Positions 1 to 59,737 of a stretch of 59,737 bases of DNA are shown in pieces. The notes beneath the pieces are model-generated. The model was given only the letters and a program-made list of their open reading frames with translations. It did no database searches and had not been told where the DNA came from. The translations under genes and the position numbers were made by a program. Within the stretch, counting starts at the first letter, position 1. Every line of letters begins with the position of its first letter. Origin of the DNA: a virus; the IMG/VR virus record IMGVR_UViG_3300025889_000127, positions 1-59,737 of that record; one strand, given 5' to 3'.

Positions 1-3000
1 GTTCCAGTTGATTCTATTTTAAACTTATCTGCCTCTCCAACTTCCCTTAATATTTCAATAAGTTTTGGACCTTCTGGGTATCTTAGTTTAACTTCTCTGT
101 CGTCTATAGTGGAGTAAGCCACACGAGAGCCGCCTAGTGGATACCCTTGAAGTTTATCAGACATTGATGCTCTAATGCCTTTGTCCGTATTCTTAACAAC
201 ATTGAAGTTCTCAAAAGATTCTGAACCTAGTTTCTTCACATCTTCTGGGTCAACCTTTATTCTATCATAAGGTTGTTGAACCATCCAGCCGTCTTCTTTG
301 AGAGCGGTTTCTATTTCATTATCAATGTCTTCCCAATAATCTAAAAGGTAAGACTTAACTTGGTCGGCAATCTCATACCCAAAGTTGTCAGGGTCATGAG
401 TTACACCCTCAATGTAGGCCACAACCTCAACTACCAGCCTTGTATCGCTGCCGAACCTTCGTTCTTGGACACTAGCACTCCAGCTATAATCAACTTGATG
501 GTCGTAGTGATCGGAGTCGTTGTATGTGTTTTCCGCTACATCTCTTACGGCTCCCATTGCTGCCTGACGGCGAAGAGCATTAATCATCTCTTCTTTACTG
601 TATTCTTCTTCGCTTCCAACATTTGGGGCACCAATAAACTTATAGACTGGATAGTCAAACATAACTTTGATGCTATAAACTACCTCTGGAGATTCATTCC
701 ATTCATCCCACTCAACCTCAAAATCAAACTCAACATTCTCATCATCAAGATAATCATATTTAGCCTCATTCATTGCTTCAGTAGCAGCATCAAGCATAGG
801 TCCTATCTGAGCGGTATCCGTATAATCTACATCATCCTCTTCGCTCATTTTAGCGGGTCGAGGGTCGTCTTGCTCGTACTCTTCTTTTCCAAGGAGAGCA
901 TTAAACATCTTGTAGGTTGGTGTATCAGTATATGACCCACCTCGCATTACGAACTTAGATAGGTCTACCTTCTCCTTGAAAAGTGGGTGCCCTTGTTGGA
1001 CTTTGCGAGCCCAAGCAGACACAGTGCTCAAAAAGCCTGGTACCTTCTTGCCATATACTCTTGTCTCTGGTGCTAGAACTGCTAGAGGAGCACCCTCTTC
1101 AGCAAGCTTAATACTATCAAATCTGCGGAGACGAACACGGGCTCTTGGTGTAATGCCCTCAACACCTCGGTCTCTATCAGCAAACAATTCTGTGTCATTG
1201 ATGTGCTCCTGAGCATAAGGCACATCTTCGCCGTCAATCAAATAAGCAATCGCTCCTGCTCGGTTCGCATCAGCAAGAGCACATCTAAAATAATCTGAAC
1301 CTTCTGAATGACAAGACCTAATATCCGCTTCGCTGAAGTCAGACATTCTTGCTACGTCTAGTGGGTGCTGTGTGATAACAATAGCATCCTGGGCTTCTAA
1401 GATTTCTGGGTTGCCTAGGAAGTCAGCCTGGAACTTGTTCCACCACTTTTGTGTAGCAGCAGATAACTCTCTGCCGATGGTCTTTCCTAGTTTTGTTTTT
1501 CTTTCTTGTTTCCCTCGTTGTGTCTCAATCTCTTTGGTTGCGACACCATTTTTAAGGTCAACCTTGATGCCCTTGGCTGCGAGCGGCTCAACAATCATCT
1601 CGTAGAACTCTTTGACCTGCTCGTTCTCTTTCGAGACCATAGGAATGATTACTCGTTCGTTTTCGCCGAACAATGGTCGCAACTCTGATGCAGACAGACC
1701 AGCAGCAGCATCAGCAAGATAGTCATAAACTTCACTACTAATCTCATTAAGTTGGCGGAAGGGCTCAGAGGTATCTGGAGTAGTCGAACTTATAATCTCT
1801 TCTCTAATAAGAGAAGTCAAGACATTTCTGATATTTTTACTTTCTTTTAGCTTCATACCGAATTTAGAAAATAGTGATTTAATTTTCTCTAAAGAGTCCT
1901 CATCAGTAACAAACTTTTTCTTGTCGCTAACGATTGTATTATATGCTTCCTTCATTGCTTCCAAATATTTCTTGGAAGGTCTTTTGCCGCCAGGACGAAG
2001 ACGAGAACGAAGGGCAAACTTTAGACTTGGCATAGCAGTCAAACGATAGTTGTTAAGCCCAGCAAGTTCTTCGTAGTTTTTCAATATCTCCATCTGAACT
2101 TCTTCAGGAGTGTATTGGCTTCGAATCATCTCAAAAAGGTAATTGTCTGCTGTATAATCTGGAATTGTACCATCATACATCTTGTCTAAAATATCCCTGT
2201 AATAACTCATAGGGACATTTTTACCATTTAGGGCATCAGCAACAAGTCTTCTATTCAAATCAAGTTCGCCATTTTCTAATCTGGCGACTTTGTTGAATAT
2301 CTCCTCTGTAACATTAGGGCTCAACAAAACTTCTCTTGCCCTGCGAGCCCTCCTGTTATCTCCACCCCGATATCTTCCAAGTGTATCACTGGGCTCCACC
2401 GCAGCATACTGGGCTGCCTCGGTATTCAAAAGACCAACAGGAACATTGGGGCTAGCCAAAACAGCAGCAACCTCGTCGCCGTCAAAGGGAATGACTAAAT
2501 TACCAAAGTATATTTTCTTTAGGAAGTCTTCTGGGGCATTAGGATTTAGAAGTATAGAGCGATAAACCTCTGGGTCTTGCTCTTTCTTTAGAGCATTTTC
2601 AATCATCTCTTTAGACATACCAGGATGCTTAAACAAGAGTTCTAATATCCTGCTTTTCATTAATGGACTCTCGTCTCCTTTTTTCTCAACCCAGTCCAGA
2701 ATATCCTTAATCATTTCAGGGGTAAGCGGATTGCTTTGGTCCGCTACCATATAATCTAGGGCATCAAATATATCACTCTTGCTGAACTCGGGAGCAAATT
2801 GTGGGTCGGCACCTGGAGCCACCTTAGGCTTGTCGCTCAAAAGTATCTTGAGGGCTGCCGCTTTTTTATCCATAGGAACACCTGGCTCTCTAAGGAGTCT
2901 GTATAGAGTGGACTCTCTGAAGCGGTATTCTTTATTAGGAATTGTTGTTACGTGATCTAGGGCACCCCTGTGTGTAAAGAATCCTTGTTGTCTTTCTGCC

Positions 3001-3710
3001 TTGTGGATAATGCCTTTGCCTTCAGCATCAATAACAGCATCATAACCAAGGGCTCGTAGAATGCCGTTAGACAAAAGAGTAATCTTTTTATCAGTTGCTA
3101 TTTCTAGGGCTTTAGCGGCAGCCTGAACATAATCGTATAGTTTTTCTGACTCTGTGTCTCCGCCATATTCTCGCTGGGAAACCTTAGACAAAGTTTCAAC
3201 GTGCTTGGGATCTTCTAGCCATTCTTGGGGAGAAACAAAACCATGGGCGAAATCTTTATTTTGAGCCATCATCTGTTTAGGTGGCGAATCTGAACCTGGA
3301 GGACCAGAAGGCATATTATAGATTGGGAAGGTATCTTGGGCAAATGCTGGATATTTTCTAGCAATCGCAGCATTCATTTCTTCTCGTGAAGGAACGCCGC
3401 CTGTCTTGCCATCATCACCAAGCCACAGAACCTTAGCACCGTCCTTGACTTTCATTAGGTGTCCATATTTTCTGCCTGATGCGAAAATCTCGTTTCTCTT
3501 GGCTCCATCAATTGTATTTTGGTTGAAGTGCCAGCCGTAGATGCCAGCAGGCGTATTGAATTTTGTTCCTGGATTGATGCCTACCTTATTAACGTCAGAA
3601 AAAGTCAAAAGGAAATCTGGGTTTCCGATTGCAGAAACAATCATATCTTTTCTTGGATGTTGAGTAATCATCAACTCTTCATCTATCAACTGATCAATAA
3701 TAGACTTCAT
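1..3710 (-). CDS. Large phage protein, C-terminus beyond the window edge
   Basis: An uninterrupted minus-strand reading frame starts MKSIIDQLIDEEL at 3710 and runs off base 1, giving more than 1230 residues. The middle (roughly residues 340-520) has recurring segments such as LLNPNAPEDFL, LASPNVPVGLL and LLSPNVTEEIF, reminiscent of leucine-rich-repeat-variant helices. Around residue 790 lies VITQHPLDVARMSDF followed by a SCHSEGSDYFRCA motif, which I recognise only as a recurrent motif of marine phage proteins of unknown function. The region after that is rich in acidic and aromatic residues. The start overlaps the stop of the small upstream gene by an ATGA junction. No enzyme family is identified; a virion or internal protein is a guess. 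The gene is partial only because of the window edge. Confidence 0.8.
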   Translation of the reverse strand, partial: MKSIIDQLIDEELMITQHPRKDMIVSAIGNPDFLLTFSDVNKVGINPGTKFNTPAGIYGWHFNQNTIDGAKRNEIFASGRKYGHLMKVKDGAKVLWLGDDGKTGGVPSREEMNAAIARKYPAFAQDTFPIYNMPSGPPGSDSPPKQMMAQNKDFAHGFVSPQEWLEDPKHVETLSKVSQREYGGDTESEKLYDYVQAAAKALEIATDKKITLLSNGILRALGYDAVIDAEGKGIIHKAERQQGFFTHRGALDHVTTIPNKEYRFRESTLYRLLREPGVPMDKKAAALKILLSDKPKVAPGADPQFAPEFSKSDIFDALDYMVADQSNPLTPEMIKDILDWVEKKGDESPLMKSRILELLFKHPGMSKEMIENALKKEQDPEVYRSILLNPNAPEDFLKKIYFGNLVIPFDGDEVAAVLASPNVPVGLLNTEAAQYAAVEPSDTLGRYRGGDNRRARRAREVLLSPNVTEEIFNKVARLENGELDLNRRLVADALNGKNVPMSYYRDILDKMYDGTIPDYTADNYLFEMIRSQYTPEEVQMEILKNYEELAGLNNYRLTAMPSLKFALRSRLRPGGKRPSKKYLEAMKEAYNTIVSDKKKFVTDEDSLEKIKSLFSKFGMKLKESKNIRNVLTSLIREEIISSTTPDTSEPFRQLNEISSEVYDYLADAAAGLSASELRPLFGENERVIIPMVSKENEQVKEFYEMIVEPLAAKGIKVDLKNGVATKEIETQRGKQERKTKLGKTIGRELSAATQKWWNKFQADFLGNPEILEAQDAIVITQHPLDVARMSDFSEADIRSCHSEGSDYFRCALADANRAGAIAYLIDGEDVPYAQEHINDTELFADRDRGVEGITPRARVRLRRFDSIKLAEEGAPLAVLAPETRVYGKKVPGFLSTVSAWARKVQQGHPLFKEKVDLSKFVMRGGSYTDTPTYKMFNALLGKEEYEQDDPRPAKMSEEDDVDYTDTAQIGPMLDAATEAMNEAKYDYLDDENVEFDFEVEWDEWNESPEVVYSIKVMFDYPVYKFIGAPNVGSEEEYSKEEMINALRRQAAMGAVRDVAENTYNDSDHYDHQVDYSWSASVQERRFGSDTRLVVEVVAYIEGVTHDPDNFGYEIADQVKSYLLDYWEDIDNEIETALKEDGWMVQQPYDRIKVDPEDVKKLGSESFENFNVVKNTDKGIRASMSDKLQGYPLGGSRVAYSTIDDREVKLRYPEGPKLIEILREVGEADKFKIESTG

Positions 3711-3883
3711 TTCATTTCAACCCTATCTGAAGCAAACTTTTCGAGGACAAATGGAAAGAAAGCGTGGAAAACCAAAACAACGGAACAGACAGCAAGAGTT
3801 GCTGAGTATGTCAAGGCGTGCACAAGGTGTTGCCTATATGTCATATTCTGTTCTCTAAGGTGTTTGGTCAAAAACTCTTTCAT
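3707..3883 (-). CDS. Small membrane protein, DUF6356-like, 58 aa
   Basis: Fifty-eight codons beginning MKEFLTKHLREQNMTYRQHL, followed by one hydrophobic segment (about residues 24-46, with HAFFPFVLEKF at its end). The H-x-FFPF pattern after an amphipathic, His-containing N-terminus matches what I recall of DUF6356, a short single-span family of unknown function seen in bacteria and phages. An AGGA sequence lies 7 nt before the ATG. The stop TGA is shared with the start of the downstream gene (ATGA), so the two are probably translationally coupled. It would sit in the inner membrane; the role is unknown. Confidence 0.75.
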   Translation of the reverse strand: MKEFLTKHLREQNMTYRQHLVHALTYSATLAVCSVVLVFHAFFPFVLEKFASDRVEMK

Positions 3884-3892
3884 ACAAATATC

Positions 3893-4348
3893 CTAAAACT
3901 TGTTTTTGTCCTGCCATTCGTGTGATACGCTATCCTCTGAGATAGGTCCACCCTTAGCCCAAGTGTAGCAAGTGCGAGCAGAGTGGCACTTGAAGTGGTG
4001 CATCCAGCAATATCCGAGTTCACCATCTTTGTCGGAAGTGTCACCAGGCATACAGTCTTTCATTCTTGGGGAGATGTCGAAAGCGATACAGTTGCCACAC
4101 AAAGACTTCTTGGCTGCCTCTTCTGTTGTATCCCAGTGCCCTGCTAGGTCTTTCCAGTAGTCACCTGGTTCATCAACATTTAGAGGTCCGTATTTAATGT
4201 GATCTGCTTTGATAGCAGCATCACGATTCTTTGTATTGAGTTCTAGGTCTTGAGTTGCTGGTGGGCAAATATAATCTTTTGCAACCTTCAGCATTATGTT
4301 CATCTCTCTTTGTAGGAACCTTCTCCACTCGGTCATTAGTTCTAACAT
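3893..4348 (-). CDS. Cysteine-rich protein of unknown function
   Basis: 151 aa. The C-terminal half carries six cysteines (C84-x2-C87, C99, C114, C121, C127) set in CGNCIAFD and LGYCWMHHFKCHSARTC, with two adjacent histidines. This spacing suggests a bound metal or iron-sulfur cluster; similar small Cys-rich proteins occur in marine T4-like phages without known function. The N-terminal part is helical and charged. The start at 4348 has GAGGG 8 nt upstream, inside the stop region of the preceding gene. It lies in a run of small genes between the primase and the large partial gene. Metal binding is inferred from spacing only. Confidence 0.8.
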   Translation of the reverse strand: MLELMTEWRRFLQREMNIMLKVAKDYICPPATQDLELNTKNRDAAIKADHIKYGPLNVDEPGDYWKDLAGHWDTTEEAAKKSLCGNCIAFDISPRMKDCMPGDTSDKDGELGYCWMHHFKCHSARTCYTWAKGGPISEDSVSHEWQDKNKF

Positions 4349-4351
4349 TTT

Positions 4352-4648
4352 TTAACCCTCGTGCTTCTCTATTTCTACCACAAGTTTGCCATTGCCTTTA
4401 ATCACTCGGTGGTACATATATTTAGGTATTTTATATTCCTTTTTACCTTCCAAAAGAACTGGGAGTTGGTTGTCGAGTTGAAGTTTCCAGCCGTTGGATT
4501 CTAAAACCCTGACTGTGCGGTCTTCTCTATCGAGGTGCCAAATGAGTTCTTCGGAGTCAGTATCTTCACTAAACTCACGGATTATAATATTGTTTTTGAC
4601 TTTTGTTTCCCTGAATGGGAACATATTACCAGAATCTACCTGGAACAT
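4352..4648 (-). CDS. Small cupin-like protein
   Basis: About 98 aa. The core has the pattern ELIWHLDREDRTVRVLES, then a beta-rich stretch ending YKIPKYMYHRVIKG, like short cupin-fold proteins seen in cyanophages: two strands with conserved H/D, then P-x-x-x-x-H-R. No catalytic activity can be read from it. Start choice: the frame is also open to a TTG at 4657 with poor Shine-Dalgarno spacing and to an ATG at 4624; I prefer ATG 4648, which has AAGGA 11 nt upstream and overlaps the end of the previous gene by 23 bases. The fold assignment is moderate, the gene itself is secure. Confidence 0.7.
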   Translation of the reverse strand: MFQVDSGNMFPFRETKVKNNIIIREFSEDTDSEELIWHLDREDRTVRVLESNGWKLQLDNQLPVLLEGKKEYKIPKYMYHRVIKGNGKLVVEIEKHEG

Positions 4649-5417
4649 TCTTGCCAAAGTCCTTGTGGGCTCGACAAGCCCAGTATCCTGCTGTTAGTTT
4701 TCTGTTTGGCTTCTTGGCTTTGTCGGCACAGTTATGTCGAGAAGCAAATGACTTTCTGGCTTCTGCACTATTCCAGTTGCCCTTTAGACCGCCCTTAGAA
4801 TCGCCGTAAGTAATAGTTCTTATGTTGCCAGTCTTAGGATCCTTGACATATACTTTATACTTCTTCCCGCCACCAGAGTTTTTCATTGGCTTGTTGAGAG
4901 GACCCTTTTTCTTTTTCTCTTCATACAATGCTGGAGAAGCCTCAACATACATTGGGAAATCCAAAGGAACATCTTGACCTTCTTCTTCGTGCCAAGCCCA
5001 TTCACCTAGGTCTGGATTTTCATTGATGAACTCTTGCTCTTCTTCTGAGAAATCGTACTTGCCTTCTTTGTTGAGCTTCTTGGCTTCTTCGATAAGTTCA
5101 AAGTAAGCGTCGGAACCAAGTCGATAAATACATTCAGTTATTGGGAGGTTGTTGTCAATGTGGTGCTGCATACCCTCTGAGATGTAATCACCATCTCTGT
5201 GCTGCATTACTTTCTTCATTTTCTTCAAAAGATCTTTGACATCTTTCTCTGTTATGCCACTTTCAACCTCTTTAGCAGACTTTACCAAAGGATCAAGACC
5301 AGCCGCACCGCCTTCATCACTGAGCGTGTCTAGGATAGCTTTCTCTACTTTGGGTTGGATTTCTTTGTTGATCTCTTCTAAGATGATCTTTCTTAGTTGT
5401 GACTTTGTTATTTTCAT
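4626..5417 (-). CDS. MKIT-module protein with a C-terminal basic domain (DUF5872-like)
   Basis: 263 aa in three parts. Residues 1-20 are the N-terminal module (MKITKSQLRKIILEEI), nearly identical to those of neighbouring genes. The middle is acidic and helical. The last 85 residues, after a Gly/Lys linker, form a basic domain: KYKVYVKDPKTGNIRTITYGD, then RKSFASRHNCAD and AGYWACRAHKDFG. I recognise this Cys/Trp/His-containing domain from marine phages and large DNA viruses (I believe DUF5872); its biochemical role is unknown. The start overlaps the previous stop by ATGA. Possible nucleic-acid binding is inferred from charge only. Confidence 0.8.
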   Translation of the reverse strand: MKITKSQLRKIILEEINKEIQPKVEKAILDTLSDEGGAAGLDPLVKSAKEVESGITEKDVKDLLKKMKKVMQHRDGDYISEGMQHHIDNNLPITECIYRLGSDAYFELIEEAKKLNKEGKYDFSEEEQEFINENPDLGEWAWHEEEGQDVPLDFPMYVEASPALYEEKKKKGPLNKPMKNSGGGKKYKVYVKDPKTGNIRTITYGDSKGGLKGNWNSAEARKSFASRHNCADKAKKPNRKLTAGYWACRAHKDFGKNVPGRFW

Positions 5418-5692
5418 TTGTTTTTCATTCTCCCCGTCAACTTATCAAAATAAGGTGTGCGTACATTCCTTCTAGCAGATAAGTAGCGGTCTATAATTGG
5501 CTTTAGTAAAGACTTTTCTGAGAATCTTTTTGGTAATTCTTCTCTGCCTAGTTCATCAAACATCGCTGTAAGATGCTTCATAATTACTGCCTCTTTCATT
5601 TCAACTTCTTTCATGTTGATTGACTGCTTCTCAGATAGAGCTTCCACCTCTTCTTTAATAATTTCCTGCAAATGGGACTTTGTTATTTTCAT
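5414..5692 (-). CDS. Small MKIT-module protein, 92 aa
   Basis: Starts MKITKSHLQEIIKEEVEAL, the same N-terminal module as the genes on either side, followed by a helical, charged body ending in a basic tail (RNVRTPYFDKLTGRMKNK). The frame is open further upstream to 5764, but that part is a shadow of the preceding gene; the ATG at 5692 is chosen because it gives the shared module and forms an ATGA overlap with the preceding stop. Its own stop overlaps the next start in the same way. Unknown function; in a translationally coupled set with the two neighbouring module-bearing proteins. Confidence 0.8.
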   Translation of the reverse strand: MKITKSHLQEIIKEEVEALSEKQSINMKEVEMKEAVIMKHLTAMFDELGREELPKRFSEKSLLKPIIDRYLSARRNVRTPYFDKLTGRMKNK

Positions 5693-6294
5693 CCTTTTTT
5701 GCCTGCCTTTGATTTCTTGCCGTAGTTGCCTCTTTCTCCACACGCCGCTGGCGTGGGTCGGCACTTCGGATATTTTGCTCGTTTTTCGCCACTGGAACGA
5801 CCACAGGCTTTACAGGTTTTTCTGCCTGTCTTCTTATCTTTGCGGCAGGTATTGCAATCTACCCAGCCACCCTTCTTGCCTTTGGCTCCCTTTCTCTTGA
5901 ACCAGTCCCCAAGGTTTGTTTCGGAAGATGGCTTTTTGGTTAGTTTTCTTTTCTTCTTCTTTTTCTTCTTTTCAACTAGCTCATCTACTTTTTCCTGGAT
6001 TACGTCCTGGAGGGAGTCAAGATCTAAGCTTTCTTTTTTGCTGTTGCCCCAGTTCTTAGCGCCGACCTTGCGACACTTCACGAGAGCGCCAGAAGCGTAA
6101 GCAGAAGGCCATACCTTATAACGTGACTTTACCTTGTGGTAGCACGCATCACGCTTTGCTTTTCTCTTTTTGCGGCGGGACTTCTTCTTGGACTTCCGCT
6201 TTGCCGAAGCCTTCTTTTTAGATTTGCTTTTCTTTTTCTCGTCGAGAATAGCTTCTTTTAAAGCCTCTCGAACTTGAGAAAGAGTGATTTTCAT
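5689..6294 (-). CDS. Lysine-rich, Cys-containing basic protein with MKIT module
   Basis: 201 aa, extremely basic. N-terminal module MKITLSQVREALKEAILDE, then a Lys/Arg/Ser-rich histone-tail-like stretch (residues about 20-50), then a domain YKVWPSAYASGALVKCRKVG (about 60-80), a short acidic helix resembling a second copy of the module (SLDLDSLQDVIQEKVDEL), another Lys run, and a second Cys-rich domain with CNTCRKD, CKACG and KCRPTPAACG. The two domains match small basic proteins widespread in marine phages and large DNA viruses (DUF5872-like). DNA binding or condensation is an inference from composition. The coding strand contains long A/G-rich runs that encode the lysines. Confidence 0.8.
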   Translation of the reverse strand: MKITLSQVREALKEAILDEKKKSKSKKKASAKRKSKKKSRRKKRKAKRDACYHKVKSRYKVWPSAYASGALVKCRKVGAKNWGNSKKESLDLDSLQDVIQEKVDELVEKKKKKKKRKLTKKPSSETNLGDWFKRKGAKGKKGGWVDCNTCRKDKKTGRKTCKACGRSSGEKRAKYPKCRPTPAACGERGNYGKKSKAGKKG

Positions 6295-6303
6295 TCTGAG
6301 CCC

Positions 6304-7251
6304 TCATGCCATCAACGCAATCTTGAATAAATAGGCATCAGAATCAATAAAAGGCGCAGCTTCTTTTCGTTGCTGAAAAACTTCCCTGGGCATCTCTCCA
6401 ATATCTTTGTACCCTGAAGTGTCCATCAGGCGCACTTCGATATCATAAGCTAACAAAGCTTTGACAAGTCGCATGGCTTTTTTGTGGGCATCAGCATCCA
6501 GCCCAAGCAGTACTGGAGTATCGTTCCTTACGATCTTCATAAAGAGCTTGCTGTCTTCCCGAAGTGTTGAGCCGAGCAGTGGAATACTGTTCTCACCAGC
6601 AACGATTGCGTCAAAGACGCCCTCAACTAGAGTAACCTCTCGTTCCCAGTCAATCAGCAGTTCATTGAAGATAATGTCTTTGTTCCCTGGTCCGTTCATA
6701 TACGGAGGCCAGACATTGTGATCAAATGTACGGGAAGTAAAAAAGTTACAGTAACCTTCTTCATCAAATGATGGCAGGATGAGTCTGTTCTTGTAGTCCC
6801 CGCTTCCGCAGTAGCCGATCTTCCAGTAGAGAATATCTTTATCTGTTACCCCACGTTTGCGGAGGTAGTTGAAGACCATCCGTGATGATGGCGGGTGAGA
6901 TCGTCCAGTAAGCGTTTGAAACTCATTTGGAAGGTCGATTCGCTGCGGATTTTCGATTTCCTTAGCGAATAGGTTGTCTAGGTCGCCTAGCTCAATATCG
7001 GCGTCAAAATCTTTCCATCTATTGATGTGACTTATGTCGCCCCAACGTCTGACAAGACGTCGTAAGTTTTTTGTTCTCCAATCGCAAGCCCAGCACTTGG
7101 CTGCATTCTTTTCGAAGTTCACTGACAGCTTAGGCTTGTGGTGCCCGCAGCAGCGGGAAGGATAGAGATATTCCTTCCCCTGCTTGTACGGACGACCTAA
7201 GACCTCGTCAAGGATCTTCTTCTTTTTGGCTGAAGCTGGATCGTTGAACAA
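6304..7251 (-). CDS. DNA primase-like protein (zinc finger plus Toprim)
   Basis: 315 aa. An N-terminal zinc-binding region (C34-C35, H37-H38, then C53-W-A-C56) is followed by a Toprim fold with the glutamate motif TLVEGVFDA (E210) and the acidic motif LGLDADA (D252, D254). This is the arrangement of phage primases that make RNA primers for lagging-strand synthesis, closest in layout to T4 gp61/T7-type primase modules without a helicase. The start is a TTG at 7251, directly after the stop of the upstream gene, with AGGG 6 nt ahead; no ATG is available before the conserved zinc finger. Acts with a helicase not present in this window. Confidence 0.85.
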   Translation of the reverse strand: MFNDPASAKKKKILDEVLGRPYKQGKEYLYPSRCCGHHKPKLSVNFEKNAAKCWACDWRTKNLRRLVRRWGDISHINRWKDFDADIELGDLDNLFAKEIENPQRIDLPNEFQTLTGRSHPPSSRMVFNYLRKRGVTDKDILYWKIGYCGSGDYKNRLILPSFDEEGYCNFFTSRTFDHNVWPPYMNGPGNKDIIFNELLIDWEREVTLVEGVFDAIVAGENSIPLLGSTLREDSKLFMKIVRNDTPVLLGLDADAHKKAMRLVKALLAYDIEVRLMDTSGYKDIGEMPREVFQQRKEAAPFIDSDAYLFKIALMA

Positions 7252-7857
7252 TTAGTACCCTAGTTCTTGGAGTTGCCTAATCGTATTATCCACATCATCT
7301 GGATTATGTTTAATAGCGATGCCACCACCCGCTCGGAACTCGTTGACGTATTTGTCACGGTCATCAATCAGAAGTCCTTGAACTCCGTTGCGATTTCCGT
7401 AGGGTTCCTTGGTATCTGAAAGGTTGACTTTTTCTACTGGAAGTCCTAACTCTCGCTCAACCCAGATTCGTTTGCCAACCTTTGAACCCTCTTCCATAGG
7501 TGCCGACAAGATCTCAACCCCTGGAATGTCTTTGATGTAGTTCCAAAGCTTTTTGCCACCACGTTCCCAGCCGAGGTTTGCCCACAACTCTACATCGTTC
7601 TCAACGAGACGATACATAAAGTCTCTCGTTCGATAGTTTCTTTTTAGGCTGCCCTCCATATCGGAGCGAGCAATGTGCCAGCGGTTGATCTCTACATCCC
7701 AGCCGCCAATCTCTTTAGCCGTTGATCGGGCAAGCTTGTGGTCTGGATGAGCGATATCATCTCGCAGTTCTTGGAAGCGCTGGTTCATATACTTGAGGAC
7801 ACCTTCCTCAAAGTTGACAAGCACGCCATCCATATCGCAGTAAAGTTGGTATTTCAT
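7252..7857 (-). CDS. HAD-superfamily 5'(3')-nucleotidase-like phosphatase
   Basis: 201 aa. HAD motif I appears at the N-terminus as CDMDGVLVNF (D8 and D10 being the nucleophile and general acid), and a late LLIDDRDKYVNEF segment supplies motif IV acids. The cap-like middle has Trp-rich helices. The family layout fits 5'(3')-deoxyribonucleotidases, which remove phosphate from dNMPs and would help nucleotide turnover during infection. The ATG at 7857 has an excellent GGGAGGTG site 5 nt upstream; an in-frame GTG further upstream is not used. A sigma70-like promoter lies just ahead, so this gene can start the primase transcript. Substrate not determinable from sequence. Confidence 0.82.
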   Translation of the reverse strand: MKYQLYCDMDGVLVNFEEGVLKYMNQRFQELRDDIAHPDHKLARSTAKEIGGWDVEINRWHIARSDMEGSLKRNYRTRDFMYRLVENDVELWANLGWERGGKKLWNYIKDIPGVEILSAPMEEGSKVGKRIWVERELGLPVEKVNLSDTKEPYGNRNGVQGLLIDDRDKYVNEFRAGGGIAIKHNPDDVDNTIRQLQELGY

Positions 7858-7879
7858 AGGAACACCTCCCTTCACCACT

Positions 7880-7907
7880 ATAATAGCATATGTTAATGTT
7901 AGGTCAA
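7880..7907 (-). promoter_or_regulatory. Sigma70-type promoter before the HAD/primase genes
   Basis: Minus-strand -35 TTGACC (7902-7907) and -10 TATTAT (7880-7885) with a 16-base spacer, 23 bases ahead of the HAD gene start and partly in the gap after the preceding stop. Both hexamers match the host housekeeping consensus at five of six positions. Likely drives early or middle expression of the phosphatase, primase and the basic small proteins. Confidence 0.6.
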
Positions 7908-7912
7908 GTGTT

Positions 7913-8107
7913 TTACTTTTTCTTTTTGGAGATCTTTGTGTCTCCGCACATTTCGCCAGCCTCTTTCTTTGTTAGGCTTGGCTTTCCTTTGAACTTCTTA
8001 CGAGACTTGCCAGCCTGAGCACACGCCCAGCGTCTTTGCTTTTCGCTGTAAACTTCGGACATTAGTTCCCGAACAGCTTCTCTGACTTGGCTCATTGTGA
8101 CACGCAT
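7913..8107 (-). CDS. Small basic MKIT-module protein, 64 aa
   Basis: Starts MRVTMSQVREAVRELMSEV, a variant of the N-terminal module of the genes at 4.6-6.3 kb, then a basic domain SEKQRRWACAQAGKSRKKFKG and LTKKEAGEMCGD with two cysteines and one tryptophan, ending in a Lys run. The SEKQRRW...Cys...KPSLTKKEA pattern is one I recognise from small marine phage proteins of unknown role. There is no obvious Shine-Dalgarno ahead of the ATG. Composition suggests nucleic-acid contact; this is inference only. Confidence 0.75.
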   Translation of the reverse strand: MRVTMSQVREAVRELMSEVYSEKQRRWACAQAGKSRKKFKGKPSLTKKEAGEMCGDTKISKKKK

Positions 8108-8122
8108 ATAGTAAATAGTTTG

Positions 8123-8695
8123 TTAATCTACTAAAACGATCTTCTCCGTGAGGAACCCTTTGTTATCTTTGTTCTTTAGGAGGAACTCACCTGCTCTTGC
8201 AATGACGATGGCATCTGCTCTGTCGTCAGTTCCTTTTTTATAGTTCCGTCCGCCACGAGCCATCTCATATGTGAAAGCAGTCTTCTCTTTTTCAATGACT
8301 GCCTCGATGACCATTTTCTTTCTTTGTGGTCCTTTAGTTCCCCGAGGGAAAGACAAGCCGTAAAGTGAGCGAGCATTGTTCACATTGATGTATGTTGGCT
8401 CTGATTCGAAACTCTCATAACAGATCCACGAAACAATGCCATTGAACTTAGCTAGTTTCATAATGGTGTCGGCTCTGGATCTCCCAGGGATAAACTTCTT
8501 CAAAGCAGTTTCGATGAAGATGTTCTCTATTTTATATTCGTTCCTTATTTGCCAGAGTTCTGCGCCAATCATCTCTGCCTTGGCAAACAGTGTGTCAGCT
8601 TTGGAGATGTCCCAATGTGTGCTGAGAACCAGATTACCATCGTCAATAACTGCCACGCCGACAACGGCTGTGGAAATATCTAATCCTAAAATCAT
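8123..8695 (-). CDS. RuvC-like Holliday-junction resolvase/nuclease
   Basis: 190 aa with the RNase H-fold signature of RuvC-type resolvases: ILGLDISTAVVG (D6), IFIETALKKF (E62) and the terminal GTDDRADAIVIA (D158, D161), at family spacing. Such enzymes cut four-way DNA junctions; in a phage they resolve recombination and replication branches before packaging. The gene sits between the virion operon and the primase group, whose stops and starts are 11-15 bases away on each side. All four expected acidic residues are present, so it is probably active. Confidence 0.85.
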   Translation of the reverse strand: MILGLDISTAVVGVAVIDDGNLVLSTHWDISKADTLFAKAEMIGAELWQIRNEYKIENIFIETALKKFIPGRSRADTIMKLAKFNGIVSWICYESFESEPTYINVNNARSLYGLSFPRGTKGPQRKKMVIEAVIEKEKTAFTYEMARGGRNYKKGTDDRADAIVIARAGEFLLKNKDNKGFLTEKIVLVD

Positions 8696-8706
8696 ACTTT
8701 AGTCTA

Positions 8707-9885
8707 TTACAGATCGAGCTTAAGTTTAAATGTATACTCGTCAATCTCTTTCTTCATAACAGGGTTGGCTAACTTAGCAACGCCGATGAGATTCTTGTCA
8801 TCATCAAAAATACCAATCTCTGTTATGAATGTCTGCTTTGAGAAATCTTCCTCAAAGTCGCAATACTGGCTTTGGATTGTGTTCTTGATAATCAACTGTC
8901 TTGGTTCCACATATCCGCTACTGCCTGTGATTGTTAGGTCTCTCCAACTTCCGTTGGATGAACTGAGCCAGGTTGGATTCAATGAGTTGTTTAGCTCGCC
9001 TGGTTGGGCTGTAGCAAACATTGTCATTGTTGGTATTTTTTGTGTTCCCTTGAAAGTGATAGTCCCAACACTTGCAGTGGCAAAGCCACCGCTCCCTGTA
9101 GCCTCATAGGCTCCAAAGTAGGTCCACCTTGAGGTGACCTCTGTACCAGTGCCCTCGTAATCGTCGTAGTTGTTCGCAATAGTGACGGAAGAGGTTAGAA
9201 GAATAAACCCTTCGTTGTAAAGAACAACCCCAACAGTTGAGCCGCTCGTGGCTCCCATAGTAGAGACTAGTTCTCCATTCTGTCGAAGATCTTTTGCTTC
9301 GTCCATCAAAGAGCCAGTATAGTAAAACTTAAGGCTTACTGAACCTTTCTCTATTCCTGAGTCGAAGAAGACTGATGGTATCTCAAACATATTGACAGCA
9401 GCTTCATCATACACATCGTCATACTTGTAGCTATTACTGATGTAGCGATAGTAGTTCATTGTATTCTTGAGTGATACAAGCTTCTTTCTGTTGGTGATGT
9501 AGGCATCTTTTGCTGCATCAGAGCCATTAGGAAACGGATTTGTTGTTGCTCCAAAGTACTGTCGATATATTGAAGCGGTCAAAGGATAAGATCCAGTTAT
9601 GGTAGAGCCATAATCAAGCGCTTCGTAAGCTTCTGTGGTTACGTTTGGAAACGACAACCAATAGCCGTCCTTTGTTATAAAAGGATATATAAGTTCTTGT
9701 GTTGTACCATCACGGTCAACGTTTATTTCATATAAACTTATAGATCCCGTGGGAATGTTTACTCCCATATGTCGATCATTGTTGACATATGCAGAGCCGC
9801 TGTACATTAGAAATTCATATTCAGGATGAGCAATCATCCTGTTAATGAAAATATCATCTCTGCCAAACTTGTGGAGGTATGACAT
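8707..9885 (-). CDS. Virion structural protein, fibre/tail type
   Basis: 392 aa, rich in Ser, Thr, Gly, Tyr and Asn, beta-type throughout. The last 60 residues (FITEIGIFDDDKNLIGVAKL...TFKLKLDL) match in pattern the end of the next protein upstream (YITTVGLYGANNELLAVGKL...TLRVRLDY), so the two are paralogous at the C-terminus. This T-x-IG-x-Y...L-x-AVGKLS ending is one I associate with phage tail/baseplate appendage proteins. A strong AAGGAGG precedes the ATG. Last gene of the long virion operon; exact position in the particle unknown. Confidence 0.7.
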   Translation of the reverse strand: MSYLHKFGRDDIFINRMIAHPEYEFLMYSGSAYVNNDRHMGVNIPTGSISLYEINVDRDGTTQELIYPFITKDGYWLSFPNVTTEAYEALDYGSTITGSYPLTASIYRQYFGATTNPFPNGSDAAKDAYITNRKKLVSLKNTMNYYRYISNSYKYDDVYDEAAVNMFEIPSVFFDSGIEKGSVSLKFYYTGSLMDEAKDLRQNGELVSTMGATSGSTVGVVLYNEGFILLTSSVTIANNYDDYEGTGTEVTSRWTYFGAYEATGSGGFATASVGTITFKGTQKIPTMTMFATAQPGELNNSLNPTWLSSSNGSWRDLTITGSSGYVEPRQLIIKNTIQSQYCDFEEDFSKQTFITEIGIFDDDKNLIGVAKLANPVMKKEIDEYTFKLKLDL

Positions 9886-9896
9886 GCAGCCTCCTT

Positions 9897-10991
9897 TTAG
9901 TAATCTAGTCTGACCCTAAGAGTGTACTCGTCAGCAGGAGTCTTCTTTAGAGGCTCACTTAGCTTACCGACAGCAAGAAGCTCGTTATTAGCTCCATACA
10001 ATCCAACTGTTGTAATGTAGGAAACTGGATCGTCTGTGCTTACATCTTTGACACGGATCTGACTTGAGCTAAGATATGTTGGGTTACTGCTATAGTTGAA
10101 CTCATTAGATCCAGCACGACAGAAGTAGATTGTTGAGTTAAGCTCTGTAGTGTTGTTGAAATCAATGTCATTGACACGGTGACGAATAGCATCAGCAGAA
10201 GCACTGATAGCGCCAGATACCATTAGTTGAATCGCTGTCTGACCTGCACTATCTAGTTCTGAGTCTGATGCCTCTGTTGTTACCGCAGCATCAAAAACAG
10301 ATGCAGTCAACACAGCAATACCAGCCTGATAGAAGACTAGGCCCAGAGCAAGATCTGATGTAGTTGGTGTACCAGTTGTACTTCCATAAAGAATATTATA
10401 TTCACCGACAGGTGAGTTCACAAGAGCGTTTGTTGCATTAGCGTCCTGTAGAGTTAGTCTTGCTGCTGTTGTTTGTGGAACAGCATATGTTGAATCTACA
10501 TTGAGGCTAAGAGTAAATCCGCCAGCAGAGACTTTTTGTATTTCATCTTTTGTCAAAAGTCTTGCAAAGTTAACGAAGTATACTTGACCCATCTTGTTTG
10601 TTGGTGATAAGGCGAAGGAACCGCTGGCATCAAACTTGTTGATGTTACCATCTGAGTCATAGCCGCAAAGCATCTGAGCCATTTCATTGTAGATATCTTG
10701 TTTTTGGTTCTGCTGAGTAACACCGTCAAGGCTTGCAGCAGCCATATTAGCTGCATCCATACCAAGTGTCAAATCCATAATATGGTTTGCAGATGAACTT
10801 AGATAAGGGTAATCATAAACAGACTGGAACATACCGTGTGAGTAGTTCTTTACGTTTGTTGGCTCTGGTGGAGTACTAGTGTCGTTATATGTTCCAGATA
10901 GAATAGTACCAGTTAGAGGAATAGCCTCATGAAGTTTGGTCATGTTCTGTAGAACATTCTCACTCAATAGTGTTTTAAAACTTGTTGCCAT
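9897..10991 (-). CDS. Virion structural protein, paralogue of its downstream neighbour
   Basis: 364 aa beginning MATSFKTLLSENVLQNMTKLHEAI. Composition is Ala/Ser/Thr/Asn-rich. The C-terminal block TVGLYGANNELLAVGKLSEP ending in RVRLDY is shared with the gene at 8707-9885, and both proteins have a central segment with GLVFYQAGIAVLTASV or GVVLYNEGFILLTSSV at comparable positions. A GAAGGAAT site precedes the ATG. Likely a pair of related tail or baseplate appendage subunits that arose by duplication. No homologue of known function is identified. Confidence 0.7.
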   Translation of the reverse strand: MATSFKTLLSENVLQNMTKLHEAIPLTGTILSGTYNDTSTPPEPTNVKNYSHGMFQSVYDYPYLSSSANHIMDLTLGMDAANMAAASLDGVTQQNQKQDIYNEMAQMLCGYDSDGNINKFDASGSFALSPTNKMGQVYFVNFARLLTKDEIQKVSAGGFTLSLNVDSTYAVPQTTAARLTLQDANATNALVNSPVGEYNILYGSTTGTPTTSDLALGLVFYQAGIAVLTASVFDAAVTTEASDSELDSAGQTAIQLMVSGAISASADAIRHRVNDIDFNNTTELNSTIYFCRAGSNEFNYSSNPTYLSSSQIRVKDVSTDDPVSYITTVGLYGANNELLAVGKLSEPLKKTPADEYTLRVRLDY

Positions 10992-11003
10992 TTTTTATTC
11001 CTT

Positions 11004-11963
11004 CTATTCTTTCTTCAAAAGTTGTAGAGGTATATCTGTTCTATACCCAGTAGTGAAGCCAGTGACTCTCATAACAGTGTCTAGGATACTAAAAGTACCT
11101 GTTAGACCTGAGACTGATTGACCTGTCTTTCCTAACTGGGAGAACAAGGTAGTGCTAACCTGTACATCTAGGGATGCTTTCAAGTTTACCTTCAGTCTTG
11201 GTCCTAGGCGACCTGTTGAGTCAGTTGGACCGATTACTTTTCCTGGGCTTCTTGCATCAACACCAACACCTACAATATCAGGCATAGAGAAATAATCTGG
11301 GTTTGAGTTCATTGAAAAGTAGTAACTAGCGACACTGTCGTCATCGATAAAGGTTGGTGTAGCCAATGTACCATCACCTGTGGATAGTTGCATTAGGCGA
11401 TTATCAACCTCAATGATGTACTGAGTTTCCATAAGGTTTCTTTGAGTGTCGGACAAAAGACCTAGTGAAAGATCTGATGTATCGAGACCTTGGTCAAAGA
11501 CTACTCTTGAAACTGCATCGGATGCTCCATCTTCTGCTGCTCGGTATCCCTGGGATGAGAAGCCTGTTCCTCCTGGAAAATCCTGGTTGATCTGTGTTGT
11601 TGTGGATGTATCTACAGAAACTCTGTAACCACCAGAGGAAAGAGTAGGTGCGCCAAAGTCACTCAAGTTATTCAACTTGATAACTGGCAAGTACAAAAGA
11701 GAGTTATCTGCATATGTCAATAGCTTGTTCTTTAGAACACTTGTATTGTTTGTAAAAGCCTCAAATATTGGAAGCTGTAGGATTCTAAGGTCTTCATAAC
11801 CTGAAGATGTCAATGGAGTATAAAGAGAATAATCTATCTCGTCATCCCCGAGGGCGAACTTGGTAATCTTGAAGCTTCCATCCCCAGCAGCAAGTCTCTT
11901 TCTACCTGCGTCGGTTAGGACAGCATCTAAAATAATGTCGCCGCTATTGTCTAAAAATGCCAT
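11004..11963 (-). CDS. Tail/baseplate structural protein
   Basis: 319 aa. The N-terminus MAFLDNSGDIILDAVLTDAG, followed by RKRLAAGDGSFKITKFALGDDEIDY, is a family I recognise from marine myoviruses, usually annotated simply as structural. The motif L-T-x-x-G-R-x-x-L-x-x-G-x-F recurs in the protein at 18644-19549 (LTPYGRQLLSEGKF), so the two share this opening module. The ATG has GAGG 8 nt upstream. The 69-base gap ahead has a small inverted repeat (CTAC-CACA-GTAG on the minus strand) but no convincing promoter. Role inferred from operon position among baseplate genes. Confidence 0.72.
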   Translation of the reverse strand: MAFLDNSGDIILDAVLTDAGRKRLAAGDGSFKITKFALGDDEIDYSLYTPLTSSGYEDLRILQLPIFEAFTNNTSVLKNKLLTYADNSLLYLPVIKLNNLSDFGAPTLSSGGYRVSVDTSTTTQINQDFPGGTGFSSQGYRAAEDGASDAVSRVVFDQGLDTSDLSLGLLSDTQRNLMETQYIIEVDNRLMQLSTGDGTLATPTFIDDDSVASYYFSMNSNPDYFSMPDIVGVGVDARSPGKVIGPTDSTGRLGPRLKVNLKASLDVQVSTTLFSQLGKTGQSVSGLTGTFSILDTVMRVTGFTTGYRTDIPLQLLKKE

Positions 11964-12032
11964 ATCTTTTCCTCTTTACACTACTGTGGTAGTTCTTATT
12001 AAGTAGTATCCTTTTATCAAAATTGGTTTTTC

Positions 12033-14957
12033 TTATTCACAATCCAAAATATTTCCCTCTTCGGGAGTTATTGTTTTTTCTCTTACATTAATTTTCAAGT
12101 CAAACTTTCGACCAGTGTCACGGGATGTAAACCTAAAGACAAAGGTACCGTCTGAAACTGATTTGCCTTGCTGAGATGCAAGGTTCTTTATACCTGTCAG
12201 CACGTTGTTTTCATCTCTTTCCGTAAATGGGAAAGATTGAATCTCTGATGCGGCGATTTGTATAAATCGTGCGAACTTCTTGGTTGGCACCTTGTTGGAG
12301 GTTGGCTTGAAGTTGAATAGTTCAATCTCTGGAACATAAAGACCCTTCTCGTAAACCAATCTTACACGATATATTGGAGATGGTAAAGATGGGTTGCCGT
12401 GAGCATCCTCAACAAAACAAGTGTAGTAATAATATGTATTGACCAATAAGTCATCTAAAATGTCATATGATAACACGGTTTCTTCACGCTCATCAGGATC
12501 TGTAGATAAAGTTCGGATCTCCCCAGTTTCACTGGTAAAGAAAGAAGTATAAAGATCATTATACTCTGTTACTGATAGGTCCAAGTCTCTTGTCCTAAGG
12601 AGTTGAACTTTTTTTATTTCATCTGTGCCTTCGTTTTTGTATTCCAAATATCCATTCCTTAATCCATAGTTTTCAAACTGTCTCTGATATTCAAAGAGAG
12701 ACTGTATCCTATCTTGGACGCCTGGTATATTGATTAGGGGCAAAGCATAATCACCTGTATAGTAACCTGTGTTTGGGTGGACAACAACTTTTACTTGTCG
12801 ATAGTTGTTCAACAAAGGAAGGATCTGAAGGTCTGGGGCAGCAGGAGGTCTGTCCATTACTCTTACTTGTGGATAACTAATCCCAAACTCAAGACCTGGT
12901 AAGTCTTGAACACTATAGAAAGACCCATAGATTGGAACTTCAATAACTTCTACAACAGGAGTCTCTATTGTTTCTATCTCATAAAGAACTCTTGATGGCG
13001 GAAGGGTGTCAGGTTTGGCTTGGTCTGATCCTTGTGCAAACTCTGCTGGCTCCTGTCCAAACACAACCATCTCGTACTGAGTGCTAACCGATAGCCTAAA
13101 CTCGCTGAGTTCATATCTGTAGTTGCTGTCATACTTTACTTGAGTGTCCACATATCTGATCTCTTTTGTCTCAAGGTTGTTTCCAAATATTATTTCTTGT
13201 ACCTTTTGACCATCAGAATCAAACTTAGCCAATCTGTAGCCTAGAGCCTCGGAGTGGCTTTGGGATTGAAGATTTGACATCAAAGCTGCGTAACTTGTAG
13301 CCTCTTGTGATACGATAGACCTGGTGCCGATAGATGTTCGTTCCAGGTTTTCCATCTGTTGATCAGTAAGAAAAACTCCAGTTACTGGCTCTAGTCCATT
13401 CTTGGTAACTGTTAGACCTTGGACAACTTCTTTGTCTAGACCATAATCAAGAGCTTCATATATGTCGGAAACTTTTAGATTCCTATTTCCCATATCAAAC
13501 AGTGTGGCGATGTACTCATCTTCGCTCTCACCTGTTTGGTCAGAAAAAGCATTACCAATAAAAAGATCTGTCTTGATATTGTATTCTTTGTCTTGCCCTT
13601 CGTTGAAGCTAAGAAAGTCAAGCATTGTTGTACTGGTGTTGTTATCCTGAACTAGTTGCCCGACTGGTCCTAAATCATCGGAAGCAAAAGAAGTTTCTAT
13701 GTGCATTGGGAAAAATGCTTTCTTCTCATTTACTTCTTGTAATACTTCTAGATCTGTAGATGGGAATATAGTCTTCGAAACAAGATTGTCTATCTTGACT
13801 TTTTGATCGTCCGTAAGGTTACATTCTAGTTCTTTTGAGTATACTCGGAGGTAGTCTGACATACTAGTGTCGTTTAGTAGGTTTTGGTTTTGTCTTATTC
13901 TGCCGTCGAGAGTCACAGATGTGCCATACTTGTTCTGTATCAAGTTGGCAACTGATGGGTCTCCCTGCCAGCCTTGTCCAATCGCTATACCCTCGATGGT
14001 AACTTCCGCAGATGTATACAAATCGTACAAATAAAGATTAGGCTGAACTGTCTCGGTGACTGTTGAGCCACTCACTGCTTGTTCATATTGTTCGTTGAAG
14101 AGAGTATATTCTGGATCTACTTCAGATGTACCCTCGTCATTCCTAAGACCGCTGTTCAAAGCCAAGAAAGGATAGATTTCCGCCCTTGTTACAAAAGGAG
14201 TGTCCTCTGATATCTGAAGGAGTTCGTAAGTTGTTCTTTGTTCTTGTGGCACATTTGTCAATAGTGCTCTTAGTCCATCCATTCCAAACTGTTGCCTGAC
14301 TGCTTCATAAACAGCCATCTTGTCCTGTAATGGCACCCGAGGATTGGTGTACAAATATTCTGCTGCATATTCATAGATATCACCCAAGTCATCCCCTACT
14401 AGTCCTGGGATTATTCCACGATTCAAAAGGTCAGTAACCCTTTGATACAAAGGACCTCGTGTATCTGATAGCCTCATTATGATTTCTAAGAAAGGTCTGG
14501 CAAGTTCCGAAAGTTCTGTAATGTTTACATTATCATATAGTGAAATAGCGGCAAGGGATTGTTTAATGGCTTCTGCTCGTCCGAACAGAACTTTATCAAT
14601 TGTATTGATTCTTAGTTGCTGTAATACTTTTGGCAAACTAATAACTTGACCATCAGGACCCCTTGTAAGATACTCATTGTCTCTTATTGTTGCATCATCT
14701 TGTAAAGTAGATTTATGAGCAATAGCCCAATCATCCATCTGTTTTTGTGTTGGTAGTTTTGTGGCATTTACATTATTTTGTTCGTACCCGCCAAGTGACC
14801 AGTTGATTTTACTGCCACCTTCAATCTCTGATGCTAGCAAAGATGAATCTTCAGTTACTGGCTTACTAAACCCAGCACTAGAATAGAATCTTCTTAGCGG
14901 ATCATATTTCTGAGAAGTGTCTGGTAATGATATCTGTAGTTTTCTTTTGTAAGTCAT
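12033..14957 (-). CDS. Large virion structural protein, 974 aa
   Basis: 974 aa starting MTYKRKLQISLPDTSQKYDP. Mostly acidic, with alternating helical and beta segments and a C-terminal part (about residues 650-970) containing segments such as YYYTCFVEDAHGNPSLPSPIYRVRL that look fibronectin-III-like. The protein ends FDLKINVREKTITPEEGNILDCE. The start ATG directly follows the stop of the upstream gene (TAAATG) with GGGGAAG ahead, so the pair is co-translated. No family with known function is recognised; operon position points to a baseplate or tail-tip component. Confidence 0.7.
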   Translation of the reverse strand: MTYKRKLQISLPDTSQKYDPLRRFYSSAGFSKPVTEDSSLLASEIEGGSKINWSLGGYEQNNVNATKLPTQKQMDDWAIAHKSTLQDDATIRDNEYLTRGPDGQVISLPKVLQQLRINTIDKVLFGRAEAIKQSLAAISLYDNVNITELSELARPFLEIIMRLSDTRGPLYQRVTDLLNRGIIPGLVGDDLGDIYEYAAEYLYTNPRVPLQDKMAVYEAVRQQFGMDGLRALLTNVPQEQRTTYELLQISEDTPFVTRAEIYPFLALNSGLRNDEGTSEVDPEYTLFNEQYEQAVSGSTVTETVQPNLYLYDLYTSAEVTIEGIAIGQGWQGDPSVANLIQNKYGTSVTLDGRIRQNQNLLNDTSMSDYLRVYSKELECNLTDDQKVKIDNLVSKTIFPSTDLEVLQEVNEKKAFFPMHIETSFASDDLGPVGQLVQDNNTSTTMLDFLSFNEGQDKEYNIKTDLFIGNAFSDQTGESEDEYIATLFDMGNRNLKVSDIYEALDYGLDKEVVQGLTVTKNGLEPVTGVFLTDQQMENLERTSIGTRSIVSQEATSYAALMSNLQSQSHSEALGYRLAKFDSDGQKVQEIIFGNNLETKEIRYVDTQVKYDSNYRYELSEFRLSVSTQYEMVVFGQEPAEFAQGSDQAKPDTLPPSRVLYEIETIETPVVEVIEVPIYGSFYSVQDLPGLEFGISYPQVRVMDRPPAAPDLQILPLLNNYRQVKVVVHPNTGYYTGDYALPLINIPGVQDRIQSLFEYQRQFENYGLRNGYLEYKNEGTDEIKKVQLLRTRDLDLSVTEYNDLYTSFFTSETGEIRTLSTDPDEREETVLSYDILDDLLVNTYYYYTCFVEDAHGNPSLPSPIYRVRLVYEKGLYVPEIELFNFKPTSNKVPTKKFARFIQIAASEIQSFPFTERDENNVLTGIKNLASQQGKSVSDGTFVFRFTSRDTGRKFDLKINVREKTITPEEGNILDCE

Positions 14958-17900
14958 TTATTCTTCCCCGAAGTATCCTGGTCCCACTAATCCGAAAACT
15001 TCTTCTCGTGGTTCTTCTTTTTTTGGAGGATTTGGTGATGGAGTCTGAACAGGATCGCCAACACCAAGAAGAAAGTATTGATTATATATTGGCAACTCTA
15101 ATGCTTCTTTACGTTCAAAGTATTTTCTTAGTTTCTCTAAGACTGGTTCTTTGTATTGGCTAAGAATATCGGAATAGTCCATTGGAGACATCATTCTAAC
15201 TCGACACAACAAACTCTTTTGAGCTTTTACAGCATCCTCAACAACTTCTGGCTGTAAGAGTTGCCAACTTGGCAACTTTGTTCTATCAACAATAGATTCG
15301 TCTATCTGACCCAACTGAAAAACTTCAGAGTAAAAATCTTCATTGACAGCGAGATTTCCAAAACTGTCCAAGTATTCGATTCTAGCAATTTGTTTATAGT
15401 TCATCCAAAATGTCAAGAACTTAGCGTATATCTTCATTGGATCGTAAGTCTTGAAATAAGGAGGTTCATCGGGAGCGTTAGCAGAGAAGCTGATCAAATG
15501 TTCCTCTTCTCCAGTGTCCTGATCTGAAAGGAGTGGTCGGCAAGCATCAAAGGATATATCTTCATCGCCAAAACGCAAGCCTTGGTTTGTTGTAGATATT
15601 ATTATCGCACTCTTGACTTGGTTAGGTAAATCTGAAAGGAAAGTATTTTGCAAAACAGTTAGCAAACTATCGCTTGTAATGCCTGTGATGTTTGTAAACT
15701 CTCTGAGAGAGTTGAACTCTTTATCTTCATAGTCAGTCATAAAGTCAAGTGTCTTATCTACAGTTAGTTCACCTAAGATAGCAAATGGTAGTTTGATTGG
15801 TCTATCTTCCTGCAAGTCTTTTATCAACTGCCTGTCCAGTGTTCCCTTTGATTTATTAGGATCTGTTTGGGAAATAGAATCTTCAATACTGTCTATGAAA
15901 CTTATTATGCTAGGGTTTGTATTATTTTGCCCGCCAATAAGAGTTGGAATAGCCAATGGTCCATTTCTGAAGATTGAGATTGATGATCTTGTGAAGTTAT
16001 CCCCTACTGTTGGGGGAACTTCGCCAGTTGAAATCTTAGGCTCTCTATACTGTGGCTTGATATCAAAACTTATCTCAACGCCGTGCTGTTCTTCAAGAGC
16101 TTTGATTACAGAGTTGTATAGTCCATTGTTTTCTGTTTGCCCTTCGTTTAGTTCGATAACAGTTGGGTTGGTTTGACGATTCTCAGCAAAGTATCTAAGA
16201 TTAGCTATATCGGAGAAAAGCTGTCCGTATCGATTTAGGTCATACCTGACTACTGGGTTTGCCTGTCCACCAGCATTTGTTTGTACAATCTGTTTTCTGT
16301 CTGGGGTTCGGATGACCCTAGCAGTCATATATCCATACGATGGGTTTCTGAAGCTGCCAATAGGTGTTGCTGCTGCTTCAGCATTCTGGGTTTGGAAGTA
16401 TTTTTCAAACTCTAAGTTGATTCTTTCAATAAGCTGATCGACGGAAAGCCTAGACAAGCCATCTAAGTTCCCAAGATCCGACTCTCTTGTGAAGATGAAG
16501 TCAGACCCGAGCCCAAAGTTTTCCCCTTCGGATTTAGTGGTATCAAAATAGTGTTCACCCTGAACTAGTGGGACCTTCCTCTGGCAGAAACCTCTTCTTT
16601 GCAGATTAGATTGCTGACTAACATCCAATCCTCTGCCCATAGGATCATTCGGAAATATCTCAGTCAACTTACGATAGATAAGCTGGATCCCTATATCCAT
16701 TAGCTTTTCTATATCCTTGATAACCAAAGGATCAATGAGACCGTCGTTCTTTTGAAATTCTTGGCGATAGAAATCTCTAATGTTTATTCTTCCCGCTTCA
16801 AACTCAAAAGGAACAAGATCATCTAGTATTTGTTGGTATTGTGATATGGCATCTAAAAGAGCAGTTTCATATATTTGAACCCTTCCATCGAGAGTGCCCT
16901 TTATATCTGCCAATGGTACATTTAGAGTGAGTGTTGTAGGGTTGTAAAGGTTTCTACCATCATTCACTACGCCACCCTGGTAGCCTGCTGGTGTTGGAAC
17001 AGAGTTGACAATATTATCAAACACTTCAGTCACTAGAGATTTTCTCTCTGTGAGGAACCTTACCATATTTCTCATAAAAATAGGAGCAGCATCATAGACA
17101 ACATATTCTACACCGTAGATAATATCAGTATTCAAAACTTCATATTTATCTGGAATTTCTTTTGTTGGATCAGCTAAGGAATCTTTACCCTCAAAGAATA
17201 TAGTTTTATTCTCTACACTCCTTGTGTTGTTGGGATTAAGATACACACCTTGCACTGGATTAGCTTCCCCAATGGTCTTTTCTCTAAAGGTGTAGTTTGG
17301 TCCTAGTGGCTTTTTACCACCTTCAGTCCCAAGGTCATTGATTGGCATCCTTGCGTCCTTGTCCACCATCCTTCTGATAACATTCATCCTTAAGACCCTT
17401 GAGGGGTCGGAGTTTGGATTATCCATTAGTCCTTGTTTGTTTATCAGTTGGTTTGATATATTTGGACTACGATACAAGAAAGGGAAATAACTATTTGCAA
17501 TCAAGCTTGACTCTAGATCAAAGGCAAACATAAATCTATTGTTTTCATCACTGTCTTTAGTAACCCACAAATCACTAAAGAAGTTGTCTCTTTTTACTAC
17601 CTTGTTTATCTCTGGCTTATCGTCCAAGATTGATCGAGACAATCTTCCGTATACTCTATCAAACATACTGTTGACACGCTCAATGGTAACATTTTGAGGG
17701 TTCAAATCAATTCGCTGAAATAGAGAAGCCTCAGGTGCCTCAATGGTTGTAGTATCGAGATAATCTCCATTTGGTAGTTGCTTACCAATACCTCTGTAAG
17801 GATTTTCTGGAGCTATTCTAGGCCATACTGTTCTCTCGCCGATAACTGTTGCTGTACGAGAAAAGCTCATTCCAGTTACGAGGGATATTTGTGGCAAGTT

Positions 17901-18635
17901 GAACTCTTGACCTGGTTCTACAAATTTAGAGTCATATATGAACATATAAAAGGTAAGCTGCTCTAAATCTTCCTCAGGAAGCTCAAAAACAACTGGTTCT
18001 AAATAAACTCTTTGCAAGTTTTGCGTACTAACACGAGACACAAGCCTTATGAACACCTCACTCCAGTCAGTATTCTGATCAGCAAGCTGAGCCTCTGGAT
18101 ATCCAACAATAGTTGCAGGGTCGGTACTTGTGACAGACCTTCTTATAATATCACCATTCTGATCTCTGACAGTTTCCAGAAGGGGAAGATCATAATATAT
18201 TGTTCCGTCCAAAACATCTTCAGACGAGAATCGATTTAAGAACTTTTGTGGTATTATTGACCTTTCGGTAGAATAAGGTGAGAAAGGCTGTGATTCACTA
18301 AGAACAAAAGAGTCGGTCTCAAGATCTCGTCTTAGAAACTCAACATATTTATTTGCTGGGTTTTGTCTTCTAAATTGTAGTGAACTCTTTTCGTTTATAA
18401 GATACTCATTACTTCTTTGAGTAACATAATCAATAAGTTGAGATGATTGCTTATTATATGAAGCAACGATTCTGATTCTTAGGTCTTCAAGATCTTTATC
18501 CATGTCTTCGACTTTGGATACCGCCTGAGTAAAAGAAGCATTAACGATGCCAAGCTTTCTGCTTTCTTCTCCACTTCGACTCACCTCCAAGGTGATTGAT
18601 CCAAAATCTAAACTTTTTATTGACCTTAATAACAT
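14958..18635 (-). CDS. Large virion structural protein, 1225 aa
   Basis: 1225 aa starting MLLRSIKSLDFGSITLEVSR, with an early coiled-coil-prone helix (KVEDMDKDLEDLRIRIVASY). Largely acidic with many Asn/Gln/Tyr. The last 40 residues form a Pro/Glu-rich tail (PSPNPPKKEEPREE) ending GLVGPGYFGEE. An AGGAT site precedes the ATG. Lies between two other structural genes in a single-direction operon with 0-8 base spacing. No domain of known function is seen; a baseplate or tail component by position. Confidence 0.7.
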   Translation of the reverse strand: MLLRSIKSLDFGSITLEVSRSGEESRKLGIVNASFTQAVSKVEDMDKDLEDLRIRIVASYNKQSSQLIDYVTQRSNEYLINEKSSLQFRRQNPANKYVEFLRRDLETDSFVLSESQPFSPYSTERSIIPQKFLNRFSSEDVLDGTIYYDLPLLETVRDQNGDIIRRSVTSTDPATIVGYPEAQLADQNTDWSEVFIRLVSRVSTQNLQRVYLEPVVFELPEEDLEQLTFYMFIYDSKFVEPGQEFNLPQISLVTGMSFSRTATVIGERTVWPRIAPENPYRGIGKQLPNGDYLDTTTIEAPEASLFQRIDLNPQNVTIERVNSMFDRVYGRLSRSILDDKPEINKVVKRDNFFSDLWVTKDSDENNRFMFAFDLESSLIANSYFPFLYRSPNISNQLINKQGLMDNPNSDPSRVLRMNVIRRMVDKDARMPINDLGTEGGKKPLGPNYTFREKTIGEANPVQGVYLNPNNTRSVENKTIFFEGKDSLADPTKEIPDKYEVLNTDIIYGVEYVVYDAAPIFMRNMVRFLTERKSLVTEVFDNIVNSVPTPAGYQGGVVNDGRNLYNPTTLTLNVPLADIKGTLDGRVQIYETALLDAISQYQQILDDLVPFEFEAGRINIRDFYRQEFQKNDGLIDPLVIKDIEKLMDIGIQLIYRKLTEIFPNDPMGRGLDVSQQSNLQRRGFCQRKVPLVQGEHYFDTTKSEGENFGLGSDFIFTRESDLGNLDGLSRLSVDQLIERINLEFEKYFQTQNAEAAATPIGSFRNPSYGYMTARVIRTPDRKQIVQTNAGGQANPVVRYDLNRYGQLFSDIANLRYFAENRQTNPTVIELNEGQTENNGLYNSVIKALEEQHGVEISFDIKPQYREPKISTGEVPPTVGDNFTRSSISIFRNGPLAIPTLIGGQNNTNPSIISFIDSIEDSISQTDPNKSKGTLDRQLIKDLQEDRPIKLPFAILGELTVDKTLDFMTDYEDKEFNSLREFTNITGITSDSLLTVLQNTFLSDLPNQVKSAIIISTTNQGLRFGDEDISFDACRPLLSDQDTGEEEHLISFSANAPDEPPYFKTYDPMKIYAKFLTFWMNYKQIARIEYLDSFGNLAVNEDFYSEVFQLGQIDESIVDRTKLPSWQLLQPEVVEDAVKAQKSLLCRVRMMSPMDYSDILSQYKEPVLEKLRKYFERKEALELPIYNQYFLLGVGDPVQTPSPNPPKKEEPREEVFGLVGPGYFGEE

Positions 18636-18643
18636 TTCTTATC

Positions 18644-19549
18644 CTACACTATTGGTGAGTGTCCTGCTGATGACTGCACGACTTTACAAATGTTCCCTGG
18701 ATTTCTATCGATATTCCTCTTGTAAATCGATGAATTTGTTGGCATCTGAACGCCAGGGACCTCTTGATCTAGCAGAACTTCAAAATAATACTCAACATAT
18801 GTATCATCTAGTACAGGGAAATTGTTCAGTATTTGCTGATCAGATCCTTCTAGAGTGTTAGATAAAACTGTTGGATCAATCTGATCTCTTAGGTTTTCCG
18901 CATTTGATGATTGATCATTGATAAACCCTAGAGCCTGCATCTGCCCTTTTTCATCAACCTTGAATACTTCGAGATCTAAGTTGCCATTCACACTGAAGAC
19001 TGTGTTTAGTTCTAACATATCAAGTATGATATTTTGATTTTCCTCAAGTGTATATGCAGTCGCATCTTCGTTTTGGTGAAGCTGGTATGTCAAGTCCAGT
19101 GAAGCACTAGCAACTGGTAGGGTGTTATTTGCTCGATACTCTACTACATCGTTAAGTTTAGCATCACTATTATTAGTTACTGTGATGTCCCAAGAAGGAG
19201 CAAAATCTGAAAAGGTGCTATTCTTCCCTAAGAACCTGTTGTAAGTTGCACAATACTCTTCTTGTTGATCAAAATAGTTTTTATAGTTTGCACTCGATAG
19301 AGAGATCATTGACTTCTGTGTTGTGCGAAACTTAGTTATTGGTCGAGACCTTGGAGTACTCTCCTTGATTCTATCAACTATTTGATTTTGAGTTTCCGTC
19401 AATCCGCCACGGTCACCATCGTACAAGATGTTTGTATCGTAAAAAGCGTAGTAGGAAGGAGAGAACTTACCCTCAGATAGAAGCTGTCTCCCATACGGAG
19501 TTAGCTCGATTTGAATGACTTCCTGCTTTTGATCGAAGAACTTAACCAT
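18644..19549 (-). CDS. Virion structural protein sharing an N-terminal module
   Basis: 301 aa. Opens MVKFFDQKQEVIQIELTPYG then RQLLSEGKFSPSYYAFYDTN, a module whose L-T-x-x-G-R-x-L-x-x-G-x-F core resembles the opening of the protein at 11004-11963. The remainder is beta-rich, with a segment ENQNIILDMLELNTVF and a terminal region of mixed charge. Placed directly downstream of the 3172-aa gene's neighbour set in the same operon. Probably a small baseplate or tail-tip subunit that assembles with the giant proteins; no specific homologue known to me. Confidence 0.7.
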   Translation of the reverse strand: MVKFFDQKQEVIQIELTPYGRQLLSEGKFSPSYYAFYDTNILYDGDRGGLTETQNQIVDRIKESTPRSRPITKFRTTQKSMISLSSANYKNYFDQQEEYCATYNRFLGKNSTFSDFAPSWDITVTNNSDAKLNDVVEYRANNTLPVASASLDLTYQLHQNEDATAYTLEENQNIILDMLELNTVFSVNGNLDLEVFKVDEKGQMQALGFINDQSSNAENLRDQIDPTVLSNTLEGSDQQILNNFPVLDDTYVEYYFEVLLDQEVPGVQMPTNSSIYKRNIDRNPGNICKVVQSSAGHSPIV

Positions 19550-19574
19550 AATCTAAATATCACCCAATAAGGTT

Positions 19575-22500
19575 TTAGAAGCCTTCTCTGTTGTCAATAC
19601 CTGGAAGTCCGCCAACACCTACACCACCAGGCAATCGTTGTTGTACTTCTTCCTGGAGTCTGTCAGCAACAGCTTCTGCTTCTGTATTCTCTCTGTCCAA
19701 CTCTGGGCGGAAGCCGATCTTGGTGTTTATCTTCCCGAGTTCAATGAGTGAACAATAGTCATAAGGCCAGTTGTAAGTTGGGTCTTCCAAGCGATGCTTG
19801 TAGATGTATATGTTTTTAGAGAACTCATCACGATCTCTGAGGATCTGTGCTGTCTGCTCTTCTGACAAGCCCTGACCGATCAATACCTGTCGATAAGCAT
19901 CGTAAGTAAATGCTGCATCGCCCTCAACCTCTTCTACGATCATCTGAGAGTAATCACCGATGCCTCGCTCCTTGACCTTGAAGACAAGCCACTTGATGTC
20001 TGGGAAGAGACCAAGCTTATCAGGGAACTTAGCAACATCTAAAAGATCATAACGTGGGTGACCGCTTCTTTGGGCTCCCAAGTTTAGTTGCTGTTTTAGG
20101 ACCTCTGGGAACCTTGTTACTTCTTCCTCTACATTGTCACCTGGCATATAGTGATCTACTGCTGCTAGGCTTGTGGAGAACTTAGTTGATAGGTCTGGCA
20201 TAATGCCCTGCCAGATGTCGGCAAGATCTTGTCTTGTAAGATTTACTTTATGTTCCATCAAATAGACGACTGGAGTTTCTGCCATTGATTCGCCAGAAAG
20301 AATGGAGTCATAATCATCGCCACCAAATGGATTGATCAAGTCAGGTATGTTTGGATACCCACGAGGAACCATTCCCAACAACTTAGATGAAAGTGATGGT
20401 GGCAAGGAGAACTTAGTGAACTGCTTTCTGAACTGTTTGATCTTTGGACCAAGCTTGTCAGCAGGAGCCTGGAGTGTTATGAGTCTTGGCTTTTGCTCCT
20501 TGTCAATGTAGAACGGAAGTGCAAGGATTGCTTCGGACATAGACTTTTCATTGTCTTCCGCAAGTTCGCCGATTCGCTTAGCTTTTGTTGGGTCAAAGCC
20601 GCTGCGGATAATCTCATCGGGATCAAAGCCAACCAAGTCAGCCAAAGACCTAACGGTTCTGTTTGCATCCTTGACAAACTTTGGAATCTTGCTTACATAC
20701 TTGTATGCGACCTCTGTATCTGAAACAGGGGCTGATCCGATTGCCACGTAGTCATATTCTTCACCCTCTCCGTTTGGAATATCTTTGATATAGAGATATG
20801 TTCCCTGGTTATTGTTTGGCATCACGCCGTACTGGTGCCACATACCCTGTGTTTCTTGGGTGTATTCACCTGGCGTTACTGAAGAGGAGAACTCATAAAT
20901 ATCTATTGGGTTATCTCTATTTGGGAAGTCCAGAGTTGGGCATTCCCATTTTGGCATAATCACCCACTTGTTTGGATCAAATGATTTATATGTTCCGCCA
21001 CCATCGATTGGGAACTCGTTACCAATAGTAATGGAAGCGTCGATATCCATTCGGTTTTGCCAAGCACGGTTCCAGCCGTAGTCTGGGCTTGCTGTTGTGG
21101 TTACATCGTTTCCATCCCTATCCACAAAGGAGCCAGATGTTACGTCGTAGTAGCTGCCGCTTTCATTAAGGAAGCTGACAAATACTTCACCACGGTCGTT
21201 GTTAATAATCTCATCGAGATTGTATTCAGTCTTATCACCGATTGGAATGAATGTGATTCGAGCTACTGAAGGACCGTAATAGTGTGGTGGAGTAAATGGA
21301 GCAAACTCACCACGGCTCTTAGGCCAGTCAGAACCTGATGGTAGTTGATCTGGCGTCAAGGAACTCCAAGCAACTGAACCTGTAGCTGTTGGAATACCGA
21401 AAGCGTAAGGATTGCTATAGAAGTTGAAGTCTTCTGTTTTGAGAAGACCAATCTCCATCATATATGCTGATCTATTCTCTACAGTGACAGTTCTTACAGG
21501 ATCATCTGTTTCACCGCCAGCTTTTGGAGGGGAGCCAAACTGAGATACAAACTTGGTCAAGTAGCCGTTTGATCCATATTTGTTTTCCTTCTTTTTGAGG
21601 AAGAACTTAGGAACGTTAGCCAAGAAGTTGGATACTGCCTTCTTATACAAAGAATCGTCCAAACTCTTGTTACTTATGGACCCGCTAGCATCCAAAGCCA
21701 ATAAACTGTTGATGTCAGATAGTACGGTTGGGTTTTCAAAGCCAAGCTTCAAAGCTTCAGCAGGGTCTAGAATAGCTTCAAATGGTAGTCTATCAGCCCA
21801 GAAGAACTTGTTTGCGTCGGTGGTTGCCCACTCAGCATTCATAACATTTCTTCTTCCACCTGCTGGGATACTGCCTTCAGAAGTTAGTGAAGTCAATGTA
21901 CCGCTCAAACAACCTGTTAGAGGATCTGATGAACTTACTGGAACAACTTCAAATTGTGTGTCGTTTCTACCAGATCTTCTGATTGGGTAATCAACAGCGA
22001 CACCAGACTTGATTGTGTTGTACATAATCCCTGGGGAGTAAAATGGTCTCAAGACTGATCGCCAGGAAGCAGTGTTTGCAGAGTCGGCACCAGTTATGAC
22101 AGCGTTTGGACCATAGGATGAACTAAACAAAGCTGCCAAGTCCAAAGTTCTATCTACTGGATAGAAACCATTGTATGGCAAAAGTTTGACGACAGCTTCT
22201 GAGTTGATCTCAAAGTGCCTTGGGTACTTGTTGAAGATGTAGTTTCTGTCACCTTCGTTTGTTGGCATAAAGTCTTCTAGGAACTCAATGTCGTCAGTTT
22301 GTGAGAATCTTTCATAGAAGAATGGGTTTGTGCCATCGAAGTTATTATTGTTTGCTCCCGTAATTTCAAGGGAAGCTGAAATAATAGAGAACAAAGATCC
22401 TTGCTGTTCATATTCAGCAATGTGCTCACTGACTCTAAACTCTGGAATGATTGTGTGATCTTTGGCTGCAAGTCTGATGTCTTTTGCAAACTCTTCGTAT

Positions 22501-25500
22501 GTGTTATAGAAAGGATACTGAGCAGTTGCTAGTGCTCCCTTATTTGTTCCATCAACATAGCGACGCTCGATGCCAGCAGTCCAAGCTGGTCGTGTATATG
22601 CAGAACCTGGAGAGCGAGGCTCAGGGCGCTCACCGCCAGGACGAGTGGTTGCATCTACGCCACCAGCAAAAGCGACCTGTGTTACGTCGCCACTTGTAAT
22701 AGCAGTTCCAGTTATCGCTGTGCCATTGATAGCGGTACCAGCAACGTCAGCAACGATTGTCATAGTATCACTGACAGCGCCAGGATCTTGGGCAGTCACG
22801 TCGATCTCGGAGTTGAGCTTGCACAAAGTTACTGAGTTGTACACTGCATTGATAACTTCGTTTGTTGTGGACACCCCAAGGACGCCGATCTTATAGTTTG
22901 TAGCATCAACTCTCAAAAGAGCGGAGTCTGGAGCGAGTGTCTGATCAAACGTAAAGGTGACCGTAAAGACCCCTGTGCTTATGACAATAGTTTGGGCGTC
23001 CAAAATACTTGGTGTGGTTTCTACGGCAGTCAAAGATGCCTGAGCAGCAACTGCTGGGACTGGTATGTCAGCGACAGTAGTAACTGGGACATTGTAAACA
23101 TACTGAGCAGAGTTGACACTAGATGTTTGATATGAACCTGTTCCGTCTGTGTATGTTGAGTTTGTTATCCCATCATTCACTGTTCCGTAGTGTGTCATCA
23201 TCAACTCGCCACAAGGCATTGTTGCTGCATCCGCCAACAAAACAGGAGCAGATGCTGTGAGAATAGTGGACAATGATTCTACAGAGTCAGCGTACATATA
23301 AGAATCCATAGGCCAGATTGATGCTGATCCTGGTCCTGTAGCTAGCTGGAAGGCTGGATCAAGATCATTGTACGGAGTCTGTTCGGAAGCCTGGACAACA
23401 TAACCCTGAGAAGTTGTGAATGGAGCTTCAATCCTTGGAAGCTGTCGAACATAAGTTGACTGATTTAGTGGATTGAGAAGATCACTATAATCTGTAAAAG
23501 CGCTTACGTCATAACTTGATACACTGGAGTCGTTCTTCCAGAAATCATTTGCAAATGAAAGTCTTGCTCTAGATCCTGACAGATATGTGTAGATCTCTTT
23601 TGGATAGATTGTCTCAGAGTATGAGAATACTTTTATTAAGTCTGTTCCGCTAATTGAGCGAGACGCTTCTGGTACAAACTGTTCTCTCAAGATTTCATAT
23701 GGTCTCTTGATTGTTCCGTAGGAGAACTTGGTCTTCCCTTGGATGAGTCTGTTTAGCTCTCTGTTAGCAAAACCCATCAAGTCGTTGCCGTAGCTGTACT
23801 TAAGGCTGACGGTTGTCATCTCGTTGGATGTTTTAGATGGGGTTCCCAAAGGTGTTCTAATCTGGTGGACCAGTGGCTTGTATCTTGAAGTTACTGGTGG
23901 CTCTCTGAGAGACACTGAGTAATAGTAGTTTGATACGTTGCCCTTCCTGTCGGTTACCTGGCGGGCTCTGGTTGCGAATGTTCCACGGCTGCCATCAGCG
24001 AATGAACGCTCAGCAATGCCTGTACCTGCTTGATTTCCCTCAACTATTTGAGGAAGAAGTTCGTATGTGTTGTTCTTGGTATAGAACTTAGCATATGGAT
24101 TTTCAGAGTTGCTGATCTGCTTCCAAGGCACGAAGTCACGGTTGTTGCCCCACTTGAACTGACTCTGTAGAGACAAGTTAGCCTCAGTGGCAGAATCAAA
24201 TGTAGCTTCTGTGACAGGATTTTGGGAAGCAAAAGAAATGTTTTCAGGATATCTTGAACGTAAAGAGATATACTCATCATATACTGTAGAGTTATCAGCG
24301 CCAGACAAGTAGGATGTCCACTGTGCTCTGTCGGCAGCAGGAACAGGACGTGTAACGAGAGCATTATCAAAAATACTGGCTGTCACAACTGTCAATGCTG
24401 GGAAGGTTTCGCCGATCCTCAACTGCTTCACGCCGTTTCGCTGAACCTTGTGAACAGATGGGATGGTTGTACTTCCGCTTTCATAGCCACCAAAGTCAGA
24501 ATGGTTTTTCAAATCTTCGTTGTGAGGAAGACGAACAACAATGTTTCTGAATGGTAGCGCATTGTTTGGAGAGAACTGATCCGAGTTAACATCTCTGAAC
24601 TGTTGTTTAGAATCTTCTTTGGATCCAGGAGCAGAGAACCTGTCCACAATGATAGTTTCGTTTGTTCTTCTCGAAGCTACTTGTCTTGGAGCAGGGTAAT
24701 CTGCGGAACCTGTTAGACCAGCACTACGACGAGCAGGTGTTGTTATGAAAGCACTTGGTGCAGTGTAGTTGTAGTTTTCATTTGTGAAAACAAAGTCCAT
24801 GTTTGTCTGGGACCTGTCATTACCCTGCACAACTTCATAATATTTTGAGTAGTTACCAACTTCTCTTACACCTTGATCATCCGTGTGACCAGAAGTTACG
24901 GTCTTGATGTTTTGGATGTTTACCGGCGATTTCGAAGCCAAGCCTCTTAGGTATTGACCTTTAGGAGTATTTTCGACGGTAAGAGTTGTTATTGAACCAG
25001 TGCCCGAGGTGATTGATAAACTATATTCCTCGGCTCTATCTGTTGTTCTAAATGGTGCAATGTGCCTTGCTTGGATACCACCTACCCAGCGCTCTGTGAA
25101 GGGACCCTGCATTGGCACACTGTGACGGTAAGGATGTACCGAATCTTCGTGGATATTTGTAAGACTGATACCTGTAAGACCGTCGGCAATAAGTGAGGCA
25201 TTGTAACCAGTTGTGACACTGGAACTCAACGCTGTGAATGGAGTTACAAGGTTGCCCTTGTAGTTTACGCCATCCTTTGTGGCACGGAAAGCAATCTTCC
25301 TCTTTTCGTTTGGTACGAACTCGTCACTGCAATCTTCTAGAGATTCGAATCTATCAAAAGTTAGATCCCTAAGTCTTCTCTTTTTGCTGAGGTCTTGGTT
25401 GGTGCCACCATAATATGGAGGAAGGATCTTGGCTGACAAACATACGACAGAGTTAAAGTTATGATCTGTGTTTGCTGGGTCGTTGCTTCCAACATCTCTT

Positions 25501-28500
25501 GAGAGAGCGTTTAAGACAGCGTTTCTTGTTACTAGGACTCCGCCTGTTGCTTCAAGAGGTGAGACGTTTCTCTCTGCACGGGTTCTCCACCAAGTACAGT
25601 TTTCATCTTCACGTCCTGAAACAGGGTGGTGATTCTTGCCCCAACCAACAGCATCCAAACAGACGCTGCCTCTGGTTGCACCTAGGATTCCGCCGCCACC
25701 GCCTGGGTGTCTGTCTCTGAGTATAGAGACCTTATGCCTGATCTTTGGTCGCTCAAGTACGTGATTTTCCACAACTTTGCGGACATCACTAGCGTGGCGA
25801 GCAGATTCTGGGAAGAACTCCTCAATAACTTGGTTCATTGAAGTGTCTAGCCACTTATAGTAGTCAACGTACTTCTCTAGGTCAGGGATATCATTCTTTA
25901 CTTTTCTAAAGAATATTTCTCTTACTTTTTCCATTCGCTTGTAGTCTAAGCGATACTTGTTTACTGGCTCACCGATTAAGTTATTGAAGTCTTCAATACT
26001 AGCAAAGAGTTCTAGCATCCTGTTTGAGATGCTTCGATACATACTTCTTTCTACAGCAAAGTAGAAAGTCTCTGGTCGTGTGTAGATTCCAAAGGTGTTC
26101 TCGTCAGCACTAAGAGCCTTGACCATCTCTTCGCCGCCAACATACTCAGGAACCTGAAGTTTGTCAACATAAACGTAAGCTTTTCTTACGGGAGTGAAGT
26201 TGGCACTGAAGAAGTCACCACGACCTGTGTGTTGTCGTAAGTTAAAGTTACTGAATGTGCTCCCTTGGTATTCGGCAGGATAATCGCCAGCGGCTGAACC
26301 TGAGGAGAAGTCAGAGACTGTAAATCTACCAGAAGCGTCACTGCCTGTGATGTTTGCAAAATCCCAGTTGAGAGCTAATGTTTGAATCTCTGGAATATAA
26401 ACTCCAGGATTGTTTGCTTGGAATGAATACGCATTTTGAGATGGTCGGAGGCGACCGTAAGTATCTGTTTCCTTAGCTTGTAGATCTAAAGTACCTGTTG
26501 GAAGGTAGTCAGACCAGAATCGGATACTTGATGCTCGAACATCAGTGTTGTTGACCACACTGCCAGTGAAGTTTGTTCTGTGAGCGCCAGCGTAGATTCT
26601 CTTGTTTGATTTTACAATCGCAGAACCGTCGTTATAAGAAACAGGTGCGGAAGCCAAAAAGCTGTTTCGCTTTATCCCAGTATCGTAGTTGACGCCGTAT
26701 AGTTCTAGTGTATATCCGTCTGATGCTACAGAAGCGCCATTGATGCCATCATTGAATGGGTACTTCTTGGGACGCAAAGAAAGTGTCAAGTTCCACTTTT
26801 GGTTATCATATACATCGTTGAATATCGAACTTGTTAGAAGTGTTGTACCAGCACGATCCTGTACGAGGAAGTAACCATCACGGACAAGATAATCAGGCTG
26901 ATAGACTTTTGCATACTCGCCTGGAGACCTTATAAGGAAAATCTGAAGACCATGGTCATTGCCAGCAGTTTCCCAAGTTAAGTCAGTTGATGTCTGGTCT
27001 GTATCTAGTGGTGTGTGGAAACCCATAATAGAAGATGTCAAAACTCTTGGCATATCGTATGGCAAAAGTTGAGGATTGTCTTTATTTGGGAAGACTACTT
27101 CACCCTGCAATGAAAAAGCAAACTCTTCAATATCAGAGGAGCCAGTTATGAAACCTCTTGAGTTAGCGTTTCCAGACTCTGGATACTGATAAACAGTTGC
27201 TTCGTCGTCAGCTTGTTGTAGCAGACCTGTGAAGTCAGCAAACTTCTTAGTACTTGTTGTGGAAAGATAGTTGCTCTTGATCTCAAAGTCTGAGTTGTCT
27301 GGATATGTGTTTAGAGCTATAATCTCTTCACTTACACCTAAACACCTAATGAAGTTTCTTATTGATTTTTCTGTGCCCTTGGACTTGAGAATAAAGGCAA
27401 GGTTGTTGTAGATGTTCTTATAGATCGAGTTCTTAACTTCAACAAGCCTGTTGTCAAAGTTTATCTGCTCGTCTCTTTGTAAAAACTGCTGCAATGTTCC
27501 AGCGTTTTGGAAGAACTCTGGCATCTCAAGACCCATAGACTCGACAAGTCTGTCATTGTATGGGTATTCATTTATTGAAGAGTCTAAGCTGCCGCTAATG
27601 TATTTTACGTGTTTTAGGCTCTTGAGTGCTGTGAGTTGATTATAAAGAGTATCAAAATAGCTTGCAATGATCTGTGTTACGTTCGCAAGCTCATTAGCAC
27701 CCTGTTCCTCAGTCTCGATAATCCAGTTAGGGAAGTGATTCAATAATCTTGCATTATTATTGTAGTCGTAGTTACTACCAGACAAAATGTATCTAGAGCG
27801 AGTGGTGCTATAAACTGGATTAGTTGTTCTGACGATTGGGTCGCCGATCTCAACAACTGACTCTAAGTTGAGTGAGTTAATGGCTGAGCCTGTGTCCCTA
27901 CTCCTTGTTGAATCGTACCCTACAAACAAACCGTTGGACAGACGCCCTGAGTAATCTAAACAAACTTGATCGATGCTATCTGTTTGTGTGATGCCCTCAT
28001 TAAACTTAAGATATACACCTAGAGAGACGTTAGCATCATATGAATCGGTTCCACCACCAACATTGTCAAACCAGTATCTGCCGATCTGCTCGTCGTTTCG
28101 ATTTGCCTTCCAAAACCTGAACTCGTCAACGGAGCCAGAAAGTTTACCGTAGCCCTGAGCCGCACCTGGAAGCCCTGAGACATCAGTTCTTAGAGCGCCG
28201 ATGTTACCGATCATTGAGCCAGTTACGAGGCCTATGTCACCGACTGCGCCACCAATACCTGTTTCTACGCAAGTTCCGTTGACGAAAAAGTCGATTGTTG
28301 GGGAGGACCCAGAAGTATTGAAGACAAAGGAGAAGTTTCTGAATGTTCCGTCAGAAATAGTCTGACCACCAGCAGACGGTACCTGAACGTTTGTGAAGCC
28401 ATTTGAGCCTGACTTCATAGTAACATAGAATCGGTCTTCAGATCCTGATACAAGTTCTATTCTTAGCCGACCATAATCTGCTGCTGTTGTAGCAGACCCG

Positions 28501-29093
28501 TTCCAAAGATCGAAAACTACTTGTCTTTCGGATTCAGTAGAAGAGTCAATCAAGTCATTTTTACGAAGGAAGAACTCTACTGTGTTTCCATAAGTTCCAC
28601 CGAACTCCAGGTTTGAAGTTCTATTTTTTGCTTCGTTGTAAATAGATCCTGAGTGTGGTCCGCCCTTGATCTGAATATATTCTGCGGAGGCAGAGTAATA
28701 ACCTGAAGGGTTGGTGGTTATTGCTCCATAGTCTGAACCTAGTGTCACAAAACCAGTTGAGGTTGGGTATATGTCTTCTAAAACATATTTCTCTAGTGGA
28801 TTTATCTTATTGTAAAATTCTACCCTTTCAAGATTTGATCCGTCATAGGGATAGTAGTTTGCAATGTAATCAAAAGCATTTCTATAATACTCTTCCGCTG
28901 AGCCAAATCTTACAAAGTTCTCAGGGTCTGAATAATCTACAGGGGGAAGAAAATAATCACGCTTTTCTACCGCTTGTTGAAGGTGTTCGGCGGACTCTAT
29001 TCCGTCTCCAAGAGAATCTGGAGAACCAAGCTTTAAGAATTTTCCAACAGTAACGATTTGTTTGTTATTGTCAAATAGTTTTTTTACGCTCAT
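19575..29093 (-). CDS. Giant virion protein (3172 aa) with LamG-like domain
   Basis: The largest gene in the window. Residues about 135-395 form a LamG/concanavalin-like jelly roll (SAEYIQIKGG, NTVEFFLRKND, FSFVFNTSG, TIDFFVNGT, SGSVDEFRFWKANRNDEQIG). Residues about 2000-2155 are a distinct Ala/Thr/Val-rich beta module ending in GTAITSGDVTQVAFAGG, typical of repeated phage tail adhesin domains. A Gly-rich patch (HPGGGGGILGA) lies near residue 1130. The C-terminus is acidic then LPGGVGVGGLPGIDNREGF. The ATG overlaps the preceding stop (ATGA). The carbohydrate-binding-type domain suggests contact with the cell surface or assembly of a large baseplate periphery; inferred. Confidence 0.8.
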   Translation of the reverse strand: MSVKKLFDNNKQIVTVGKFLKLGSPDSLGDGIESAEHLQQAVEKRDYFLPPVDYSDPENFVRFGSAEEYYRNAFDYIANYYPYDGSNLERVEFYNKINPLEKYVLEDIYPTSTGFVTLGSDYGAITTNPSGYYSASAEYIQIKGGPHSGSIYNEAKNRTSNLEFGGTYGNTVEFFLRKNDLIDSSTESERQVVFDLWNGSATTAADYGRLRIELVSGSEDRFYVTMKSGSNGFTNVQVPSAGGQTISDGTFRNFSFVFNTSGSSPTIDFFVNGTCVETGIGGAVGDIGLVTGSMIGNIGALRTDVSGLPGAAQGYGKLSGSVDEFRFWKANRNDEQIGRYWFDNVGGGTDSYDANVSLGVYLKFNEGITQTDSIDQVCLDYSGRLSNGLFVGYDSTRSRDTGSAINSLNLESVVEIGDPIVRTTNPVYSTTRSRYILSGSNYDYNNNARLLNHFPNWIIETEEQGANELANVTQIIASYFDTLYNQLTALKSLKHVKYISGSLDSSINEYPYNDRLVESMGLEMPEFFQNAGTLQQFLQRDEQINFDNRLVEVKNSIYKNIYNNLAFILKSKGTEKSIRNFIRCLGVSEEIIALNTYPDNSDFEIKSNYLSTTSTKKFADFTGLLQQADDEATVYQYPESGNANSRGFITGSSDIEEFAFSLQGEVVFPNKDNPQLLPYDMPRVLTSSIMGFHTPLDTDQTSTDLTWETAGNDHGLQIFLIRSPGEYAKVYQPDYLVRDGYFLVQDRAGTTLLTSSIFNDVYDNQKWNLTLSLRPKKYPFNDGINGASVASDGYTLELYGVNYDTGIKRNSFLASAPVSYNDGSAIVKSNKRIYAGAHRTNFTGSVVNNTDVRASSIRFWSDYLPTGTLDLQAKETDTYGRLRPSQNAYSFQANNPGVYIPEIQTLALNWDFANITGSDASGRFTVSDFSSGSAAGDYPAEYQGSTFSNFNLRQHTGRGDFFSANFTPVRKAYVYVDKLQVPEYVGGEEMVKALSADENTFGIYTRPETFYFAVERSMYRSISNRMLELFASIEDFNNLIGEPVNKYRLDYKRMEKVREIFFRKVKNDIPDLEKYVDYYKWLDTSMNQVIEEFFPESARHASDVRKVVENHVLERPKIRHKVSILRDRHPGGGGGILGATRGSVCLDAVGWGKNHHPVSGREDENCTWWRTRAERNVSPLEATGGVLVTRNAVLNALSRDVGSNDPANTDHNFNSVVCLSAKILPPYYGGTNQDLSKKRRLRDLTFDRFESLEDCSDEFVPNEKRKIAFRATKDGVNYKGNLVTPFTALSSSVTTGYNASLIADGLTGISLTNIHEDSVHPYRHSVPMQGPFTERWVGGIQARHIAPFRTTDRAEEYSLSITSGTGSITTLTVENTPKGQYLRGLASKSPVNIQNIKTVTSGHTDDQGVREVGNYSKYYEVVQGNDRSQTNMDFVFTNENYNYTAPSAFITTPARRSAGLTGSADYPAPRQVASRRTNETIIVDRFSAPGSKEDSKQQFRDVNSDQFSPNNALPFRNIVVRLPHNEDLKNHSDFGGYESGSTTIPSVHKVQRNGVKQLRIGETFPALTVVTASIFDNALVTRPVPAADRAQWTSYLSGADNSTVYDEYISLRSRYPENISFASQNPVTEATFDSATEANLSLQSQFKWGNNRDFVPWKQISNSENPYAKFYTKNNTYELLPQIVEGNQAGTGIAERSFADGSRGTFATRARQVTDRKGNVSNYYYSVSLREPPVTSRYKPLVHQIRTPLGTPSKTSNEMTTVSLKYSYGNDLMGFANRELNRLIQGKTKFSYGTIKRPYEILREQFVPEASRSISGTDLIKVFSYSETIYPKEIYTYLSGSRARLSFANDFWKNDSSVSSYDVSAFTDYSDLLNPLNQSTYVRQLPRIEAPFTTSQGYVVQASEQTPYNDLDPAFQLATGPGSASIWPMDSYMYADSVESLSTILTASAPVLLADAATMPCGELMMTHYGTVNDGITNSTYTDGTGSYQTSSVNSAQYVYNVPVTTVADIPVPAVAAQASLTAVETTPSILDAQTIVISTGVFTVTFTFDQTLAPDSALLRVDATNYKIGVLGVSTTNEVINAVYNSVTLCKLNSEIDVTAQDPGAVSDTMTIVADVAGTAINGTAITGTAITSGDVTQVAFAGGVDATTRPGGERPEPRSPGSAYTRPAWTAGIERRYVDGTNKGALATAQYPFYNTYEEFAKDIRLAAKDHTIIPEFRVSEHIAEYEQQGSLFSIISASLEITGANNNNFDGTNPFFYERFSQTDDIEFLEDFMPTNEGDRNYIFNKYPRHFEINSEAVVKLLPYNGFYPVDRTLDLAALFSSSYGPNAVITGADSANTASWRSVLRPFYSPGIMYNTIKSGVAVDYPIRRSGRNDTQFEVVPVSSSDPLTGCLSGTLTSLTSEGSIPAGGRRNVMNAEWATTDANKFFWADRLPFEAILDPAEALKLGFENPTVLSDINSLLALDASGSISNKSLDDSLYKKAVSNFLANVPKFFLKKKENKYGSNGYLTKFVSQFGSPPKAGGETDDPVRTVTVENRSAYMMEIGLLKTEDFNFYSNPYAFGIPTATGSVAWSSLTPDQLPSGSDWPKSRGEFAPFTPPHYYGPSVARITFIPIGDKTEYNLDEIINNDRGEVFVSFLNESGSYYDVTSGSFVDRDGNDVTTTASPDYGWNRAWQNRMDIDASITIGNEFPIDGGGTYKSFDPNKWVIMPKWECPTLDFPNRDNPIDIYEFSSSVTPGEYTQETQGMWHQYGVMPNNNQGTYLYIKDIPNGEGEEYDYVAIGSAPVSDTEVAYKYVSKIPKFVKDANRTVRSLADLVGFDPDEIIRSGFDPTKAKRIGELAEDNEKSMSEAILALPFYIDKEQKPRLITLQAPADKLGPKIKQFRKQFTKFSLPPSLSSKLLGMVPRGYPNIPDLINPFGGDDYDSILSGESMAETPVVYLMEHKVNLTRQDLADIWQGIMPDLSTKFSTSLAAVDHYMPGDNVEEEVTRFPEVLKQQLNLGAQRSGHPRYDLLDVAKFPDKLGLFPDIKWLVFKVKERGIGDYSQMIVEEVEGDAAFTYDAYRQVLIGQGLSEEQTAQILRDRDEFSKNIYIYKHRLEDPTYNWPYDYCSLIELGKINTKIGFRPELDRENTEAEAVADRLQEEVQQRLPGGVGVGGLPGIDNREGF

Positions 29094-30601
29094 TTATCTT
29101 CTTCTTTTATCTTGAACTTGAACACCTCAGGTTGTTCTTTGTACTTACCCTGTAAATAGTATGCAAATGTAATTCCATATGCATACCCTGGCTCTAAACA
29201 GGAAGTATCAAGTTCAAAATAACTGCCGCTCACATCATAAGACAATCTACTAAAGTTATTATTAGCACTTCCAGTGCCGTATGGGATAACTTCTAGGTTG
29301 TCAACAACACGATGTATTCGGAAGTAAGAATCTTCTACAATGCTTGGCATTGTTTCAGCAGTAGCAACTGTATAAATGTTGGGCTGCCAGTTTTTCTTTC
29401 TAGCAAAAACTCTAATAGTTGGCTTCTGCCCTTGAGTATAAGAGTCTTCAAGATTTGTCACTGAGGTGATGTATTCTTCTGAATAGAGATTGTCAGAAGT
29501 ATCTATCTGTCTTGGTTCATAAGAGCCTGTATAGAAGTTTATTCTTGCTGCCCCTGATCCTGTGTGCCAGACATCAAAGGTAGGATCGAATGAACTGGTT
29601 GAAGCGAACGAAGCTGTATAAATACCTGTTACAGCAACGCCATTCTCAACTAACCTCTTAGCCTTAACACTTGTGACTGATGTTCCATTTTTATCAACAA
29701 CTGACAAAGCATTGCCTGCTGGCGTTGTGCTTCCAGAATAAATCTCAACAGATAAGCTATGATTGTCAAGACCTGGGATTTCTTTTAGTTGTCCCCTCAC
29801 GACGTTGTAAAGGAATAAGGTGTTCAAGTTATCTTCTGAACTTGCGATGCTACTGCTAAGAGTAAAGTTACCTCGGTTATCTCGTCTTGTAGAGTCCCAC
29901 CTTGCCTCAAGAGTTGGTCTATAGTGAAAGTATTCACTTGTTCTTGAGAAGAACCTCTTAGTATAAAATGAGTTAGAGCTAGATACTGCTGTGTCTTGGA
30001 ACTTGATCAAGAAACCATAGTTCTGATCTGTTCCGTCAACCCACCTTGTTACTGGATCTGTAACATCAAGTGATAAGTTCTCAAGACCTGTATCGAAGTA
30101 GAATGTTTTTTGTGTTGCCCCAGCAGCAAGGTAGTCGCCACCTGCCTTAGTCCAGTCATTTCCTGAACTTTTCTTAATCCAGTTGGAAACGCCTAGGTCT
30201 GTGTAGTTTTCCATATCCAAGCCACGACCTTCGGTCCAGGCTCCTGCTAGAGAATAAACATCAAGTGTATAATCTAAAGGAGTGCTGTCACCGTGTGGAG
30301 CATTATAAAGATTCAAGTGAAACTTTATCTGACTTACATCAGATGGCAAGTCGCCAGATGCCATATCAGAAATGATATCTGAGACTGGGAACTGAATGAG
30401 GATCCTGCTCTGTTCGGCAGCATTAGCGTTTGCTTCTGTTTCTCCTGCCGAAAGTTCATCATTTGTTTGTCCGTGAATGACAAAAGCTTCTAGAATATCA
30501 GAAGCACCCATATTAGACCCAGTGCCTCTTGTCAAGAGATTATCTTTAAAAGCGTTTGTGATAGTGTTATCTTTTGAAGCGTAGTATTTCTTTATGCCCA
30601 T
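29090..30601 (-). CDS. Baseplate/tail protein with DNRLRE-like N-terminal half
   Basis: 503 aa. Residues about 60-240 follow the layout of DNRLRE-type beta domains: SRILIQFPVSDI, FHLNLYNA, YSLAGAWTEGRG, LDVTDPVTRWVDGTDQNYGFLIKF, then RPTLEARW. Such domains occur in secreted and virion proteins and are thought to bind surfaces or carbohydrates. The C-terminal half is beta-rich with Gly/Ser/Tyr. The stop overlaps the start of the 3172-aa gene, and the start lies one base after the stop of the gp6-like gene, so it belongs to the baseplate translation chain. The domain assignment is moderate. Confidence 0.7.
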   Translation of the reverse strand: MGIKKYYASKDNTITNAFKDNLLTRGTGSNMGASDILEAFVIHGQTNDELSAGETEANANAAEQSRILIQFPVSDIISDMASGDLPSDVSQIKFHLNLYNAPHGDSTPLDYTLDVYSLAGAWTEGRGLDMENYTDLGVSNWIKKSSGNDWTKAGGDYLAAGATQKTFYFDTGLENLSLDVTDPVTRWVDGTDQNYGFLIKFQDTAVSSSNSFYTKRFFSRTSEYFHYRPTLEARWDSTRRDNRGNFTLSSSIASSEDNLNTLFLYNVVRGQLKEIPGLDNHSLSVEIYSGSTTPAGNALSVVDKNGTSVTSVKAKRLVENGVAVTGIYTASFASTSSFDPTFDVWHTGSGAARINFYTGSYEPRQIDTSDNLYSEEYITSVTNLEDSYTQGQKPTIRVFARKKNWQPNIYTVATAETMPSIVEDSYFRIHRVVDNLEVIPYGTGSANNNFSRLSYDVSGSYFELDTSCLEPGYAYGITFAYYLQGKYKEQPEVFKFKIKEEDK

Positions 30602-30602
30602 T

Positions 30603-32396
30603 TTAGATCACAGCCCCCGCAATATCAGTGTCTGGAAGCAATACTTCAACAGCAGCATCTTCGGGGACAATCAAAAATCTTCCATCATCAGAAAGATTTG
30701 AATCGATATCAAACACGTAGTTGCTGTAAAGACCACCGAACTTATTTACTAGTTCTACCTCAGTTGTGTCAACAACTCCAGGCACTTCGTTTAATAGCTT
30801 GTATATCTCAGAGATATAAATAGCTTCACCAATATTGAACTTGATGTTGATGTATTCGTCTTTTAGTTTTTGTACACAGGCTTCCAAAAGCTCGTACCTA
30901 TTGACATCTAGTTCAGGAAGAACTTTGAAGCGTATTCCTATATTTATCACTTTACCGTTCAGCACATCTATAGTATCGTTGATCATTCTGTATTTGTTTA
31001 GCCAAACAGCAGTATTCTCTCTCAAGGACTGATTTGGTTCTGTAAGGTCGCCATTTGCATTTTCTGACAAAAGGTAAACATTGAGGTTTCTCTTGAGGGA
31101 GTCTACATCTCTGACGACATTTGCTCGCTTGACTTTACCGAACTTAGATGGCATCCTATAAATAAGATTGATATAATCTACTCTAGTGACCGCACGGTTC
31201 TGAGATGCGAAAGTTCCAAAAGCTCGCTCTCTAACTTCTTCTGCTGTTGGGACAGAAGTGTCACCAAGGATTGGATCCTCATTGACAACCTCTATAGATG
31301 AGATAACGTTAACAACTTCTCCTGGATCTAGGGTTGTTTGATCCCTAAAAGAAAACAGGGGAGATATCACCTCGCTTAAGCCGTTCACAGAAAGATTGAT
31401 AGTATCCGATGTGTTGGCGGTATACTCAATGGTTAGAGTTGTGTTTGTTGGGACAACACCAAACTTATCAGTACTGATTAGATTTGTTGGATCAAAAGTC
31501 TGATCTGTAATATAAGTTCTTCCGCTAACATCAAGAATGACATCAGAAGGATCGGCGACTACATCAGTAGTGATATTTTCCTCTGAGCCGTATCCAAACT
31601 GAACAAAGGTGTCGCCCTCTACTGTGAACTCTGTAATAAATCTTCTTGGCACAGGGCGCAGCTTCATTATGAATGGTACAACCTGGCGATCGTCAGAAGT
31701 ATTTTGGAACTCTTGCACAATAACATCCTGTGTCAAGTAGTCAACCTGATAGTATTCATTTCCTTGGCTGTCTTTTATTGACAAGACTTCTGAGATATTA
31801 TCATCGTCAACTCTCAATCTTAGGAATCTTTGATAATCATCTACGGTTACTGTTTGTTGCCTTCTTTGCCCAGAAATGACTTGACCAAAAGCCTTGATAG
31901 CAAAATAAGTTGGGTTACCAGTCGAGTCATCTACACGAGCGACAGTCACCTGGTTGTTGGGATCTGTAAAGTCAACGTTCTCAGCAAGAGTGAAAACAGC
32001 GCCGCCATTTGATGATACAAGACTACCTCGCTGAAGAATTGGGAAATAGTCTAGATCAGGACCTCTAGAGTTGACATCTGCGGGAACAATAATGTAAAAA
32101 GCAGCTTGTCCTGAGGATGTCGCTGCGCCTGGTGTTTTATATCCGAGAGTGTTTGACAGACGATTTACACTATCATATGTTATAGCACTGTCAAGAAAAC
32201 TTTCGTTAGCTTGGAAATCAGCATAGAATGAAAGCTGATCGCCGACATATGCCACCATATCCAACATCATAGCACCGAAAGATGCTTCACTGAAATCTTT
32301 GAAAGTTGTTGGATAATATCTCTGAGCGTAGTTCTCTAAGTCGTTCTTTATGGACTCGAAATCTCTACTGGTATAGTTTATTGGTCTTTTAGCCAT
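30603..32396 (-). CDS. Baseplate wedge protein, gp6-like (baseplate J family)
   Basis: 597 aa. The N-terminus (INYTSRDFESIKNDL, FKDFSEASFGAMMLDMVAYVGDQLSFYAD) and the central AFGTFASQNRAVTRVDYINLIYRMPSKFGKV region are characteristic of T4 gp6/baseplate-J proteins, which form the wedge dimers of the myovirus baseplate. The C-terminal LLNEVPGVVDTTEVEL segment is also typical. It lies immediately downstream of the gp25-like gene, the same order as in T4-like and many contractile systems. GAGGATC precedes the ATG. Among the most secure assignments in the window. Confidence 0.92.
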   Translation of the reverse strand: MAKRPINYTSRDFESIKNDLENYAQRYYPTTFKDFSEASFGAMMLDMVAYVGDQLSFYADFQANESFLDSAITYDSVNRLSNTLGYKTPGAATSSGQAAFYIIVPADVNSRGPDLDYFPILQRGSLVSSNGGAVFTLAENVDFTDPNNQVTVARVDDSTGNPTYFAIKAFGQVISGQRRQQTVTVDDYQRFLRLRVDDDNISEVLSIKDSQGNEYYQVDYLTQDVIVQEFQNTSDDRQVVPFIMKLRPVPRRFITEFTVEGDTFVQFGYGSEENITTDVVADPSDVILDVSGRTYITDQTFDPTNLISTDKFGVVPTNTTLTIEYTANTSDTINLSVNGLSEVISPLFSFRDQTTLDPGEVVNVISSIEVVNEDPILGDTSVPTAEEVRERAFGTFASQNRAVTRVDYINLIYRMPSKFGKVKRANVVRDVDSLKRNLNVYLLSENANGDLTEPNQSLRENTAVWLNKYRMINDTIDVLNGKVINIGIRFKVLPELDVNRYELLEACVQKLKDEYINIKFNIGEAIYISEIYKLLNEVPGVVDTTEVELVNKFGGLYSNYVFDIDSNLSDDGRFLIVPEDAAVEVLLPDTDIAGAVI

Positions 32397-32413
32397 TTAT
32401 AGATCCTCGTCCA

Positions 32414-32818
32414 TTAAGTAGTTATGGTTGACGTTATTATTAGCTCGTCATCTTGATCTAGTGGCAAGATGTTATACTTTATTACTGTTCTTACCTCGTT
32501 GAATGAAATATTTGGATCTTCATCTGATGTTATAAAGTCTATAGCCACGAGGTTTATCATTGGCATATATGTTTGGGTTTGCTCTGTAATCCTATGGACC
32601 AACTCGTCCAAAACTTCACCACTTACATTTTCAAACAAAAAACCGTATAACCCAACACCGAAGTCAGGAATCATTATTCTTTCACCTGGCATAGTGAGGA
32701 TCAAGTTCTTGAAGTTTTGCTTTATTGTCTCCCCAAGAGTCCTGTTTAGACGGTACGGTCCATCAATCACATCATAGGAGAGTGGTAGCTTTGGGGATAT
32801 GCCTTGTCTTTTTGTCAT
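32414..32818 (-). CDS. Baseplate wedge protein, gp25-like
   Basis: 134 aa with the conserved gp25 signature: NFKNLILTMPGERIMIPDFGVGLYGFLFE, i.e. the T-x-x-GER-x-x-x-P-x-FG-x-GL-x-x-x-LFE pattern, followed by a beta-rich end. gp25-like proteins hold the baseplate wedge to the hub/sheath-initiator region in contractile tails; despite lysozyme-fold history this class is structural. The ATG overlaps the stop of the 1827-aa gene (ATGA) and the gene is followed by the gp6-like gene. Length is normal for the family. Confidence 0.93.
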   Translation of the reverse strand: MTKRQGISPKLPLSYDVIDGPYRLNRTLGETIKQNFKNLILTMPGERIMIPDFGVGLYGFLFENVSGEVLDELVHRITEQTQTYMPMINLVAIDFITSDEDPNISFNEVRTVIKYNILPLDQDDELIITSTITT

Positions 32819-35800
32819 AGTCTAAGTATGTTTTCTAATTCATTTTTTTCTTGTAACAGGTCTTGTCTAAATATTATCGATACATAAGCAGAAGTGACTG
32901 CTCTTGTGATTCTCAGTATAATATTCTCAACACTGGAGTGGTTAAATCCTGATCTATCGTCAAAATCATTTGAAATATAGTTTTCAAAAAACTGACTATA
33001 TGCATTTTGTAGCAATGGTACATCCTCTTCGCTGAGAGAAAACCAGCTAAGTCTAGATAAAAGAACCTGCTCAAGTGGAGCAACAGACCCATCAAGAACT
33101 GCTGTGACAAAATCTGTCAATATTTCATAATCATATGTCTCTGGACGTAATCTATTGATCTGAGAAACGATATTATTTTTTTGTCTGAAGCCTTCTGGTG
33201 TTGTTTCATCAATACCAGGTAAACGATCAAGCTGTGCAGCAATAACCTCTAAATTATTACTGATCCTCTGTTGATAAATTGATTGAATATATTGCAAGTG
33301 TTGTTCAAAAGTTTCTGCGTCTATACCTGTCTGGATGGATAATACTCTCAACCTAGTACTGACCTCTGAAGTAGAGTAAAAAGTTCTATCGATAAAAATC
33401 CCCTGAGACCTGGAGACGGTAGTGTATGGGAATCCAATATGCCTAGAGGAGTATTTTGTTATCTCCTGTTCGGCTATTGATGATAGTATTGCGTCGTCTG
33501 CATTGGCGATTTCGACTAAGCTTCGCATATGCCCAGACTTGAAGTTTCTCACAATATTTATCAGGCTATCATAGGTTATCAAGTATTGACCGATCATAAA
33601 TCCGATTGGGAAATAATAAGCACCATAATAGAAACCCTCTTCAGTTGGTTCACCATCCTGATCGAGGAGTACGTTTGTTACAAAGTTTTGTACTCTTTCT
33701 ATTTGTTGTTGTCCCGTAATTCCATAAATATCATAAGTCTGATCGTTTGTCACAGTCTGAAATCCTTCTAAGATCCTCTCATAGAAAGTCTTTATTAGAC
33801 CCTGATAACGATTTCTTGTTGTAGACCTAGAGTACGGGGAGGTATTCAGAGAACTGTACACACTATCAGAAACACTATCTAACATTGAAGAGTAAACTTT
33901 TTCTACCAAGCTTTTGATATATTCCTTTGGTGTTCTTGTGTTTAGTTCTTCAAGTCTGTTATCAGGGTTATCAACATATACTCTCTTTAGGACGTCAGAG
34001 TATTCAAACATAATGTTTGACAAACCTCTAGAGTCTAAGTCGTCATATACCTTTCTAAACAAGTAATCAACAACTAGTTTTTTTGTTCCGAAACTATTCC
34101 AGTGAGGATATGCAGAAGCCATCGAAACTGTGTTCATAAAGAACCTTTGCAATCGAGCCTGGATCGACAGGACTATAGCATTGGCAATAGCAACCTCTTT
34201 GTTTGTGACACAGTTTTCATCATTAGGCTGATATAGTGGTCGATTTGTTCCTCTAAGATACTGTTTCATCCTTGATTTACCCTGATCATTTGCGAATGAA
34301 AAATCGATTTGCTGGTCAATATATTGTGTAGGGTTGGAAACAGATAGCGACTCTGATTCTACATTAGGAACGTTGACACCGCCACCACCGACAATCGGGA
34401 AGCGATATAAAAAACCAAACATAGCATTGTCAATTATCTGAGATATGAGTGCGTCATTCCTAGATGGCATTATAATCTGTCGTCGAGGTCCTTCTGTTAT
34501 TTGACCGCCCAAGAGTGATGGTCCAATACTTGTTGCCATCTTGTAATAATCAACAGACTGCTGATTTGGTTCGACATCTCCTGGTGATGGGGTATATTGG
34601 GCTATTACTTTTCTCTCTTTTGTTCCGTCGGGATTCTTAACGATCCTGGTTATCTGAACACCATCATTATTTAGGTTTTCAATTGACATCGATGTTTTTG
34701 CGTTGCTGGTCTGATCATCATCGATCCACTGATCAGGTTGAAAAGATTTCTGAGATGCTTTCAAATATGCATTCAAAGTATCGTACAGCGTATCCCACCT
34801 TGTTGTTTGTGCGCCTTCTTCATTAGGGTTTGGAACTGGAACATCTGCAAGCGATGACCTAAGTGTCTGAGGTGCTGTTCTCAAAGCGTAGGATGATTCA
34901 AAATCTTTACGTCGTGCGCTAACGTTATCCAGAGGTCCCAACCACCACCAAGAACTGTTATCGTCAATAGTAGCAGGAGCAGGATATGGCAATAAGACTG
35001 GTGATCTTTCTGGTCGAGTCAAATACCTGTTAGATGATGGCGCTGTATATAAAAACCCTTCTTCATCTGTAGCACGGTTGATTTGTGCTGCCATTATTTT
35101 TGTGGATATAATATTCCTAATTGTGTAATAAAGATCTTTTCCAAACATTGTGAGGTATAAGTTATAAACTTCTGAAGAGTCATTGTCAATCTCTTCTCCC
35201 CACAATTCTGACCACCACTCAGTCAATGAGTTCCATAAAGCATTTGAAATGGTAGCAATGAACTCCAGCAACTCTTCGTACTGCTTCATTATTGGGAGAT
35301 CATTCAGCAAATCTTGCAATCCTTGTAGGATATTATCTAAATCCTTCAGCCAATCACAAAGAGCGTTTATCTTGTTTATTTTGTCTTCCGCAATACTTGC
35401 ATATTGTGCTTCAAGTTGATCAGGACTAATCCTGAAACCTAATCTTTCTAATCCAAGGTCGGGTTCCAAACTGGAACAGTAAGCATCAAGAGGAGAAATA
35501 TTAAGCTGGGCTATGTCTTCAATATTTTCATCTCTCATGGCATCGCCGAGAGCAATAAAAAAGTCTTTGATCTTATTTTTTGTAAACTCAAAAGACCCAT
35601 AAACATTAGGATCGATTGTTCTTGTAATGATTTCTTCATTACCATTTGGATTAAGATCGCTGTTTATTGGGAAAGTTATGACACCATCTGTTACAGTCTC
35701 CAAAATAAGCTCATAAAGAACATTGTCAGCAGATCCAAAGATAAGTTGATCTAGTTCTCTTGGTGTACACATATTAGAAACATCAGATATAAAAGTCATT

Positions 35801-38298
35801 AGTTGATTGCTAGTCGGATCTGTCTTTGTTACTTGTTCCGTTCCGCCTACGTCTGATCTTGAGACATTTACAAGGTCAACACTTTTTGCTATATCGATCA
35901 GGTCTAAGTCTTCAACGTATTCATTTAGGTCTAAGATACCATACTTCAAGTCTCTCATCGCATCGTTGAGTGTATCTGACCTATTGTTATTTGGACCGCA
36001 CCCTAAAGCTGCTTTTATGACATCTTTACCAATGCCCACAGCAACAGATTTAAGATAAGCAGATACGATCTTGATGATAAGTTGTTCGTATAGATCTGTA
36101 TCTTTTGAGAATATAGTATCGTAAGTACCCTTCCAGCCCTTAGGAACTTTTAGTTGTATCTTTACTGGGGCTGGAGCTTTAGCTGCTGGGGTGGCTCCTG
36201 ACGACTTCTTAGTTGGATTCATATCTCCTGGGTCAAGGAAAGATGTTTCTATGACATTGCCAAGAACATCCAAACTACAAAATATCTGCTCATTGATTTG
36301 CTTCTCTATATCACGAATAAAAAGCTGTGGGTTTTCTTCTGCACGAATAGCTTGTGTTAGATAAGCTCTTGTTACAGAATCTTTAACCACCTCATCCCGT
36401 AAAAGAAGTATCGCTTCCCTGATCTTACCTCGTATTGATATCTTTGAATCCATCAAAGACCAGATCTTCATAACATCTTTCAGAGCCTGGGCTTGTCCTG
36501 TGTCACAATCAAGGCTTGTTATGGCTCGTCCAATCTGGTAATATGGATTTCTACTTGAGTTGATACGACGATAGAAATCTTCTATGTCTTTGCCCTCTTT
36601 GGCAAGCTCAGAAACCTTTGTGAATATATTCTTTCTTCTATTGCGCCTTGCATTAGCTCTTGAGTTGGCAGCCTTCTGTCTTATCTTCTCAGCAGACAGT
36701 TCGATCGAGGGGAAGAGATAATCACTAAAAAAATCAACCCAAGGCTTTAGGTTGTCTTCATCCACAATGCTATAATCATTGTAGATTTTTTGACTATTAG
36801 CTACTGCGCTAAATGTTGTTGGAGTTGAATCCGAGAAGGTGTTGAGTATCTTTTGTGCCTTATTATTTTCTTCTTCCTCGTTTTCTGGGTAAAAATCCTT
36901 ATTGCCAACACCTCTGGTCATAAGGTAGCCGTTATATGTAAAGTATTCCATATTGTAGGCGTTGGTGAAAGAAAACTCTATAATATCCTCATCGTCAAGG
37001 CGGACCTTGTTATAAACACAAGCAAGAGCCAAGTCATCCAAAAACCCGTCTAGGATACCGACTTCTCTATCTAAATCAATGCCTTGTAGGTCTTCTGGGG
37101 CTATACCCTCTTCATCTAACTGCTTTGCATAAATCGAAAATGTTCTCGTTACTCTTGGGAGATGTATTACTAGATTCTCTGCTTTTATCACGCTTTTTAT
37201 AGAGGACTTGTTCTTTTCTGGGTCTAATAAAACCCTTGCTCTTTCGAGGGGAGTTAGTTCAAACTCATCATAAGAAACAAAGACATCATTGTTCTCTGGT
37301 ACATCTTCTACTGCGCTCCTTGGGATACGGACAGCATATATCCACCTTGAACCTGGTCTAACATCTAGATGGGATAAGAAGTTTATTTTACCTTCTTCCG
37401 CTGGTTCGCCGATCCCTAGTGACAAGATCCTACTCAAGTTTGCTTGAGAAAAGCGACCAGTGTATTTCAATATTTCACTAACACCGTTTGTTATAGCAGC
37501 TATCATCTCTTGACCAGCATTTTCACGACCTTGCTGAGTCCAGTATCCCTGATCAAACAATTGACTTGATGCCAAGTCTGTTCTTTCTGTGTAGTAGAAC
37601 TTGTCATCTACGCTGTTATAGTATATTTTGTTTGTTTCCGTCCCTGGTTCACAGTTTGCTCGCCAGTCATATATGTCAACATTCTCATCATTATTGACAT
37701 ATGAAGACGCCACCACTGACAAAGACAACTTCTCAACACTCTGATAGTCATCAAGCGAAGGAATCTGTTCAACACCTATAGACTTATAGATGAGTTTTCT
37801 GTACTCTGACGAATGGAAAGGCAAAATAGCAATAAGCTTTGTGTGAGCAGTCTGTATAGACGTACTGTTTATATTCTCTGGAAGTATTGCAGTTGGAGAT
37901 GAGTTAGTAGTGTATTGATTCAGTTGGTCCTTTTCGTCCAACTTCGAAACTAACTGCTTCAGTTTATCATTTGCAATCTCATCACCTATTAACTCTAGAG
38001 ATACCGCATCCTCGGTCTCGATTAAGTTGCAGTTCTGTGGGTATAAAAATGAATAGGCTCTTAGATCCTGGGCTGTTACAGTTAGGTTTGGGGTGTTTTT
38101 TTCTATCCCCAAAGCTTGAAGCTCTTGGACTGAAAGGTTTAGGACCTTATTTTGCGGAAGAAAGTTGAAAGAGGAGAGGTAGTACTCGTGAATAGAACTT
38201 ATAACAAACAAGTTTCTCTTACTTGAAACAAAGTCGTATTCGATATCTTCCGAAACGTAAGGATTGATAATGTTTTTTTGTTGTCTGTTTATACTCAT
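32815..38298 (-). CDS. Very large virion protein (1827 aa), baseplate region
   Basis: 1827 aa starting MSINRQQKNIINPYVSEDI. Predominantly helical and acidic, with Asn/Gln-rich linkers; the middle has an Ala/Pro/Lys linker (SSGATPAAKAPAPVKIQLKVP, near residue 690) dividing two large halves, and coiled-coil-prone stretches such as LKDLDNILQGLQDLLNDLP and LSEEDVPLLQNAYSQF. No enzymatic motif is seen. Placed between a hub-like/peptidase pair and gp25, it probably builds the baseplate hub-wedge junction or carries other components; this is positional inference. Family unknown to me. Confidence 0.75.
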   Translation of the reverse strand: MSINRQQKNIINPYVSEDIEYDFVSSKRNLFVISSIHEYYLSSFNFLPQNKVLNLSVQELQALGIEKNTPNLTVTAQDLRAYSFLYPQNCNLIETEDAVSLELIGDEIANDKLKQLVSKLDEKDQLNQYTTNSSPTAILPENINSTSIQTAHTKLIAILPFHSSEYRKLIYKSIGVEQIPSLDDYQSVEKLSLSVVASSYVNNDENVDIYDWRANCEPGTETNKIYYNSVDDKFYYTERTDLASSQLFDQGYWTQQGRENAGQEMIAAITNGVSEILKYTGRFSQANLSRILSLGIGEPAEEGKINFLSHLDVRPGSRWIYAVRIPRSAVEDVPENNDVFVSYDEFELTPLERARVLLDPEKNKSSIKSVIKAENLVIHLPRVTRTFSIYAKQLDEEGIAPEDLQGIDLDREVGILDGFLDDLALACVYNKVRLDDEDIIEFSFTNAYNMEYFTYNGYLMTRGVGNKDFYPENEEEENNKAQKILNTFSDSTPTTFSAVANSQKIYNDYSIVDEDNLKPWVDFFSDYLFPSIELSAEKIRQKAANSRANARRNRRKNIFTKVSELAKEGKDIEDFYRRINSSRNPYYQIGRAITSLDCDTGQAQALKDVMKIWSLMDSKISIRGKIREAILLLRDEVVKDSVTRAYLTQAIRAEENPQLFIRDIEKQINEQIFCSLDVLGNVIETSFLDPGDMNPTKKSSGATPAAKAPAPVKIQLKVPKGWKGTYDTIFSKDTDLYEQLIIKIVSAYLKSVAVGIGKDVIKAALGCGPNNNRSDTLNDAMRDLKYGILDLNEYVEDLDLIDIAKSVDLVNVSRSDVGGTEQVTKTDPTSNQLMTFISDVSNMCTPRELDQLIFGSADNVLYELILETVTDGVITFPINSDLNPNGNEEIITRTIDPNVYGSFEFTKNKIKDFFIALGDAMRDENIEDIAQLNISPLDAYCSSLEPDLGLERLGFRISPDQLEAQYASIAEDKINKINALCDWLKDLDNILQGLQDLLNDLPIMKQYEELLEFIATISNALWNSLTEWWSELWGEEIDNDSSEVYNLYLTMFGKDLYYTIRNIISTKIMAAQINRATDEEGFLYTAPSSNRYLTRPERSPVLLPYPAPATIDDNSSWWWLGPLDNVSARRKDFESSYALRTAPQTLRSSLADVPVPNPNEEGAQTTRWDTLYDTLNAYLKASQKSFQPDQWIDDDQTSNAKTSMSIENLNNDGVQITRIVKNPDGTKERKVIAQYTPSPGDVEPNQQSVDYYKMATSIGPSLLGGQITEGPRRQIIMPSRNDALISQIIDNAMFGFLYRFPIVGGGGVNVPNVESESLSVSNPTQYIDQQIDFSFANDQGKSRMKQYLRGTNRPLYQPNDENCVTNKEVAIANAIVLSIQARLQRFFMNTVSMASAYPHWNSFGTKKLVVDYLFRKVYDDLDSRGLSNIMFEYSDVLKRVYVDNPDNRLEELNTRTPKEYIKSLVEKVYSSMLDSVSDSVYSSLNTSPYSRSTTRNRYQGLIKTFYERILEGFQTVTNDQTYDIYGITGQQQIERVQNFVTNVLLDQDGEPTEEGFYYGAYYFPIGFMIGQYLITYDSLINIVRNFKSGHMRSLVEIANADDAILSSIAEQEITKYSSRHIGFPYTTVSRSQGIFIDRTFYSTSEVSTRLRVLSIQTGIDAETFEQHLQYIQSIYQQRISNNLEVIAAQLDRLPGIDETTPEGFRQKNNIVSQINRLRPETYDYEILTDFVTAVLDGSVAPLEQVLLSRLSWFSLSEEDVPLLQNAYSQFFENYISNDFDDRSGFNHSSVENIILRITRAVTSAYVSIIFRQDLLQEKNELENILRL

Positions 38299-38302
38299 AT
38301 GT

Positions 38303-39256
38303 CTAGTTCACGTTGTTGTACTTACTTCTAAAGTCGAAAGCTGGCTGTATAAAGGCTCTAGCAAGTTTTATCGATGGCTCATCAGTTGGTGCTCCGATAT
38401 TGTATTTAAATAGAGCAGAGTTAAAAGAGTGAGCAGCAACTTGACCAACTAGTTTAATACCATCTGTTCCAAGTATCCTTATTAGTTCTGGAACTGATGA
38501 TGCCATATATGGATTTGGCAATGTTATGGACAAGTGCCTCATTTGTAGTTTGAATATAAAGATTATAAACTCAAACAACTCCTTGTGCATTTCGTGCATC
38601 TCTAACAAAGCTTTCTGGAGGTCGTTACCCTTGACCATAGGCTGTAAGTCTTTGTCATTGTTTCCTGCTATCAAGTCAATACCAGGCATATCATCACCTA
38701 CCCAAAATCCAGAACCACCTGAATACTTGTCGGAGCCTGTTACAATCTTGATTCCTTTTCGACCAACAAGTCGAACCGAGTCTGCCTTGACAACAATAGC
38801 AGATTCATTTATTACTTTTCCGACTTTGCCATCAGCTAGATTGAAATACTCTTCTGAGTCAATGTCTTTTGCTTGCTGAGTGATGTAGATTCTTGCTGCA
38901 TCTAAGTTTGTATTTGGATCAGTTGCAACTTCATTATTGTTTTCGTCTGTTTCTTTTGCGGTTACACCGCTTAGACCAGCAACCAGATCAATCCTTGCAG
39001 CGCCAGACTTTTTGCCATCGGCTCCCCAGCCAGTATTCTTACCTCCTGGTTTATCCTTTCCGAAAGTAATGAAAGCATTCGTTTCGCCAGATAAGACTGT
39101 CTCATTCTTTGCTGTGTTTAGTCTTGGCTTAGCCTCTACCATAGGAGTGTTGCCGTGACCAGACTTTAATTTATCTACTGTACCAGGGTTTTCCCTGAGT
39201 TGTCTCTGCTTATTCTTTGATAAGTTTTGCTTTAGAATAGTAGGCTTTCTAGGCAT
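38303..39256 (-). CDS. Baseplate-associated structural protein
   Basis: 317 aa. A basic N-terminus (KQNLSKNKQRQLRENPGTVDKL) precedes a central beta segment SAIVVKADSVRLVGRKGIKI followed by GVGDD-type turns, reminiscent of the beta-helix strands of spike/needle proteins (V-x-x-DS-x-x-L-x-GR-x-GI pattern). A helical part (LQKALLEMHEMHKELFEFIIFI) follows, then a C-terminal globular region. The start overlaps the stop of the M23 gene (TAATG). Likely attached to the baseplate hub with its enzyme neighbour; assignment as spike-related is tentative. Confidence 0.7.
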   Translation of the reverse strand: MPRKPTILKQNLSKNKQRQLRENPGTVDKLKSGHGNTPMVEAKPRLNTAKNETVLSGETNAFITFGKDKPGGKNTGWGADGKKSGAARIDLVAGLSGVTAKETDENNNEVATDPNTNLDAARIYITQQAKDIDSEEYFNLADGKVGKVINESAIVVKADSVRLVGRKGIKIVTGSDKYSGGSGFWVGDDMPGIDLIAGNNDKDLQPMVKGNDLQKALLEMHEMHKELFEFIIFIFKLQMRHLSITLPNPYMASSVPELIRILGTDGIKLVGQVAAHSFNSALFKYNIGAPTDEPSIKLARAFIQPAFDFRSKYNNVN

Positions 39257-40419
39257 TATTTTTTCTCAAACTTCTTGTAAAAGAAATCTTCCACTGGGTC
39301 AACTGCCCCGCCAGTTATGACATCATTAACAGTTTTCCAGTTTTTATTATTCTCATATATGACTTCAAAGTGCAAATGAAAAGGAACAGACTCTCTTCTT
39401 CCTGGACCAACAGTGTTTCCTGATAGACCTATCTGACTTCCTCTCTTTACTGATTTTCCGTTAGGTACAGAAAAGCTTGCCAAGTGTGCATAAAGAGTAT
39501 AAAAAACACTGCCCAACGTTGGGGCAATGTAAGCGGTATGTTTAATCACAACAACATTGCCATATCCATTTATAACCCCTGTCCACACTTCCCCATCTAA
39601 AGCTGCCTTAACTGGAACACTCCCAGGTTGACCATTTTTAAAAGTTCTGAGGTCTATGCCCTTGTGAGCATCGCTTGAGTTATTTCTTGTTGGGAATCCT
39701 GAGTTTATTGTTCCTATTTGTGCGAGCCTAGCGACAGGATCTTGAATCGTGTCAGGTGCTCTTTTTCCTGTTATTGGACTCTTAGGCCAGACTCCCTTTG
39801 GAGGGTTTGGAACTTCTTTATCAGAAATCTTTATTCTTCTTCCGTCACTGCCAACAGATATAGAACACTCTCCTAAAGTTGTTCTCTCAGTTCCCCCCTG
39901 TTTTGGTATTTCAACAGAACAGTTCTGAGAAAACTGATCAAGAGTAGCATCTGGATCGATTACCTTCTCTATGGTTCCAGCAATATCTGAAGTATGTAGA
40001 GTGGCATTGTTATCGATTCTTATTCTTACGACAGCACCAGGATTAAGAGTCTGGTCTGCTCCCAAGAGTACAAACTTTGGAAAGTCAAGATCCATAATAT
40101 TATCTTCTGCATTCTTCACATCAGGATAACAAAATGTTCTATGATCACTGATCATTCGGCACATATAAACGCCGACTTCACCCTCTTTATATTCTCCAGA
40201 AAATCTTGTTTTGTCCCACCAACCTGGTGTTAGTGGAAGGTGTTTTAAGATCTGTGCAGTTGGTCCAGTATTATTTTCATATTTGCCCGTTTGTCGGAGA
40301 AACGCCGTGGACATTCTGCTCATAAGAGACTGACCATCGTCTCTACCAAGAGAGTAATGGTTACCTCTTAATTCTACAGGTTCAGTACTATCACTTGTCT
40401 TGTCGAATATTATTGACAT
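39256..40419 (-). CDS. Baseplate protein with M23 endopeptidase domain
   Basis: 387 aa. The C-terminal 150 residues are an M23 (lysostaphin-like) metallopeptidase with all zinc ligands and catalytic histidines in place: H252-x3-D256 in DAHKGIDLR, H312 in TLYAHLASF, and H348-L-H350 in FHLHFEV. M23 enzymes cut peptide crosslinks of peptidoglycan. The N-terminal 220 residues are a non-enzymatic domain with beta strands (VVRIRIDNNATLH), as in hub proteins that carry a lytic domain at the tail tip. Position in the baseplate operon indicates cell-wall penetration during DNA injection rather than host lysis. AAGGAG precedes the ATG. Confidence 0.88.
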   Translation of the reverse strand: MSIIFDKTSDSTEPVELRGNHYSLGRDDGQSLMSRMSTAFLRQTGKYENNTGPTAQILKHLPLTPGWWDKTRFSGEYKEGEVGVYMCRMISDHRTFCYPDVKNAEDNIMDLDFPKFVLLGADQTLNPGAVVRIRIDNNATLHTSDIAGTIEKVIDPDATLDQFSQNCSVEIPKQGGTERTTLGECSISVGSDGRRIKISDKEVPNPPKGVWPKSPITGKRAPDTIQDPVARLAQIGTINSGFPTRNNSSDAHKGIDLRTFKNGQPGSVPVKAALDGEVWTGVINGYGNVVVIKHTAYIAPTLGSVFYTLYAHLASFSVPNGKSVKRGSQIGLSGNTVGPGRRESVPFHLHFEVIYENNKNWKTVNDVITGGAVDPVEDFFYKKFEKK

Positions 40420-40422
40420 ATT

Positions 40423-40713
40423 CTACTCCTTGTTTAGGAGATCAAACAACTGGTTCTTGTCTTCTTCGCTCAAACCTTCTTGCTTAGATACTGTTTCCTT
40501 TTTGTAGACCAGAGTAGCTAGCTTGACTAACTGCTCATTACTTCTCTGCAATGTCTCAACGAATTTAGCAGCAACGGGACCACTATCAGAGTAGCGATCC
40601 TGGGATACTGACATATGTTCTTGTAAGTTGGCTAGCAAGTCTTCTGTGACTTGTCTATCTTTGTTTATGTTATCAAGTGCTTGCTCGATGAGAGATTCTA
40701 GATTCTTTTTCAT
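40423..40713 (-). CDS. Small helical protein of the virion operon
   Basis: 96 aa, entirely helical and charged (MKKNLESLIEQALDNINKDR ... LSEEDKNQLFDLLNKE). Coiled-coil-prone around residues 55-80. No family with known function is recognised. It sits between the late sigma factor and the M23 baseplate gene with 3-15 base gaps, so it is co-expressed with both; a small regulator or assembly factor is possible but unsupported. Confidence 0.75.
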   Translation of the reverse strand: MKKNLESLIEQALDNINKDRQVTEDLLANLQEHMSVSQDRYSDSGPVAAKFVETLQRSNEQLVKLATLVYKKETVSKQEGLSEEDKNQLFDLLNKE

Positions 40714-40728
40714 ACAGTAAGTAGGAGG

Positions 40729-41418
40729 TTACTTTATTTCTCCCTCATTCCACTTACTCTTGAAGGTTCTGTATTTTTCTCTCATTTTGTTGAGACAGCT
40801 AACGATCTGCTTGGTGTTCAACCCTGTGATCTCTCTCATATACAAGTAGATGGCTTTCTTGTTGAAGATCTCAATCTGATCTACATTGTTCATAAGAGTC
40901 AGGATAGCGTCTAGAACTTTTTGCTCATTTGGCTTGAGGTTTGGGTTTTCCCAGCTTTTTATTTCTACCAGCAAAAACGTCCAGAACTCACGCTCTTCTT
41001 GTTCGTCGAAAAGGTCTTCGTTATCATCAGAGGAAACCGCTTCGATCTCACGGATCATTGAGTCGTATTCGATCTCTCGGCGGTTCTTCTTTGTTTGTTG
41101 CTTTGCTTTGTGGGTAAACCAGTTTTTGGTTACCACTGAGAAGTATGAGAAAGCTTTGGTACCCTGTGATGGGTCAAACTTCCCTAGGATGGTTGTGAGC
41201 CAAACTTTGCAATCTTCCTTTAGGACATCAATATTTTCAAGGGACGTAAACTTATAAGTGTAAACAATCTTTGTGACTAACTCATTGAAAGCTGGCTGGA
41301 TATGTTCGATGTACAACTGGGTTCTGATATTGAGATTATCAGTCGCACAGTAATCGATGATTGCTTGCTCCGTCTCCTTTGTAAAATAGTGATTCTTTTT
41401 GGACGATCGCTTAGGCAT
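40729..41418 (-). CDS. gp55-like late-transcription sigma factor
   Basis: 229 aa. The region LGKFDPSQGTKAFSYFSVVTKNWFTHKAKQQTKKNRREIEY is sigma region 2-like (aromatic F-S-Y-F-x-x-x-x-x-N-W-F core that contacts the -10 element), as in the marine relatives of T4 gp55. gp55-type factors redirect host RNA polymerase to late promoters for virion genes. The C-terminal half (TGLNTKQIVSCLNKMREKYRTF) looks helix-turn-helix-like. The ATG at 41418 is chosen because GGAGA lies 6 nt ahead; ATGs at 41421 and 41430 are poorer. It lies just before the long virion operon that it may control. Confidence 0.85.
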   Translation of the reverse strand: MPKRSSKKNHYFTKETEQAIIDYCATDNLNIRTQLYIEHIQPAFNELVTKIVYTYKFTSLENIDVLKEDCKVWLTTILGKFDPSQGTKAFSYFSVVTKNWFTHKAKQQTKKNRREIEYDSMIREIEAVSSDDNEDLFDEQEEREFWTFLLVEIKSWENPNLKPNEQKVLDAILTLMNNVDQIEIFNKKAIYLYMREITGLNTKQIVSCLNKMREKYRTFKSKWNEGEIK

Positions 41419-41707
41419 CATCTTCTCCATATATTAGATTCTGATTTATTTCTATAAAGTCACCAACATCACCGCTCAGTTGTTTTGTGTGATCAAGAAG
41501 AGATTTCAGAGTCTGATCACCATAAAAGGTTTCCAGCCCATATACTCTTGTTAGATGCTCTTTGAATGAATCAACTGATTCGTAGAGGCTTGTCATATCC
41601 TCTGTTGTTAATCTTATAAACTTTATTAGGTTCCGACAATACCAGATAAGGGCAACATTCAGCAAACCTGAAACTATCAAAAGCGACGTGATCAGCACAT
41701 TATCCAT
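41411..41707 (-). CDS. Small membrane-anchored protein with helical tail
   Basis: 98 aa. An N-terminal hydrophobic span (about residues 4-24, VLITSLLIVSGLLNVALIWY) is followed by a charged, coiled-coil-prone cytoplasmic or periplasmic helix. Similar one-span proteins sit beside gp55 in marine T4-like genomes; function unknown. The stop overlaps the sigma-factor start region, and the start overlaps the end of the zinc-ribbon gene by 8 bases, so three genes are translated as a chain. Could be a membrane regulator or a lysis-related spanin-like accessory; no evidence decides. Confidence 0.78.
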   Translation of the reverse strand: MDNVLITSLLIVSGLLNVALIWYCRNLIKFIRLTTEDMTSLYESVDSFKEHLTRVYGLETFYGDQTLKSLLDHTKQLSGDVGDFIEINQNLIYGEDDA

Positions 41708-41969
41708 CCTTCTTTCTCTCTTTTGATAAAGCTTTCTTGGTTTTCTCTAGTTCTTGCCTGCCCTCATCGATTGCCTTATTCACTTCGTATCCAACCTTAT
41801 TTTTAGCTGTAGAGTTGGATGACTTTACAGAAATATTTATCTTGTTCCCAAGATGTCTTTGTATGGAGTCTGATCCGCAATATAAACAGACAATACCTTT
41901 TTCACCATAACTGTGGCGAAGTTCAAATTCTTTTTCGCACTCACCGCAGATATAGTGATAAAGAGGCAT
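41700..41969 (-). CDS. FmdB-type zinc-ribbon protein
   Basis: 89 aa. The first 45 residues are a classical FmdB/CxxC zinc ribbon: MPLYHYICGECEKEFELRHSY, with C8-x2-C11 and C28-x2-C31 (CLYCGSDSIQRHL). The remainder is a basic helix (EGRQELEKTKKALSKERKKDG). In bacteria this ribbon is annotated as a putative regulator; in marine phages it is commonly found next to gp55. Zinc binding is well supported, the regulatory role is not. The ATG follows the upstream stop directly (TAAATG). Confidence 0.88.
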   Translation of the reverse strand: MPLYHYICGECEKEFELRHSYGEKGIVCLYCGSDSIQRHLGNKINISVKSSNSTAKNKVGYEVNKAIDEGRQELEKTKKALSKERKKDG

Positions 41970-42167
41970 TTATTCTACTTCGAACTTATTCTTTGTTACT
42001 TCTTGTTCCGCATTAGCAGACACAGTTGGGGCGTTCAAAACGTAAACTAGATCATTCTCTACACTAAGGTCCCAGTCAGCCAATAGTTCTGTAATATCTA
42101 CTTGTTCTGCTAGGCACTTTTGAAGTGTCATCAAGAGAGCGCCTACTGCTTGTTGTGATAATTTCAT
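41970..42167 (-). CDS. Conserved small marine-phage protein (MKLSQQA type)
   Basis: 65 aa opening MKLSQQAVGALLMTLQKCLA, then a short acidic segment (DITELLADWDLSVENDLVYV) and APTVSANAEQEV. The M-KLSQQA-GA-MMALQ opening and the later PPTV-type end are a pattern I recognise from T4-like marine phages, with no known function. An AGAGGAG site precedes the ATG at 8-10 nt. It is the first gene after the candidate promoter at 42192-42220 and leads the transcript that runs through the zinc ribbon, membrane protein and sigma factor. Confidence 0.8.
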   Translation of the reverse strand: MKLSQQAVGALLMTLQKCLAEQVDITELLADWDLSVENDLVYVLNAPTVSANAEQEVTKNKFEVE

Positions 42168-42191
42168 TTACTTTCTCCTCTTTATGTTTTT

Positions 42192-42220
42192 ATTATATTC
42201 AAATATCAAAATAATGTTTA
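42192..42220 (-). promoter_or_regulatory. Sigma70-type promoter before the gp55 gene cluster
   Basis: Minus-strand -10 TATAAT (perfect, 42192-42197) and -35 TAAACA (42215-42220, four of six) separated by 17 bases, in the only gap of this part of the genome (42168-42223). The downstream gene has an AGAGGAG site. Would let host polymerase transcribe the zinc-ribbon/sigma-factor cluster before late expression. Judged by eye only. Confidence 0.55.
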
Positions 42221-42223
42221 GTT

Positions 42224-42886
42224 TTATCTATTGTCTTTGCGATTGCCGAGATGAAATGCTGTAGCTTTTGGATTGAACGAGATAGGGAAACCACAATCCC
42301 GAATAGCCATACTCCACATAACATCTGGGCAAAGTTGGAATAAACCAAATGGTTCAATCTTTTCTAAAACCTCCCTATGAACAACACATATTCCCACATA
42401 TGCTGTGTTTGATTGTTCTACTTCCCCTGTATCTACGTCATATTCAAGACCTCTATGGGGCAAGCCTCTGATAGGATCTGGGAACTGCATCCAGTCTTCA
42501 CCGTGCTCGTGCCTTTTACCTTCTTCATCTACCAGTCTAAAACCATACTGACCTGGCTCTTTGTCTTGTAGGAATGTTGTCATCTCTGGCAACCAGTTAT
42601 CTTGGGGCAGGATATCATCTGCCAAGAGAGCAATCCATTCCTCATTCCTGGTTGCGATTCCCTGACGCCATTTTCGTGACATATCTCTTTCCCAAGCAGT
42701 ATACTCAGAAAAGGTTCCCCCTAGCTCACCTACTAGACTTTTCATCTCTTCATCGTGGCTCGATACTAAAGTATAGTTTCCTCCAGAGATTTCCACACAG
42801 GTTGGGATGATCTTATTTAGGAGGACATCTTTTCTTTTAGTGTTGGCACTGCTGATCTGAACGATTCCTAAATCTAAGGTAGTCAT
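42224..42886 (-). CDS. Glycosyltransferase family 2-like protein
   Basis: 220 aa. The order of elements fits a GT-A glycosyltransferase: a Rossmann-like N-terminus (LGIVQISSANTKRKDVLL), a metal-binding acidic motif in WIALLADDILP (ADD in the DxD position), then NWLPEMTTFL, and a late substrate region ending in PKATAFHLGNR. The start overlaps the previous stop (ATGA). It is the last of three consecutive glycosyltransferase-like genes. Likely transfers a sugar, to modified DNA, a phage protein or host surface glycan; substrate cannot be read from sequence. Confidence in the fold is moderate. Confidence 0.72.
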   Translation of the reverse strand: MTTLDLGIVQISSANTKRKDVLLNKIIPTCVEISGGNYTLVSSHDEEMKSLVGELGGTFSEYTAWERDMSRKWRQGIATRNEEWIALLADDILPQDNWLPEMTTFLQDKEPGQYGFRLVDEEGKRHEHGEDWMQFPDPIRGLPHRGLEYDVDTGEVEQSNTAYVGICVVHREVLEKIEPFGLFQLCPDVMWSMAIRDCGFPISFNPKATAFHLGNRKDNR

Positions 42887-44226
42887 TTATTGTTCTCCGA
42901 CATCTCACCAATGTGGCTTCCTATATTCATCATAACGGTCGTATGTTGAATAGCTTGCATAGTTTGTTTTTCTAGATCTTCTGTAGTAACACTTGAGTCA
43001 CTCCCGACACTAAGGGCAGAATCTTTTATCTTTTGAAAAGTTGATTCCCTTGTGAACGTTGATCTGATGTGTTTGCCTAGGATCTCTGCATCATTTGTGT
43101 AAACCCTTCTTGAACTTACCAAGGTCCTTAGGCTCTTACGGAAAGACTTCATATCTGGATATGCCCATTTTGCGTCCTTGTTGATGAGACCAGGCATAAT
43201 ATGATACTCTTTGACCTTATCGATAAGGTATGGAACTTTCAAAAATAGATTCTTTGTTTTTACCTTTTTACTTACTTCATTTTCGACGGGAGCAGATAAA
43301 AAGTCTAGATGACCAGACCAGGCAGTTGCAATGACAGGAATATCAGAACAGACCGCATTGAAGATTGGAATACCAAATCCTTCGCCGTGAGTCGTAGAGA
43401 TGTAGCCGTTGATAACCTCTTTGTCATAAAGAGAAGCTATCTCTGCCTCAGACATATTACCGTGTAATAGATATACTTTACACTTTCTATCTTTTGTCAC
43501 AGAGTTCAAGAACCCTTTGATATTCATCATCGCTTCGTTACGGTCAATGTTACTGTTGTTTTGAATATGGCTTTTTAGAACTAGACCAACATTGGGATCA
43601 TCTTTGAACTCTAAGACAAAGTTTGACAGCATCTCGTACAGATTTTTTCTTGGAGCGATTTGAGAAACACACAAGAAGTTTGTATCGGTTGTTAGCTCCT
43701 CGTAGCCGACAAATTTTTCTCTGTCTTCAATAGCTGGCAAACTGTTGTAAAACGGAATAACACTCACAGGGGTTGTGATCTTTTCACCGTTGGCACCCAC
43801 AGTATTTTCGAGATTCTTCTTAGCGTGCTCAGAAACCACTAGAATCTGCTGCATAGAGTTGCACTTGTCGATCCACTCAACAGGAGCAGCAGTTGTTTCC
43901 AATGCAGCAGTCACCCCGATATCATAGTTGGTAACCTTTTCGAACTCGTTTGGAGGGCGAACCTGATAACAACAGTCAAAGCCGTCACCCATTGCAGTAT
44001 TTGTTGAGTGCAGGTAACGCAGATAAACCTGAGACCTTTGTAGACACTCTTCATACTTCTTCTCGTAGACTCTGCTGCGAGTTGCATTAGCCCACTGAAG
44101 ATCTATGATATAGGTTTCGAAGTTATCATCTTCTAGGAAGGCATCTGCAAACATTCTTGCGTGCTCTGCATAGCCGCTAATGTTACAGACAGGACCCATT
44201 ATAAGTATTTTCTTTTTTGCCGTCAT
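42883..44226 (-). CDS. GT-B glycosyltransferase (family 4-like)
   Basis: 447 aa. N-terminal Rossmann domain starts KKILIMGPVCNISGYAEHARM; the C-terminal domain shows NFLCVSQIAPRKNLYEML, then LHGNMSEAEIASLYDKEVINGYISTTHGEGFGIPIFNAVCSDIPVIATAWSGHLD, the E-x7-E region of GT4 nucleotide-sugar transferases. The ATG at 44226 overlaps the preceding stop (ATGA); an in-frame upstream TTG is dismissed. Adjacent to two other transferases, it probably works in one glycan-building or modification pathway. Donor and acceptor unknown. Confidence 0.85.
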   Translation of the reverse strand: MTAKKKILIMGPVCNISGYAEHARMFADAFLEDDNFETYIIDLQWANATRSRVYEKKYEECLQRSQVYLRYLHSTNTAMGDGFDCCYQVRPPNEFEKVTNYDIGVTAALETTAAPVEWIDKCNSMQQILVVSEHAKKNLENTVGANGEKITTPVSVIPFYNSLPAIEDREKFVGYEELTTDTNFLCVSQIAPRKNLYEMLSNFVLEFKDDPNVGLVLKSHIQNNSNIDRNEAMMNIKGFLNSVTKDRKCKVYLLHGNMSEAEIASLYDKEVINGYISTTHGEGFGIPIFNAVCSDIPVIATAWSGHLDFLSAPVENEVSKKVKTKNLFLKVPYLIDKVKEYHIMPGLINKDAKWAYPDMKSFRKSLRTLVSSRRVYTNDAEILGKHIRSTFTRESTFQKIKDSALSVGSDSSVTTEDLEKQTMQAIQHTTVMMNIGSHIGEMSENNK

Positions 44227-45473
44227 AATTGCACCATTTTCCAAGCTTGATATTCTTTACGTTCTTCCCACGATCCGTACTTTTGGTGAATCTCTTCAAG
44301 CAGATTTACCCAAGTGGATTGGTAGTCCTCAAAGTTGTAGTTCTTGAGAACGTGTTCACGACCTTTTCTGCCTAGCTCTGCAAGCTCTTCTTTTGGCATT
44401 GCGTAGATCTTGTTAAGAGCATCGATGAAATCTTCCTTTGAGATTCGATCTTCATAGATGTAGGGAACTTGCTGCGAACCGATAAGGGCTCTTGAAGAAG
44501 GTTCAATACCAATACCGAACCAGTTCTCTCCATCTGTCACCTGCTCCTGCAAGCCGCCAGTCATCGTTACAATGATTGGAGTCTCCGTTGATAGTGACTC
44601 AAGAGTTGCGAGTCCAAAACCTTCTGCATCTGAAATGTTGATTGTGCAATCAGCTAAGTTGTAAAGGTTCGCCAACTCTTCAGCGGGAAGCTTATTTTTT
44701 GAGAAAACGATCTCACCATTTGTCATTCCGAAAGTCTCTGCGAGATACTCAAGGGGCTGACCGTGTTTATCGCTCGTATCAGTGTGCATCAAGAGGCAGA
44801 CTTTCGTGCTGTCAATGTGATCTTGTTTGATAAACTCTGAGAACCAATGAATCAAGCTTCCTGATTGCTTCCTTCTGGCGTTCCTATTGTTCCAAAAGAA
44901 GATGAACTTATCTTTGAGCATTGGATTATTGTTTAATAGCTTTTGTTTATCTGAGCCACTGACCTTGCCAAAGATATTCATTGGCACGGCGTGTGGAACA
45001 TAAACTTCGTGAACATCAGGCGAAACATTCTGAACAATGTCGCTTGTTACTTTTGAGATTGTAGCAATGACATCATTCGAATCATACAGTTTCTTATTAT
45101 ACTGAGGATATGGATAGTTATCCCAGACGTGATAGTAGATCATAGGAATGTTTGGTCGGATATCGTCCTCAAACATCCATAACCATTCATAATATCTTGG
45201 ATCCGTCATAAACCAGAGCATATCTGGCTTATATTGCGAGATAACTGCAAGAATCTTCTGTTTATCACCGTAGCCATCTACTGGCATTATTCGCCAGTCA
45301 TCAGTGACCTTCATCGTGTTATAGTTTGGATGTTTAATCGCTCCACCGATAGAGAACACCTCAAACTTGCCACTGTCTACTATGGCTTCAATCATATATT
45401 TTGTTTGTAATCCCACCCCAGAGGACAGGAGCGGGTGGTCGCTTATTGTTAGTACTTTGATTTTATTAGACAT
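44223..45473 (-). CDS. GT-B glycosyltransferase (family 4-like)
   Basis: 416 aa. Opens KIKVLTISDHPLLSSGVGLQTKYM, a GT-B N-terminal domain with the glycine-rich acceptor loop. The C-terminal domain shows FIFFWNNRNARRKQSGSLIHWF and AEELANLYNLADCTINISDAEGFGLATLESLSTETPIIVTMTGGLQEQV, the donor-binding GT4 signature with E-GFG-x3-LE. The ATG at 45473 has GGGGAG 4 nt ahead; a TTG at 45491 is not preferred. Together with its downstream neighbours it forms a three-gene glycosylation set flanked by a nuclease gene. Confidence 0.86.
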   Translation of the reverse strand: MSNKIKVLTISDHPLLSSGVGLQTKYMIEAIVDSGKFEVFSIGGAIKHPNYNTMKVTDDWRIMPVDGYGDKQKILAVISQYKPDMLWFMTDPRYYEWLWMFEDDIRPNIPMIYYHVWDNYPYPQYNKKLYDSNDVIATISKVTSDIVQNVSPDVHEVYVPHAVPMNIFGKVSGSDKQKLLNNNPMLKDKFIFFWNNRNARRKQSGSLIHWFSEFIKQDHIDSTKVCLLMHTDTSDKHGQPLEYLAETFGMTNGEIVFSKNKLPAEELANLYNLADCTINISDAEGFGLATLESLSTETPIIVTMTGGLQEQVTDGENWFGIGIEPSSRALIGSQQVPYIYEDRISKEDFIDALNKIYAMPKEELAELGRKGREHVLKNYNFEDYQSTWVNLLEEIHQKYGSWEERKEYQAWKMVQL

Positions 45474-45481
45474 TTTCTCCC

Positions 45482-46321
45482 CTATTTGCAATACTCCGTC
45501 CTATAAAACTCACAGGTGCCGAAGCGGTCTTTGCAGTCTACGCAAGCATTTCGGTTCTTGACGTAGTTTTCTTTGTTGATATTATGCAATGCTTTGGTCA
45601 GAGCGTTAAGGGCATCTGATGTTCTTTTCTTTGCTGCCGTCACTCTAACGAACTCTGCTTTCTTGCCGGCTTTTGCAGTCCTCTTCAACAAAACGAAGTG
45701 ACAGTCAATGTCTTTTGGCTCAACTTCATACTTCTGAGCATAGAAGTGTTTATAGAAAACTAGCTGATAGGCTAAGATTTTATCACTCTTCTTTTGTGGT
45801 TTCCATCCCCACGAGCAAGTTTTCCAATCAATCAGATGAACTTTCTTGTCTTTGTGAGAATACACAACAAGATCGATGAATCCTTTGAACTTCTTTTCTG
45901 CTTCCGTGAATTCTGTGATGGGCTCGTACAGTTGTTCTTCTGCTGCGAGGACTTCCCAATCCTTGCCTAACTTTCCGTACTTATCTGCAAGACAGCGGTA
46001 AAGGTCAGGAATGATTTCAATCCCATTTACAAGCCACTCTTTGAGCTTGAAGTTTGTTTTTGCATCGTTTTGGGCATCATCGGGCAGGGCGTTGAGTTCA
46101 GCAATAAACTGCTCCTTAACTAACGCCTCAATCTTACCAGGCTCTCTGTACTTTTCGGGAGAAGTCAAAGTATATTCACAAACAGTGTGAATTGCTTTTC
46201 CGAAAGCAGTGAAAATATTGCCCTCGAACTGAGTAACTTTATCAATGTAAGTTAGTTTGTGGTAGTAAGGGCAGATATGCCAGTTCTTCCACTCCGAATA
46301 GGAAATGTGTTTTCCAGCCAA
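45482..46321 (-). CDS. Cas4/RecB-type PD-(D/E)xK nuclease with predicted Fe-S cluster
   Basis: 279 aa. Elements in order: C17 in WHICPYYHK, H45 in AFGKAIH, D150 in GFIDLVV, D165-W-K167 in LIDWKTCS, Q186 in AYQLVFYKHFY, and a C-terminal Cys set C260-x2-C263-x6-C270-x7-C278. This is the Cas4/AddB layout in which four cysteines hold a 4Fe-4S cluster and the D/E-x-K residues cut DNA. In phages such enzymes process DNA ends in replication or recombination. The start is TTG at 46321 with AAGG 5 nt ahead; no ATG lies before the SYSEW motif. Confidence 0.83.
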   Translation of the reverse strand: MAGKHISYSEWKNWHICPYYHKLTYIDKVTQFEGNIFTAFGKAIHTVCEYTLTSPEKYREPGKIEALVKEQFIAELNALPDDAQNDAKTNFKLKEWLVNGIEIIPDLYRCLADKYGKLGKDWEVLAAEEQLYEPITEFTEAEKKFKGFIDLVVYSHKDKKVHLIDWKTCSWGWKPQKKSDKILAYQLVFYKHFYAQKYEVEPKDIDCHFVLLKRTAKAGKKAEFVRVTAAKKRTSDALNALTKALHNINKENYVKNRNACVDCKDRFGTCEFYRTEYCK

Positions 46322-46338
46322 TGTAACCTTCTTTCCAA

Positions 46339-46995
46339 CTACAAGTTGTGAAGTTCGTCGATCTTGTTATATAATACAGGACACAGCTTAAAAAGCAAGT
46401 CTTTTTTTCCTAAATAATATGCTTCAAAGCCAGTAGCAAAATATTCCCTCAAAGATACTGAGCCGTATGGTCTGACAAAATCATTAGCAGTTGCCATCCT
46501 GAGCATATTTGGTCCAACTCGATTATAAAGGAAGTTGTCCATTTCTCTGTTGTACTGAACATCAGAAAAGTTATACTCATCAGTCCAGTAACCTTCTGCT
46601 TTGAGTTCACTCTCTAAGCGCTTTCTTTTTGATAGAAACTCTTTTTTAATATCTCCGTCGGAATAGATCAAGTCGCTATTGGTTGTTTCTATATGGTGAG
46701 CCATTTCGTGAACCAAGTCATCAAGCAAATCTTCTAGACCGTCTTGTTGGTCCGACAAATAAAGCCAGTCATCTTTATAAAGAGCCGAAATATTTCGATC
46801 ATCAAACTCTTTCCTGTGAGCAATCTCAACTCCTTTTAGGTCCCTAAAAAAATGGGAAGGAAAAGACTTTTCAAGAGTCTTGAAGATTGGAGAGTAGTCA
46901 GTCGAGTTATTCTCAGTATCCTGATAAACCGCTATGTCTCCAAACTTGAAGTGTCGGGTTGTATTTTTGATCTTTTCTTCGATGTATTCTCTCAC
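46339..46995 (-). CDS. Zincin-type metallopeptidase (HEXXH)
   Basis: 218 aa. LVHEMAHHIE gives the zinc-binding H96-E97-x-x-H100, and the late REYFATGFEAYYL supplies E191 as the likely third ligand, the layout of gluzincins of the anthrax-toxin-like class. The fold is otherwise unremarkable and there is no signal peptide, so it would act in the cytoplasm or in virions. GTG start overlaps the PhoH stop (GTGA), with GGAG ahead, so it is translated with PhoH. Target protein unknown. Alternative: an inactive relative, but all three ligands are present. Confidence 0.78.
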   Translation of the reverse strand: MREYIEEKIKNTTRHFKFGDIAVYQDTENNSTDYSPIFKTLEKSFPSHFFRDLKGVEIAHRKEFDDRNISALYKDDWLYLSDQQDGLEDLLDDLVHEMAHHIETTNSDLIYSDGDIKKEFLSKRKRLESELKAEGYWTDEYNFSDVQYNREMDNFLYNRVGPNMLRMATANDFVRPYGSVSLREYFATGFEAYYLGKKDLLFKLCPVLYNKIDELHNL

Positions 46996-48296
46996 AAAAT
47001 CTCCGATGCTAGAGTTGCTAGTTCTGATCTTTCACCCTTGGTTAGAGTAACGTGACCAGCTATGCCATACTCCTTGAACTTTTCTACAGCGTGTGTGAGA
47101 CCATTAGATACAGAATCAACATAAGAGTTGTCAATCTGTTGGATGTCGCCAGTAAGAACTAGTTTAGATCCGTGCCCCACTCTTGTTATTATAGTCTTTA
47201 ATTCGTGCGCTGTTAAGTTCTGTGCTTCATCGACAATCATAAAAGCATTAGCTATTGATCTACCACGAATATAGGTCATAGCTTCAATCTCAATAGTCCC
47301 TTGTTCAACTTGCATATCCAAAGCTGTACGGTCTCCGAACAAGTGCTCAAGGTTATCACGTATTGGAGCAATCCAGGGAAGCATCTTCTCTTCTAAGGTT
47401 CCTGGCAAGAATCCAATATCTCTACCCATTGGCTGGACTGGTCGAGTAATAATCAGCTTATCATACCCACCGCTAGCTGATGTTGTGTTTATAACCTGCT
47501 CCAAAGCGCAAGCAGTAGCCAACAATGTTTTACCAGTTCCAGCAGGACCAGTCAAGGACATCATATGTATATCCCTATCAAACAAAAGATCCATAGCATA
47601 TTGTTGTTCTTTATTTCTTGCTGATAATCCCCATATGTGTTTGTATTTGTTCACCTTCTTCAAGGGAGTATTGTAATCAGTGAACCTACAGATGGCTGAT
47701 TTGTTTGTTGCTTCATTCTTCAAAAGTAGGAACTGGTTTGGGTAAAGTTTTACTTTCTGTTCTTCCAAACAAAACGGCTCACCACTGTAAAAGCGGTCAA
47801 TAACACTAAAGTCTACTTCTAGTTCTTGTGTTCCTTCGAAAAGGCTGTCTACTGATTTGATGACCTTTTGAGGCTGATAGTCATTGCAAGCAATGCCGTG
47901 AGCATCACATTTCACTCTCATATTAAGATCTCTTGAGACGACCTCTACGTCGTGACCCTTTTTGATTAGTCTGAGAGCTATTGCAATGATCTTATTGTCT
48001 GAGTCATCAGTTTTCATTCCTGGTGGCATAAACTCTTCGTCGAAATGGGCAGCAAACACTTTGCCCTTTCCTCGACCAAGTGGAACACCACCCATCAAAC
48101 TGCCTTTAGTTCTGAGTGCATCTAGAATGCGGTTCATCGCTCTAGCGTTCAAGCCGGCTGTATCTTGCCTGTGTTTATGCTTGTCAATCTCATCTAACAC
48201 TATGGTTGGGATTGCGATATTGTTCTTGCCGAACGATAAAATAGAACTAACTTCTGTAAGGTATACATTAGTATCTAAGATAATAGTTTTCTTCAT
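46992..48296 (-). CDS. phoH: PIN-PhoH ATPase (PhoH2 type)
   Basis: 434 aa. N-terminal PIN RNase domain with the acidic residues D8 (ILDTNVYL), D35-E36 (VLDEIDKH), D100 (DSDNKII) and D123 (SRDLNMR); C-terminal PhoH ATPase with Walker A GPAGTGKT (250-257) and Walker B MIVDEAQN (353-360), then LTGDIQQID. PhoH2 proteins are RNA-unwinding RNases; phoH genes are common in marine phages, where the role is unsettled. GGTG precedes the ATG. The gene leads a transcript into the metallopeptidase and Cas4-like genes; no clear promoter is seen in the 54-base gap ahead. Confidence 0.9.
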   Translation of the reverse strand: MKKTIILDTNVYLTEVSSILSFGKNNIAIPTIVLDEIDKHKHRQDTAGLNARAMNRILDALRTKGSLMGGVPLGRGKGKVFAAHFDEEFMPPGMKTDDSDNKIIAIALRLIKKGHDVEVVSRDLNMRVKCDAHGIACNDYQPQKVIKSVDSLFEGTQELEVDFSVIDRFYSGEPFCLEEQKVKLYPNQFLLLKNEATNKSAICRFTDYNTPLKKVNKYKHIWGLSARNKEQQYAMDLLFDRDIHMMSLTGPAGTGKTLLATACALEQVINTTSASGGYDKLIITRPVQPMGRDIGFLPGTLEEKMLPWIAPIRDNLEHLFGDRTALDMQVEQGTIEIEAMTYIRGRSIANAFMIVDEAQNLTAHELKTIITRVGHGSKLVLTGDIQQIDNSYVDSVSNGLTHAVEKFKEYGIAGHVTLTKGERSELATLASEIL

Positions 48297-48350
48297 ACTT
48301 TCACCAATTTGGTATGTTTAAATAACTAGTTCTGAGGCGTTACTTAAAGT

Positions 48351-48375
48351 AATAAAAAAGCCGCCCGAAGGCGGC
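48351..48375 (-). terminator. Rho-independent terminator of the tmRNA
   Basis: On the minus strand GCCGCC-TTCG-GGCGGC (a perfect 6-bp stem with the extra-stable UUCG tetraloop) followed by TTTTTTATT. The stem begins at the base after the CCA end of the tmRNA, so the terminator is fused to the mature 3' end and must be trimmed off. Confidence 0.9.
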
Positions 48376-48699
48376 TGGTGGAGGTAGGGAGAATCGAACT
48401 CCCGTCTTGCCTAGTTTCATAAAAGGGTCGTTCACAAGGTTAGGTCTGTTTTTATCGTCAGACAGCCCACTTGACTAGATCATTTTGTTTACGGCGAAAA
48501 TAATCAAAAGCTCTTAGAAAATCAAATACGGCTTTCTGTTTTTTGGCTGCCGTCGCCTCAAGTCAAGCCAGGTTATTAAGCTGCTTGTGCTAGTTGAAAA
48601 TCGTCGTTAGCGATTATTAGATAAGCGTTTTTAGTGAGCCACGCTTCCCTCACCCTTGCACCGTTTTTACTTCCCCATCAATCGATACCGTTTACCCCC
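48376..48699 (-). ncRNA. ssrA: tmRNA (one-piece), phage-encoded
   Basis: A 324-base transfer-messenger RNA, which frees stalled ribosomes and tags the unfinished protein for degradation. The ends pair as an acceptor stem: 5' GGGGGTA with 3' TACCTCC, then ACCA; the third pair is G-U, the alanine identity element. The T arm is GGGAG-TTCGATT-CTCCC near the 3' end. A pseudoknot like PK1 is readable upstream of the tag: GTGAG with CTCAC, and AAGCGT with ACGCTT, ending 11 bases before the resume codon. The internal reading frame encodes ANDDFQLAQAA followed by two stop codons. CCA is encoded. Folding of the remaining pseudoknots was not worked out. Confidence 0.95.
48576..48611 (-). other. tmRNA tag reading frame
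   Basis: Resume codon GCT at 48609-48611, preceded by AATC as in the UAGUC-GCA context of E. coli, then AAC GAC GAT TTT CAA CTA GCA CAA GCA GCT and TAA TAA. The tag is ANDDFQLAQAA (plus the alanine carried by the tmRNA itself). It keeps the AND start of proteobacterial tags but ends AQAA rather than the usual ALAA. Confidence 0.9.
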
Positions 48700-48708
48700 A
48701 TTGGTTAT

Positions 48709-48737
48709 ACTATATAACAACACGTAACACTTGTCAA
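48709..48737 (-). promoter_or_regulatory. Strong sigma70 promoter of the tmRNA
   Basis: Minus-strand -35 TTGACA (perfect, 48732-48737), 17-base spacer, -10 TATAGT (48709-48714, five of six). The mature 5' end is 10 bases after the -10, a distance compatible with direct initiation or slight 5' trimming by RNase P. The best promoter in the window; it makes the tmRNA independent of its neighbours. Confidence 0.85.
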
Positions 48738-48761
48738 TTTATTCATAACTATTATCATAAA

Positions 48762-48850
48762 AGCTGTTAATAGCTGTTAAGTGCTAGAAAAGCTAAGAAA
48801 AAGTAATAAAAGTAAGAAAAAGGTTTTTTATTAGCTGTTAAAGCTGTTAA
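48762..48850 (-). repeat. Four copies of the 9-mer AGCTGTTAA in two tandem pairs
   Basis: Exact AGCTGTTAA (TTAACAGCT on the minus strand) at 48762-48770, 48772-48780, 48833-48841 and 48842-48850. Spacing within pairs is 9 or 10 bases, close to one helical turn. One pair lies just upstream of the tmRNA promoter; the other follows a perfect TATAAT on the minus strand, where a transcript would begin. Looks like operator sites for a regulator, or an iteron-like array; no palindrome within each copy. Confidence 0.75.
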
Positions 48851-48853
48851 GCC

Positions 48854-48881
48854 ATTATACAGGGAGAGCAAGAGGCGTAAA
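48854..48881 (-). promoter_or_regulatory. Possible second, distal promoter for the tmRNA
   Basis: Minus-strand TATAAT (48854-48859) with TTTACG (48876-48881) 16 bases upstream, four of six in the -35. The expected start falls on the second repeat pair, so a protein bound there would block it. The hexamer match alone is modest evidence. Confidence 0.4.
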
Positions 48882-48899
48882 GGGTAAAAATGGATTTTT

Positions 48900-49685
48900 T
48901 TACAAGTCTAGACCGAGATCTGGAGTTTCTTCTTCGTTATCAACTGCTTGTACTGAATCTTTTTCTTCTTCGTACTCTGGAGTTGTTACATCTGGAAGTG
49001 TTGTAGCCAAATCTGCTTCGAACTTATCGAAGTACAAGAGCAAGTTGGTGACCAAATAATCATAGAACATATCTCTATCTTGGTCGTCTGCTAGCATATC
49101 ATAAGCATCTACAACTTGTTTCTCTACTCTTTTGAATGTTTCTGCCGCAAAGTTACGACCTGTTTCATTCTGATCTTCTATTGATACGAAATCGTCTTTG
49201 TCTTCTTCTTTCTCAATATCAATAAACTCATCTGCTGATTCAGGAGCATCAACATTTAGCTCATCAACATCCATATCAATAGTGACTTTCTCTGTCAACA
49301 CGTCAGCATCGATTTCAAACACAATATTTTCACCCACCTCTTCAGCTTGAGCAGTTACCTCGATGGGTCTTAGAGAGTTCTTGACAGCGTGTACAAGATG
49401 GTTTCTAAAGGAATCTCTTTGTTCCTTTGAAGTTGTGAGCATCATATAGTCATCTTGAATAGTTGGAATGATGTTCTTCAGCAAATCAGCTAGAACGTTG
49501 ATACCAGTGTAGGTGCTTGGCTCTTCAGTTCCTGTCTCAGCTTCAGAGATAAGGATTTGACGGATGGAAGCTCTGAGCTTGGCTTCGTTCTTAGCTATCT
49601 CAGTAATTCTAGTTTGTAGGCGCTCACGAACATACTCTCTGATGAGTTGTTCAGCGATAATGGTTTTACGGTCAAGAATAGTCAT
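48900..49685 (-). CDS. Acidic protein of unknown function, 261 aa
   Basis: Starts MTILDRKTIIAEQLIREYVRERL. The N-terminal third is helical with an RQILISEAE motif and a TGINVLADLLKNIIPTIQDDY segment; the rest is very acidic (EFIDIEKEEDKDDFVSIEDQ) and ends ETPDLGLDL. I recall similar proteins next to the nucleotidyltransferase fusion in marine myoviruses, without function. The acid-rich body and charged helices resemble scaffold or internal-core proteins, an inference only. ATG 49685 is used; a GTG at 49721 lacks a ribosome site. GGAGA lies 12 nt ahead. Confidence 0.72.
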   Translation of the reverse strand: MTILDRKTIIAEQLIREYVRERLQTRITEIAKNEAKLRASIRQILISEAETGTEEPSTYTGINVLADLLKNIIPTIQDDYMMLTTSKEQRDSFRNHLVHAVKNSLRPIEVTAQAEEVGENIVFEIDADVLTEKVTIDMDVDELNVDAPESADEFIDIEKEEDKDDFVSIEDQNETGRNFAAETFKRVEKQVVDAYDMLADDQDRDMFYDYLVTNLLLYFDKFEADLATTLPDVTTPEYEEEKDSVQAVDNEEETPDLGLDL

Positions 49686-49695
49686 AGTCTTATAA

Positions 49696-52600
49696 TTATC
49701 TCCGTCTTTGACGTTTTCCACGATTTACTTTAGGTTTGTTGCTTTTTCTTTTCTTTCCCTTGGGATAGACAGGCTTTGCACCCAGTGGAAGCGAGTATCC
49801 GCCAACAGCACCACCAGCCATCGTGCTCATCTCTTCAATAGCATCATCAATTAAGTTGTCCAAACTCTCTTCCTTTTTTGTCAAAGTATTCCAGAGAGCA
49901 TCAGCATCTGCACTTGGCGGAACATAAGATAAGAAAGTTTCTCTGTCACCATCGTTAATAGCTTTTCTCATATCACGAGCACTGTAAACAATACCGCCTT
50001 CTGACTGAACTGGGTCTTCAACGATGTCATCAACTGTTACACCTGGGTTGTGCTTGTCAGCATATTGTTGTGCTCTGTTGAAGCGAGTGTCGCCAACATC
50101 CTTACTGCTCTTCACTAGAAGAACTGTGTCGCCTTCTTTAGCAGATTCAGGATCAGCTACAAACTCATAGACGGCTTGTACGGGGCTTCTGTAGTCTGCA
50201 ATCTTTGCAGTGATGTTTGGCTCACCATTCTGAAGATAGGTTTCCCAGATTTTGAGAGACTGTTGATTGCTGACTTCTGGGTAATCGACGGGAGAAATAA
50301 GAATAATAACTTCATCAACATCAGGACGCTTAGCAATCTGATTTACATAATCAAAGTGACCTCTGTGAGGTGGTTTGAACTTCCCTGGGAAAAGAGCAAC
50401 TCTTCTACCTTCTGCTTCGGTGATGATCTTGTTATGATCTAGGGACTCTTGTTGTGTGGAAGCATCAGCTACCTGTTGTGTCATTTCTCTGCCGATAACC
50501 TCAGAGTCTTTGATGGCTTCTGTACCAGCGTTGATAGCCTGGCTTCGATCACCGTAAGTGAAATAGTTATCAATGTTTTCAGACAGTTTTTTGGTAGCAT
50601 CAAAGATATCTTCAACGGACTTGCTTAGCTGGTCCATATGTTGTGTAGCTATTTTTACGATTGTTTCAGGAGATACAGGTAGGTATCCAAGCTTACCCCA
50701 CTGAGAAATGTCTTTGGTTTTTGGTAAACGACTATAAGTTACAGACCATTGCTTTCCGCCTGTCTTTCCTTCGTTGATCAAATACTCATTCATCAACTCT
50801 CGATTTTCTTCGATGGTAATTGTTCTTAGGTTCTCTTTTCTGACTTGTTGGTCATCATCTTGAGCAGAAACAATACCTCTTTCTTTGTCGTTTAGTTCTT
50901 TTTCTTTGCGAGCCTTATCAAGGTCTGTTTCTCTTTGTTTTGCGTTATATCCATTTGTGCGCTGATACACTCGGTACTGTTCTTCCCAACTGTTTGCCTT
51001 TTTTAGTTCTTCTAAAGTGCTGGTATATGGCTCATCACCAATCCCAAGAATAGCATTAGAAGTTTTATCTTGTTTTCCTGCTGACAGCAATCCGAATATA
51101 TTATCCCTTGTGAACATAAACTTTTCTATGGATATCTCATCGCCAAGCTTCCTAGCGACGATATACAACATACCATTTTCATATTCATTTAGGGCATCGA
51201 TAAGGTTTGTGTAACTGCCGTGGATGTCACCTTTTTCCCTGAGAAGTTTCAAACTGACAGGTACTTCATACTCTTCGCCAAGATCTGTAAAAGCAATCAA
51301 ATCCTGAATCGGAAGATTTCCTTTTGCTGTTATTGGGTCTGATTCTTGTTTACCGCTAAGCATTGCGGCAAGGAACCCCTCAAATACAAATCCTGCGGCA
51401 GAAGAAGAGAAGCTGTGAATAACAGCACTCAAGGACTCTAGCATAATAAGAGTGCTAATAATACGCCGTGGAGATGTCATCTTAGATTCAGAAGATGCTC
51501 TCCTCATAAGATCTTTTAGTCTCTCTTCAATACTTGCTCCACCTGAAATAGTTGAGAATATCTTTTGAACCTGCTTCCTCTCCATAGAATCAGGCTTACC
51601 CCAGTTTTCTGTTGGAATAAACTTAGGGAGCGAGAGAACAAACTTTTTAGCTCGATCAGCCTTAATGTTAGCTTCATCCTCAGTTAATATATTCTTACGA
51701 GGCTGAACGCTCTCATTTGTCATAGGCTTCGTACCCATTCCATACTTAAACATCCCAAGGATCTGATTCAATGGAGCAAAGTTACCTGAAAACTTATATG
51801 TGTGACCGTTGTAGTCAAAGACAACAGCCTCAACAGGAGTTGTTATCTGAGAGAAGTCTTTTATTTTGTTTAGGTGCCTTTGCATTACTTCCATAGCAGC
51901 AGGATCTTCTGCACCTCTGGCTGTGATTTCTCTCACAGCATTTGCCAACTCTTCCTTGAGTCGCATAACTTCAGCGCTTGTATCAGCGATGAATACACTG
52001 TCAAGACCTTTTAGGAGTTCTACAGCAAAGTCGTGAACAATATTCTCAAGAGGTTCGATTGCTTGTAGGAGTAATGACTTCTTTGAAGCAATAACATTGT
52101 TCAGGTCTGCTAGATCTTCTTTGGATAATCCTTTTTTGATTGCCCTCAGACCGATGTTACCTGGGAGCTTCATCAAATAGCGGACGATTTCTCTTCTGAT
52201 GTTCTCTGGAAGTTCTGTGTCCATTCCATTTAGAAGCCTAGTAAACATATAGTCTTCCATCGTGGATTCGTCATTTAGGTTGTTGTCCGCCATCTGCCTG
52301 TTTAGGGCAGCTATTGAGCGTGAAAGTACCTCTTCATCTTCAAGTCTCTGAAGATTGATTATAGCTTTTCTAGCGAGCTTGTATTTGCTTTCAGATTTCG
52401 AAAGCTGTCTTTGCATTCTTTCAAGGGCGTCATCAATTACTTCTAGGGCACCATCTGGTATTGGATTCTTTTCGCCCGTCTCTTTGTCAAAAGCAAAATG
52501 ACCAACACCGTGGATTTTCAAAGTCTTATCATCATATTTGATAACATTTACTGATCCTGGATCATCTGGATCACCAGTAGTGCCTGGGTCCATTATCTCG

Positions 52601-52965
52601 GCATTGTACCAAATATTAGCGTCTGGTCCGAAGGCTCTGATCTTTTCTCTATCAGAAAGCGATTCAACTGCTTTTTCAAAAGCATCAAAACCATTGACAA
52701 AGGCTTTCTCTAGACCACCTCTACCAGCAAACTTCTTTGCCAATCCAACAGCATCCAAACCACCAGACTTTAGATTGCCTTTATTACGAGCGCCTTTTGC
52801 CTTACCTTCGGGAACAGAATAAGAAAGAAATAAGTTCTGACCATCTACCTTTTCTTCGGTAGAGAGTTCGGCATTAGCAGCCGCACGGATAATCTCCTTC
52901 ATTTCACCAAAAGTTAATTCTCTATTATCATAGAGATGATCCATGTGACCAGCAACGCCGCCCAT
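49696..52965 (-). CDS. Fusion of ligase-like nucleotidyltransferase and HxGH nucleotidylyltransferase
   Basis: 1089 aa. The N-terminus has the covalent nucleotidyltransferase motif I as EKVDGQNLF (K39-x-D-G42), then GARNKGN (about 58-64) and an IWYNAEIMDP acidic segment near 115, the order seen in ATP-dependent DNA/RNA ligase cores. The middle (about 330-830) is unassigned. At 853-890 a second enzyme begins: GRRVALFPGKFKPPHRGHFDY, with HxGH at 867-870, and SARDMRKAI near 1005 as the ISSTxxR-like motif of NMNAT/cytidylyltransferases. The end (STMAGGAVGGYSLPLG, then KKRKSNKPKVNRGKRQRRR) is basic. Could join RNA repair with NAD metabolism; family unknown. GAGG precedes the ATG. Confidence 0.8.
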   Translation of the reverse strand: MGGVAGHMDHLYDNRELTFGEMKEIIRAAANAELSTEEKVDGQNLFLSYSVPEGKAKGARNKGNLKSGGLDAVGLAKKFAGRGGLEKAFVNGFDAFEKAVESLSDREKIRAFGPDANIWYNAEIMDPGTTGDPDDPGSVNVIKYDDKTLKIHGVGHFAFDKETGEKNPIPDGALEVIDDALERMQRQLSKSESKYKLARKAIINLQRLEDEEVLSRSIAALNRQMADNNLNDESTMEDYMFTRLLNGMDTELPENIRREIVRYLMKLPGNIGLRAIKKGLSKEDLADLNNVIASKKSLLLQAIEPLENIVHDFAVELLKGLDSVFIADTSAEVMRLKEELANAVREITARGAEDPAAMEVMQRHLNKIKDFSQITTPVEAVVFDYNGHTYKFSGNFAPLNQILGMFKYGMGTKPMTNESVQPRKNILTEDEANIKADRAKKFVLSLPKFIPTENWGKPDSMERKQVQKIFSTISGGASIEERLKDLMRRASSESKMTSPRRIISTLIMLESLSAVIHSFSSSAAGFVFEGFLAAMLSGKQESDPITAKGNLPIQDLIAFTDLGEEYEVPVSLKLLREKGDIHGSYTNLIDALNEYENGMLYIVARKLGDEISIEKFMFTRDNIFGLLSAGKQDKTSNAILGIGDEPYTSTLEELKKANSWEEQYRVYQRTNGYNAKQRETDLDKARKEKELNDKERGIVSAQDDDQQVRKENLRTITIEENRELMNEYLINEGKTGGKQWSVTYSRLPKTKDISQWGKLGYLPVSPETIVKIATQHMDQLSKSVEDIFDATKKLSENIDNYFTYGDRSQAINAGTEAIKDSEVIGREMTQQVADASTQQESLDHNKIITEAEGRRVALFPGKFKPPHRGHFDYVNQIAKRPDVDEVIILISPVDYPEVSNQQSLKIWETYLQNGEPNITAKIADYRSPVQAVYEFVADPESAKEGDTVLLVKSSKDVGDTRFNRAQQYADKHNPGVTVDDIVEDPVQSEGGIVYSARDMRKAINDGDRETFLSYVPPSADADALWNTLTKKEESLDNLIDDAIEEMSTMAGGAVGGYSLPLGAKPVYPKGKKRKSNKPKVNRGKRQRRR

Positions 52966-52966
52966 C

Positions 52967-53206
52967 TTATTTTTCCTCGTTTAAAAGTCTTAGTTGTTCT
53001 TCTAGAGAGTTGACACGCTCGTTCAAAGATCTCATGTGGCTTTTGATTGATCTTAGGTGCTCTTTAGCCACAGAGATTCTGTTTGAATCCCTCTTGTTTG
53101 TGGTTCTAATAGAAGTCACAATATCATAAAGGGCTTGAATCGAAGCAGTTGGGTCTACTTTTAGAGCCTCTTTTAATATGATAGACTTAGTTATCTTTCT
53201 TAGCAC
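52967..53206 (-). CDS. Small coiled-coil protein, GTG start
   Basis: 79 aa beginning LRKITKSIILKEALKV, then SRI-type basic helix and a coiled-coil end (KSHMRSLNERVNSLEEQLRLLNEEK). The first 18 residues resemble the MKIT module of other genes (KITKSIILKEAL). The frame is open to an ATG at 53278, but that part overlaps the neighbouring gene by 92 bases; a GTG at 53206 leaves a 20-base overlap and starts at the motif. Neither start has a good ribosome site. Function unknown; possibly an oligomerising accessory of the fusion protein that follows. Confidence 0.6.
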   Translation of the reverse strand: MLRKITKSIILKEALKVDPTASIQALYDIVTSIRTTNKRDSNRISVAKEHLRSIKSHMRSLNERVNSLEEQLRLLNEEK

Positions 53207-53435
53207 TTGACTTCTTCTTGTAAGAACGTTTCTTTTTAGCAGTCTTTTTCTCAGCTTCGTGTGTTTCACAAGCTTCATCTTCGCAGACTTCGTTCAGACA
53301 AGCTTCTTCAGTTGCTGCGGGAGCTTCTTCTATTACTACTGGAGCTTCAACTACTTGTTGTTCTTGAGCAGGAGCCAAACCTTTAGCAGCCCTTCTAGCT
53401 GCTCTTCTTTTTCTTCTGAGTCGTGGACTAGCCAT
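53187..53435 (-). CDS. Small Arg/Ala-rich protein with Cys motif and basic tail
   Basis: 82 aa from ATG 53435, which has GGAGGATATAATA (Shine-Dalgarno 9 nt ahead); the in-frame upstream extension is not used. Composition is layered: basic Arg/Ala start (ASPRLRRKRRAARRAAKG), acidic Ala/Glu/Val middle, a short Cys segment (EACLNEVCEDEACETHE, three Cys), then a Lys/Ser tail. Low complexity argues for a flexible, nucleic-acid-associated protein; no family recognised. Confidence 0.65.
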   Translation of the reverse strand: MASPRLRRKRRAARRAAKGLAPAQEQQVVEAPVVIEEAPAATEEACLNEVCEDEACETHEAEKKTAKKKRSYKKKSSAKKDN

Positions 53436-53498
53436 TATTATATCCTCCAAAAAGTGCACTTGCACAATAATAAATAGTTAGTAAAAATCTTCTATGTC

Positions 53499-54332
53499 TT
53501 AAACAGAGCCTGTTTGTTTAATATGAACCTGTCCGTTGATGATATCAAAATAGAATATTCCGTAATCACCGTTCTCATCAGTGCCGTTCATATACAGATA
53601 GTTGTTAGCCCCTGAGACATAAATATCAGCGTGTGTTAGTAAGGTTTCACCATCAAATCTGAACCAAGGATCATCGACTGAATCCCCGAAATCTGAGTGT
53701 GGCACTTCTGCAATGTATGTTTGCCCGTTTTTGATTGAGAACTCGAACTTGGCTGGAGCACCTTGTGTATTGGTTCCGTGTAGATATAAGTTGTTCCCAG
53801 ACCCTGATATATAAACATCAGCATTGGTCATTAGAGTGTCGCCGTCAAATAGTAGTTCAGCGTCGTCGTCAATATCAACAACTAGACCACCACCTTCAGC
53901 TATACTAGCACTTAGTAGTGCGAAGCTTTGACTGAGTGATGTATAGCTTGAACTTAGGGCGGCAAAGCTGGAACTTAGCGAATGGTGACTTGAGCTTATG
54001 GTTGCGACATTGCTGGAAACATAAAAAATACTAGAACTCAACGAAGTTACGCTAGAGGATACAGAAGAACTAAGACTGATAATCTCGGAAACATTGTTAG
54101 ATATGCTTCCGCTCAGTACCAATATATTAGCTACGTTCCCAGAAATAGATGCACTTAGGTCTGAGACTGTTGTTGTTAGTCCAGTATTCGAATCTTCTAA
54201 AATATCTAACCTTTTTTCAAAAGCAGCAGAAACAATAGAACCAGTTGCATCACTGCTATCTAAAAAATCAACGACTGCTTGTTGAAAGGCGTGATGCGCA
54301 GATACGTGCCCTAAGCCTCTAGCTTTCTTCAT
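53499..54332 (-). CDS. Fibre-like protein with Ser-rich coiled coil and tandem beta repeats
   Basis: 277 aa. Residues 50-145 are a long series of Leu/Ser heptad-like units (LSSSVSSSVTSLSSS, LSSSYTSLSQSFALL), typical of trimeric fibre stalks. Two tandem repeats of about 45 residues follow at 162-206 and 226-271, each with FDG-(D/E)-TL-x-T-x-ADVY-ISG, then a beta strand and a GQ(T/V)-(Y/H)I end. This stalk-plus-duplicated-head layout fits tail or whisker fibres. The start directly follows the neighbouring stop (TAAATG). Host attachment is plausible; no receptor can be named. Confidence 0.75.
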   Translation of the reverse strand: MKKARGLGHVSAHHAFQQAVVDFLDSSDATGSIVSAAFEKRLDILEDSNTGLTTTVSDLSASISGNVANILVLSGSISNNVSEIISLSSSVSSSVTSLSSSIFYVSSNVATISSSHHSLSSSFAALSSSYTSLSQSFALLSASIAEGGGLVVDIDDDAELLFDGDTLMTNADVYISGSGNNLYLHGTNTQGAPAKFEFSIKNGQTYIAEVPHSDFGDSVDDPWFRFDGETLLTHADIYVSGANNYLYMNGTDENGDYGIFYFDIINGQVHIKQTGSV

Positions 54333-54803
54333 TTACACGATTGCCTCACCACTACCACCATCATAACCAAGCGATTTGTCGGTTAGATCTAAGCGATAGT
54401 GTCTATCGACATATCCGTAGATGTTAATAACGTTGTCGGAACTTGCTTTCGCATAGACTGTAGTGTTACCGTTATGAGGGATACCTGGATATATTTGAGT
54501 AAGTCCTGTTTCTTTTGTTAGGATAATCTTGAAAGTTAGGTTAACGTCTGTGAAGGATCCATCACCACCTATCTCGACAGTCAGAGTGTGGTTTGAAGTG
54601 TTGCTGTGATTTGAAGCCCACAAGAATATTTCATCATGAGCATAATCAGTTGCTTGATGAATTAATCTTCCAGTTGTCGGAATATTGATTGGAACACTGG
54701 ACGAATCACCAGATAAGTTAATACGACCGTGTCTTAGGGTTTTGAACTTATATGCTGTACCGTTAATATTTGGTACTGATGGTTGGTTTCCTAGTTTAGC
54801 CAT
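54333..54803 (-). CDS. Small beta-rich virion-type protein
   Basis: 156 aa starting MAKLGNQPSVPNINGTAYKF. Beta-rich, with Asn/Thr/Ile strands (LTVEIGGDGSFTDVNLTFKI, DNVINIYGYVDRHYRL) and a Gly-rich end. GGAG lies 9 nt ahead of the ATG. It is translated with the fibre-like gene downstream and the two probably make one appendage. No family recognised; the virion assignment rests on composition and context. Confidence 0.7.
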   Translation of the reverse strand: MAKLGNQPSVPNINGTAYKFKTLRHGRINLSGDSSSVPINIPTTGRLIHQATDYAHDEIFLWASNHSNTSNHTLTVEIGGDGSFTDVNLTFKIILTKETGLTQIYPGIPHNGNTTVYAKASSDNVINIYGYVDRHYRLDLTDKSLGYDGGSGEAIV

Positions 54804-54844
54804 CTTTTGGACTCCATAGAGAATGTTTTAGAATAATATAAATA

Positions 54845-55741
54845 TTACTTTCCGAACATTTTGTCTAAAGAGTGCTTCATCCTATTCATCCACTTTTCGT
54901 CGATCTGAGTCCCAGAAGCAGGTTTATTGCTTTTTTCCCAGAGATTCATTTCAGCTAAAGCAATGCTTTTCTTAAGGAATACACGAATCGCAACGAGGGG
55001 AGAGGAAAGACCAACATTCTCTATAGCAGGGTAGCCAGCGAATATCAAACCGACAATCTTATGATCTTTGTTTATGATTGCTGATCCGCTTGAGCCTGGT
55101 TTTGTTGGCAGTGTGTATACTGAGTACCCAAGTGTATGATATCCTGAGAAATATCCCTTGAAAATAAGAACTGAACCAGGCCAGAAAAGACCGTGAGGTG
55201 CAGCAAGGTTTGTCACCATCTCACCACGCTCAGGTTCTTTGTCAGCAAGTCTCAGGGTTGTCAACCTCTTATAAACATCGGAAACTTTTAGAAGACAGAG
55301 ATCAAATCTTTTATTTGTCATAACGACTTCTGCGTTATAATGCTGACCTTCTAGATCTACAACCTTGAAGGTTGATCCCTTATTCTTAATCATAATACCT
55401 TCTATGATCTGAACAGGTGGGATCTTATTTTCACAAGAGTGACCAGCAGTCATAACATAGGACACGTTATCAGATACTTCACTATGAAAGACAAAAGAAC
55501 CAGATGAAACATATCTCATATTGGCTTTTTGACACTTTCTTTCGCCTGTTTTAGGATCATTTCCACAACCCTCAAGCAAAACTGAGTGTTTTATTTGAGC
55601 AAATGCTTCTCTTGGTAGTGGCTTTTCAGACCACATATTAGAGACATTGACATTTACTGTTTTACAACCACTTGCGCAACTAGCAAGGCTGAGAAGCCCT
55701 ACGATCAGAAACTTGACGTAAAGTGATGTTTTTTTCTTCAT
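54845..55741 (-). CDS. Exported trypsin-like serine protease, lipoprotein
   Basis: 298 aa. Residues 1-22 are a lipoprotein signal (MKKKTSLYVKFLIVGLLSLASC, lipobox LASC with C22). The mature part has the trypsin-fold triad: H101 in VMTAGHSC, D147 in RFDLCLLKV, S218 in PGSSGSAII. Extra cysteines (C59, C70, C103) may form disulfides. It would be anchored in the outer or inner membrane and act in the periplasm. In a phage this is unusual; it may remodel the host envelope or cut surface proteins to limit superinfection. It is divergent from the plus-strand cassette. Confidence 0.83.
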   Translation of the reverse strand: MKKKTSLYVKFLIVGLLSLASCASGCKTVNVNVSNMWSEKPLPREAFAQIKHSVLLEGCGNDPKTGERKCQKANMRYVSSGSFVFHSEVSDNVSYVMTAGHSCENKIPPVQIIEGIMIKNKGSTFKVVDLEGQHYNAEVVMTNKRFDLCLLKVSDVYKRLTTLRLADKEPERGEMVTNLAAPHGLFWPGSVLIFKGYFSGYHTLGYSVYTLPTKPGSSGSAIINKDHKIVGLIFAGYPAIENVGLSSPLVAIRVFLKKSIALAEMNLWEKSNKPASGTQIDEKWMNRMKHSLDKMFGK

Positions 55742-55819
55742 AATAAAGTAAGTATGTTCCGCAGATACTATTTATCCTCAGTAAATCAAATAATGATTTT
55801 CATTTGCGAGGAATAAAAA

Positions 55820-56074
55820 ATGAAGTCTAGTGTTCTACTATTCGGAGCTTTATTGTTCTCTAGTCCAAATCTAGACTTCCCTGTCGTATGGGAAAAGATC
55901 GAAGGTAAATGGTCATACGTCGGTGAAGTCAAAGAGAAGACTCAAATCTTGTTTTGGCTGGAGAAAGAGACAAAAAGCCCAAATAAAAATCTACATACTA
56001 AAGAGATAAAGAAGATGCCTTTCATCACTTTGTCACCAAAAGGGGAGGTAGTTGATATAGAGCCTCTCCGCTAA
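55820..56074 (+). CDS. Small exported protein, 84 aa
   Basis: Plus-strand gene with a short signal-like start MKSSVLLFGALLFSSPNLDF, then WEKIEGKWSYVGEVKEKTQI and a basic/acidic end. GAGGAA lies 8-9 nt before the ATG. First gene of a three-gene plus-strand cassette. Similarity to any family is not apparent. The divergent gap (55742-55819) contains minus-strand GATAAATAGTATC, a weak late-promoter-like sequence toward the protease gene, and nothing convincing on the plus strand. Confidence 0.7.
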   Translation: MKSSVLLFGALLFSSPNLDFPVVWEKIEGKWSYVGEVKEKTQILFWLEKETKSPNKNLHTKEIKKMPFITLSPKGEVVDIEPLR

Positions 56075-56083
56075 GGAGAGCTT

Positions 56084-56563
56084 ATGTTCAGTATCCTCGT
56101 ATCTTCAAAACGAAAAGAAATACTTCTTGTTTTACTAGCGCTTTCAGGCGCAGTTTCATACTACTACTATGCTATGGCGAATATTGAGTATCCGACCATA
56201 ATCGCAAAGAAAAGTACTTTCTATACTCCAGGACAACACGACAACTGCAAGTGGGTTATCCACATCAGTGATGAAGTGACAACATTTCCTGGAGACACAT
56301 CATCCGCACAAATAGGGATTCCAGAAGTCATTAAGGATGGCTACATTTCTGGAATCTTGCAGAGTGGTCCAGGAAACTCTTTATTGTTGGCTTTCAGTAT
56401 GCCAAACCAGCCACCATCTTCTCCACCATTGATTATGACCTCATCATATGAAAAGGATAAGCTACCACTTCACACAATGAAGTTCAGAGTTTTCAACAGC
56501 ACTGCTTTGTCTATGACATTGTACTCAACATATGAAGAATGTATTCAGGCTACTATGAAATGA
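56084..56563 (+). CDS. Membrane-anchored exported protein, 159 aa
   Basis: Starts MFSILVSSKRKEILLVLLAL, one N-terminal hydrophobic span (about residues 13-30), then a periplasmic or surface domain rich in Pro/Ser/Tyr containing two Cys (C54, C153). AGGAGAGC lies 8 nt before the ATG. The stop overlaps the next start by ATGA at 56560, so translation continues to the VWA lipoprotein. No family recognised. Confidence 0.7.
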   Translation: MFSILVSSKRKEILLVLLALSGAVSYYYYAMANIEYPTIIAKKSTFYTPGQHDNCKWVIHISDEVTTFPGDTSSAQIGIPEVIKDGYISGILQSGPGNSLLLAFSMPNQPPSSPPLIMTSSYEKDKLPLHTMKFRVFNSTALSMTLYSTYEECIQATMK

Positions 56564-57798
56564 AACGTCTTCTCTTTTTGAGTATCTTTGTTTTTTCTGC
56601 CTGCGAAGAAGATCGGCTTGTAAAGTTAGAATGCGTTCTTGGCGATAAACTCGTCTGTAACGAGTTTGGACAGAACTTTCCAGCCGTTGATCCAGCCGAC
56701 ATCCCAGAGAGAACAGGTCAATGCTCTTATGGAACGAGAACCTGTACAATAAACGGCTGGGGAGAATGTGAGGGAGCAAAAGGACCAGAAGAAGAAGTTT
56801 GTGATGGGATTGATAACGATTGTGATATGACGATCGACGAAACCTACCCAGAAGAACATCAACTTTGCGGGTTCCAAGAAAATATAGACTACGGAGTTGG
56901 TATCTGCAAGCCAGGTGTTATGACCTGTTATAACGGCGTTCTGTATTGTGATGGTCACGTAGGACCTGATGATGAAATCTGTGATGGCGTTGATAACAAC
57001 TGCAACGGAACTGTTGATGAGGGTATTGCTAATGCTACAGCGGTTGCCTGTTATGAAGGACCTGAAGGGACTCTAGCTGTTGGTGAGTGTCGAGCAGGCA
57101 TTCGCTATTGTACTGACGGCAACTTTGGCGGTCCTTGTGATGGTCAGGTTTTACCAACTGCTGAAAGATGTGATGACCTTGATAATGATTGTGACGGAGA
57201 AGTCGATGAAGGCTTTGATACCCGTGGTGTAGATTTGGTTTTTGTTATCGATATATCTGGTTCCTTCGATGACGAGATAGAGTCAATGATTTTAGGCATA
57301 ACTCCTCTTTTAGACGACCCGATAACGAGCAGATTTCGTTTTGGACTAGTTGTTGTAGGTGCTAGGCAGGGTGAAGATATAAGACCGCATAATCTATACT
57401 CTAGAATGGTCTCTGATTTTGTTCCCGCTGATGAGTTCGTGGCGATTTTGGAAGCAGGCAGAATGATTGATAGTGCTGGGCAAGAACCAACCATTGATAC
57501 AATGTACTGGGCAATGAACAGATACCCATTTTCGTGGAGACCAGAAGCACAAAAAGTTGTTATCACAATGACTGATGAAATAGCCCAGACAATCACATCA
57601 ATGACCTGCTTAGAAGTAGGAACTCACGCCGACAACTATGGATATGAGTTGTTTGTATTTGCCCTACAAGAGCATCATAGGAGTTTCTTAGATTGTGTTG
57701 GTGGGAACAGAGACAGGCTTTATAGCCCAACTGCTAACTCTGAAACAGTATTCTATCAGATTAGGGCAATCTTTGAAGACCTTTGTGTAGGTCATTGA
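56560..57798 (+). CDS. Lipoprotein with three MopE metal-binding repeats and a VWA domain
   Basis: 412 aa. Signal peptide with lipobox MKRLLFLSIFVFSAC (C15). Three Cys-rich MopE-type repeats, each C-DG-(I/V/L)-DN-(D/N)-C-(D/N)-x-(T/E)-(I/V)-DE, at about 81-94, 141-154 and 204-217. Then a von Willebrand A domain beginning LVFVIDISGS (MIDAS-like D231-x-S-x-S235) with later ITMTDE at the fourth metal-binding strand. MopE repeats bind calcium or copper and are characteristic of Myxococcota and related bacteria; VWA domains mediate adhesion. Likely displayed on the cell surface; effect on host adhesion or predation is speculation. Confidence 0.85.
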   Translation: MKRLLFLSIFVFSACEEDRLVKLECVLGDKLVCNEFGQNFPAVDPADIPERTGQCSYGTRTCTINGWGECEGAKGPEEEVCDGIDNDCDMTIDETYPEEHQLCGFQENIDYGVGICKPGVMTCYNGVLYCDGHVGPDDEICDGVDNNCNGTVDEGIANATAVACYEGPEGTLAVGECRAGIRYCTDGNFGGPCDGQVLPTAERCDDLDNDCDGEVDEGFDTRGVDLVFVIDISGSFDDEIESMILGITPLLDDPITSRFRFGLVVVGARQGEDIRPHNLYSRMVSDFVPADEFVAILEAGRMIDSAGQEPTIDTMYWAMNRYPFSWRPEAQKVVITMTDEIAQTITSMTCLEVGTHADNYGYELFVFALQEHHRSFLDCVGGNRDRLYSPTANSETVFYQIRAIFEDLCVGH

Positions 57799-57801
57799 TC
57801 A

Positions 57802-57936
57802 TCAATCTATATCTATTTTAGATGGCTTCATATTAAATGGATGCAGGAACTTGTTCTTGAAGTCTACTCTGCCTCCATATTCGCCCATATTTCCTCCAAA
57901 GACAATGTTTTCATTTTCCTCAGGAGGGTTTTCTAC
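57802..57936 (-). other. Predicted -1 frameshift extension of the acidic protein
   Basis: After A-AAA-AAG (57936-57942) the -1 frame is open for 44 codons: VENPPEENEN, then IVFGGNMGEYGGRVDFKNKF and a tail ending in MKPSKIDID and TGA at 57802-57804. AGAGGG sits exactly 10 bases before the heptamer, as the dnaX stimulator does. A separate start (ATG 57886-57888, GGAGGA ahead) could instead make only the last 28 codons. No strong downstream stem was found. Confidence 0.55.
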
Positions 57937-58259
57937 TTTTTTGTTTTTTTAGCCCTCTTTTTTGGCTCTTCTTCTGTTTCTTCTGAGGTCTCTTCGATCT
58001 CTTCTTTGATGAGGGTTGCGATGCCTTCTAGTTGATTACAGGATTTTCTAAGGGTTTCTATGTACTCTTCCATTGATTCTAGAGCTTCTTCAGCGTTACC
58101 ATCAACAAGATGCTGCTGCATAGGGCTGGAGTTTCCATTGTGGGCTTTCTCAACTCTATTCAAGGCTACCAAAGTCATATACCTAAGAGAAACTAGCAAG
58201 TCTTCTTGATATACTTCTAGAGTTATTTCTTTCTTATCCCATTTGTTGTCAGTTGTCAT
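57933..58259 (-). CDS. Small acidic protein, zero-frame product (108 aa)
   Basis: 108 aa in the standard frame: an N-terminal helix (KWDKKEITLEVYQEDLLVSL), then coiled-coil-prone acidic helices (EEALESMEEYIETLRKSCNQL) and a Lys-rich end RAKKTKK that stops at TAG. The last codons include the heptamer A-AAA-AAG followed by the stop. The ATG overlaps the J-domain gene stop (ATGA) with AAAGGAG ahead. Function unknown; see the frameshift extension. Confidence 0.8.
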   Translation of the reverse strand: MTTDNKWDKKEITLEVYQEDLLVSLRYMTLVALNRVEKAHNGNSSPMQQHLVDGNAEEALESMEEYIETLRKSCNQLEGIATLIKEEIEETSEETEEEPKKRAKKTKK

Positions 58260-58867
58260 TTTTTAGAATCTCCTTTTGACTTTGCATAATTAGAAACTTG
58301 TTCTTCGGAAATGCCCTGATATTTGTAAAAAGCTTTTTTGAGCATTTCTCTTTCTTCATCTGTTTTCGCATGAGCCCACTGCCACCCGACTGAACTTTTG
58401 ATATCATCTATCTTTTTGGATAGGTTTTCAACCTCTTGTTCTGTCTGGGAAAACAAAATCTCATCATCTATATCATATTTTGAGATATCAATCTCTAGGT
58501 CGTTTGCTAACTCAACAATCTCTGGAAGGTTTTGAGTTTCGTGATACTCAGTAGCACTCCTGAACTCATCTGTGTATAGGTTTTCTTTATCAAGATCAGG
58601 GTGTGTTACTTTTACAACTTCTCTGTAGACATCTTTCAGTATTTTCTTGCCCTTCTCATCCAGTTCACGAACTTCTTTTTTCTTTTCTTTTTCTTCTTCC
58701 TCTTTTTTCTGACTTAAGAAACCGAGATACTCTATCTCTTTCTGGAAGTCTTCATTGAACTTCTTGATTGTATCTTGTCTTATATCCAGGACTTCTTCCA
58801 ACTCAGCCTTTTTGAACTGATGCTGAAGGTTTATCCTCTTCATTTTTAGTTTGATTTTGTTGCTCAT
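58256..58867 (-). CDS. J-domain-like protein
   Basis: 203 aa. A charged coiled-coil start (KKEEEEKEKKKEVRELDEK, about 53-71) leads into a J-domain-like region with HPD at 89-91 (REVVKVTHPDL), a helix before and a helix after, ending around residue 125. The rest is helical with a WQWAHAK motif. J domains stimulate the ATPase of DnaK and deliver clients; phage versions may recruit host Hsp70 for virion or replication complex assembly. AAAGGT precedes the ATG. Full-length J proteins have extra domains; none is visible here. Confidence 0.75.
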   Translation of the reverse strand: MSNKIKLKMKRINLQHQFKKAELEEVLDIRQDTIKKFNEDFQKEIEYLGFLSQKKEEEEKEKKKEVRELDEKGKKILKDVYREVVKVTHPDLDKENLYTDEFRSATEYHETQNLPEIVELANDLEIDISKYDIDDEILFSQTEQEVENLSKKIDDIKSSVGWQWAHAKTDEEREMLKKAFYKYQGISEEQVSNYAKSKGDSKK

Positions 58868-58901
58868 AAGAAGTACCTTTTGTAAGTAGTATTTTAGGGC
58901 A

Positions 58902-58932
58902 TAAAAAAGAAAGAGGCAGCCGAAGCCGCCCC
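58902..58932 (-). terminator. Rho-independent terminator after the coiled-coil fibre gene
   Basis: On the minus strand GGGGCGGC-TTCG-GCTGCCTC (8-bp stem with two G-U pairs, TTCG loop) followed by TTTCTTTTTT. It lies 44 bases after the stop of the fibre gene and 34 bases before the J-domain gene, so it ends the upstream transcript. Same UUCG architecture as the tmRNA terminator. Confidence 0.85.
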
Positions 58933-58976
58933 TTTCAAATAAAACTTATTCTCTAGTACGAGACTAGTGAAATATA

Positions 58977-59737
58977 TTATACCTTAGCAAAGACAAGCTG
59001 ATCGCTAGCGTCTACAGACATTGTGTATTCGCTACCGTTAGCCTTGAACTTCAACAATGTGAAAGCTTCAGAGCTATCACCAGCCTTCATGTTGTCCAAG
59101 CGACCGTCTAGACCAGCTTCAGCAGCAAGAGCACGGGTCTCTTCAGCGTCTACGTCAGCAGCACGATCAAGAATCTCTTGAGCGAGGTTAGCAGCGATTA
59201 CGCCTTCAGCAGCAGTAGCACGAGAAACTTCAGAAGCTAGATCGTTGGTTAGAACGAGTTCAGCAGCAGTAGCACGAGCGATCTCAGAAGTGAGACCAGC
59301 TTCGTTAGCAGCTACCTGAATGTCAAGCTTTTCCATACCGTCCTTCAAGGATACAGCAGGGTCCATGTAGTTGGTGCCTACGAAAGGATCAAAGGTACCG
59401 TCAGCAGCAAGACCGATAGCACTTTCGTGCTTGTCGAACATAGAGTCAGCGTCAGCTTCGTTACCGTCAACGTCAGCCTGAACAGCGTTGATAGCAGCTT
59501 GAAGAGCAGAGTCAGCAGCAGCAAACTCGGTGCGGATGAGAGCACGATCAGCATCGCCGTCAGCTTCGTTTTGATCAACGTCAGCTTGGATAGCAGCTTC
59601 AGCAGCTAGAGCACGAGTCTCTTCAGCAGAGATAGCTGTTGAAAGAACGCCTTCAGCAGCTAGAGCACGAGCTTCTTCAGCAGCAATAGCAGCATCAGCG
59701 TCAGACTCGTTTTGATCAACGTCAGCCTGAACAACAG
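58977..59737 (-). CDS. Coiled-coil virion protein, partial (N-terminus beyond the window)
   Basis: An open minus-strand frame from the right edge to TAA at 58977, at least 252 residues. The visible part is built of Ala/Glu/Asp-rich units with recurring AEETRALAAEA, QADVDQNEAD and ATAAE-x-VL, i.e. a long heptad coiled coil as in phage fibre or head-spike stalks. A short C-terminal globular end (LKFKANGSEYTMSVDASDQLVFAKV) follows. Codon use is unusually uniform (GCT/GCA, GAC/GAA). An ATG at 59441 is within the frame but not the start. A virion surface fibre or abundant structural protein is likely. Confidence 0.8.
   Translation of the reverse strand, partial: VVQADVDQNESDADAAIAAEEARALAAEGVLSTAISAEETRALAAEAAIQADVDQNEADGDADRALIRTEFAAADSALQAAINAVQADVDGNEADADSMFDKHESAIGLAADGTFDPFVGTNYMDPAVSLKDGMEKLDIQVAANEAGLTSEIARATAAELVLTNDLASEVSRATAAEGVIAANLAQEILDRAADVDAEETRALAAEAGLDGRLDNMKAGDSSEAFTLLKFKANGSEYTMSVDASDQLVFAKV

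Follow-up and report, generated by a model that had tools for sequence, protein, structure and literature searches.

Among phages, the best-known cases of frameshifting are those of tail assembly chaperones and coat proteins. A small gene on the minus strand of a 59.7-kb viral contig (the whole stretch analysed here, referred to as the window) raises the question of whether one phage gene of a different setting also yields two proteins, a short one that ends at its stop codon and a long one that continues in the -1 frame. An initial annotation of this DNA, in which the strand was not given, had proposed a programmed -1 frameshift as its main claim. That claim is supported here by the presence of the heptamer and of both frames in five further, divergent loci. 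The mechanism as such is already known; its probable occurrence in a gene family for small helical proteins is new, and the family, found beside fibre genes, was previously undescribed.

Results

The candidate slip site and its two reading frames

The 3' end of the 108-aa ORF reads ACA AAA AAG TAG, and the elements to which the initial annotation had drawn attention, a heptamer A_AAA_AAG before TAG, a 44-codon -1 frame and an AGAGGG 10 nt upstream, are all confirmed at their coordinates (Table 1). The spacer from AGAGGG to the heptamer is exactly 10 nt (CTAAAAAAAC), and the -1 ORF overlaps the 0-frame ORF by 16 nt (AAAAACAAAAAAGTAG), with one in-phase heptamer inside the overlap. The tail added by the -1 frame would be VENPPEENENIVFGGNMGEYGGRVDFKNKFLHPFNMKPSKIDID (44 codons), ending with a TGA (57804-57802) that lies 4 nt short of the end of the convergent MopE-motif/VWA gene; the predicted fusion peptide across the slip junction is KKTKKVENPPEEN, and VENPPEENENIVFGGNMGEYGGR is an example of a predicted tail peptide joined to the core. 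As a bare string, AAAAAAG shows no enrichment in the window (25 copies against 25.6 expected), and the SD-like stretches at the slip sites belong to coding sequence rich in Glu and Lys, in which GAGG is frequent. An in-phase A_AAA_AAG occurs five times in the 42 predicted genes of the window, twice in the C-terminus of the core gene; only the heptamer at 57942-57936 opens a long -1 ORF (44 codons), the other in-phase cases leading to 2-17 codons. On the 3' side, the segment 57927-57893 is predicted to fold at -14.3 kcal/mol, against -6.57 +/- 2.12 for shuffled sequences (z -3.65; 0 of 200 as stable), so the earlier remark that a strong downstream stem is lacking was wrong. Stop-codon readthrough was rejected, as the 0-frame past TAG runs for 22 codons that have no counterpart in the relative L118.

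Table 1. Positions of the elements of the frameshift locus and of genes discussed in the text (window coordinates)
Feature	Position	Strand	Remarks
Fibre-like repeat protein, at least 154 aa	58977..59441	-	Upstream of the J-domain-like gene
J-domain-like (THPD) gene, 203 aa	58256..58867	-	4-nt overlap with the core start
0-frame ORF, 108 aa, TAG stop	57933..58259	-	Predicted short isoform (core); homologues in 27 loci
Second in-phase A_AAA_AAG	57957..57963	-	A slip there would reach TAA after two codons, so no long form
Shine-Dalgarno-like AGAGGG	57953..57958	-	10 nt 5' of the heptamer; AAGGGG at the same place in L118
Slippery heptamer A_AAA_AAG	57936..57942	-	In phase, directly 5' of TAG
-1 frame extension, 44 codons + TGA stop	57802..57936	-	C-terminal tail of the predicted long isoform, 152 aa in total
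Predicted stimulatory RNA hairpin	57893..57927	-	8 nt 3' of the heptamer; the GGAGG (57897-57893) preceding the internal ATG lies in its 3' arm
MopE-motif/VWA gene, convergent	56539..57798	+	Its end bounds the -1 extension; anchor for relatives
Trypsin-like serine protease	54845..55741	-	Lipoprotein-like signal; same region as the fibre cassette
1089-aa protein	49696..52965	-	Nucleotidyltransferase-like C-terminal part; near-invariant N-terminus MGGVAGHM

Gene setting and relatives

Judged by its gene content, which includes baseplate-wedge, PhoH, primase and RuvC-like genes, the window comes from a large phage of myovirus-like type. The 152-aa fusion, used directly as a protein query, gave no matches, nor did a search with the neighbour protein alone, and a two-row profile search returned only the contig of L118. 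The core protein diverges too much to be found by direct search, and relatives were therefore reached through neighbours serving as anchors, namely the 1089-aa protein, PhoH, the convergent MopE/VWA protein and the J-domain-like protein. The core profile matches 27 distinct loci at E < 1e-18, the next best matches being no better than 0.3, and the order fibre-like gene, J-domain-like gene, small helical gene and convergent MopE/VWA gene recurs in the relatives. The HPD motif is invariant across the alignment of relatives of the J-domain-like gene; compared with Pfam DnaJ, these relatives score E 4e-5 and 24 bits, where the curated cut-off is 27.8.

Three arrangements are found among the relatives. 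In the first, the core ORF has no extension and ends at the convergent gene, the same boundary that the -1 tail reaches elsewhere; the second has a longer tail that continues the core frame; in the third, represented by the window, L118, L107, L093, L075 and L086 (one contig for each case), the 0-frame stops early and a homologous tail runs in the -1 frame up to the convergent gene. Most relatives are without a frameshifted tail. The in-frame tails of L080, L081, L094 and others were rejected as instances of the same domain, having no match to the extension profile, and we do not claim homology for them. The frameshift loci included sit on several branches, among tail-less loci, of a tree of the J-domain-like protein (built without L118, L093 and L084, and with a long branch for the window itself), a distribution that seems to fit repeated loss or exchange of the tail better than a single late gain.

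Some of the surrounding genes have features of their own. The MopE/VWA protein has a lipoprotein-like start and is 50-97% identical across these phages, far above the identity of its neighbours; it may be a surface protein that is mobile or under strong constraint. The 1089-aa protein matches at least 138 viral contig stretches, and a scan of genome contigs with it found no relative and hence no clue to the host. In L104, L105, L106 and L119, contigs that are near-identical otherwise, the linker of the J-domain-like gene (gene end near 5303) carries an IEE/EEI repeat that differs in copy number, and only a remnant of the core gene is found downstream of the J-domain-like gene. L005 and L010 have, on our reading, TilS-like and methyltransferase-like genes upstream of the fibre. 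J-domain-like genes seem to be widespread among large phages: in L163, L169, L174, L182, L183, L187 and other large phages, the genes for similar proteins overlap a RuvC-like gene and are not behind a fibre. In the distant J-domain loci L163-L191 and L202-L246, neither core nor tail was found in the downstream region.

Conservation of the candidate slip site and of both frames

Alignment of relatives, a check put forward in the initial annotation, was run, and the heptamer and both frames are conserved in L118, L107, L093, L075 and L086, the cores of which are 20-44% identical to that of the window. In all six -1 loci an in-phase A_AAA_AAG (A_AAA_AAA in L093) lies inside the overlap of the frames. 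This overlap measures 10 nt in L086, 16 in the window, 22 in L093 and 34 in L075, always includes the A-run and, in L086, is exactly AAAAAAG-TAG. The SD-like element is found at 10 nt in the window and in L118, with looser spacing in the other -1 loci. Downstream hairpins are also predicted for L086 (6 nt after the heptamer, z -4.41) and L075 (5 nt, z -2.66), and a significant one is absent in L093 (z -0.36), L107 (z -0.38) and L118 (z +0.80).

The -1 tails are homologous, with the aligned consensus DGxxxLGKxGxxGG...GxW. Between the window and L118, differences at -1 codon positions 1/2/3 number 15/10/29 (Fisher p = 4e-5); the corresponding counts are 15/4/19 for L107 and L075 (p = 0.007) and 15/12/22 for L093 and L075 (p = 0.013), and the pair L107-L093 gives no significant result (p = 0.14). 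From the codon-position pattern it follows, therefore, that the -1 frame evolves as a protein. Within the core gene, synonymous changes among residues identical in the window and L118 amount to 23/37 in the body, 2/9 in the last ten aligned codons and 0/5 in the last five; close to the site, the two loci thus preserve their codons along with the residues.

The 0-frame stop comes directly after the slip in the window and L086 (TAG) and in L118 (TAA); in L093, L107 and L075 it follows at a distance of one to several codons. Because these stops differ between loci, a shared assembly error is unlikely. The loss of one base from a true in-frame fusion during assembly, or decay into a pseudogene, could give a similar picture at a single locus, homopolymers being error-prone (the locus L102, described below, may be such a case). 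However, six contigs agree in arrangement and position while differing in stop codons and distances, the -1 frame is under protein selection, and no in-frame fusion of core and tail occurs among the relatives found; we regard error or decay as hardly credible.

The homologous tails also bear on the suggestion that the tail is a separate small gene, started from the internal ATG (57888-57886) behind GGAGGA and with a product beginning MGEYGGR. In its favour, the window offers good Shine-Dalgarno spacing, and ATG codons also occur in L118, at the corresponding position, and in L107, further upstream and behind GGAG. The start is not conserved, however: the aligned codon is GTT, GTC, CTT and GTA in L107, L093, L075 and L086, that is, no start in four of the six loci; the -1 ORF of L093 is devoid of any ATG, GTG or TTG, and that of L086 has none before the conserved motif. 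For L093 and L086 an internal start is thus refuted, unless rare start codons are used. Moreover, the 28-codon product would lose conserved residues, and the hairpin predicted for the window encloses the GGAGG. As an explanation for the family, independent initiation is very improbable.

The length of the A-run varies, from A6 in the window (with an A7 just upstream) through A6/A7 in L118, A7 in L086 and A8 in L075 and L102 to A9 in L107 and L093. For the A8-A9 runs transcriptional slippage is plausible: RNA polymerase would add one or more A's within the run, and in a share of the transcripts core and tail would then form one frame. At a length of nine A's, runs in many bacteria are known to slip or to be avoided by selection, Thermus dnaX being an example (PMC1088944). 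Slippage would also account for L102 (5262-5655, minus strand): the tail homologue there follows the A8 in the +1 frame, out of reach of a -1 slip, and could be read after losing one A. Any of three causes would suffice for this locus: a different shift, an RNA that lacks one A, or an assembly wrong by one base. Against slippage, the runs are short in the window, L118 and L086, and a homopolymer of about nine or more, absent from the window, is found only in L107 and L093. In addition, the SD spacing and the hairpins at 5-8 nt belong to the signals of ribosomal shifting and play no part in slippage. On balance, we consider transcriptional slippage improbable as the source of the long form.

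Predicted structure of core and tail

The AlphaFold2 model of the core consists of two long antiparallel helices (residues 18-53 and 56-96; mean pLDDT 84) and of a charged, disordered end, in which the slip site falls. The tail is modelled, with moderate confidence (mean pLDDT 77, pTM 0.45), as a short beta-hairpin. Foldseek searches of the PDB and of a viral structure library with the core gave no match at E <= 0.001, and the idea that the core has the fold of a fibre, coat or chaperone protein was rejected on these grounds; PHROG and Pfam yielded no match to a chaperone family. The tail was also considered as a copy of the fibre C-terminus (GGxL...GxW), and this was rejected (hhalign probability 0.2%).

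Discussion

A dnaX-type programmed -1 ribosomal frameshift probably makes a long isoform of the helical-hairpin protein. The site, its spacing, the frames and the conservation of the -1 coding frame are evident from the aligned sequences; the slipping itself, its frequency and its ribosomal nature we infer from them. AGAGGG would pair with 16S rRNA behind the ribosome, and the hairpin would stand ahead of it, causing a pause on the 108-aa ORF. The two lysine tRNAs on A_AAA_AAG could then re-pair one base back, allowing 44 more codons to be translated. Most ribosomes would end at the TAG, producing the short form, and a fraction would yield the 152-aa form with its small beta-hairpin-like tail.

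The fixed position of the gene behind the fibre-like and J-domain-like genes suggests a role in fibre assembly; judged from this context, the protein is likely an accessory factor or chaperone for assembly of the adjacent fibre, with the J-domain-like protein as partner. A minority of long subunits could give fibre assembly a second binding surface. This conserved -1 case was found only through the conservation of the alternative frame; gene callers miss the tail, and annotations of these phages consequently lack the predicted long isoform. The family comprises members with a tail, members without one, varied A-runs and one tail in a different frame, a natural set in which reframing by the ribosome could be compared with reframing during transcription.

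The E. coli dnaX site combines an SD element 10 nt upstream, A_AAA_AAG and a hairpin 6 nt downstream (PMC11162774), and this heptamer is the most shift-prone among those compared in E. coli (PMC5009743). The window shares the heptamer and the SD-like element at 10 nt, with a hairpin spacing of 8 rather than 6 nt; in contrast, the dnaX shift leads to a shorter product and that of the window would lead to a longer one, and the proteins are unrelated. In Thermus thermophilus dnaX, slippage on A9 likewise permits two products from an A-run, but the run in the window has six A's and ribosomal stimulators are present. The frameshifted coat proteins of phages (T7/T3 gene 10, Lactobacillus A2, Listeria PSA) resemble the predicted pair in having a minor, C-terminally extended isoform; unlike these, the core has no coat-protein similarity, and its extension of about 33-49 aa is not an Ig-like domain.

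In T4-like phages the tail chaperone pair reportedly arises in a different way, not by frameshifting (Vladimirov 2022, as cited in PMC10885494 and PMC12846349); another myovirus group uses a -1 shift for this purpose (PMC12846349). The parallel with tail assembly chaperones, drawn in the initial annotation, holds as an analogy only. As in G/GT of lambda and other phages, a short, mainly helical protein would receive a C-terminal extension by a -1 shift near the 3' end of its gene, here at the level of sequence. However, the lambda pair lies between the tail tube and tape-measure genes (PMC5009743), whereas the core gene lies behind fibre-like and J-domain-like genes, and the core matches no chaperone family. 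Given its position and the absence of such similarity, we do not file the core gene as a tail assembly chaperone. More speculatively, and we hold this to be unlikely, the J-domain-like protein and a frameshift-made helical pair, many short and few long, may jointly serve the fibre next to them in the way that G/GT serve the tail tube, which would make them a second kind of phage assembly chaperone with an isoform ratio set by frameshifting.
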